A stretch of 34,497 nucleotides of DNA. Origin: Bdellovibrio sp. (GTDB lineage Bacteria > Bdellovibrionota > Bdellovibrionia > Bdellovibrionales > Bdellovibrionaceae). Below are positions 1 through 34,497 of the stretch, one piece after another. Every line of letters starts with the position of its first letter. Position 1 is the stretch's first letter. Both the position numbers and the translations under genes were made by a program. The stretch spans positions 1 to 34,497 of the forward strand of contig JANYDD010000040.1 in NCBI GenBank assembly GCA_025359945.1, written 5' to 3'. Under the pieces are notes generated by a model. That model did not search any database. It was not told where the DNA came from and saw only the letters and a list, made by a program, of their open reading frames with translations.

Positions 1-30
1 TTTTGTTTTTCATTTAAAAATTCAAACAAA

Positions 31-74
31 AAACGACCGGATTTTGAAGTCTCACCGCTTCATCCCGGTCGTTT
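31..74 (-). terminator. Rho-independent terminator of the envelope operon
   Basis: A perfect 10-bp inverted repeat (31-40 against 65-74, arms AAACGACCGG and CCGGTCGTTT) encloses a second short stem (GAAG/CTTC at 46-49 and 58-61). Read on the minus strand the outer stem runs straight into TTTTTTG and a T-rich stretch. It lies about 110 bases after the stop codon of the last gene of the long minus-strand run and is the natural end of that transcript. Confidence 0.8.
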
Positions 75-183
75 CAAACATAACAAATCAAAATGCTTTC
101 TGCTGGAATCAACGATTTTTGACTTTTTCCGGGCCGACTAGAATAAAGGACTTTTTTTCTGACCCCGGGTTTTCCCAAACGCG

Positions 184-1236
184 CTATTGGGTGCCCTTGA
201 CCAGCTCGACAATCTTAGAAGTCATCGTGCCGATTTTAATTTTAGATTCAATTTTCAAAATAAACTTACGATCGTCATCAGAAAGCCACATGTAAATATC
301 ACCAACAGGTTTGTACTGCCCTTTAATCTCGATTTCGGGCTTAATCACGATGGTATCAAACTCACCAACGTCAGTTTTTAATTTTTCTTTGCGCAAGACT
401 TTTGCTTTAAAAATTAAATTCTCATTATCATTGGCCACTCGAAAAGCGACTTCTTTTCCGACTTCGTACTGAAAAAAGCGAAGGTAAAACGCACTTGAAT
501 AAACATTCTGACTAAATTCCGGAATATCCCATTCGACCTTGCGATAATTTTCGCCTTCTTTTTCGGTGACTTTTTTATCCCAGAAAGTCGCTTTCTTTTT
601 TTCAAAATCAAACAGGGATTGAGCCTCACGCAACTGCCCGGTCTCGCGCACAGTCAGTTTAAAAACGTGCGGAAACAACTGATCAAAATCAATCCACGTA
701 AGGACAAAGTCATCGACAGAGTAAAATGTAGAAAAAACTCCGTTCGTTTTAATGGAAATTTTTACTTGATAAGATTTGCGCCCATTCACCACCGCAAATG
801 GATCTACAGAAAGCTCCATTGAACCTGCATTAAACGTCGAAAAACTGACATCATGGACCACTTTTTCACCCACGCGTAAAGGATCATTGATCGGCCGACG
901 ACCGATAAAACCGTCGCTAGGTTCAAGCTCGGGTTGACGGGCAGGTGGCTTTTCCTCGATTTTTTCCTTTACCGCGGGTGCCGTTTTTATTTTCTTTTTA
1001 GATTTTTCTTTTTTTGACGAAGCAGCAGTTAGCAATTTTGGCGCGGGGGCTTCCGCGGTAATCACGGGCACTTCGATAGGGCTGGGATTGGTTAACGGAC
1101 TGGGCACGATCACCACAGCCTGTTCAAATTCGCGATTTTTTTTTAATTCATCCACTTTCTCGTACTTCAACACTTTGCTGGCACAGGCAGCCAACAGACA
1201 AACCAAAGTACAAAGAAAGACTCGAAAACAAGTCAT
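184..1236 (-). CDS. DUF3108-domain lipoprotein
   Basis: The protein has about 350 residues and a short signal peptide ending in a lipobox (LLAAC, cysteine near residue 18), so it is probably a lipid-anchored envelope protein. Residues about 20-115 are a low-complexity linker rich in K, E, P and A. The rest, from about VGEKVVHDVSFS, resembles the DUF3108 family, whose members are periplasmic or envelope proteins of unknown role. The start was set at ATG 1236; a GTG lies just before it at 1239, and neither has a strong ribosome-binding site. It is the last gene of the lipid A run, 45 bases after the acyltransferase, and is followed by the terminator at 31-74. An envelope role is inferred from context and the lipobox; no catalytic residues are visible. 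Confidence 0.8.
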   Translation of the reverse strand: MTCFRVFLCTLVCLLAACASKVLKYEKVDELKKNREFEQAVVIVPSPLTNPSPIEVPVITAEAPAPKLLTAASSKKEKSKKKIKTAPAVKEKIEEKPPARQPELEPSDGFIGRRPINDPLRVGEKVVHDVSFSTFNAGSMELSVDPFAVVNGRKSYQVKISIKTNGVFSTFYSVDDFVLTWIDFDQLFPHVFKLTVRETGQLREAQSLFDFEKKKATFWDKKVTEKEGENYRKVEWDIPEFSQNVYSSAFYLRFFQYEVGKEVAFRVANDNENLIFKAKVLRKEKLKTDVGEFDTIVIKPEIEIKGQYKPVGDIYMWLSDDDRKFILKIESKIKIGTMTSKIVELVKGTQ

Positions 1237-1281
1237 CACTTAAAAGGTCTCAGACTAAAATCGCAAAGGCAAGAAAATGAC

Positions 1282-2151
1282 CTACCAAAACTCTTTCCAG
1301 CGACGATGAACCCACATCCATTGATCCGGATGCTGAAGAACAATTTGTTCCAAAACGTCATTGTATTTCTGAGTCAGAAAAATAATCTTTTCTTCTCTTG
1401 ACGGCAAATGATCAGCTAACTGCGGGTCAATCCCGGAACCAAATTCGATATGAAATTTTTCTTCAAGGTCGTAGTAATCAAAAACAGGAAGCACCGGAAT
1501 CCCAGTTTTAATCGAAAACAACGCCAAACCGTAGGCCGTACCCGCGGTGCGACCGAAAAACTTTACCGCTACTCCGAAAGGAGGACCCATCTGCTGGTCA
1601 ATCACAAAGCAGACGGATTGATTTTTTTTAAGCGCGCCTAAAATCTCGAAAGAAGTTCTAGAGCCGTGAGCTTCGATAAATTTTAAGTTGGGATGCGATC
1701 GAAACGAAAACCATAACTTATTCATTGCGCCGGATTTAAATTTCTTGGTGATTAAATTCATCGAATATCCCAGCTCGCTAAGGGAATTGACCGCTTGATC
1801 GCCGTCACCAATATGAAGACTTAAGATCAACGCGCCTTTTCGATGCGACAGCTGTTCCTTTAAGCGATCTAGGTGGGCCAACGAAAAATTTCGCTCAATA
1901 AATTTTTTATTATGTCTGGGCAAAGATAAGAGCGTTAAAATATTTTTCGCTAAAATATAAAGACTCTTTTTGGCGATCGCCACCCGCTCGAGTCTAGTTT
2001 TAAGCGGAAAAACGATACACAAATTTTGATAAATCACCATCCGCCGAAACTTAAAAACATCCCACCACAGATAGGCCAAAAATTTAGCCATTGCTTTTTT
2101 GATCTGTCGAGGCAGCCAAAAAACAAACTGGGAGACCAACCACCTAAACAT
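1282..2151 (-). CDS. Lipid A late acyltransferase (LpxL/HtrB-type)
   Basis: The protein has 289 residues and belongs to the LpxL/LpxM lysophospholipid acyltransferase family, which adds secondary acyl chains to Kdo-lipid A at the inner face of the inner membrane. The HX4D catalytic motif is visible in SLHIGDGD, and the later FVIDQQMGPPFGVAVKFFG segment fits the family. The N-terminus is basic and hydrophobic, as in a membrane-bound member. A TTG at 2166 would add five residues, but ATG 2151 follows the lpxK stop by four bases and has GGAAAATAG before it, so ATG 2151 was chosen. It sits directly after lpxK. Which acyl chain it adds cannot be told from the sequence. Confidence 0.87.
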   Translation of the reverse strand: MFRWLVSQFVFWLPRQIKKAMAKFLAYLWWDVFKFRRMVIYQNLCIVFPLKTRLERVAIAKKSLYILAKNILTLLSLPRHNKKFIERNFSLAHLDRLKEQLSHRKGALILSLHIGDGDQAVNSLSELGYSMNLITKKFKSGAMNKLWFSFRSHPNLKFIEAHGSRTSFEILGALKKNQSVCFVIDQQMGPPFGVAVKFFGRTAGTAYGLALFSIKTGIPVLPVFDYYDLEEKFHIEFGSGIDPQLADHLPSREEKIIFLTQKYNDVLEQIVLQHPDQWMWVHRRWKEFW

Positions 2152-2155
2152 ATTT

Positions 2156-3202
2156 CTATTTTCCAAGATTCAAACAAGTCAGCAAACTTTTTTCAAGATC
2201 TTCATCCGACATTGATAGCACAAACGCAGAATCCAGAACTCTTAAATTCTGATCCCTTAAAGTGTGACCCAGCTTCACGGCATCTTTTGTTGTGGTCAAA
2301 ACCAGATCCGCATCCAATTCATTTTTCTTTTTCAAGATATTTTCTATATCTACGGCAGTGTAATCATGATGATCCGGAAAAGGCATAAAGCCCAAAAGCT
2401 GAACCAAAGATTCATTGATGATGGCCTGCCGAAAACTTTGAGGGTTTCCAATTCCGGCAAACGCAATTGCTTTTTTTTCTGAGTCTTCGAAATCTAAGCC
2501 ATTCAGGATCAAGCGCGCTTCAGAAAAAGGAACATCACCTAAATTTTCCGTCAACAAACCCCGCAAATGATCCAGCCACAATTCATCACAAAGGTTTGTT
2601 TTGGTTAAAAAAATCAAATCAGCCCGTGATTTTGACGCCCATCGATCGCGCGCCTTTCCCATCGGAAAAAGTTGAAAGTCATTCAATTCCGCTGTGGCAT
2701 CGATCAACAAAATATTTAAATCGCGACCCAAACTGCGGTGCTGAAAACCATCATCAACAACTAAAAGATCAAATTTTTCACGTCCCGATAAAAAGTAAGC
2801 GGTCTCAAATTTAAAAGGCCCTACGTATATCGGAACTTGGGGGTAAGTTCTGGCTAACATCACGGCTTCATCGCCGTATTCCTGTAGCGCCAGTCGAATT
2901 TTAGACTCTTCGACAGTAACCCTCTGCGGTTTTTTAATTCTACCGCGATACCCGCGCATCAAAACGCAAACAGAAAGCCCTTTTTGTTGATAGTATTCAA
3001 CCAGATACTTTACGAACGGGGTTTTCCCCGTTCCGCCAAAAGTTAAATTACCAACGCTGACGACTTTTTGCGGCAAGTGAAACGAATCAAAAAGGCCCAC
3101 GTCAAAAAGATAATTTCTAAGATCTACGACCCAACCATGGACGGCAGCTACAAAAAATTTAAGAGGATTTTTAATTCGTCCTTGAATTTCTTTTGGACTC
3201 AT
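2156..3202 (-). CDS. lpxK: Tetraacyldisaccharide 4'-kinase
   Basis: LpxK phosphorylates the 4' position of the lipid A disaccharide using ATP, at the inner membrane. The 348-residue length is typical. A Walker A loop (GGTGKTPFVKYL) lies near residues 55-66, and further family motifs include VCVLMRGYRG, LLVVDDGFQHR and FAGIGNPQSF. The gene overlaps the lpxB stop in an ATGA junction, so the two are translationally coupled. Published Bdellovibrio lipid A lacks phosphates and carries mannose instead; if this organism is similar, an intact lpxK suggests that phosphate is added and later replaced, or that this lineage keeps phosphate. That last point is inference. Confidence 0.95.
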   Translation of the reverse strand: MSPKEIQGRIKNPLKFFVAAVHGWVVDLRNYLFDVGLFDSFHLPQKVVSVGNLTFGGTGKTPFVKYLVEYYQQKGLSVCVLMRGYRGRIKKPQRVTVEESKIRLALQEYGDEAVMLARTYPQVPIYVGPFKFETAYFLSGREKFDLLVVDDGFQHRSLGRDLNILLIDATAELNDFQLFPMGKARDRWASKSRADLIFLTKTNLCDELWLDHLRGLLTENLGDVPFSEARLILNGLDFEDSEKKAIAFAGIGNPQSFRQAIINESLVQLLGFMPFPDHHDYTAVDIENILKKKNELDADLVLTTTKDAVKLGHTLRDQNLRVLDSAFVLSMSDEDLEKSLLTCLNLGK

Positions 3203-4344
3203 TGCAAAAACTCCTTCAAGCTTTCGACAACTCGCTTGGTCGCCCCTGTGTCGCCCAATTTTTGACGGATCAAACTTAATTCTTCGACCGTCTTTGCTCG
3301 ATACTGGGGATCATCTAAATATCGGCGCATCAGACTAAATAAAGTTTTGGCGTTGGCGTGTCTTTGCCAGCGCTCGGGAACAATTTCTTTATTGGCGATC
3401 AAATTCACCAGGCCAAAGAATTTAACTTTAACCAACAGTTTTGCCATCAGGCCGGTCATAAAACTCATCCTGTACATAATCACCATCGGACGTTCCAGTA
3501 AGGCCACTTGCAAAGTTGCCGTTCCTGACGCCACTAAAACTAACTCCGACATCTGAATCATTTTTAATGGGTCTTCTTTAATCATCTGCACCGGAAAACG
3601 AATTTCATCCAAATAGGGCACAAGTTCTTCACGACTGACTGTGGGTGCGACCATGATTAAAATTTTCAAGCCTGGGTAATTCAGATACATTTGTCTGGCC
3701 ACTTCAAGTTGTATCGCAAAATGTTTTTTAATTTCCAGTCGACGACTTCCGGGCATCAGCCCTAAGACAATCTCTTGATCGGCTATCCCTGTTCGCCGGC
3801 GCCGCTCTAAACGGGCTTGCTCTTGCCACAAGCTGGGATCCAGATCATCCAAAACCGGATGGCCCACAAAATCCACTCGCACGCCTTTGTTTTGATAGAA
3901 GGGAACTTCAAAGGGAAACAGCACCAAAACTTTTTTGCAAAAACGCTTGATGGTTTGAACGCGGCCCTGGCGCCAAGCCCAAACTTGCGGGGACACATAA
4001 TAGACCACGTTTAAATTTAATGGAAAAAGCTTTCGAGAAAGATACAAATTAAATTCAGGGTAATCCATCACGATCACCAGATCGGGTCTGCGTTCTTTGG
4101 CGGCCCGAACTAAATTATTGAAGACGGCTTTAAGCTTTCCAAAGTGTTCGATAATTTCCGAGGCCCCGACAACAGCCATTTCTTCTGATTTTCCGATGCG
4201 TTCAAAACCATAGTCTTCCATGTCTTGATTGCCGACACCAAAAGCTTGGATAGGGATATTTTGCTTTTTCCATTCTTGCAAAAGCTTAAGTGCAAAGTGG
4301 CTACTAGAAGCTTCGGCTGCGACAATCATCACTTTTTTTGCCAT
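3199..4344 (-). CDS. lpxB: Lipid-A-disaccharide synthase
   Basis: LpxB (GT19) joins UDP-2,3-diacylglucosamine and lipid X into the tetra-acyl disaccharide at the cytoplasmic face of the inner membrane. The protein has 381 residues, the usual length. Recognisable segments are the N-terminal MIVAAEASSSHFA, VIVMDYPEFN, YYVSPQVWAWRQGR and GLMPGSRRLEIKKH, followed by VASGTATLQVALLERPMV. The ATG has a good ribosome-binding site (GAAGGAGCGACAAG). It lies 31 bases after the oxidoreductase gene, one of the few non-overlapping junctions in this run. Confidence 0.96.
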   Translation of the reverse strand: MAKKVMIVAAEASSSHFALKLLQEWKKQNIPIQAFGVGNQDMEDYGFERIGKSEEMAVVGASEIIEHFGKLKAVFNNLVRAAKERRPDLVIVMDYPEFNLYLSRKLFPLNLNVVYYVSPQVWAWRQGRVQTIKRFCKKVLVLFPFEVPFYQNKGVRVDFVGHPVLDDLDPSLWQEQARLERRRRTGIADQEIVLGLMPGSRRLEIKKHFAIQLEVARQMYLNYPGLKILIMVAPTVSREELVPYLDEIRFPVQMIKEDPLKMIQMSELVLVASGTATLQVALLERPMVIMYRMSFMTGLMAKLLVKVKFFGLVNLIANKEIVPERWQRHANAKTLFSLMRRYLDDPQYRAKTVEELSLIRQKLGDTGATKRVVESLKEFLQ

Positions 4345-4375
4345 CTTGTCGCTCCTTCAAGTTTCTAGATGTGTT

Positions 4376-5296
4376 TTAGCCTTCCAGCGCGTTTCGAATT
4401 TTGGCCACCCACTGTAAGGCTTGAACGGCGTTCTCGCCAGTAATTCTTGCAGCCGAAGCTCCCAAGACGGCGTCGAAAAAATTTTCGGTCTCGGCCAAAA
4501 GATGATCTCGCCGACCGAAATCTTCTTTCAAAATTTCGCTGTTGTCTTTACGAATGACTTCTTGCAAACCCGTCTGAAAATGAATTCGTTTGTGCATTTG
4601 GTTTTCATATGCCCAAAGTTCACGCTGCATTTGCGCCGAAACTCGAGAGGTTGAAATTAACACTTGCGGCCCGTCTTTGACTTTTAAAAAAGCCTGAACC
4701 CAGTCCCACTTTGATGTTTTAACTTTCCCACCAACGCAAGAAAGAAGCTCGATGGGTTGATGGGGATACAGGCTTAAAAGCAAATCGATATCATGCACAC
4801 TTAAATCTAAAACAACATCAACATCTAAACCGCGATTTAAAAAAGGCGCGTGCCGATAGAACTGCAGACTTTGTGGACGATTTATTTTTTTTTGATAGTT
4901 TTCAAAAGCAAAACTAAATCTCTCGCTGTGACCTACCATCAAAGTCACTTTATTTTTTTTGGCAAGGTTTACAAGTTCTTCCCCTTGGGCCCATTCCATC
5001 GCCAGGGGCTTTTCAATCAAGCTATGAATTTTGTTTTGCAACAGGCTTTGACTAAGCTCGAAGTGGGACGCCGTCGTGGTCGCCAAAGTCACAATCTGCA
5101 CTTGATTTAAAACTTCCTGAAAAGTTTTAAACACGGGAACACCAAGCTCATCGGCTACTTTTTTGGCTTGCGCTGGGTCCACATCAAAAACACCGGCAAA
5201 TTCGATTTGATTTTTAAATTTGCTTTGAGTCAGTTGCTGATGTTTTTGTGCGTGAAATCGGCCCAAGTATCCAACACCCACAACGGCTGATTTCAT
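4376..5296 (-). CDS. Gfo/Idh/MocA NAD(P)-dependent oxidoreductase, GnnA candidate
   Basis: The protein has 306 residues with an N-terminal Rossmann fold (GVGYLGRFHAQ), the family EKP motif (SLIEKPLAME), and VGHSERFSFAFE and DLSVHDIDLLL in the second domain. It sits between lpxA and lpxB and overlaps the lpxA stop in an ATGA junction. In Acidithiobacillus ferrooxidans two genes in this position, gnnA (this family) and gnnB (an aminotransferase), convert UDP-GlcNAc to its 3-amino analogue, giving amide-linked primary acyl chains. Bdellovibrio lipid A is reported to contain 2,3-diamino-2,3-dideoxyglucose. No gnnB is present in the window. Membership of the family is certain; the UDP-GlcNAc 3-dehydrogenase role is inferred from position. 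Other sugar substrates remain possible. Confidence 0.85.
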   Translation of the reverse strand: MKSAVVGVGYLGRFHAQKHQQLTQSKFKNQIEFAGVFDVDPAQAKKVADELGVPVFKTFQEVLNQVQIVTLATTTASHFELSQSLLQNKIHSLIEKPLAMEWAQGEELVNLAKKNKVTLMVGHSERFSFAFENYQKKINRPQSLQFYRHAPFLNRGLDVDVVLDLSVHDIDLLLSLYPHQPIELLSCVGGKVKTSKWDWVQAFLKVKDGPQVLISTSRVSAQMQRELWAYENQMHKRIHFQTGLQEVIRKDNSEILKEDFGRRDHLLAETENFFDAVLGASAARITGENAVQALQWVAKIRNALEG

Positions 5297-6075
5297 TTTG
5301 CGATGCCCCGTTTGGACTGACGAACAAACTGTATAAAATAATCAATATGTTCGGACGGAGCACATTCTTTTTGAATGCGTTGAAGCCCTTCTTCGATGGT
5401 GTCACAGCCGATTAAAATAATTCGGATCGCACGATGGATACTGTCGACTTGTTCTTTGGTAAATCCATTCCTTAGCAAGCCCACCTTGTTGGTGGCTCGA
5501 CAGACGGCATGATTTCCAAGCGCTTTTGAAAATGGAAGGATGTCTTTATTCACGACGCTGCTGCCGCCAATAAAAGCGAACTTTCCAATGTGACTAAACT
5601 GATTAAAGGCGCAGACAGCACTAATCACAACGTGGTCGTCGATCACTGTATGACCACCCAGTTGGCTTTCGTTTGCCATCACAATATGATTTCCTAATCT
5701 ACAGTCGTGCCCAACATGGGTGTAAGCCATTAAAAAATTGTTGTTTCCGAGGGTGGTCATTTGATCGCCCTTTGCGGTCCCGATGCTTACGGTGACGCAT
5801 TCGCGGATCACGTTGTGATCACCGATTTTTAGCCGAGTTTTTTCTTTTTTATAACCAACATCTTGCGGAGGTCCGCCAATAACAGAACCAGGACCAAAAT
5901 GATTGGATTCGCCAATTTCGACCTGACCCCAGGGGCAACCGATCGTCACGTGCCCCTCAAGAACCGTGCCCTTTTTTATTTTCACATGACCTTGCAGGTG
6001 ACAAAAAGGACCGATCTCGACACCCTCTTCCAGTTCAATTTCTCCGGACAGGACCGCTGTGGGGTGAATCTTCAT
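5293..6075 (-). CDS. lpxA: UDP-N-acetylglucosamine O-acyltransferase (LpxA)
   Basis: LpxA transfers a 3-hydroxyacyl chain from ACP to UDP-GlcNAc (or its 3-amino analogue), the first step of lipid A synthesis, in the cytosol. The 260-residue protein shows the left-handed beta-helix hexapeptide repeats through about residue 185 and a helical C-terminus. By hand alignment to E. coli LpxA, catalytic His125 is His123, His122 is His120, His144 is His142, Arg204 is Arg202, and the hydrocarbon-ruler Gly173 is Gly171. Two active-site positions differ: Lys76 becomes Gly74 and His160 becomes Asn158. The start overlaps the skp stop as TAATG. lpxD and fabZ, usually just upstream, are missing. Confidence 0.94.
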   Translation of the reverse strand: MKIHPTAVLSGEIELEEGVEIGPFCHLQGHVKIKKGTVLEGHVTIGCPWGQVEIGESNHFGPGSVIGGPPQDVGYKKEKTRLKIGDHNVIRECVTVSIGTAKGDQMTTLGNNNFLMAYTHVGHDCRLGNHIVMANESQLGGHTVIDDHVVISAVCAFNQFSHIGKFAFIGGSSVVNKDILPFSKALGNHAVCRATNKVGLLRNGFTKEQVDSIHRAIRIILIGCDTIEEGLQRIQKECAPSEHIDYFIQFVRQSKRGIAK

Positions 6076-6596
6076 TATTTTTCTTTCTCGTAGGCCTTGT
6101 TCACGTCGTCTGTGATATCGACTTCTTTTTTAGCATACAAAATATTGTTGGCCGATTTCTCGAAAACAATATCAAGCTTTTTTTCTTCGGAAACTTTGGT
6201 GATCGCCTTTTTCATTTTTTCAACGATAGGCTCGATCAGTTCTTTTTCTTTTTTCTGAATTTCAAGTTGGTTTTCGCCCACTACTTTTTGAAATTTCATC
6301 ATCTCTTCTTGGAACTCGACATTCTTTTTGCCGAAAACTTCCTCAGATAAAACTGTTCGTTTTTTTTCTAAGTCTTGTCCCATTTTTTCAATATCAGCTT
6401 TCTTTTTATCTAATTGAGTTTTTCGTTTTTGAAATTCAGCATCTAACGTTTCTTTAGCTTTTTTGCCGGCCGCTGTACTTTGAATCGCCTTTTGCATATC
6501 GACCAGGCCCACATTCGCCAATGCGATGGGTCCAACACTGACCAACATCAGAATCCCTACTAGTGAACCGATCTTTTTATTAACCACTGTAACCAT
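6075..6596 (-). CDS. skp: Skp/OmpH-family periplasmic chaperone
   Basis: Skp holds unfolded outer-membrane proteins in the periplasm on their way to the BAM complex. The protein has 173 residues, a signal peptide (hydrophobic segment about residues 9-27, likely cleaved after ALA), then the family opening VGLVDMQKAIQST. A long charged coiled coil rich in K and E follows (about residues 40-150), as expected for the tentacle helices. The C-terminus KLDIVFEKSANNILYAKKEVDIT is typical. It has a good ribosome-binding site (AAGGAGATATAAGT before ATG) and follows bamA by 92 bases, the usual bamA-skp pairing. Confidence 0.92.
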   Translation of the reverse strand: MVTVVNKKIGSLVGILMLVSVGPIALANVGLVDMQKAIQSTAAGKKAKETLDAEFQKRKTQLDKKKADIEKMGQDLEKKRTVLSEEVFGKKNVEFQEEMMKFQKVVGENQLEIQKKEKELIEPIVEKMKKAITKVSEEKKLDIVFEKSANNILYAKKEVDITDDVNKAYEKEK

Positions 6597-6688
6597 ACTT
6601 ATATCTCCTTGCTGTCGCGCATATTTATTTTTGTTAAAACTATTTTAAACCTATTTTTAAGTGTCCGTCTATTCACGATTCTGTTTTT

Positions 6689-9256
6689 CTAAAAAGGCGA
6701 ACCAATCGAGAATTGAAAGACGTTCGAGTTTGGCGACTGATCCGAGTATCGCATCGGAAATCCCCATTCAAATCGCAAGGGGCCCAAGGGGGAAAACCAG
6801 CGAATGCCAAATCCAATATCCGAATAGAAGTTGCCGGGCTTGATATCATCCTCGGCCTGACCCACGTCGTAAAAAGTGACGCCCTTGATCTGTGCTTCAT
6901 TGATCAACGGAAATTCTATTTCCATTTGATACAAAAGTTGTCTTCGACCGCCCACAGGCTTGGTTGCAAGTATGGTTGCTTTTTCTTCTGAAAATTCTGG
7001 AACTGTTGCTCCGGGCTTGATTGCGCGTAAACGATTAAAAGTAGCTCCCGACAGTCTGGTTTTACCGACTCTCATAAAATCATAGCCGCGCAAAGTGTAG
7101 GGTCCACCTAAAAGAAACAGTTCGTTAAACGGAGGATCTCCACCACCAATCGTTGAATCAATCGCCGAGTAGTTAAAATTATTTCTCCACACCACATCCC
7201 AAAACAATTTTTTAAAGTACTTCGCACTGTTGATGGCTTTGGCATATTTCAAACTACCACCGATCCCTGCGTATTCGTAGGAGGTCGATAGGTACATCCC
7301 TTTACTTGGAGAAAAACGATCGTTTCGCTTGTCGTATTCCAAACTGGCGGTCAAAGAACTAGATTCGCCTCTGGCTGTCGACAGCGGAAATAGCTCAAGG
7401 TCAGTCACCAGGTACTGATTTCCACTAGCATCTACATCTGTATAAGGGTTCAATTGTATAATTTCGTATTTGTATCTTAATGAACCAACTATGTTTTCCG
7501 TGATCGGATGTCCAAAACGGATGGCGGTTCCAGCTCTGTCCTCGCGATAGTCCAAGCGCTGATTCTGGCTTTTAAAAATATCAGCGCCAAACTTCCAGTC
7601 GGTGTCAAACAAGTAAGGTTCAGCAAAACCCAAACTGTATTCGCTTAAATCACGGCTAAGACGAATACTTGCACTTAAATTTTGGCCACGGCCTAGAAAA
7701 TTGCTTTCGGTCACTTGACCTTGCAAACTAAATAACGAGTAGCTGCCATAGCCTGCACCCAAATTAATACTTCCAGTATTTCGCTCTTTCACCACGATAT
7801 CTAAATTCAACAAATCTGGATTGTTCAGAGGGGTCGATTGCTTAAAACTGACGTCTTCAAAAAATCCCAATCGCGTAATATTCTCCACGGATTGACGTCG
7901 ACGAGTTTCGTTATAGAGGTCGCCTTCGAAAATTTTCAACTCGCGACGAACCACTTTGTCGCGCGTGCGGTGGTTGCCAACAACATTAAAACGGCCAAAA
8001 TAAACTTTGTGACCTTTATCAAAATCAAAAGTGATATCTACTTTACGTTCTTTGTCTTGATTGACAATTTTTGGAACAACGTTGGTAAACGCGTAACCCA
8101 AGTCGCCGTATTTTGCAGAAAGCTCGCTTAAGTCTTTTTGCAAAACCTCGTAAGAAAAAACTTTTCTTTTATTGATTTGCAAAGCCTGGCCAAGTTCTTC
8201 TTTTGAAAACAAAAGATCACCCGAGAAATCAATTTCACCTACATCGTATTGCTCGCCCTCTTCGACCGAATAAGTGATGTAGATACTTTTTTTATCCGGG
8301 GTCACATAAACTTGCGGCCTAGATATCTGGGCTTTTACGTACCCCTCGTTAAGGTATAGAAAGCGTAAGACTTGCGTATCGCGCTCGAGGGCCTCTTGTT
8401 TATAGGATCCCGAACTGGATAGCAGTGAAAAAAATCCTTCCTCTTGGACCGCCATCTTGGATTTTAATTCGTATTCTTTCAGTTTGTGATTTCCTAAAAC
8501 GGTGATCTGCTTTACTTTTACTTTGTCATTTTCCACAATTTTAAACTGAATTTTGACGGTCTCGTCTTTTTTTACGTCTGAAATTTGAGTTTCAATTTTA
8601 GCTAAATAATAACCCTTGTCCTCGTACATCTTTTGAATTTTATCGACGGCTTCTTTGAGTTTTCCTAAATTCAAAATTTCGTAGACTTTCAAACCCGAGT
8701 TTTCAAGAAGCTCGTCAGATTTAAGCTCGACGTTACCTTCAAAATTAATTTCAACAACCGAAGGCTTTTCGACGACTTGATAAATTAATTTTTGGCCATC
8801 TACGTAAACTTGAACGTCGTAGAAAAATCCAGTTTTAAAAAGCGCTTGAATGTCTTCTCGGACTAGGTCCGCAGATAAGGGTTTACCCGTGACAGTTTTT
8901 ATTTTGGCAGCGATGGCATCTGATTCGATTCGTTTTTGCCCGCGATAGAGGATCTCGGTGATTACAACGCCCGAGGCATTGCTGGGGATCTCGTCCAACT
9001 GCTTTTCAGAGTTCTGCTTAGGCACGGGCGCTTTTTTATAAATAACCGCGACATTTTTTTTCTTATTTTTAGGCGTTTGCGCCCGAGAGGAACTTGCAAA
9101 ACCCAAATGCAGCGTGACCATGACGATCGCCAACCAGGAATTTAAAATTAGTCCGCAAAAATAACGAATTTTTTTTCCATGGTTTTTTCCATGGTCTTTT
9201 CCATGGTCTTTTCCAAAAAAAGGCCAGGATATCGCGATGTTTTTCAAGCGTTGCAA
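6689..9256 (-). CDS. bamA: Outer membrane protein assembly factor BamA
   Basis: BamA (Omp85) inserts beta-barrel proteins into the outer membrane. The 855-residue protein has a signal peptide (hydrophobic segment about residues 35-55), POTRA domains through roughly residue 500, and a C-terminal barrel. The loop-6 motif appears as LRGYDF, and the chain ends in F, as an outer-membrane barrel should. The start is TTG at 9256, preceded by GAGGGG about nine bases upstream; no in-frame ATG lies before the signal peptide. The region before the signal peptide is unusually long and basic, with a repeated GKDHGKDHGKNHGK segment encoded by 12-bp repeats (9173-9214). It lies 82 bases after lolD and 92 before skp. 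Confidence 0.95.
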   Translation of the reverse strand: MQRLKNIAISWPFFGKDHGKDHGKNHGKKIRYFCGLILNSWLAIVMVTLHLGFASSSRAQTPKNKKKNVAVIYKKAPVPKQNSEKQLDEIPSNASGVVITEILYRGQKRIESDAIAAKIKTVTGKPLSADLVREDIQALFKTGFFYDVQVYVDGQKLIYQVVEKPSVVEINFEGNVELKSDELLENSGLKVYEILNLGKLKEAVDKIQKMYEDKGYYLAKIETQISDVKKDETVKIQFKIVENDKVKVKQITVLGNHKLKEYELKSKMAVQEEGFFSLLSSSGSYKQEALERDTQVLRFLYLNEGYVKAQISRPQVYVTPDKKSIYITYSVEEGEQYDVGEIDFSGDLLFSKEELGQALQINKRKVFSYEVLQKDLSELSAKYGDLGYAFTNVVPKIVNQDKERKVDITFDFDKGHKVYFGRFNVVGNHRTRDKVVRRELKIFEGDLYNETRRRQSVENITRLGFFEDVSFKQSTPLNNPDLLNLDIVVKERNTGSINLGAGYGSYSLFSLQGQVTESNFLGRGQNLSASIRLSRDLSEYSLGFAEPYLFDTDWKFGADIFKSQNQRLDYREDRAGTAIRFGHPITENIVGSLRYKYEIIQLNPYTDVDASGNQYLVTDLELFPLSTARGESSSLTASLEYDKRNDRFSPSKGMYLSTSYEYAGIGGSLKYAKAINSAKYFKKLFWDVVWRNNFNYSAIDSTIGGGDPPFNELFLLGGPYTLRGYDFMRVGKTRLSGATFNRLRAIKPGATVPEFSEEKATILATKPVGGRRQLLYQMEIEFPLINEAQIKGVTFYDVGQAEDDIKPGNFYSDIGFGIRWFSPLGPLRFEWGFPMRYSDQSPNSNVFQFSIGSPF
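9173..9214. repeat. 12-bp tandem repeat in the bamA leader
   Basis: The palindrome CCATGG recurs at 9177, 9189 and 9201 with a 12-base period, each separated by a T-rich spacer, and a fourth partial unit follows at 9213. On the coding strand the units read Gly-Lys-(Asp/Asn)-His, giving a His/Lys-rich stretch just before the BamA signal peptide. A 12-base unit keeps the reading frame if the copy number changes. Confidence 0.85.
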
Positions 9257-9338
9257 ATCTAATTACCCCTCATCATTGTGGCCGAAAAAGATCTTGAACT
9301 TAACTGCCGACAAACAACTTCGTCAAACAGGTAATCTT

Positions 9339-10025
9339 TTAAAATTGACCGTCAGTCATTTTCAGAACTTTCGAGAATTTTTTTGCAAACTGGGCATCGT
9401 GGGTAACTACGATAAGGGTAAGCCCCAGGGACTCTTTCAACTGAAAGAATAAATTTTGAATATTTTGTGAATTTGCCGAGTCCAAGTTACCCGTGGGTTC
9501 GTCAGCAAAAAGGACGCGCGGTTTTTGAATCAGCGCCCGGGCAATAGCAACGCGCTGCAATTCGCCGCCCGAAAGTTGGTGAGAATAATGATCGACACGA
9601 TGGCTCAAACCCAATTGGCCCAGCAGTTCCAAAGCTCGAGCGCGGGCTTCATTGACTGAAACTCCCGAAATCCTAGCAGGCAACATCACATTTTCAATGG
9701 CGTTGAATTCGGGGATCAAATGATGGAATTGAAAAACAAAACCCATCGTCAAGTTGCGAAAACGCGACAGTTTTTCATCGTCAAATTTTAAAACATCCAT
9801 TCCCTCAAAAAACAAAGACCCACTGCTGGGACGGTCCAGGGTTCCTAATATCTGCAGCAAAGTGCTTTTGCCGGCACCTGACGGCCCTACGATGCATACG
9901 GAATCCCCTGATTTAATTTGTAAGCTGATATTTTTTAAAATCGGTAGCGGCTGAGATTCGGTCCCAAAATTTTTGGAAACGTTTTGTGCATAAATCAGGC
10001 CTTGAGCTATATTTACAGAGTTCAT
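9339..10025 (-). CDS. lolD: Lipoprotein-releasing ABC transporter ATPase LolD
   Basis: LolD powers release of outer-membrane lipoproteins from the inner membrane to LolA. The 228-residue ABC ATPase has Walker A (GPSGAGKST), a Q-loop region (GFVFQFHHLIPEF), the signature LSGGELQR, Walker B (VLFADEPTGNLD) and the switch His (VVTHD). It overlaps the permease stop as ATGA, so ATPase and permease are coupled. MacB- and FtsE-type ATPases are close relatives, but pairing with a LolC/E-type permease and the bam-lpx setting support LolD. Confidence 0.93.
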   Translation of the reverse strand: MNSVNIAQGLIYAQNVSKNFGTESQPLPILKNISLQIKSGDSVCIVGPSGAGKSTLLQILGTLDRPSSGSLFFEGMDVLKFDDEKLSRFRNLTMGFVFQFHHLIPEFNAIENVMLPARISGVSVNEARARALELLGQLGLSHRVDHYSHQLSGGELQRVAIARALIQKPRVLFADEPTGNLDSANSQNIQNLFFQLKESLGLTLIVVTHDAQFAKKFSKVLKMTDGQF

Positions 10026-11275
10026 GCTTTCAATCCTTCAATCGGAGAAATCTCGGTCGCTTTGCGACTGGGAAACAGGGTAGCTAACCAACAAATTAAT
10101 AAAGTAGCTAATAAAATTTGAATTAAATCAATTCCCCGAAACGAGATATGAATCTGGTCGATCTTGTAAACACTGCCAGGAATCAGTCCGAATTGGCTTT
10201 CTAAAAAAGTAAAACCCAAACAAAAAATCCATCCCAAAAGAAACCCCGCCGCTGTTCCAAACATCCCAAAAATTAAACCCTGCAAGGAAAATATTTTTCG
10301 GATCTGTGATAAACTCATTCCTAATGCGCGAAGCAGAGAAATCTGAAAACTTTTTTTCGTCACGTTCACATACAAGGAAATAGTCACGTTAAAAGCAGCG
10401 GCAATAACGATGACAAAAATAATTAAAAAAATAATCGGCCGTTCGACCTCGATGGCTTCAAAAAGAACCTCGTTCAGTTCGCGCCAGTCCAAAATTCTGA
10501 ATTCAGAGCCAAGCTCACGCTGCAGTTTTTTTCCGACGTCCCTAGCTTGATCCGAATCCACGATTTTTAAAATAATCCCAGAATATCTAGTGCCCAGTTC
10601 AGCCAGCTGCTGCAGGCTTTTCTGAGGTAAAAAAATAAACCGCTGATTGTATTCAAAAGTCCCTAAATCCACTATTCCTTCGACTTTAAATTGCGCCAGT
10701 TTTCTTTTGAAAATATTGGGATCGATTTCATTCATCAATGGAAAAACTAACGAGTATTGCGACCCCACGCTCAGATGATATTTTTGCGCCAAGCCCTTGC
10801 CAATCACAGAGGATATCACTCCCGTTTCTGAAGGTAAATCAAAGCGTCCTTCAACTAATCTTTTTTCCATGGGCAAGGTCTTCAGCACTTGATCGGGCTG
10901 AATGCCTTGTAAAAATACGCCTTGCGTTTGCCCTTGATGCGCCATCACCGCTTCGACCCGTGCAAAACTAAATCCGCCTTGCACGGGTGCGATTTTTCTA
11001 ACTCGATCAAAAAATAAATCTGGAGCCTCGCGAAAGCCCCCTAACCGGATGATTTGCAGATCGCCAGAGGACGAAATGATATTGTCCTTTAACGTTTTCT
11101 CGAACCCGCTGACCACGGCCATCGACACCACCAGCGACGCCACCCCCAAGGTCAACCCCACCAGCGAGATCCATGTGTTAAGGTTAAGTTTCGCTCGCGC
11201 GGTTTCTTTCATCAGCAGCAGACTTAAACCAAAGTAAAACTGAAACTGGCGAAAGTTCTGACGCATTTTATTCAC
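10022..11275 (-). CDS. LolC/LolE-type lipoprotein-releasing permease
   Basis: This 417-residue inner-membrane protein has one transmembrane helix near the N-terminus (about residues 32-55), a periplasmic MacB_PCD-like domain, and a C-terminal FtsX region with three helices (about 275-300, 325-350 and 375-398), ending in FPSRKATEISPIEGLKA. This is the LolC/LolE layout, and length matches. It starts with GTG at 11275, overlapping the prfB stop as GTGA; an ATG lies three codons later. Only one such permease is present next to lolD, so it may form a homodimer (LolF-like), or a second copy may lie elsewhere. Confidence 0.9.
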   Translation of the reverse strand: MNKMRQNFRQFQFYFGLSLLLMKETARAKLNLNTWISLVGLTLGVASLVVSMAVVSGFEKTLKDNIISSSGDLQIIRLGGFREAPDLFFDRVRKIAPVQGGFSFARVEAVMAHQGQTQGVFLQGIQPDQVLKTLPMEKRLVEGRFDLPSETGVISSVIGKGLAQKYHLSVGSQYSLVFPLMNEIDPNIFKRKLAQFKVEGIVDLGTFEYNQRFIFLPQKSLQQLAELGTRYSGIILKIVDSDQARDVGKKLQRELGSEFRILDWRELNEVLFEAIEVERPIIFLIIFVIVIAAAFNVTISLYVNVTKKSFQISLLRALGMSLSQIRKIFSLQGLIFGMFGTAAGFLLGWIFCLGFTFLESQFGLIPGSVYKIDQIHISFRGIDLIQILLATLLICWLATLFPSRKATEISPIEGLKA

Positions 11276-12403
11276 GACAATTTCATCTGGTCAGTGACCT
11301 GAGCCTTTAAAAAAGATCGGATAAAGGGATCGACTTCGCCGTTCATCACGTCCTGAACTTGGCTGGTTTCAAAACCCGTTCGATGATCTTTTACCATTTG
11401 ATAGGGATGCATCACATACGATCTGATCTGCGAGCCCCATTCGTTGGCTTTTTTTGTGGATTCCAATTCGTTTTTTAATTGAGCTCGCTCTTCGAGTTCT
11501 TTTTCATAGAGCGCGGCTTTCAGCATTTTCATGGCCTGCGCCCGGTTTTGAACCTGACTGCGTTGATTCTGACACTGAACCACAATCCCCGAAGGCAAAT
11601 GCCGCATTCGGACCGCTGAATCCGTCTTGTTGACGTGCTGTCCGCCGGCGCCGCTAGATCGATAAGTTTCAACAACGATGTCTGCTGGGTTAACATCGAT
11701 TTTAATATTTTCATCGACCTCGGCCCAAACAAATACCGAGGCAAAACTAGTGTGGCGCCTGGCGTTTGAATCGAAGGGCGAAATTCTGACCAATCGATGC
11801 ACGCCAATTTCCGCTTTTAAAAAACCATAGGCATATGGTCCTTGAACTAGAAGAGTTGCTGACTTGATCCCGGCGCCTTCGCCGTCGCTCATCTCTAGAA
11901 TTTCCGTTCGAAAGCCCTGCTGTTCAGCGTAGCGCACGTACATTCTTAATAGCATCGAGGCCCAATCGCAGGCTTCGGTGCCGCCGGCCCCAGAATTAAT
12001 CGATAAGTAAGTATTGTTAGGATCGAGCTCGCCGCTGAGAACTTTTTTAATTTCTAATTCGCTGCCGGTTTTTTCAAGTTGTGCCAGTTCGGTTTTGACT
12101 TCTTGAAAGCTGGATTCATCATCGGCATCCAAGGCCATTGTTAACAAAACTTCGGCGTCCTGCAGTCGTTGATCAAAGCCTTGAAATTCTTGAAGGGCCC
12201 TTTCGATCATGACTTTTTCTTGATTCAGCTTTTGAAGCTTGCCTGGGTCGTTCCACACTTGCGGATTTTCTGAGGCCAAGATTAATTCTTGAAGTTTTTT
12301 TGTTTTTTGGTCCAGGTCAAAGATACCCCCGAAGCTCGGACCTTAATTTTCGCAAGGCCTCTAGACGCTTGTTGACTTCGTAACTTTCGGCGACCAAAGA
12401 CAT
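11272..12403 (-). CDS. prfB: Peptide chain release factor 2, with programmed +1 frameshift
   Basis: RF2 ends translation at UGA and UAA codons. The C-terminal part shows the stop-codon tripeptide SPF (VRISPFDSN) and the GGQ motif (SSGAGGQHVNKT). The gene begins at ATG 12403 with GGGAG upstream. Its first 28 codons end at an in-frame TGA (12319-12317) inside GGGGGTATCTTTGAC, the classic RF2 frameshift site: an internal Shine-Dalgarno-like GGGGG, the CTT slippery codon, then TGA C. Skipping one base continues the frame through GAC CTG GAC CAA to the stop at 11272, giving about 376 residues. Low RF2 favours the shift, so the gene autoregulates. It heads the envelope operon. Confidence 0.95.
12315..12331 (-). 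promoter_or_regulatory. prfB programmed +1 frameshift signal
   Basis: On the minus strand this reads CGGGGGTATCTTTGACC. The GGGGG (12330-12326) lies three bases before the CTT codon (12322-12320) that slips, and TGA (12319-12317) is the in-frame stop. Layout and spacing match the well-known E. coli prfB site. Reading frames before and after it join only through a +1 shift here. Confidence 0.95.
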
Positions 12404-12572
12404 AAAAACTCCCGTTCAAGAATAATTCTAATTCGTTATGGAAAATAATCACCTCAAGCAAGTAATTAATCTACTAAATTTTCAACGGATAAGGCTTTTT
12501 CAAAAATGTTTTCGCCAAAGCTTAGACTAGGTTTTCGTCCTAACGTGATTCGTCGAGCGAAAAGTTCAAGCC

Positions 12573-12601
12573 TTGTTGAATTGCTAGCGAGATCATAAAA
12601 T
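12573..12601 (+). promoter_or_regulatory. Sigma-70-like promoter of the lipoprotein gene
   Basis: TTGTTG (12573-12578) and TAAAAT (12596-12601) are separated by 17 bases, close to consensus, about 57 bases before the ATG at 12658. The divergent prfB operon must also start in this 254-base gap, but no convincing minus-strand promoter was picked out. Confidence 0.6.
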
Positions 12602-12657
12602 CTGAGGGATTGGATTCTTCTTTTCAATCACCAACTAAATAACACCATGGAGGAGTT

Positions 12658-13755
12658 ATGCACCTGAGACTGAAGTTCTTTTTGCTGGCGGCTTTGCTGC
12701 CCGCTTGTTTCGCTTTGACCGCCTGCACGCAAGCCGCCGGAGATGGGCAAACCCTGACTTACTCAGGCCCGGGATCGCACTATGTCGTCAACAGTGTCGG
12801 CAACACCTACACCATCAAAAAATTTGCCAATCCGACGGCAACAGCCACTGATTTTGTGGTCACTGCAACAGCTTTGGAAGTGTATGGTTATAAAAAATTT
12901 ACCGTAACTGCAATGACTGGCACTAGCGCACCCGCGGTGGGTTCGACCTTCTACGGTCTTGAAGTTCCCGGCTTTGCTCAGTTTATACAACCGATCAATA
13001 CAGCTGCCCCTGACCAAGTGATCGCATCTGTAATTTCGGGTTCTTGCCCCAAAGAAAATCTTGCTGCGAACTGGATTAAAGTGAAAACGGGAACCAATAC
13101 CAACATGTCGAATCCCTCGAGCGATATCTACGGAACCTTTCAGTATCTCACGACAGGAGTTGCAAGTTTGCCTTCGAAATACAATGTGAATGCACTCACA
13201 ACTTCCCTGGGAAGTCAGACATTTTCTTCGGCAACCTGTGCAAACGGAGTCATGTCGGTCGTCACTTCAGGGACTGATACAGCCACGATGTACTTAACCA
13301 ACAACGGTGGTGCCATTGTGAATACAAGTAACAATAGCGATTCGAATGCCGAATTTATTTTCGGAATGCCCGCGGCTGAACTTTCTGGGACGGACTTCAC
13401 AGCTACATATTCAGGATTTGTTTATATGGGAGGACAGTCATCGGGATCAAAACTTAAGCCTATTAAATTTACTTTGACTGGAACTTCGACCGGCATTACC
13501 GGAACTGGATATACTCTTTCAGATGTTTCGACCGACACGGTCAGTTCAGGTTCGGCCAGCTTAAATATTACAGCCATAAATACGCCAAGTAATGGTTTAA
13601 TGATCGGCACTTTAACCACTCCTTCAGGAACTTCTAAAGTAGCATGCATGGGCGTTTTTCATGCCAAAGGCTCGGATAAACAAATGATCAATTGCGCTGG
13701 GGTTGATCCTTCGGCGACCGCAAACTTGTTTAACTTTTTGTTGGTGTCTCGATAG
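12658..13755 (+). CDS. Predicted lipoprotein of unknown function
   Basis: The protein has 365 residues. A signal peptide is followed by a lipobox (LTAC, cysteine near residue 23), so it should be lipid-anchored. The mature part is rich in T, S, G, N and A, with alternating short hydrophobic stretches suggesting beta structure, and has a few scattered cysteines (for example SGSCPKE, SATCANG, KVACMG, INCAG) that may form disulfides. I do not recognise a family. The start is firm: GGAGG lies six bases before ATG. The gene stands alone between its own promoter and a strong terminator. Its threonine-rich composition differs from the neighbouring housekeeping genes. A surface or structural role is only a guess. 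Confidence 0.85.
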   Translation: MHLRLKFFLLAALLPACFALTACTQAAGDGQTLTYSGPGSHYVVNSVGNTYTIKKFANPTATATDFVVTATALEVYGYKKFTVTAMTGTSAPAVGSTFYGLEVPGFAQFIQPINTAAPDQVIASVISGSCPKENLAANWIKVKTGTNTNMSNPSSDIYGTFQYLTTGVASLPSKYNVNALTTSLGSQTFSSATCANGVMSVVTSGTDTATMYLTNNGGAIVNTSNNSDSNAEFIFGMPAAELSGTDFTATYSGFVYMGGQSSGSKLKPIKFTLTGTSTGITGTGYTLSDVSTDTVSSGSASLNITAINTPSNGLMIGTLTTPSGTSKVACMGVFHAKGSDKQMINCAGVDPSATANLFNFLLVSR

Positions 13756-13782
13756 TTCGAGATTGTATTTTTAAAGATTGCC

Positions 13783-13817
13783 AAAAAGCCCAAAAATATT
13801 TTTTGGGCTTTTTTTTT
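13783..13817. terminator. Bidirectional rho-independent terminator
   Basis: A perfect 14-bp stem (AAAAAGCCCAAAAA at 13783-13796 against TTTTTGGGCTTTTT at 13800-13813) has a three-base loop and is followed by a T-run to 13817 on the plus strand. The A-rich outer arm gives a short T-run on the minus strand too. It lies between the converging lipoprotein gene and mltD-like gene and probably ends both transcripts. Confidence 0.9.
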
Positions 13818-13844
13818 AATCTTTGATTGAGCTTCAGTGGGCAA

Positions 13845-15845
13845 TTACCGGGCGTGAGCTTGGGGGATCATCAATTGAACACCCACGAAAAGCTTTGAGG
13901 GGTTCACCCATCGATTCGCTTTTTGCAACTTCTGTAAAGACACTTGATATCGCTGAGCAATTAATTTTAGACTTTCACCCTTTCGGACAATATGAATTTT
14001 TCTAGCCTTTGCATCCGTCTTTCGATGAGACCTAAATGCCACCGATTCTTTTTTCTCACTGGCCTTTCTGATCACACTGCTAGGCATTGGTTTTTCGGAA
14101 CCGTCGGCCGGGATAATTAATTTATAACCCACTTTTAAAACTGATCGCCTGGTCAGGTTATTCACTTTTTGAATGGCCTGTACCGACACTCCGTATTTTT
14201 TAGCGATCGTTGATAAATTTTCACCCGACCTCACCACATGAGACAATCCATCTGAAGAAACCGCCGCCACTTGCTCGGTCACTATTTGGGCTGTTGGAGC
14301 TGGTGGGGCTGGTGGCGCCGCTGGAGCCGCGGCACCCGACACCACTAAGGGCGTGTTGATACTGGGGCTGACTTCGGGGTCTACAGGCAATCCTTCGTCT
14401 TTAGGAACTTTTAATTTCATCCCCAGGCGAAGCACTGCTCCACGACCAAGCTTATTCATTTTCCGAAGTTCCTTCACGGTGGAATCGTAATCCTCGGCGA
14501 TTGCAGACAAGGTATCGCCTGACTGAACGATATAATAAACTCCGTCTTTAGTTGTGATTTCAGTTTCTTTAGCCTTTTCTTGATCTTCGACTTTAGTCAC
14601 TGACGCGATACTGGCGGCCGCTGGATTAACTGACGCTACTTTAGCAGCAATTACAGGATTGGATTTCTTGTTGCTAGCCAATAGTGTGCTTCGCTGAGTT
14701 GACGGCAATCCCCGATCAGGCACTTGCAACTTTTGACCAATTCGTAATTTACGCCCCGATTTTAAATCGTTGGTGTCGCGCAGCCAAGCCACTGTCGTTT
14801 TAAATTTTCGTGCGATGGTGTAAAGGCTATCACCTTTGCGAATTTTGTAGGTTTCTGTTTCGCCGGCGTCAGCGATGTAAACCACTTGATCAACAAAACT
14901 TTTTTCAGCCGCGGCCAAAGCTACCTTTGTTTGTCCGACAGGCACTCGCAAATCCAAAACATTTCCTTTCAGTGGCGCGATCTCGCCGCGAAATTTTGGG
15001 TTGATTCTTTTAAGTTCGTCGTAATCCAACGACATTTCTTGGGCCAAGGTTTTTAAATTAACGGGCTTTTTTAATTGCACCAATTCAAATTCGATGGGTT
15101 TTTCATAATCGATTTCAGTGAAGCCATATTTCTCGGGATTTTTTCCAATGATCTTGGCGGCTAAAAATTTAGGAACGTAATTCACAGTTTCTTTTGGAAA
15201 TCGTTTCTTTCGCGCCAATTCCCAAAAATCGCGCGTCGAATTGCGAACAACTTCTTTTTTCACGCGGTTTTCGCCCACATTGTACGAGGCCATCGACAAG
15301 TACCAAGATCCAAAAACACTGTACAGTCCCTTGAAGTAATCGGCTGCAGCTTGAGTCGATAAAACCGGATCGCGGCGTTCATCGATCAACGGATTAATTT
15401 CCATTCCATAGCGTCTGGCAGTGCCTTTAATAAATTGCCAGTAACCAACGGCCGCTGCCCGACTTGTGGCTTTGGAACTAAAACCTGATTCAATCAACGC
15501 GACATAAATCAAATCCTCGGGCAGACCATTTTGGCGAAGAATTCTTTTCATCAATCCAGAATACCGTGTGGACCGGGCCAAATAGCGCTCCATATGCGGG
15601 CGCCCTTTACCTTGAAAATATTGAATCCATTGCTCTACTTTGGGATTTATTTCTACTGGGATTTGTTCAAGCTCCTGATCAGCAACTGCGGGGGGCTCGG
15701 GATCCGAAGTTCTAAAAGATGGGATTTCTTGGACCTTTGCGCCTAATGGGGCGCTGGTGGGCTGCGACTGATGGGCGCAAGAGGCCAAAATCACGGCCGT
15801 ACCAAACCATGAAAATGGGATAAAAAATAATTTCGAAAGCCTCAT
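13845..15845 (-). CDS. mltD: MltD-like membrane-bound lytic transglycosylase with four LysM repeats
   Basis: This enzyme cleaves peptidoglycan glycan strands to anhydromuropeptides. The 666-residue protein is a lipoprotein (lipobox LASC, Cys23). The transglycosylase domain covers about residues 85-245, with catalytic Glu119 in ALIESGF and the SLT-fold motifs AVGYWQF and MASYNVGENRV. Four LysM glycan-binding repeats follow at about 331-376, 436-481, 535-579 and 617-661, separated by Pro/Ala/Ser-rich linkers; E. coli MltD has two, so this is a long form. AGGAGTAAAG precedes the ATG. It lies 85 bases after the slt-like gene, in the same direction. Confidence 0.9.
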   Translation of the reverse strand: MRLSKLFFIPFSWFGTAVILASCAHQSQPTSAPLGAKVQEIPSFRTSDPEPPAVADQELEQIPVEINPKVEQWIQYFQGKGRPHMERYLARSTRYSGLMKRILRQNGLPEDLIYVALIESGFSSKATSRAAAVGYWQFIKGTARRYGMEINPLIDERRDPVLSTQAAADYFKGLYSVFGSWYLSMASYNVGENRVKKEVVRNSTRDFWELARKKRFPKETVNYVPKFLAAKIIGKNPEKYGFTEIDYEKPIEFELVQLKKPVNLKTLAQEMSLDYDELKRINPKFRGEIAPLKGNVLDLRVPVGQTKVALAAAEKSFVDQVVYIADAGETETYKIRKGDSLYTIARKFKTTVAWLRDTNDLKSGRKLRIGQKLQVPDRGLPSTQRSTLLASNKKSNPVIAAKVASVNPAAASIASVTKVEDQEKAKETEITTKDGVYYIVQSGDTLSAIAEDYDSTVKELRKMNKLGRGAVLRLGMKLKVPKDEGLPVDPEVSPSINTPLVVSGAAAPAAPPAPPAPTAQIVTEQVAAVSSDGLSHVVRSGENLSTIAKKYGVSVQAIQKVNNLTRRSVLKVGYKLIIPADGSEKPMPSSVIRKASEKKESVAFRSHRKTDAKARKIHIVRKGESLKLIAQRYQVSLQKLQKANRWVNPSKLFVGVQLMIPQAHAR

Positions 15846-15930
15846 CTTTACTCCTGTTCAGTCGTCGGTATCATCAGACTACCTAGAAACAAAAAAAGCT
15901 TCAATTAAAGTTGCAGAAATTAGCGATTTT

Positions 15931-18240
15931 CTATTGGCCGTTTCCCATCGTTTTTGGGACTTCAGTCTTGAACTGAATTAAATCGCGCCAAAGAACGTGA
16001 TTTAACCGAACCCGACCTTCATCAAGCACCCGATACAAAATTGAATTTCTTAGGATCGCTTTCACGTAAAAACTGGTTTCGTACCAGGGTAATTCGTCAA
16101 ACCACATCTCGTCGCTGGGTTCTGACGAAAATCTTTTAGCGTCGCTAAAAACGTCGGGTCTAGCTTTAGTGAAAAACCCCATTCGCGTCGGTCCTGCGTT
16201 ATAGGCCGCCAAGCCTAGGGGTACAGAACCACCGAACTGCCGAATCATTTTCCCGATATAATAGGTTCCCATTTTTATATTGGTGGCAGGCCGGTACACA
16301 TCCTCGGGGATTTGAACTCCTTGTAGCTTCAGCTCTTGAGAAACCTCTAAGGCTGTTGGTGGAATCAACTGCATTAATCCCAACGCCTGCGATGTGCTGA
16401 TCGCTTTGACCCCAAACGCGCTTTCCTGCCGAATTAAGCTTTTGACTAGCAGCGGGTGAAGTTCAGATCGCGCGGACTCTTGCTCGATTAAGTTTGAAAA
16501 TATTTTTGGAAAACTAAGCCGAATTAAATCCAGACTGCGTAGCTCGGGCGCTTGGTCCGAGGCTTCGTTGATAAATCGGATGATGGTGGGAAAAGCTTGG
16601 GATGCATAAAGTTCCATGGATACCAAGGCCCGAATCTGCGGAATTTTAGGAATTGGTAAATCCACGATCTCGCTTTGGGCCTCGTCGAACCATTCATTCT
16701 GAGAAAGAAAGTGAATTCGGTCCCAAATTTTTTTCTGATAAGAAGTTAAATATAAATTTCCCTTCAAGGTCAGCGGCGCTTTCATACTTTCGGGCCACTG
16801 GTAAACGTTGTCTTCTTTTTCTGCCCGCAATCGAATCCCGTAGTACGAAAATGGATAGCGGCCGATGATTTGATCTCGCTCAGTCACGCTGCGATCGTTT
16901 TTTGTTTTCTGCAGGCTTCGAACTAGCCAATACCTAGCTGAAAGCTCGTAACGATCTGCATTTTTCATATTGAGAAGACGCTCAAAGGTCGCGATTGCGC
17001 TGGAAAATTGCTCTTGTCGAAAGTGACAAAGCCCTAAGCGAAAAAGAACTTCCTGAAAATCTTCACCGCCCGAATGAAAAGCCACGTATTTTTCAAAAAG
17101 AATTTCGGCCTTTTTGTATTGCCCCAAAAACTGGTAAGACCGCCCGCCCAAATACAAAGCGGTGCTCAGCAGCGGCGAAGTTTTATTCCGTTCTAAAATC
17201 TGGGTTGCAAGATTTGCAGTTAAATCAAAATCACTTCGTCGATGTAACGACTTCAGCCAATCGATCGAGCGAACTGGATCCACTTGCGCTGCATTCAATA
17301 AAAGCCGTTCGCGAAACGATTTGAACTTTTCTTGAGTCTTTGGATCGTTGATAGAGACCAAGAGATCAAACATTTTTCCCGATACCGAAGTCACCCATTT
17401 GCCATTCGGAAGCGCGCTTAAATATTCGACGGCATCCTGCGAATAGGCCAAGGCATCGGTCGCCTGAAGACTTTGCGCAAAACGTTTTTCAAATTTTATT
17501 TCTTCTTCTGAAGTTGTTCTCACTGAAGATTCTGGGGATTCTGGGGATTCTGGCGTTTCTGGGGATTCTTGTCGATGGGCCGGGGGAACCACTGCCGCGG
17601 CACTTTTACCTTGGAATTTTGCGATCTTTGAACTTAAATCTCCGGCAGCCTTTGATTCTTTTTCACCGAGGCTCAACTGACAAAAATATTCAGCCTGGCT
17701 GTTTTTCTTTTGATCCCATGCTGTTTGTGCAAGCTCTAGATACAGCCACGCTTTAGTGTCTTTATCTAAACGATCGTAAGCTTCGAATAGTTTTTGAATT
17801 TGCTGCTCGCGAATCGATTCAGGAGCTTCTTGGATCAGGTTTTTACGCAAAATCACCATTCGTTTAAAAAGCGAATTTCTTGCAGGCCCTTGAAGAAAGA
17901 ACTCAGGCTTTGTATCTAGCGTTTTTAAAACCTGAACTTGCTGCGGGATGGATTCAGCTTCGGTGGCGCATTGAAGCCAAGTGTTCAAAATCCACGGCTG
18001 CATAGCCGGAAGGTGGCCCCAAACCTTTTGCGCAGATTGAGCGCAGGGTCCCCATTTCTTTTCGTTTTGCAAAATTTTGAGCTTAAAAAACTCGGCGTTT
18101 TTATTTACAGAAATAGTCTTAGCGGAAGTCAGTTTTTGAACAAAAACTAGAGGCAATGATTCTGCTTGAGCCAAAGGGCCGCACGACAATGCCGCCACAA
18201 AAAAAAGAGGAGATAAAATAAAATAATCAAGAGTTCGCAT
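15931..18240 (-). CDS. Slt70-like soluble lytic murein transglycosylase
   Basis: The 769-residue protein has a signal peptide (cleavage likely near AQA, residue about 26), a long helical region with TPR-like repeats (for example around SALYLGGRSYQFLGQYKKAEILFEKY), and a C-terminal SLT domain. Catalytic Glu606 sits in LIRQESAFG, followed by ALGLMQLIPPTA and LAAYNAGPTRM. This matches the doughnut-plus-catalytic-domain plan of Slt70, with an extended N-terminus. A short Pro-Glu-Ser stretch is encoded by 9-bp repeats at 17528-17572. AGGAGA precedes the ATG. It begins 32 bases after batD and is probably cotranscribed with the Bat operon, which would link cell-wall remodelling to it. Confidence 0.9.
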   Translation of the reverse strand: MRTLDYFILSPLFFVAALSCGPLAQAESLPLVFVQKLTSAKTISVNKNAEFFKLKILQNEKKWGPCAQSAQKVWGHLPAMQPWILNTWLQCATEAESIPQQVQVLKTLDTKPEFFLQGPARNSLFKRMVILRKNLIQEAPESIREQQIQKLFEAYDRLDKDTKAWLYLELAQTAWDQKKNSQAEYFCQLSLGEKESKAAGDLSSKIAKFQGKSAAAVVPPAHRQESPETPESPESPESSVRTTSEEEIKFEKRFAQSLQATDALAYSQDAVEYLSALPNGKWVTSVSGKMFDLLVSINDPKTQEKFKSFRERLLLNAAQVDPVRSIDWLKSLHRRSDFDLTANLATQILERNKTSPLLSTALYLGGRSYQFLGQYKKAEILFEKYVAFHSGGEDFQEVLFRLGLCHFRQEQFSSAIATFERLLNMKNADRYELSARYWLVRSLQKTKNDRSVTERDQIIGRYPFSYYGIRLRAEKEDNVYQWPESMKAPLTLKGNLYLTSYQKKIWDRIHFLSQNEWFDEAQSEIVDLPIPKIPQIRALVSMELYASQAFPTIIRFINEASDQAPELRSLDLIRLSFPKIFSNLIEQESARSELHPLLVKSLIRQESAFGVKAISTSQALGLMQLIPPTALEVSQELKLQGVQIPEDVYRPATNIKMGTYYIGKMIRQFGGSVPLGLAAYNAGPTRMGFFTKARPDVFSDAKRFSSEPSDEMWFDELPWYETSFYVKAILRNSILYRVLDEGRVRLNHVLWRDLIQFKTEVPKTMGNGQ
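17528..17572. repeat. 9-bp tandem repeat inside the slt-like gene
   Basis: The 9-base unit GATTCTGGG occurs about five times in a row (units at 17528, 17537, 17546, 17555 and 17564), the last three with small changes. On the coding strand it encodes a Pro-Glu-Ser linker. The unit length keeps the frame, so copy number can vary without breaking the gene. Confidence 0.85.
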
Positions 18241-18272
18241 TTGTAAGGTCTCCTGTTTAGCCGAGGATTTTT

Positions 18273-20297
18273 TTAAAAGCGAGCCACTTTTTCTAAAATG
18301 TGGTAAGCTTCTTTTTTCAGCTTGCGAAAATTATCTTGGAATAACATTTGGCTTCTTGCGGATTCACCAGCAAACGCCAGGATTTCCATTTGCCGAAAAT
18401 TATTTTTTAGCGAAGCTTCAAACTCATTTCTAAAACTGGGAGGTAGAACCGCTAAAATCTGATCCAAATCCTTGGAAGCTGATTTTTTTTCCGAGATATC
18501 GCCTAGCTCGCCCAAAGCCCAATAATACAGATTGATAATTTCACCCGCTTGCCGGTGCGCTTCTTGGCTTGCGTCTGAACCTTTTATTTTCTCAAGGGCT
18601 TTCCATTTTTTTCGCAAATAATCGATCATTTTGCGTTTGGCGCTGGGCTCGCTCAAATCGCGGCGCCATTTCCATATTAGCAAGATCAAACCCAACACTC
18701 CAAAAAAATAAGTCATCCAGATTTGCATAGATTCACTAAAAACTCCGGGGGCCGAGGCGTTCAGAATCAGCGCTGGTAATTGCGGGGCCTGGGGCGCTTT
18801 TACATCGGTGCTGGTGCTGCCGTTGGCAGTAGTGCTAGAACTAGTACCGCCCTGGCCCTCGATAATTTGCACTGCAAATTCTTGCGTCTGTTGCGAATAA
18901 TATTTTTTGGTTTTTGGATTAAAGAAACTAAAACTCATCGCTGGGATTTTCAGTTCGCCCTTTGAACGAGGAATCATCAAAAGCTCGAACTGCTTGAAAC
19001 TAGTTCCGTCAGGCGAAAATTTGGATTCACTTTTGGTGTCGTAAAGTTCAACAGCGGCTGGAAGGGTCATCGGCGGAAGCTCGATCAGTTTAGCATTTCC
19101 AGTTCCTTGAAATTTGACCTTTACAGAAAAAGGCTGGTTCAATAAAAACTTTTGCCCCTCGATCGCGACCTGAACGGTGAATTCTCCGACGGCGCCTGAA
19201 AAATCTTTCGGCTTATTATCGATCGGCAATGGCTTTACATTGACCGAAACTCGCTCGGAACTTCGAGTATACGCATAGGCCTGTCCAAAGCCCGTGTGAA
19301 TCTTAGCTTTGACTTTGTATTCATCAATGGCCGATGTCCCGGGTTTTATCGGAAACAACGCGTGTGTGGCCAGTAGCGCCCGACGAAAAGTCACGCCGTT
19401 GATGACCTCGGTGGCAAAATTAAGCGCTGGAACTTCTTCAATGGCCTCTTTCCAGAAGCCCTTCAGATCCGGAAATTTTAGTCGATCTAAACTTAAAATT
19501 TGGCCACGAGTATAAATATACCACGAAGCTAGAATTTGTTCGCCCTCGAACACTTCCCGTTTGTCGACGTCCACTTGAATAAAAAATGTTTCCTTTGCGT
19601 TGGTCGCCGATGGGGGATTTTTTAAACCCCGTCCCAATGGGGGGCCTGCGAAATTTTCTAAATCGGGTTCCACTAGACCGTGCCGTTGTAATAATTGTTT
19701 GAAGAGCTGCTCGGTAGGGTCGCCCTCGTCGTCGCTGGGAAAAGTTTGCGGCGCTTGTTGCCTAGGCATTTGTTGACCGGCGACGACTTCGACAGTGAAT
19801 GGTTTGGTTTGAAAATCTTTTCCATCGACGCTGACCGTGATCGCAGGGACGGCCAGTGTTCCCATCCGTTGCGGTTCCATTTTAAAGACAAATTTTTTGG
19901 TGACGACGGTTTTGAATTGCATTCCCCCGCGAGCAGGAACCAATTGACTGGCTTGATTTGAAAACTCGCCTTGACTGATAAGTCTTGCCCCATCGATCTG
20001 TGGCTGAGCAGGCGCGCTGACATCGACGGACTGATCGTTCAAAACCGTCACAACTAAATCAAAATTTCTTCCCAATGCCACTTGTGCGGCGCCACCGTTG
20101 ATTGCGCTTTCGACTTTAACCTGCGCCCACACCACCGATGTTTGATAGAAAACCAGAGATAAAACGACCGTTGAACCCTTTAACCATCGAGAAGTAACGC
20201 GATTGAAAAATTGAAGTGCTCTGTTGCCATTTTGCCCGACCAGACCAGCGGTCTGCGCGCACGTTTGTTGATGGGCCTGTTCACCAATCTTTGTCAC
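18273..20297 (-). CDS. batD: BatD (oxygen tolerance) protein
   Basis: BatD is the large membrane-anchored periplasmic member of the Bat aerotolerance system, which links to stress resistance in several bacteria through an unknown mechanism. The 674-residue protein has an N-terminal hydrophobic segment (about residues 41-58, likely signal cleavage after VWAQ), beta-rich repeats (NQPFSVKVKFQGTGNAKLIELPPM is typical), and a C-terminal transmembrane helix (about 537-556) with a cytosolic helical tail. The start is GTG at 20297, with AAGGAG seven bases upstream, inside the end of batC (17-base overlap). The region before the signal segment is rather long (about 40 residues), so a later start is possible. 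Confidence 0.88.
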   Translation of the reverse strand: MTKIGEQAHQQTCAQTAGLVGQNGNRALQFFNRVTSRWLKGSTVVLSLVFYQTSVVWAQVKVESAINGGAAQVALGRNFDLVVTVLNDQSVDVSAPAQPQIDGARLISQGEFSNQASQLVPARGGMQFKTVVTKKFVFKMEPQRMGTLAVPAITVSVDGKDFQTKPFTVEVVAGQQMPRQQAPQTFPSDDEGDPTEQLFKQLLQRHGLVEPDLENFAGPPLGRGLKNPPSATNAKETFFIQVDVDKREVFEGEQILASWYIYTRGQILSLDRLKFPDLKGFWKEAIEEVPALNFATEVINGVTFRRALLATHALFPIKPGTSAIDEYKVKAKIHTGFGQAYAYTRSSERVSVNVKPLPIDNKPKDFSGAVGEFTVQVAIEGQKFLLNQPFSVKVKFQGTGNAKLIELPPMTLPAAVELYDTKSESKFSPDGTSFKQFELLMIPRSKGELKIPAMSFSFFNPKTKKYYSQQTQEFAVQIIEGQGGTSSSTTANGSTSTDVKAPQAPQLPALILNASAPGVFSESMQIWMTYFFGVLGLILLIWKWRRDLSEPSAKRKMIDYLRKKWKALEKIKGSDASQEAHRQAGEIINLYYWALGELGDISEKKSASKDLDQILAVLPPSFRNEFEASLKNNFRQMEILAFAGESARSQMLFQDNFRKLKKEAYHILEKVARF

Positions 20298-21039
20298 GAG
20301 GTTGCTCCTTGGTTTCTTTTTTATTGAAATCTCTTCGAGCTCGCTGCTCTTGCTGGCGAATTTCCGATAAAATTTTATTTACATCGCTTTGATCAAGTTC
20401 TTTACTTTCAAATTTTTTCGGCTGAGGTCGATTTTTTTTGTATTCTTTGCCCTCTTTTTCTTTGGGGTCCTTGGGATCTTTTTTGGGATCATTTTTTGGA
20501 TCTTTTGACTGGTCTTTTTTATCCTGATCTTTTTCATCACCCTTTTTATCTTCGGGGTTGGGTTTTTCGCCCTTGGATGAACCCTGTTTCTGCTGCTGGA
20601 TCAGAAGTTCGATATTTGTTTTGGTTTCTACACTTTCAGGATTTTCGGACAAGGCTTGTTGATACTCTGCCAAAGCTTCAGGGATTTTTTTCTGCCTTCC
20701 AAAAAGCTCGCCCAAATTAAAATGCCCTGCAAATTGAATCCAAGAACTTGAATCCATCCTGAGCGCGGTCTCATAAAATTTTTGAGCTTTATCGGGATCT
20801 TTTTCTAGCAGACTGACCAAACCTAAATTAATTTGAACTTCGGATGCGTTAGGAGCTTCTCGCAAAGCTTCTAGAAAATAATTTTTGGCCTCGAGCGTGC
20901 GACCTTCTTTCAAAAGCAATCCGCCCTGGTGATTAAGCCGTGTCGCTTTTAAAGACTGCCCTTGAAGCTCTAACCACGAAGGCAACGCGGCTGCCGTTGT
21001 GCAGATTAAAGAAAAGACCAAGAAAAATCCGGCCATCAT
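20281..21039 (-). CDS. batC: BatC-like TPR protein
   Basis: The 252-residue protein has a signal peptide and three or so TPR repeats (about residues 35-150, for example AKNYFLEALREAPNASEVQINLGLVS in part). A strongly charged K/D/P/E-rich stretch follows (about 155-205), and the tail ILSEIRQQEQRARRDFN ends in KDW. This tail with terminal KDW is characteristic of BatC/BatE-type TPR proteins that accompany the VWA proteins. It overlaps batB (ATGA) and batD. The charged linker is low complexity and probably disordered. Confidence 0.85.
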   Translation of the reverse strand: MMAGFFLVFSLICTTAAALPSWLELQGQSLKATRLNHQGGLLLKEGRTLEAKNYFLEALREAPNASEVQINLGLVSLLEKDPDKAQKFYETALRMDSSSWIQFAGHFNLGELFGRQKKIPEALAEYQQALSENPESVETKTNIELLIQQQKQGSSKGEKPNPEDKKGDEKDQDKKDQSKDPKNDPKKDPKDPKEKEGKEYKKNRPQPKKFESKELDQSDVNKILSEIRQQEQRARRDFNKKETKEQPRDKDW

Positions 21040-22088
21040 AGATTAACCTCGAATCGACCTTTCCAGAACCGCGATTTCTTCTTTCGATCCGAGCGAAAAA
21101 TTTCCAGTAGGGCCACGCCGATCGCAAGCATCAAGAAAATTTGATAATTTTCCTCGAACTGGACGACCATCTCGCTTTGGATTTGCGATTTTTGAAGTGC
21201 TTCCAGATCAGAGACAATTTTTTTAATGTGATCGCCAGCAAAAGCAGCGTGGTAAAAAGTACCCCCGGCAGATTCTGAAATCTTTTTTAAAAATTCACCT
21301 TTGACGGTGGTCAGAATGGTTTTTCCTTCGCGGTCTTTTTTATAGCCCCGCAAAAATCCGCTATCATCGCGTTCGGGGATGGGTGCGCCTTTTTCCGTTC
21401 CGTAAGCCAAAGTAAAAATCTTGATCTTTTTTTCTTCAAGTTTTTTAGCCACATCAAACGCGCCAGGTTCGTGGTCTTCACCGTCGGACGCCACGACGAT
21501 GGCTTGAGTCAAACGTTGCGATTCTTCGCTGCCACGCTCAAGCGCTTCCATGGCCTCTCGTAAAGCCGCGCTGACATTGGTCCCCTGACTGCTGACCGAG
21601 GTAGTGCCCAGCGAATCAATATACATTTTCAAAGCGACCGGGTCCGAGGTCAACGGCGATAGCAGGCTTGCCGAACCCGCAAACGCAATCAGTCCAATGC
21701 GGCTTCCGGGAAGCAAATCCGTCAACCGATTCATTTCATTTTTTACTTGTTCCAATCGATTGGGGTTAACATCTTCGGCCATCATACTTTCTGAGACGTC
21801 GACGACCAACATCAGTTCTATACCTTGGGTGGAAATCTTTTCGCGTTTGCCACCCGACTGACAGCGCGCCAAAGCCAAAAGTGCCAACACTACAGTGAGA
21901 AATAGCAGAAAAGAATTTATCTTTCTGGCCTTTAAAGAAACCTCTTGAGTTAAAAACAAAAAATTCTTTTCGACGGGGAAAAAAGATTTTAATTTTTTCC
22001 AGTGATAATTTTGCAAAAAAAGCGCGCCCAGGTAAAAAGCTAAAGCGCCAAAAATCCAGATGAGGCTTTGAGGGTTTTCCCATCTCAT
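21036..22088 (-). CDS. batB: BatB, VWA-domain membrane protein
   Basis: The 350-residue protein has two N-terminal transmembrane helices (about residues 8-25 and 58-75), a VWA domain (about 90-300) and a C-terminal helix near residue 318. The metal-ion adhesion site is intact: DVSES for DxSxS, a downstream Thr in SSQGTNVS, and SDGED. VWA proteins of this group are thought to form a membrane complex worked on by the MoxR ATPase. The start overlaps the batA stop as TAATG. Confidence 0.92.
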   Translation of the reverse strand: MRWENPQSLIWIFGALAFYLGALFLQNYHWKKLKSFFPVEKNFLFLTQEVSLKARKINSFLLFLTVVLALLALARCQSGGKREKISTQGIELMLVVDVSESMMAEDVNPNRLEQVKNEMNRLTDLLPGSRIGLIAFAGSASLLSPLTSDPVALKMYIDSLGTTSVSSQGTNVSAALREAMEALERGSEESQRLTQAIVVASDGEDHEPGAFDVAKKLEEKKIKIFTLAYGTEKGAPIPERDDSGFLRGYKKDREGKTILTTVKGEFLKKISESAGGTFYHAAFAGDHIKKIVSDLEALQKSQIQSEMVVQFEENYQIFLMLAIGVALLEIFRSDRKKKSRFWKGRFEVNL

Positions 22089-23095
22089 TAAGGGGTTCTC
22101 CTTAAAAGCGTTAAATTCAGTAGCCAGCCCAAGACATACAACAGGATTCCGATCACCACGAAAAAGGGAAATTCCTCGTGGTATTTTTTAAACTGATTGA
22201 TATCGATTTTTGTTTTCTCAAGCTGGTTGATCTCGTTAAAAATTTTTGGCAACGAATCTTCTTGCGATGCTCGGTAAAACTTGCCGCCGGTTTCTTGCGC
22301 CATTCGACCTAAAAGGCCTTCGTTCACGGTGCTCTCAAAAGGCTGATACGATTTAACTTCTCGTCCAAAAAAATCTTTGCCAAAAACCGGAATGCTGGTG
22401 GGGCCATCTCGACCAATTCCGATCGAGTAAATTTTGATGCCATAGCCCTTGGCGATGGCTAAGCCGGTTTCGGGATCGATGGTTCCAGAATTATTTTCTC
22501 CGTCGGTCAGAAAAATTATCACCCGAGATTTAGCCGTTGATTCTTTCAGGCGGCCGGCGGCATTGGCCATCGCGACACCTAAAGCCGTGCCATCTTTAAT
22601 TCTAGTTTTACGGGCGGTCGAGATCCCGCTGACTCGATCCAACAACAAAGGGTAATCTAAAGTCAGCGGCACCAGGGTAAAAGATTCTCCGGCAAAAATC
22701 ACAACGCCGATTCGATCGGAAGTTCTTTTTTCGATAAATTTCTTTAAGGTTTCTTTCGCTGATTCAATACGATTCAGCGGCTTCATATCTTCGATCATCA
22801 TTGAATCGCTGATATCCAAGGCGATCACGATATCAATTCCGTCGGTGTTCTTTTTTACTTTTTCTGAAGTCGTTTGCGGTCGAGCCAAAGCCACCACGAA
22901 AAAAACCAAAGCCGCCCATTTAAAAAGTGTTGGCGCTTTTTTAAAGCGCAATCGCCAAGAATTGTTTTTGGGCCAATCCGCAGTTGACGAAAACGGTAGA
23001 CTTGATCTTTTTTTTTCACCGCGCAAAAACCAAAACCCGAAAAGGCCGATCAGCGGGATGAGTAAAAAAAGAAATTCTGGATCGTGAAACGTCAT
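22088..23095 (-). CDS. batA: BatA, VWA-domain membrane protein
   Basis: The 335-residue protein has the same plan as BatB: two N-terminal helices (about residues 8-25 and 58-74), a VWA domain with DISDS, a Thr in IKDGTALG and LTDGENNSG, and a C-terminal helix near 310-330. The start was set at ATG 23095 because it forms an ATGA overlap with the stop of the preceding gene and gives the usual MTFHDPEFL opening; a longer reading from 23140 would only extend into that gene. BatA and BatB are paralogues and probably partners. Confidence 0.92.
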   Translation of the reverse strand: MTFHDPEFLFLLIPLIGLFGFWFLRGEKKRSSLPFSSTADWPKNNSWRLRFKKAPTLFKWAALVFFVVALARPQTTSEKVKKNTDGIDIVIALDISDSMMIEDMKPLNRIESAKETLKKFIEKRTSDRIGVVIFAGESFTLVPLTLDYPLLLDRVSGISTARKTRIKDGTALGVAMANAAGRLKESTAKSRVIIFLTDGENNSGTIDPETGLAIAKGYGIKIYSIGIGRDGPTSIPVFGKDFFGREVKSYQPFESTVNEGLLGRMAQETGGKFYRASQEDSLPKIFNEINQLEKTKIDINQFKKYHEEFPFFVVIGILLYVLGWLLNLTLLRRTP

Positions 23096-23964
23096 GCTTT
23101 GAACCTTCGATAAAAAACTTCGACAGAAGAAGCTAACCATGCCGCCAGTTTTTCAAAATCGCCTAGCGCTGTCTTTTGCGATTGTTTAAGGGACTGGACT
23201 ATAATTTCGAACTCTTTATAAAAAACTTTTAATTTTAAAACTTCCTGAGGCTCGGTTTTTCCGAATTGGCTCTCGATCCAAGCTAGGGCCTGGCTAGAAT
23301 TTTTTGGTCGCTTTTTAAAAGCGCCGATTCGGCCTAAAAAAAGATGAAAGTTGTTTTGAATTTCTAAAAGTATTTTTAAGGTTTCCTCATTTTTTTTCTG
23401 AAAAAGACTTCGACGTAAATCCATCAGCAAAAACTTTTGATTCTTGGAAAATTCTCGAGATGCAAAGCTTGCTTTAGGAAGCTTTAATATTTCTTGGCGA
23501 AAATCCCTGCGCCGTCGCCAATCTTTCCAGATTGCTATACCTACGACAGCCAAAAAAATCAGGCCTCCCAAAAGCGACCACCAATAAACTCCCGAAAGCC
23601 TTAACCCCAACGGTCCCACCGGGCCAAAGGGTTCGGGTGGGGGCTTTTGTGGATCGATCACCGACGTGACTTGAAAAGCTGGAATTTGCAAGACTTCAGA
23701 ATGGACAGCGTCGACCACTTGCAGATTTTTGATTTCGTGTTGGCCCACTAAGTAACTGGTGACCAACAATTTTATTTCGTCGGCTGAAACGCTTTCTGGG
23801 TGAATCAACTTGACCTTGTATTGGTCTTCCGGAGACAGCCTAAGCTCCATCAATGACGGATTCCAATCCTGATAGGATTGGCCTTCAGCCTTGGGGCAAA
23901 TCAGGTAAAACAAATCTCCGACTTGCAAGGCTTTAGAGTTTTTCTGTATCTGACACGCGACCAT
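23092..23964 (-). CDS. Bat-operon membrane protein of unknown function
   Basis: The 290-residue protein has no obvious signal peptide. Its N-terminal half (about residues 1-120) looks beta-rich, then a proline stretch (PQKPPPEPFGPVGP) leads into one transmembrane helix (about 129-146). A basic segment WKDWRRRRDFRQ and a helical, probably cytosolic C-terminal half follow. Single-helix proteins of similar layout occur at this position in Bat operons, between the DUF58 and VWA genes (DUF4381-like), and the match here is by position and layout only. It overlaps the DUF58 stop as TAATG and the batA start as ATGA, so it is translated with both. Confidence 0.75.
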   Translation of the reverse strand: MVACQIQKNSKALQVGDLFYLICPKAEGQSYQDWNPSLMELRLSPEDQYKVKLIHPESVSADEIKLLVTSYLVGQHEIKNLQVVDAVHSEVLQIPAFQVTSVIDPQKPPPEPFGPVGPLGLRLSGVYWWSLLGGLIFLAVVGIAIWKDWRRRRDFRQEILKLPKASFASREFSKNQKFLLMDLRRSLFQKKNEETLKILLEIQNNFHLFLGRIGAFKKRPKNSSQALAWIESQFGKTEPQEVLKLKVFYKEFEIIVQSLKQSQKTALGDFEKLAAWLASSVEVFYRRFKA

Positions 23965-24839
23965 TATTTTTTCTTTCTACTTTGAAAAAATTCAATCAAT
24001 GGATCTGAAATATCCTGCTGAGTGTTGACAGAAATTAGATCGACCTGACATCGGCGTAACTTTTTTTTCAATTCGGCAGTTTGCTTTTCGTGCTTTTTTT
24101 GAAAAATCGCTTGCAGCGCACCTGAACTGGAATCCACCGTCGCGAGCTCGCCGGTTTCAAGATCTCTAAAATCAATCAATCCCAAAGACGGCGGTTGAAT
24201 CTCGAAAGGATCTTCGATTTGAACCGCAATCACGTCGTGTTTTCTGGACAATTGAGCCAACGCATATTCGTATTTGTCCGTCTGAAAATCAGAAAGGACC
24301 ACGATGATACTTCGTTTTTTTTGAAGACCCAGCAAATGATGAAGCGCTTTCGAAAGATCCGTCCCTTTGGATTTGGGTTTAAAATAAATGAGATCGCGCA
24401 AAATTCGATGGATTTGACCCCGACCTTTTCGCGGTGGAACATAGTGCTCGATAATGTCCGAAAATAATAATAATCCCACTTGATCGCGATTTTTTTGCGC
24501 ACTCCAGGCCAGTAAACACGCAAGCTCGGAGAGCGCTTGCGATTTTAATTTCTGGCCGCTGCCAAAATCTGCCGATCCACTGACGTCGACGGCCAAGATC
24601 AACGACAGTTCTCGCTCTTCTTCATATTTTTTAATGTAGGTTTTGCCAGTTCTTGCCGTCAGTGCCCAAGAAATTGATCGCACATCGTCGCCCGGAACGT
24701 ATTCGCGAAAATCTGAAAAAGTCATTCCTTGGCCTTTAAACACAGTTTTGTATTCACCCACCAAAACACTGTTGACCAATTTTCGCGTCGAGAGCTCGAG
24801 CATGCGGACTTTTTTAAGAACTTCTTTGGGTATCGCCAA
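23964..24839 (-). CDS. DUF58 protein of the MoxR-Bat system
   Basis: The 291-residue DUF58 protein carries the family block FREYVPGDDVRSISW followed by YIKKYEEERE, and a VWA-like core with DVSGS and VVLSDFQ. No transmembrane helix is apparent, so it is probably cytosolic. Such proteins are regular partners of MoxR AAA+ ATPases. The start is TTG at 24839, two bases after the moxR stop with GGAGG about ten bases upstream; an ATG at residue 13 (MLELSTRK) is an alternative. It is the second gene of the operon. Confidence 0.9.
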   Translation of the reverse strand: MAIPKEVLKKVRMLELSTRKLVNSVLVGEYKTVFKGQGMTFSDFREYVPGDDVRSISWALTARTGKTYIKKYEEERELSLILAVDVSGSADFGSGQKLKSQALSELACLLAWSAQKNRDQVGLLLFSDIIEHYVPPRKGRGQIHRILRDLIYFKPKSKGTDLSKALHHLLGLQKKRSIIVVLSDFQTDKYEYALAQLSRKHDVIAVQIEDPFEIQPPSLGLIDFRDLETGELATVDSSSGALQAIFQKKHEKQTAELKKKLRRCQVDLISVNTQQDISDPLIEFFQSRKKK

Positions 24840-24841
24840 GC

Positions 24842-25852
24842 TTAAGAAACCTCCACTTGTGCCAGAATCTCTTTGATCACTTCGTCGGTTTTCATATTTT
24901 CGGCCTCGGCTTCGTAAGTTAAAATCAGACGGTGGCGCAAAACCGAATAGGCGACCGCTTTAATATCTTCAATGCTGACAAACCCCCGCCCTCGCAAAAA
25001 CGCGTGCGCTTTTGAAGCCCGCAAAAGCGAAATACTAGCTCGCGGAGACCCACCGACCGCGATCAGCGGCTGAAGCTGGCTTAAATTAAATTCCTGCGGG
25101 CGTCGTGTGGCCATCACTAGATCTACAATATAATTTTTAATTTGCCCATCGACGTAAATTTGATCAATCAGCTTTGAAACGCGCAGCAAATCTTCACGAG
25201 TGGTCACGGGCACAAGGTGGGGCTTTTGGCTTTGCCCCATGCGGGTCATAATTTCTAGTTCCTCGGCGCGAGTGGGGTAACCGACGTTAATTTTAAAAAG
25301 AAATCGATCCATTTGCGCTTCGGGCAACGGATAAGTGCCCTCTTGTTCCAGCGGATTTTGGGTGGCCAAAACCAAAAAAGGAGCTTCCAATTGATAACTT
25401 GTTTCGCCAATAGTCACTTGTTTTTCGGCCATGGATTCTAGCAGAGCCGACTGAACTTTTGCAGGGGCGCGATTGATCTCGTCGGCCAGCACGATATTCG
25501 AAAAGACGGGCCCTTTTTTGGGCGCGAATTCCCCACTTTTGGGATTAAAAATCATGGTTCCAATCAAATCCGTGGGCAAAAGGTCAGGCGTAAATTGAAT
25601 CCTTTGGAACTGCAGTGAAATACTTTTTGCAATGGACGAGATCGTTAAAGTCTTCGCTAATCCCGGAACGCCCTCAAGCAGAACGTGACCCCCAGTCAGC
25701 AATCCCATTAGAATGCCTTCGATCATTTCGTCCTGACCAACGATGGCCTTATGAACTTCGGTTTTCATACGTTGAATAAATTGGGATTCTTGTTGAATCG
25801 CTTGGTTTATATCCGAAGCCCCGTTTGTGTTATTTCCCTGATGCTCTGCCAT
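24842..25852 (-). CDS. moxR: MoxR-family AAA+ ATPase
   Basis: MoxR ATPases act as chaperones that mature or remodel VWA-domain partners, here BatA and BatB. The 336-residue protein has Walker A (GVPGLAKT), Walker B (IVLADEINRAP), sensor 1 (LATQNPLEQEGTYPLPEAQMDRF in part) and the C-terminal lid. Length is typical. A GGGGAAGAATAAA ribosome-binding site precedes ATG 25852. It heads the Bat operon, downstream of the promoter at 25899-25927. Confidence 0.94.
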   Translation of the reverse strand: MAEHQGNNTNGASDINQAIQQESQFIQRMKTEVHKAIVGQDEMIEGILMGLLTGGHVLLEGVPGLAKTLTISSIAKSISLQFQRIQFTPDLLPTDLIGTMIFNPKSGEFAPKKGPVFSNIVLADEINRAPAKVQSALLESMAEKQVTIGETSYQLEAPFLVLATQNPLEQEGTYPLPEAQMDRFLFKINVGYPTRAEELEIMTRMGQSQKPHLVPVTTREDLLRVSKLIDQIYVDGQIKNYIVDLVMATRRPQEFNLSQLQPLIAVGGSPRASISLLRASKAHAFLRGRGFVSIEDIKAVAYSVLRHRLILTYEAEAENMKTDEVIKEILAQVEVS

Positions 25853-25898
25853 TTTATTCTTCCCCTTTGTAATCCTGACTTTTGGATATCAACTTAAA

Positions 25899-25927
25899 AG
25901 TATGAACGCGATCGAAGGGTCCGTCAA
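25899..25927 (-). promoter_or_regulatory. Sigma-70-like promoter of the moxR-bat operon
   Basis: On the minus strand TTGACG (25927-25922) and CATACT (25904-25899) are separated by exactly 17 bases. The start of transcription would fall about 40 bases before the moxR ATG. It lies in the 185-base gap shared with the divergent HtpX-like gene. Confidence 0.6.
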
Positions 25928-26037
25928 AAAGTAAACTTTTTTTCGGAGGATGGAATATTTTGAAATGCCCAATTGTTATTTTGCGCAAAGCAATACAGGG
26001 TTCTTTACCTTAAACAATCGTTCAGACTTAAAATTCG

Positions 26038-26805
26038 ATGAGATCACCAGCTTTGGGAAAAATAAATCCCTATTTTTATTTTCTATTTTTATTTTTTATT
26101 TTTGGCGGCTACTCGCTACTGGATCGCATGGGATTATTGGCTGGTTTATTTTTTTGTTTTTTTATTTTTTGGGTTTGCTTGTTTTTTTCTAATCAATTTT
26201 TGGCGGGGCAGAAACGCTTAACCCCGGCTTTGGGCCAGGATCCATGGGGATTAAATGATCGAATCCAAAAGTTGGCTGCAAGGCTGAATGTTCAAAGGCC
26301 TGATTTATTTATCAGCGAGACCGGACCGATTCAGGCCTATTCGACAGTTCGTTTTGATCAGAACGCATCGTTGGTAATAGGTCTAAAAACACTGCAGTCG
26401 TTAGAAGTCCAGCAGATTGAAGTTATTTTGCTTCGGCAGATGATTCAGATCCGAGAACTTCAAAGACCTTTGACGCATTTTTTACATTTATTGGGTCAAG
26501 GATTTTGGGGCCTTAGCCAGAGTGCAAAAAAACAGTTTCGTTTCAGGCTTTGGCCGTTTGACTTGGTTTCTTTTTTGATTGTTTTTTTATTTTTTCAAAA
26601 GCGATTTATCCAAAAAATAGATGCCGAAACTACTGCCGAATCGAGACATCCAAAAACCTTGGGCAAAACAATCTGGCTGCTGCATGAAAACTCATCGGGT
26701 TTAATCTGGTCAGCTAGTCACTTGCAGTTTAACCCCAGCTTTTGGATTTTTGCGCCAAACCTCCAGCGCCGAATATTTAAAATTTGCGGATTTTTTCCAA
26801 TCTAA
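26038..26805 (+). CDS. HtpX/M48-like membrane protein lacking the zinc site
   Basis: The 255-residue protein has two N-terminal transmembrane helices (about residues 11-28 and 31-50), a further hydrophobic segment at about 173-187, and an HtpX-like order of motifs. NDRIQKLAARLNV, DLFISETGPIQAYSTV and SLVIGLKTLQSLEVQQIEVIL match the lead-in to HEXXH in M48 peptidases, and SASHLQFNPSF resembles the HtpX C-terminus. Where HEXXH should be, the sequence reads RQMIQ (133-137), and the later Glu ligand region reads IQKIDAE. All zinc ligands and the catalytic Glu are gone, so it cannot be an ordinary zinc protease. ATG 26038 has no clear ribosome-binding site, but an in-frame stop at 26029-26031 rules out an earlier start. 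It is divergent to moxR. Confidence 0.72.
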   Translation: MRSPALGKINPYFYFLFLFFIFGGYSLLDRMGLLAGLFFCFFIFWVCLFFSNQFLAGQKRLTPALGQDPWGLNDRIQKLAARLNVQRPDLFISETGPIQAYSTVRFDQNASLVIGLKTLQSLEVQQIEVILLRQMIQIRELQRPLTHFLHLLGQGFWGLSQSAKKQFRFRLWPFDLVSFLIVFLFFQKRFIQKIDAETTAESRHPKTLGKTIWLLHENSSGLIWSASHLQFNPSFWIFAPNLQRRIFKICGFFPI

Positions 26806-26842
26806 GTCGCGCCCCCAACTTGACGACGAAATCCTAGTTGGC

Positions 26843-26882
26843 ATATTTTGACAGCGATCCTTTTAAACAAGTTTCAAAATAT
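26843..26882. promoter_or_regulatory. Inverted repeat upstream of the DUF1844 gene
   Basis: ATATTTTGA (26843-26851) and TCAAAATAT (26874-26882) are perfect 9-bp inverted arms 22 bases apart, ending 35 bases before the ATG. A TTGACA hexamer (26848-26853) overlaps the left arm and could be a -35 box, though no good -10 box sits at the right distance. It may be an operator or an mRNA hairpin. Confidence 0.45.
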
Positions 26883-26917
26883 CGAAAAAAAATTAACATC
26901 TTACGGAGTATAAATTA

Positions 26918-27208
26918 ATGAACACTGATCCACAAGCGAACGGTTCGTCCGAAATGGTTCAAGCCACTTTTTCGATGCTGCTGATGTCTTTGGCTTCCAC
27001 TGCGGCTTTGGGTTTGGGCTTAAGTCCACACCCGCAGACCAACGAAACAAAAGTCGACCTACCAATGGCCAAGTTCAATATCGATTTGTTAGTGGTGCTA
27101 CAGGAAAAAACCACAGGAAATTTGACGGCTGAAGAATCTCATTTTTTACAAACTGTGCTGCAGGATTTGCAAATGCGGTATGTCCAGTCCGTTCCGAAAA
27201 AATCTTAA
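26918..27208 (+). CDS. DUF1844 family protein
   Basis: The 96-residue protein matches the DUF1844 pattern: an N-terminal helix MVQATFSMLLMSLASTAALGLGL, then DLPMAKFNIDLLVVL, EKTTGNLTAEE and a closing helix ending LQDLQMRYV. The family is small, widespread in deltaproteobacteria and related groups, and has no known function. A CGGAG ribosome-binding site lies nine bases before the ATG. It is followed 22 bases later by degP and is probably cotranscribed with it. Confidence 0.9.
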   Translation: MNTDPQANGSSEMVQATFSMLLMSLASTAALGLGLSPHPQTNETKVDLPMAKFNIDLLVVLQEKTTGNLTAEESHFLQTVLQDLQMRYVQSVPKKS

Positions 27209-27230
27209 AAATTTTGGAGATTTAATACAT

Positions 27231-28727
27231 ATGAAAAAAATTATTTTATTTAGTTTTGTTGCTTTTAGCGCTCTGCTTTCTACTTTTTATGGCCTTAAAA
27301 ATGGGCAGGCTCAAAAGGATAGCCCGAAAAGCGCTTCCAAAGACTCTGTAAAAGACATTGTGAAAAAAGGCTTTCCGATGAAAGAAGCCCCTCAACTGAA
27401 TTTGGGTGATCCTTTGCCGGCAAATCTTTTTGTCGAGCTTGCCAAGGCGATTAACCCAAGCGTGGTCAATATCTCGACAAGTGTTAATCGCGGACTTCGT
27501 GGCGCCCGTGATCCTATGTTGGATATTTTAGAGCAATATGGTTTTACGGTTCCCATGCCCAGGCAGCGTCAGCAGCAAGCACTTGGCACTGGGTTTATTA
27601 TTCGAGAAGACGGTCTGATCGTCACCAACAACCACGTCGTTAAGGGCGCGGATCTGATCCAAGTGCAAATCGAGGACAAGTCCGATAAACTTTATGAAGC
27701 CAAATTAGTGGGCAGTGATGATCGCACGGACATTGCCTTAATTAAAATAAAAGCATCTCATTTGCCTGAAGCCTCGCTAGGATCATCGGCCGGAACCCAA
27801 GTCGGAGAATGGGTTGCCGCGTTTGGAAATCCGTACGGAAATTCATACACGATGACCAAAGGAATTATTTCCGCAAAAGATCGAAGCATCGGCGAAATCA
27901 ATCGGTTTCCGTTGTTGCAAACTGACGCTCCGATCAACCCCGGCAATTCTGGCGGACCATTAGTCAATACCAAGGGGCAAGTCATCGGCGTTAATTCAGC
28001 CATCGATGCCCGCGCGCAAGGAATCGGTTTTGCGATTCCCATTGACGATGTGAAGGCGATCATCCCCAATCTGGAAAAAGAAGGACATATTCGACAAGCC
28101 TATTTAGGCGTTGCGATTGAAGACCTAAGCCCCGAAATCGCCGAGGCTTTAGGTTTAAAAGAAGAAGTGGGAGCTTTAGTTTCTCAGGTCGAAACCGGTG
28201 GTCCGGCCGCGCGAGGGGGGATTAAACCCCACGACGTAATTTTAGAAATCGCCGGCAAAAAAATTAAAAATTACTACGATTTAACAAACGCTGTTCAAAG
28301 TGCGTCATTGGGATCAAGCACTGCTATAAAAGTTTTCCGAAATGGAAAAAGTTTGGCCTTAAGTGTTCAGTTGTCCGAACGTTCGCAGACGGTAGCTATG
28401 CAAAAGCCCGCAGAAACTTCTAGGCGCAAAGAACTAAATGGATTAGCAGCGCCATTTAATATTGGTTTTGACCTTGCCGACCCCAGTGCCGAGCTTTTGC
28501 GAGAACTTCAGGTGACAGAAAGTTCCGGCAAGCCTTTGGTCGTGAAAGTAGTGCCTAATTCGATCGCTGACCGGGTGGGAATGGCGCCTGGGGATCAGCT
28601 TTTAAGCGTCAATCAAAAAGAGGTTTTGAATTCGAAAGATGCGGTTTCAAAATTTCTAAAAGGCACGAACCTACTGCGCGTTCAGCGGGGGCGAGCCTAT
28701 ATTTTCTTAACCATCGCTGTCAAATAG
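27231..28727 (+). CDS. degP: DegP/HtrA-type periplasmic serine protease
   Basis: HtrA proteases degrade or refold damaged envelope proteins. The 498-residue protein has a signal peptide (residues 1 to about 27), a trypsin-like domain with the full triad (His135 in TNNHVV, Asp167 in RTDIAL, Ser240 in NPGNSGGPLV) and two PDZ domains (about 285-370 and 415-495). ATG 27231 has TTGGAG upstream and gives a clean signal peptide; an upstream in-frame ATG at 27180 lies inside the DUF1844 gene and was rejected. No lipid or membrane anchor is seen beyond the signal peptide. DegP, DegQ and DegS types cannot be firmly separated, but two PDZ domains exclude DegS. Confidence 0.94.
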   Translation: MKKIILFSFVAFSALLSTFYGLKNGQAQKDSPKSASKDSVKDIVKKGFPMKEAPQLNLGDPLPANLFVELAKAINPSVVNISTSVNRGLRGARDPMLDILEQYGFTVPMPRQRQQQALGTGFIIREDGLIVTNNHVVKGADLIQVQIEDKSDKLYEAKLVGSDDRTDIALIKIKASHLPEASLGSSAGTQVGEWVAAFGNPYGNSYTMTKGIISAKDRSIGEINRFPLLQTDAPINPGNSGGPLVNTKGQVIGVNSAIDARAQGIGFAIPIDDVKAIIPNLEKEGHIRQAYLGVAIEDLSPEIAEALGLKEEVGALVSQVETGGPAARGGIKPHDVILEIAGKKIKNYYDLTNAVQSASLGSSTAIKVFRNGKSLALSVQLSERSQTVAMQKPAETSRRKELNGLAAPFNIGFDLADPSAELLRELQVTESSGKPLVVKVVPNSIADRVGMAPGDQLLSVNQKEVLNSKDAVSKFLKGTNLLRVQRGRAYIFLTIAVK

Positions 28728-28742
28728 TTACCATTGTCTCTA

Positions 28743-28790
28743 CGTTGGCCGCGACGTTGGCCGCGACTTTGATCTCGACTTAGTTCTCGA
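28743..28790. repeat. Degenerate 12-bp tandem repeat downstream of degP
   Basis: Two perfect copies of CGTTGGCCGCGA (28743-28754, 28755-28766) are followed by two diverged units (CTTTGATCTCGA, CTTAGTTCTCGA), giving four 12-base units. They lie in the 195-base gap between degP and spoVG. No clear terminator or strong promoter was found in the rest of this gap. Confidence 0.75.
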
Positions 28791-28922
28791 CCTTTGGCTG
28801 GGGCAAAGTCCACGTTCTCTAAAGAAAAATTTATGCCTTGATCAAGTTGTTCCGTAAAGTTGAACAAGCCCAAATGTGGGAGATGCAACTTTAGTTCCAC
28901 TTCAGAAATTTTGGGGGGCGCC

Positions 28923-29252
28923 ATGCAAATCACCGAGGTCAAAGTTTTTCCCGTCCAGGAAGAAAGATTAAAAGCCTATGTATCAATCACTTTGGATGCC
29001 AGTTTTGTCGTTCGCGATATCAAAATTATTCAAGGCCACACCGGACTTTTTGTTGCCATGCCCAGTAAAAAGCGAAAAGACGGACAATTCCGAGACATCG
29101 CCCACCCGCTCAATCAAGAAACGCGCGCCATGATCGAAGATCAGATATTTGGGGCTTACGAAAAAGAGCTCGAGGCCCTAGGCCAGTCCGACGGACCCGT
29201 GAAGAGGCAAAAATCTCCGTCGAATAACCCTGGAGACTCGGAAAATTTCTAA
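28923..29252 (+). CDS. spoVG: SpoVG family regulator
   Basis: The 109-residue protein matches SpoVG: MQITEVKVFPVQEERLKAY, ASFVVRDIKIIQG, LFVAMPSKKRKDGQFRDIAHPL and a closing helix. SpoVG proteins bind nucleic acid and regulate gene expression, with septation effects in Bacillus; in Gram-negatives the role is poorly known. ATG 28923 has GGGGGG about five bases upstream; an in-frame extension back to 28860 was not used because the family starts here. The last 20 or so residues are a polar tail not seen in all members. Confidence 0.92.
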   Translation: MQITEVKVFPVQEERLKAYVSITLDASFVVRDIKIIQGHTGLFVAMPSKKRKDGQFRDIAHPLNQETRAMIEDQIFGAYEKELEALGQSDGPVKRQKSPSNNPGDSENF

Positions 29253-29283
29253 GCATGCAGCAGATCATCAACAACCGTTCGCC

Positions 29284-29313
29284 TTGCATGCGCGACACCT
29301 TTCCACATATAAT
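29284..29313 (+). promoter_or_regulatory. Promoter of tRNA-Gln
   Basis: TTGCAT (29284-29289) and a perfect TATAAT (29308-29313) are 18 bases apart, placing the start of transcription about 12 bases before the tRNA. A short palindrome TTTGAA-CAA-TTCAAA (29313-29327-ish) overlaps the expected start site. Confidence 0.7.
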
Positions 29314-29331
29314 TTGAACAATTCAAAATGT

Positions 29332-29407
29332 TGGGGTGTCGACAAGCTGGTAAGTTAACAGATTTTGATTCTGTCATTCGGAGGTTCGAATCCTCCCACC
29401 CCATCCA
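29332..29407 (+). tRNA. tRNA-Gln (anticodon UUG)
   Basis: The sequence folds as a tRNA: acceptor TGGGGTG pairs with CACCCCA (29397-29403), the anticodon stem ACAGA/TCTGT holds loop TTTTGAT with anticodon TTG, and the T arm is GGAGG-TTCGAAT-CCTCC. CCA is encoded (29405-29407). The discriminator base (29404) is T, whereas E. coli tRNA-Gln has G. Its 3' end borders the accessory region and could be an integration site. Confidence 0.95.
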
Positions 29408-29447
29408 ATTTCCGCACCTGGAGCGAATGTAAGTAGATGAAAATATT

Positions 29448-29472
29448 GAAAACCGAAACCAGGTCGGTTTTC
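29448..29472 (+). terminator. Possible terminator after tRNA-Gln
   Basis: GAAAACCG (29448-29455) and CGGTTTTC (29465-29472) form an 8-bp stem with a 9-base loop, ending in a weak TTTTCTTC tract. It lies 41 bases after the tRNA and just before the next gene, so it could end the tRNA transcript. Confidence 0.4.
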
Positions 29473-29492
29473 TTCAGGTAGAGGAGGCGCGA

Positions 29493-29891
29493 ATGTCCCT
29501 GAGCCCTCTGAAAATAAAAATTTCCGAATCACAGAAGCAAATCGCACATGCCGCAATCGCCGAATACAAAAAAAGAAATGAACCAACGCTCGGGAACGAG
29601 CCGCCATCAGTAGCTGGCGACCTGCTCGTTGCAGACCCGACAGACTTTATTTGTCTGATGGCCTTCGCACATCGAACTGCGGACACAGAGTTGGAGGCGT
29701 TTCGCCTGCGATCTCTCGGGCTGGCTGAGATGGAAAACAGAATCAAACGAAGCACGAAGACTTCGACCAAAACAGCCTACTCCCAGTTGATCGCGCACGC
29801 CCGCGAGACCTTTCCGATCGGCTCATTGGAAAATTCAGGAATTGCAACACCTAGACGGCCCGCCCGGCGCGCTGACCTGACTCTGTGTTAG
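29493..29891 (+). CDS. Hypothetical protein
   Basis: The 132-residue protein has no signal peptide or transmembrane helix. It looks mostly helical and polar, with a conserved-looking middle (DLLVADPTDFICLMAFAHRTADTE in part) and a basic tail. I do not recognise a family. GAGGAGG lies five bases before the ATG, a strong ribosome-binding site that supports expression. It is the first gene after tRNA-Gln and is followed 11 bases later by a small gene in the same direction. Confidence 0.65.
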   Translation: MSLSPLKIKISESQKQIAHAAIAEYKKRNEPTLGNEPPSVAGDLLVADPTDFICLMAFAHRTADTELEAFRLRSLGLAEMENRIKRSTKTSTKTAYSQLIAHARETFPIGSLENSGIATPRRPARRADLTLC

Positions 29892-29902
29892 CTGGGGTCG
29901 AA

Positions 29903-30115
29903 ATGAAAGTTAAGGAACTCGCAGAAATTCTATCAAAAATGCCAAACGATGCACTCGTTCTTGTTGATGGATACGAGGGTGGCCTTTCGGAGGTCGTTAC
30001 TCCAAAGCTGACCCAGGTGGAGCTCAATGTTCACACTGAAGACTACAATGGCCCTCACGAGGAAAGTCCAAAAGGGACTGTGCAGGCCATTGTTCTGCAT
30101 AGAAAGAATTCTTAA
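29903..30115 (+). CDS. Small hypothetical protein (phage/accessory type)
   Basis: The 70-residue protein begins MKVKELAEILSKMPNDALVLV, followed by DGYEGG. Small proteins with this opening (a helix followed by a predicted strand and DGYEGG-like turn) are common in phages, plasmids and islands; their function is unknown. A GGGG motif lies close to the ATG. It follows the previous gene by 11 bases, so the two likely form a unit. Confidence 0.6.
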   Translation: MKVKELAEILSKMPNDALVLVDGYEGGLSEVVTPKLTQVELNVHTEDYNGPHEESPKGTVQAIVLHRKNS

Positions 30116-30119
30116 AAAT

Positions 30120-30329
30120 TTATTTTTCCCAATCCTTAGGTGCCGTCACGCCGAAAGCCATCGCGATGTCGGCGAACTCTCGTCTCTCCGCAGGAGTTCC
30201 GTGCTTCGAAGAAAACCATGCTTCGATCATCGCTTCGATTTGCTTTTTTAACTGTGGATCTTTGGCCGTCAGGCTGTTGGTCACAGCAGACAAAATTTGA
30301 ATGAGTTTTACGTCGAGCACCCTTTGCAT
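30120..30329 (-). CDS. Small hypothetical protein
   Basis: The 69-residue protein is helical and soluble, with no recognised motif. The start was set at ATG 30329 because a near-perfect AAGGAGGATAAT precedes it; a longer frame back to 30392 would overlap the recombinase remnant. It lies 59 bases after that remnant in the same direction and converges on the previous gene with a gap of only four bases. Confidence 0.6.
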   Translation of the reverse strand: MQRVLDVKLIQILSAVTNSLTAKDPQLKKQIEAMIEAWFSSKHGTPAERREFADIAMAFGVTAPKDWEK

Positions 30330-30388
30330 ATTATCCTCCTTGGAATATCCCGAAATCATAGACAGATGATCCCGCAGAGTCAGCCAAA

Positions 30389-30712
30389 TCATTCCACCAA
30401 CATCATCCCTCGCTTACGCTGTCCCTTCATTTTTGCCTTCTGGTTGATCTGCTCGAAGAGATGGACATACCGCTGAGTCGTCTCTTCGTCTTTGTGGCCG
30501 AGGACGTTCTTGCAAAGCGTGGTGTCCCCCAAAGCCATTCCGGCAAGTTCCGTGGCGAATGTGTGCCTCAAACAGTGCGCGGACTTCAGACGAAACTTTC
30601 CACCCAGAGCATCATAGGCCCGCTTCAGGTGCGACGCGAAGGTCCCTTTGTTCAAACCTTCGAAGATCAGGTAGTCGCGTGGATCGCCACCTTTTGGAAC
30701 GCCTCAATTTAA
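30389..30712 (-). pseudogene. Tyrosine recombinase (integrase), C-terminal remnant
   Basis: About 107 codons remain of a phage-type integrase. The C-terminal catalytic residues are visible: the HxxR block HCLRHTFATELAG and LGHKDEETTQRYVH with the nucleophilic Tyr. The first catalytic Arg and the whole N-terminal DNA-binding part are missing, and the frame is closed by a stop (TGA) just before GVPKGGDPRDY near 30712. The upstream 110 bases show no clear rest of the gene. A TTG at 30655 could start a shorter product. It points to an old insertion, perhaps at the nearby tRNA-Gln. Confidence 0.8.
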
Positions 30713-30830
30713 AAATGCCCAGAGTTGGTCCAAAAGGGATAACTTTTTTGATATTTTTTGAAACTCGATACTTTTCAACATCGGCGCACGACTCAATTCG
30801 GGACGCCAATCTTTTACTTAGGAGATCTAT

Positions 30831-31343
30831 ATGTATAAAGCAATGTTGAAAGCGATGAGAGCAGAAAAAAGTGTGACTCAGGAAAAGAAAGCGACCCAGT
30901 TACCACCGAAGAAAACTATTGCGGCACAAGTGATTGGCCAAGCAACTTCGCCTTTGCAATGCCCCATCCGGGCGGCGAGAACATTCACGGTTACGGGAAA
31001 TTTAAAAAATACAGCCAGTGGTAAAAATATTTGCGGCATCAATTTTGTGATTGATACCGGCTGCCAGTTCTCCGTCGTCATCCCAGCATTTGTGGCCGAT
31101 CAGCTTGGGCTGGATGACAATTCCTATGTCAGGTCTTTCGGCCTCAACACCGTCGTGGGGGCATCGTTAGATGCCCCCACTTACAAGATCCTTCTCACCA
31201 TCGGTGGCATTCCAATAGAGACAACTGCTACCGTTTCTGGAACAACGGGAGAGAAAGCCCTCATTGGTGCTGAACTGCTATCGTTGTTCGATTTGCAAAT
31301 TTGCGGAGAGTCCTGCACTCTTACTCTGGCTGCTTCAAAGTAG
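30831..31343 (+). CDS. Retropepsin-like aspartic protease domain protein
   Basis: The 170-residue protein has a polar N-terminus (about residues 1-45) and a clan AA-like domain. FVIDTGCQFSVV (72-83) holds the D-T-G catalytic triplet (Asp75), flanked by hydrophobic residues, and ALIGAELLSLFDLQI (143-157) matches the second hallmark of retropepsin-like folds. Such single-domain proteins work as dimers. No signal peptide or helix anchor is seen. AGGAG lies seven bases before the ATG. Cys68, 78, 158 and 162 could be structural. Substrate and role are unknown; it lies in the accessory region next to an integrase remnant. Confidence 0.72.
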   Translation: MYKAMLKAMRAEKSVTQEKKATQLPPKKTIAAQVIGQATSPLQCPIRAARTFTVTGNLKNTASGKNICGINFVIDTGCQFSVVIPAFVADQLGLDDNSYVRSFGLNTVVGASLDAPTYKILLTIGGIPIETTATVSGTTGEKALIGAELLSLFDLQICGESCTLTLAASK

Positions 31344-31396
31344 TGCATAGCCAATTATTCTGAGCATTTTTTGACAAACGTAGTGATGATTCGCTC

Positions 31397-31609
31397 ATGG
31401 AAGAGCTAAAAGAAATCCGTTTCACCACTTTCATCGACGAGCACACCCAGTGTGAGGTGTACGCGACGGTCGAAAATGGCGGTCCTGTCATACAAACGGT
31501 CAACATAGTGGGCGACTGTGTAGTCACCTTCGATGACCTTGATGACGAAGGCAGAGATTTTTTTATGAGCGAAGTCCGACGGATCATGGCTGAAAACCAC
31601 AAACTATAA
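31397..31609 (+). CDS. Small acidic hypothetical protein
   Basis: The 70-residue protein is acidic, with predicted strands followed by a helix (DEGRDFFMSEVRRIMAENHKL in part). No family is recognised. The ribosome-binding site is weak (AGTGATGATT), and TTGACA at 31371-31376 is a possible -35 box. It lies 53 bases after the retropepsin-like gene. Only a moderately long open frame supports it. Confidence 0.45.
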   Translation: MEELKEIRFTTFIDEHTQCEVYATVENGGPVIQTVNIVGDCVVTFDDLDDEGRDFFMSEVRRIMAENHKL

Positions 31610-31650
31610 ACGGTGCTCAATCAAACAAATCGGTCAAATTGCCAGAAGCT

Positions 31651-31704
31651 CCTTAGGGTAAGGCAGGCCGGGGGTTCCCCGGATACTCTAAAGATTTCTA
31701 GAGT
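31651..31704. other. Three consecutive short hairpins
   Basis: Three perfect stems follow one another: CCTTA-GGG-TAAGG (31651-31663), CCGGGG-GTT-CCCCGG (31668-31682) and ACTCTA-8 nt-TAGAGT (31685-31704). Together with the large hairpin at 31721-31763 they fill the gap between two converging genes. No reading frame is apparent here. Confidence 0.5.
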
Positions 31705-31720
31705 TGGCTGAGGTAGGTCT

Positions 31721-31763
31721 TTGATAGAGAGTGAGCCATTGATTTAAGCTCACTCTCTATCAA
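31721..31763. terminator. Long hairpin between converging genes
   Basis: A perfect 16-bp inverted repeat (31721-31736 against 31748-31763; arms TTGATAGAGAGTGAGC and GCTCACTCTCTATCAA) has an 11-base loop. It begins five bases after the stop of the sensor gene on the minus strand. Neither side has a real T-run, so it may end transcription poorly or act as an mRNA 3' protective structure. Confidence 0.6.
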
Positions 31764-31768
31764 TTTGA

Positions 31769-33853
31769 CTATAACGAAACTTTATTGTCGGGAGCAACGT
31801 TCAGGTGAGGAAGAACCGTTTCAATTACTTCTTTGAACACTGGGGCCGCGTGCTCACTTCCGTGAGGGTTTTTATCTTTCGAATTGGTCGGATCAATGAT
31901 TCCCACATATACCACAAGTCGTGGATTTTGGACCGGTGCGAATCCTACGAAGCCCGCCATAGCCCTTTCGCCTCCCAGCGAGTCGTGCTCGGGAGACTCA
32001 GGCCGATATGCCGTGCTCGTCTTTCCTGCAGTTGTATATAGCGAACTCTGGGCTGGCTTACCTGTTCCGTCTTTAACAGCGCCGACAAGCATGGTTTTCA
32101 TTTTTTGAGACGTATCTAGCGAGATAGCTTGTTTTAAGATTTTTCCGTTTGTTGTTTCATCAGCATTCATGGGCTTCATCAACTTGCCACCATTTGCAAT
32201 AGCCCCGTAGGCTTGCAAAACTTCAAGAGGAGTCGCGTAAAAGCTATGACTTGAGTTGTAACCTGTTGCGAGCAGCGGCACATATTCAGTCTCCGCCAAC
32301 TCACTGGCTTTAGGATAACGACCAGGCGCGGCCTCTGGAAATTCAGCGGCACTTCCATCAGAGCCGAAACCGAAATCCTTCAGTGATGATTCAAGTCCAT
32401 TTGATCCCAATCGTTCACCTATCTTAATTCCGCAAATATTGCTCGACTGAAAAATGGACTCAGCCGTTGTCAGCGTGCCCATTGGTTTCCAGTCTCGGTA
32501 TACTTTTCCGCCATATGTATACTTTCCGTTTTCGCAATTTAGCTTTTCATCAATTTTGATAACACCTTTCTCCAAGGCTGTTGCTGCAATCAGCGGCTTC
32601 ATGGTTGAAGCCGGCTCAATCTCATATGAAAGTGCCCAAGATTTATCTAATTTACGTTTAGCAGAAAGCTGATTTGCAACGGCGAGCACGCGACCAGTCT
32701 GAGGGTCCGCAACCAGAACAAAACCACCCTTGGCGCCAAATTTTTTCACGTACTTGGCGAGGATGCCTTCTGTTATTTTCTGAATTTCTGAGTCAAATTT
32801 CGCTAAGCCGCTGTTCGGCTTTTGATGGTTTTCTCCACGAAGCGATTTCTGAGCTCCGTAAGATAAACCAGTCGTGACAAGAACTCCGACGGTACCTAAT
32901 ACTAATCCCAAAAAGCGCTGTTTTTGGGATGTTTCATGAACTTTAAACACTTCAATTCTCCTTCTTAAAAATGATTTTAATTGTTGAGGGCCCTTAGGAC
33001 TTCCGCCCATGCAAGTGGTACCTACCTGCATAAGTGAAACCCCTCGAGCAGCCTCGGCTACTTGGACTAGACACTGACCATACTCATACGAGGAAACTCT
33101 CATCTGGCTGATAAGCGCTTCATCGCATGCGAATTCTTGAATTTCTGTAATTTCTCTTTTCCAGAGATGGATAACCGGGTTCAGGGAAAAGAGGCAGCTC
33201 AAGACCTCCATAACCAAAATCCACATTGTGTCACCGTTGCGATGGTGATGAATTTCATGTCGAACGATCAATCTGAGATTGCGAAAATTGCTGATTGCAT
33301 CCATTGGGACAACGACATTTGCGCCGCCAATCAAAGTAGAAAATGGAATTGTGACACTTTCGGAAACGAGAATTCGAATTTTTCCAATCTGTCGGACAAG
33401 AACTGCTTTACGTAGCAGGCTCGACAAACGCCACAATTGAACGCTGGTTTTTACCAATGCGAAAAGAAATCCCACTGATATCAGGATCGTGAGGATAAGC
33501 ATCAAATCGATTTCTGGATTCTGCTCGATGAGTTGCAGTGTTTGCGACTGCGTACTGGCGGCTTGAGGTGACGATTGGATTTTAGTTGTTTGAATTTCGG
33601 GTGCAAGTGTTTCCGCCAAAGGCACACGCATCTCAATTTTGAAATTTGGAACTGAATTTTGAGGAAGAAAGGAAAGTGCGACAGGAGCAAAAAGAGACGT
33701 GAAAACCAAAATCTGTGCAATCCGGTTGAAGTTAAGATACGAGATCGGAACTCTTGCTAATTCCCCGAAAAATCTCGTCGTTTTTAGAAAAAGATACATC
33801 AAGATCAGCAGCGCATTGATAGCCACATAGAATTTAACGAAGGCAATTAACAT
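31769..33853 (-). CDS. BlaR1-like sensor: M56 metallopeptidase fused to a class B PBP transpeptidase domain
   Basis: The 694-residue protein starts with transmembrane helices (about residues 5-23, 43-64, 115-135) and an M56 peptidase domain: HEIHHH with His199, Glu200 and His203, then a later acidic ligand near EFACDE (240-245). A helix at about 313-332 leads to the outside. Residues about 355-685 resemble class B PBPs (FtsI/PBP2), not the class D-like sensor of BlaR1: DPQTGRVLAVAN, EPASTMKP (Ser416, Lys419), SSN (470-472), ATPLEVLQAYGAIANGG, and AGKTSTA (611-613) where KTG is usual. It starts two bases after the repressor stop. The likely role is beta-lactam or cell-wall sensing followed by cleavage of the repressor. 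Enzyme activity of the PBP part is untested. Confidence 0.88.
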   Translation of the reverse strand: MLIAFVKFYVAINALLILMYLFLKTTRFFGELARVPISYLNFNRIAQILVFTSLFAPVALSFLPQNSVPNFKIEMRVPLAETLAPEIQTTKIQSSPQAASTQSQTLQLIEQNPEIDLMLILTILISVGFLFALVKTSVQLWRLSSLLRKAVLVRQIGKIRILVSESVTIPFSTLIGGANVVVPMDAISNFRNLRLIVRHEIHHHRNGDTMWILVMEVLSCLFSLNPVIHLWKREITEIQEFACDEALISQMRVSSYEYGQCLVQVAEAARGVSLMQVGTTCMGGSPKGPQQLKSFLRRRIEVFKVHETSQKQRFLGLVLGTVGVLVTTGLSYGAQKSLRGENHQKPNSGLAKFDSEIQKITEGILAKYVKKFGAKGGFVLVADPQTGRVLAVANQLSAKRKLDKSWALSYEIEPASTMKPLIAATALEKGVIKIDEKLNCENGKYTYGGKVYRDWKPMGTLTTAESIFQSSNICGIKIGERLGSNGLESSLKDFGFGSDGSAAEFPEAAPGRYPKASELAETEYVPLLATGYNSSHSFYATPLEVLQAYGAIANGGKLMKPMNADETTNGKILKQAISLDTSQKMKTMLVGAVKDGTGKPAQSSLYTTAGKTSTAYRPESPEHDSLGGERAMAGFVGFAPVQNPRLVVYVGIIDPTNSKDKNPHGSEHAAPVFKEVIETVLPHLNVAPDNKVSL

Positions 33854-33855
33854 CT

Positions 33856-34251
33856 TTACCCCCGCAGCCTTTCGTTGAGCAGACTTCTGATGGTTTCGAT
33901 TTCTTTTTGCGAGAGATCAGAGTTGTCGAGAAGCCGCATAACCATCGAAGTTGGGTCTCCTCCAAAAACATTTGTCTTCAAATGCTCAAGGCTGATCCTT
34001 TCGTACTCGGCTCGAGTGACAAGTGGGTTGTAGGTATGAGCGCGGTCCTTTTTCTCACTTTTCAAGGCACCCTTTTGCTCTAGAATTTTCATCATAGTCG
34101 CAACGGACGTGTAAGCGAGTTCTCGATCTTTCGGAAGCGCTTCCTGAACATCCTTGACGGTGCATTCGCCAAGATCCCAAATCGCATTCATCAGTTGCAG
34201 CTCCACTTCGGTGAAAACTTTCTCGAGCTTGGTTCGTTTCTTTTGAGCCAT
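33856..34251 (-). CDS. BlaI/MecI/CopY family repressor
   Basis: The 131-residue protein has a winged helix (FTEVELQLMNAIWDLGECTVKDV, then TSVATMMKILEQKGAL, both in part) and a C-terminal dimerisation helix region, as in BlaI and MecI. These repressors bind operator dyads as dimers and are inactivated by cleavage triggered by their BlaR1 partner. ATG 34251 has GGAGG seven bases upstream; an in-frame extension to 34269 was not used. It is the first gene of the pair with the sensor and should repress its own promoter through the dyads at 34271-34315. Confidence 0.92.
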   Translation of the reverse strand: MAQKKRTKLEKVFTEVELQLMNAIWDLGECTVKDVQEALPKDRELAYTSVATMMKILEQKGALKSEKKDRAHTYNPLVTRAEYERISLEHLKTNVFGGDPTSMVMRLLDNSDLSQKEIETIRSLLNERLRG

Positions 34252-34270
34252 TTGTGCCTCCGAATCCAAG

Positions 34271-34294
34271 CATCTACTAAAGCGTTCGTAGATG
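34271..34294. promoter_or_regulatory. Operator-like dyad 1 of the repressor
   Basis: CATCTAC (34271-34277) and GTAGATG (34288-34294) are perfect 7-bp inverted arms 10 bases apart, 20 bases before the repressor ATG. BlaI-family operators are dyads with TAC/GTA cores, which fits. The site abuts dyad 2. Confidence 0.7.
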
Positions 34295-34315
34295 TCTACT
34301 AATTTTTTAGTAGAC
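34294..34315. promoter_or_regulatory. Operator-like dyad 2 of the repressor
   Basis: GTCTACTAA (34294-34302) and TTAGTAGAC (34307-34315) are perfect 9-bp arms around TTTT. It shares one base with dyad 1 and the same CTACTA core. A possible -35 TTGCTG lies about 20 bases further right on the minus strand, with the A-rich centre of this dyad in -10 position, so repressor binding would block the promoter. Confidence 0.75.
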
Positions 34316-34396
34316 GATTGCTTGGCGCAGCAACTTTGGTTGAAAGCACTGGTACTATTTATTAGATCTCTTTCACAATTGAGCTTTAAAACCAGT

Positions 34397-34497
34397 TTAA
34401 GCAGTTGAATTTAATGATTTTTTAGCGATTTCAATTTTTTCTTTAGATAATTGGATCGATAAATCGATAATTTTATCTACAATTTTTTTGAATTTCT
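34397..34497 (-). CDS. Partial C-terminal coding region running off the window
   Basis: A minus-strand frame is open from the window edge to a TAA at 34397-34399 and encodes about 32 residues, including KKIVDKIIDLSIQLSKEK. The stretch is AT-rich, charged and helical. Length alone is weak support, and the base composition of this region makes stop codons likely by chance, so it may or may not be a real gene end. Confidence 0.35.
   Translation of the reverse strand, partial: KFKKIVDKIIDLSIQLSKEKIEIAKKSLNSTA

Follow-up and report, generated by a model that had tools for sequence, protein, structure and literature searches.

The textbook receptor for penicillin, BlaR1, has been described with a class D sensor domain. 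Class B PBPs are genuine targets of beta-lactams, so a sensor of that type could detect these drugs by the target's own chemistry. In the stretch of 34,497 nucleotides analysed here, which comes from a Bdellovibrio sp. (contig JANYDD010000040.1) and is called the window as a whole, there is a two-gene operon of the BlaI–BlaR type, as seen from its architecture, catalytic residues, repressor, operators and conservation as a family (Table 1). With the BlaR1/MecR1 – BlaI/MecI systems of S. aureus and B. licheniformis it shares a repressor paired with a four-helix M56 receptor, the gluzincin motifs and catalytic residues, a C-terminal serine penicillin-recognising domain and a dyad operator. Unlike them, it has a class B PBP as the sensor of the receptor, with KTS for KTG, another operator sequence, and neither an adjoining beta-lactamase nor mecA. 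Because the protease and repressor features are present and the class D sensor is not, the receptor is not called BlaR1 in this work. A survey of BlaR homologues collected its members by the OXA domain, and the M56-PBP type would escape it for that reason (PMC9045261). No description of an M56 protein with a class B PBP or SLT domain was found in the literature searched, which lay mostly outside subscription papers and is therefore weak evidence.

Table 1. Coordinates of the receptor operon and its predicted control elements in the window.
Feature	Position	Strand	Description
M56-PBP receptor gene, 694 aa	31769..33853	-	membrane part of four helices, M56 zinc protease in the cytoplasm, class B PBP domain at the C-terminus
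Membrane and M56 protease half, residues 1-345	32819..33853	-	HExxH 199-203, E240xxxD244, Y258, R298/R299
Class B PBP transpeptidase domain, about residues 345/350-694	31772..32806	-	SxxK 416-419, SSN 470-472, KTS 611-613
GKTST (residues 610-614), variant form of the KTG motif of PBPs	32012..32026	-	
16-bp perfect inverted repeat directly past the receptor stop codon	31721..31763	.	probable terminator
blaI-type repressor gene (PF03965)	33856..34269	-	precedes the receptor gene, with 2 bases between them
Predicted operator copy 1	34295..34314	.	TCTACTAAnnnnTTAGTAGA, perfect dyad
Predicted operator copy 2	34273..34292	.	dyad with a single mismatch; spacing to copy 1, 22 bp

The preliminary description of this DNA had proposed a BlaR1-type M56 sensor fused to a class B PBP in place of the class D domain, and the fusion is real: the open reading frame was placed exactly, and the quoted motifs all lie in one frame, with HEIHH at residues 199-203, EFACDE at 240-245, PASTMK at 414-419 (Ser416 and Lys419), SSN at 470-472 and GKTST at 610-614. 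In Pfam, residues 59-271 match PF05569 (Peptidase_M56, E 2.8e-21) and residues 377-678 match PF00905 (Transpeptidase). The latter profile, which had been put forward as the check on the class of the domain, is matched over its full length (positions 1-299 of 299, E 5.7e-50) but does not tell class B apart from class D, as the class D enzyme OXA-29 also matches it (7.8e-58). The NCBIfam models do discriminate a class B PBP from class D, and the receptor scored 145 bits with SpoVD, 127 with PBP2/MrdA, 107 with the PenA-type PBP2 and 15.5 with class D. The best structures in the PDB for the PBP half were FtsI/PBP3, both by phmmer (1.5e-30) and for a profile of five relatives (6e-53). These scores indicate that the periplasmic domain of the receptor is a class B PBP, replacing the class D sensor, as had been proposed; reading it as a class D sensor is rejected on the same scores. 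A sequencing or assembly error joining two genes, which would have undone the proposal, is likewise rejected, given that independent genomes and Legionella plasmids carry this fusion too. The end-to-end transpeptidase domain is shared with the class B PBPs (FtsI/PBP3, SpoVD, PBP2), from which the receptor differs by its fusion to M56, its separate clade, its KTS/KTA motif and the lack of an FtsI N-terminus. The N-terminal pedestal typical of FtsI/PBP2 is absent as well: the M56 unit stands directly before the domain, and its last helix ends at about residue 344.

The likeness of the protease half to BlaR1, another part of the earlier proposal, is borne out by the predicted structure as well as by profile. 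Residues 1-345 were modelled with AlphaFold2 from 12 sequences at a pLDDT of 75.5, and the top six Foldseek matches of this model were all S. aureus BlaR1. Aligned with VIA-align to the cryo-EM structure of S. aureus BlaR1, the model gave a Z score of 17.9 (234 residues, 3.7 A); the BlaR1 cryo-EM chains scored 15-18, and the next entry other than BlaR1 scored 7.4. The catalytic set of BlaR1 comprises H201/E/H205, D210, E242, D246, Y261 and R293/R294 (PMC9834060). Its counterparts in the receptor, H199, E200, H203, D208, E240, D244, Y258, R298 and R299, for which the correspondence outside HExxH and ExxxD was assigned by eye, do not vary across the window protein and 10 complete relatives, nine from the phylum and one from Legionella. 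Conservation is poor in the loop that links helices 2 and 3, apart from two prolines and the glutamate E81 (10 of 13 sequences), which recalls Glu89 of BlaR1, a mimic of the beta-lactam carboxylate.

The repressor matches PF03965 with an E value of 7e-34, and, with GGAGG before it, the ATG at 34251 is its more likely start. A BlaI gene lies directly upstream of the receptor gene in all 12 loci of the phylum Bdellovibrionota with intact upstream DNA; in the genome of the window, the receptor was the only M56 protein found and its partner the only BlaI. Upstream of blaI, at 34274 and 34296, stand two dyads of the form CTACTAAn4TTAGTAG, 22 bp apart. In the 20-bp form, with at most three mismatches, 0.05 candidates would be expected by chance in the window and two were found. 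The tandem operator recurs at the other operons of the phylum (three copies in G198, a single clear one in G234, and at locus L076 a pair that has diverged further) and occurs almost nowhere else. The repressor has the Penicillinase_R winged helix, and its own promoter carries a predicted dyad operator; as far as sequence can tell, it belongs to the BlaI/MecI family. Exact operator matches in the genome of the window are limited to the two copies of the operon. A wider regulon was not found: degenerate operators (2-3 mismatches) were fewer than in the reversed control in every genome, with 11 against 29 in that of the window (G000). The output visible from these matches in this genome would thus be autoregulation, the sole clear operator being at the operon itself. 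No beta-lactamase or other conserved neighbour adjoins the operon in the loci of the phylum, nor was a class A beta-lactamase found in the genome of the window, and for these reasons a resistance output is not visible.

Nine complete relatives, with 31-44% identity from end to end, were identified among 369 genomes of the phylum (G259, G258, G229, G234, G268, G368, G276, G277 and G198), together with several cut by contig ends and one with in-frame stop codons (G357). Carriers are scattered patchily over several families, and among 100 near relatives searched only the genome of the window holds the complete fusion. In the tree of PBP domains, 15 fusions group together as a single clade (support 99/97), separate from the FtsI (100/99) and PBP2 (100/100) of the phylum. 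No single clade was resolved for the M56 domains of the PBP type. Two close pairs gave dN/dS values of 0.027 and 0.127 for the PBP half, which indicate that this domain is under purifying selection. Two remnants were also observed. The genome of the window has a decayed second copy of the PBP C-terminus (L043, contig C6, 2835-3230), 58% identical to residues 557-690 and reading AGKTSSAY, with a 3-residue deletion. In a genome of another family, a 63-aa relic (G071, contig C21, L044, 7837-8028) matches the final 53 residues of the window protein at 77% identity and hints at transfer and loss.

Among 17 members, the window included, the third active-site motif reads KTS in 5, KTA in 10 and KTG in 2, as compared with GKTGT in all 22 stand-alone FtsI inspected; KTS occurs in the PBP relic of the window's genome too. 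The preliminary description had noticed the change from Gly to Ser and suggested that it might weaken catalysis and favour sensing. The motif counts indicate that loss of the KTG glycine is a trait of the family (15 of 17), though not a universal one, and KTS or KTA may lower acylation. The architecture does not depend on the change: KTG is kept by two members from the phylum and by the Legionella proteins. The SxxK motif is kept in all relatives except L065, which has Pro for the catalytic Ser, and the SxN motif is mostly SSN, with SSD in one relative and SSF, SST or SSV in three.

Beyond the phylum, the search with the whole fusion covered plasmids, and 5 of 72,556, all of them from Legionella, encoded a protein that matched over 80% or more of the query length. 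Viral contigs were scanned for relatives of the PBP, and none was found. In the three Legionella loci that were read (L. anisa, L. hackeliae and L. longbeachae), the gene order is blaI, M56-PBP and a class D beta-lactamase, which is named OXA-29 in two of them. The domain order, the upstream BlaI and a tandem CTACTA...TAGTAG before blaI are shared with the window; the differences are the KTG motif, the downstream beta-lactamase, an operator period of 21 bp and an identity of only about 29% to the window protein. The Legionella receptors scored 100-106 bits with the PBP1A-family and SpoVD models and 14-17 with class D, carry PGSTIK or PGSLIK, SSN and GKTGT, and group weakly with the fusions of the phylum (74/63). 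On conjugative plasmids of Legionella, such a receptor adjoins a class D beta-lactamase and is annotated only as an M56 family metallopeptidase. Just upstream of the Legionella blaI, a large protein of about 1040 aa, annotated as serine hydrolase domain-containing protein, was also observed (L115, 3913-7029; L116, 3820-6933).

Other M56 proteins of the phylum, of about 540 aa, carry a C-terminal SLT lytic transglycosylase domain (eight scanned), and their M56 domains form one clade (100/99). Those at L002-L012, L016 and L034 follow a BlaI gene of their own. Like the PBP type, they combine an M56 receptor, an upstream BlaI and tandem operators mostly with a 22-bp period; unlike it, they have SLT as the periplasmic domain and the operator CAACTAAn4TTAGTTG, whose second copy is degenerate in some. 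The repressors differ consistently at two positions of the presumed recognition helix, 57 and 61, with A and K (one S) in the PBP type and S and R in the SLT type, which suggests that the two types of BlaI form two insulated circuits.

For the mechanism, S. aureus BlaR1 was taken as the model (PMC9834060), and the ligand, the acylation by a beta-lactam, the direction of the signal and the cleavage of BlaI are drawn by analogy with it. At rest, a BlaI dimer on the tandem operators would keep the operon repressed. The active site of the PBP would probably be filled by the periplasmic loop that connects helices 2 and 3, as in S. aureus BlaR1. A beta-lactam would then acylate Ser416 of the PBP domain, displacing the loop and shifting the sensor. 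The M56 zinc protease, thus freed, would cut BlaI and derepress the operon; on the Legionella plasmids, the corresponding operon includes a class D beta-lactamase (OXA-29). This sequence of acylation, BlaI cleavage and derepression is considered probable. Of the two ligands that the preliminary description had suggested, beta-lactams and wall precursors, beta-lactams are the best candidate, mainly because the Legionella operons carry blaOXA, an argument of guilt by association. Against the beta-lactam model count the operons of the phylum with no beta-lactamase neighbour, the genome of the window in which no class A beta-lactamase was found, the KTS/KTA motifs, the SSF, SST or SSV of three relatives and the Ser to Pro change in one, as well as the distance of the Legionella proteins and their weak grouping.

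Another reading, according to which the PBP domain recognises a natural ligand of the wall (stem peptide, lipid II or the state of wall synthesis) and reports wall stress, draws on these same altered KTG and SxN motifs, on the operons of the phylum without beta-lactamase neighbours, and on the sister family, where a lytic transglycosylase, no target of beta-lactams, takes the same position. It is judged unlikely, given that the Legionella relatives share their operon with a class D beta-lactamase and that SxxK and the lysine of the KT motif are almost invariant. Less probable still, and in our estimation improbable, is that the PBP domain is the output, either as an inducible membrane trap for penicillin or as an extra transpeptidase, with its level set by its own protease and repressor. 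With clear operators in these genomes only at the operon, induction would mainly yield more receptor, but BlaR1 is autoregulated too, and the degenerate active sites of several relatives are a poor fit to a transpeptidase. A decayed or accidental fusion without function, which the two C-terminal relics (G000, contig C6, and G071), the in-frame stops of G357 and the single Ser to Pro change might suggest, is highly improbable and already contradicted by selection and operator evidence, namely nine complete relatives of full gene length, conserved BlaI and operators, and a dN/dS of 0.03-0.13 in the PBP half.

A conserved family of sensors with a class B PBP means that the M56 signalling unit can take other enzymes of the wall for its sensor. 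With this family and the M56-SLT proteins, which have a distinct operator, direct tests become possible of how sensor choice and repressor specificity evolved. More tentatively, M56-BlaI circuits may constitute a wider class of wall-sensing systems for which different enzymes of peptidoglycan (class B transpeptidase, lytic transglycosylase) have been taken up as sensors in the periplasm. Each circuit would have its own insulated pair of repressor and operator and would monitor the condition of the wall in these bacteria, and the sensing of beta-lactams by BlaR1 would be a special case; this generalisation is regarded as conceivable, and rather less than an even prospect.

Some further features of the window were noted. 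A tRNA-Gln (29332-29407) is followed by the truncated C-terminus of a tyrosine recombinase (30389-30655, PF00589 positions 105-170), possibly the edge of an integrated element that could hold the blaI-M56-PBP operon. Between 30831 and 31343, close to the receptor operon and convergent with it, lies the gene of a small protein with a retropepsin-like aspartyl protease domain (PF13975, E 2.3e-06), and a SpoVG homologue (PF04026, E 2.2e-33) is encoded at 28860-29252.
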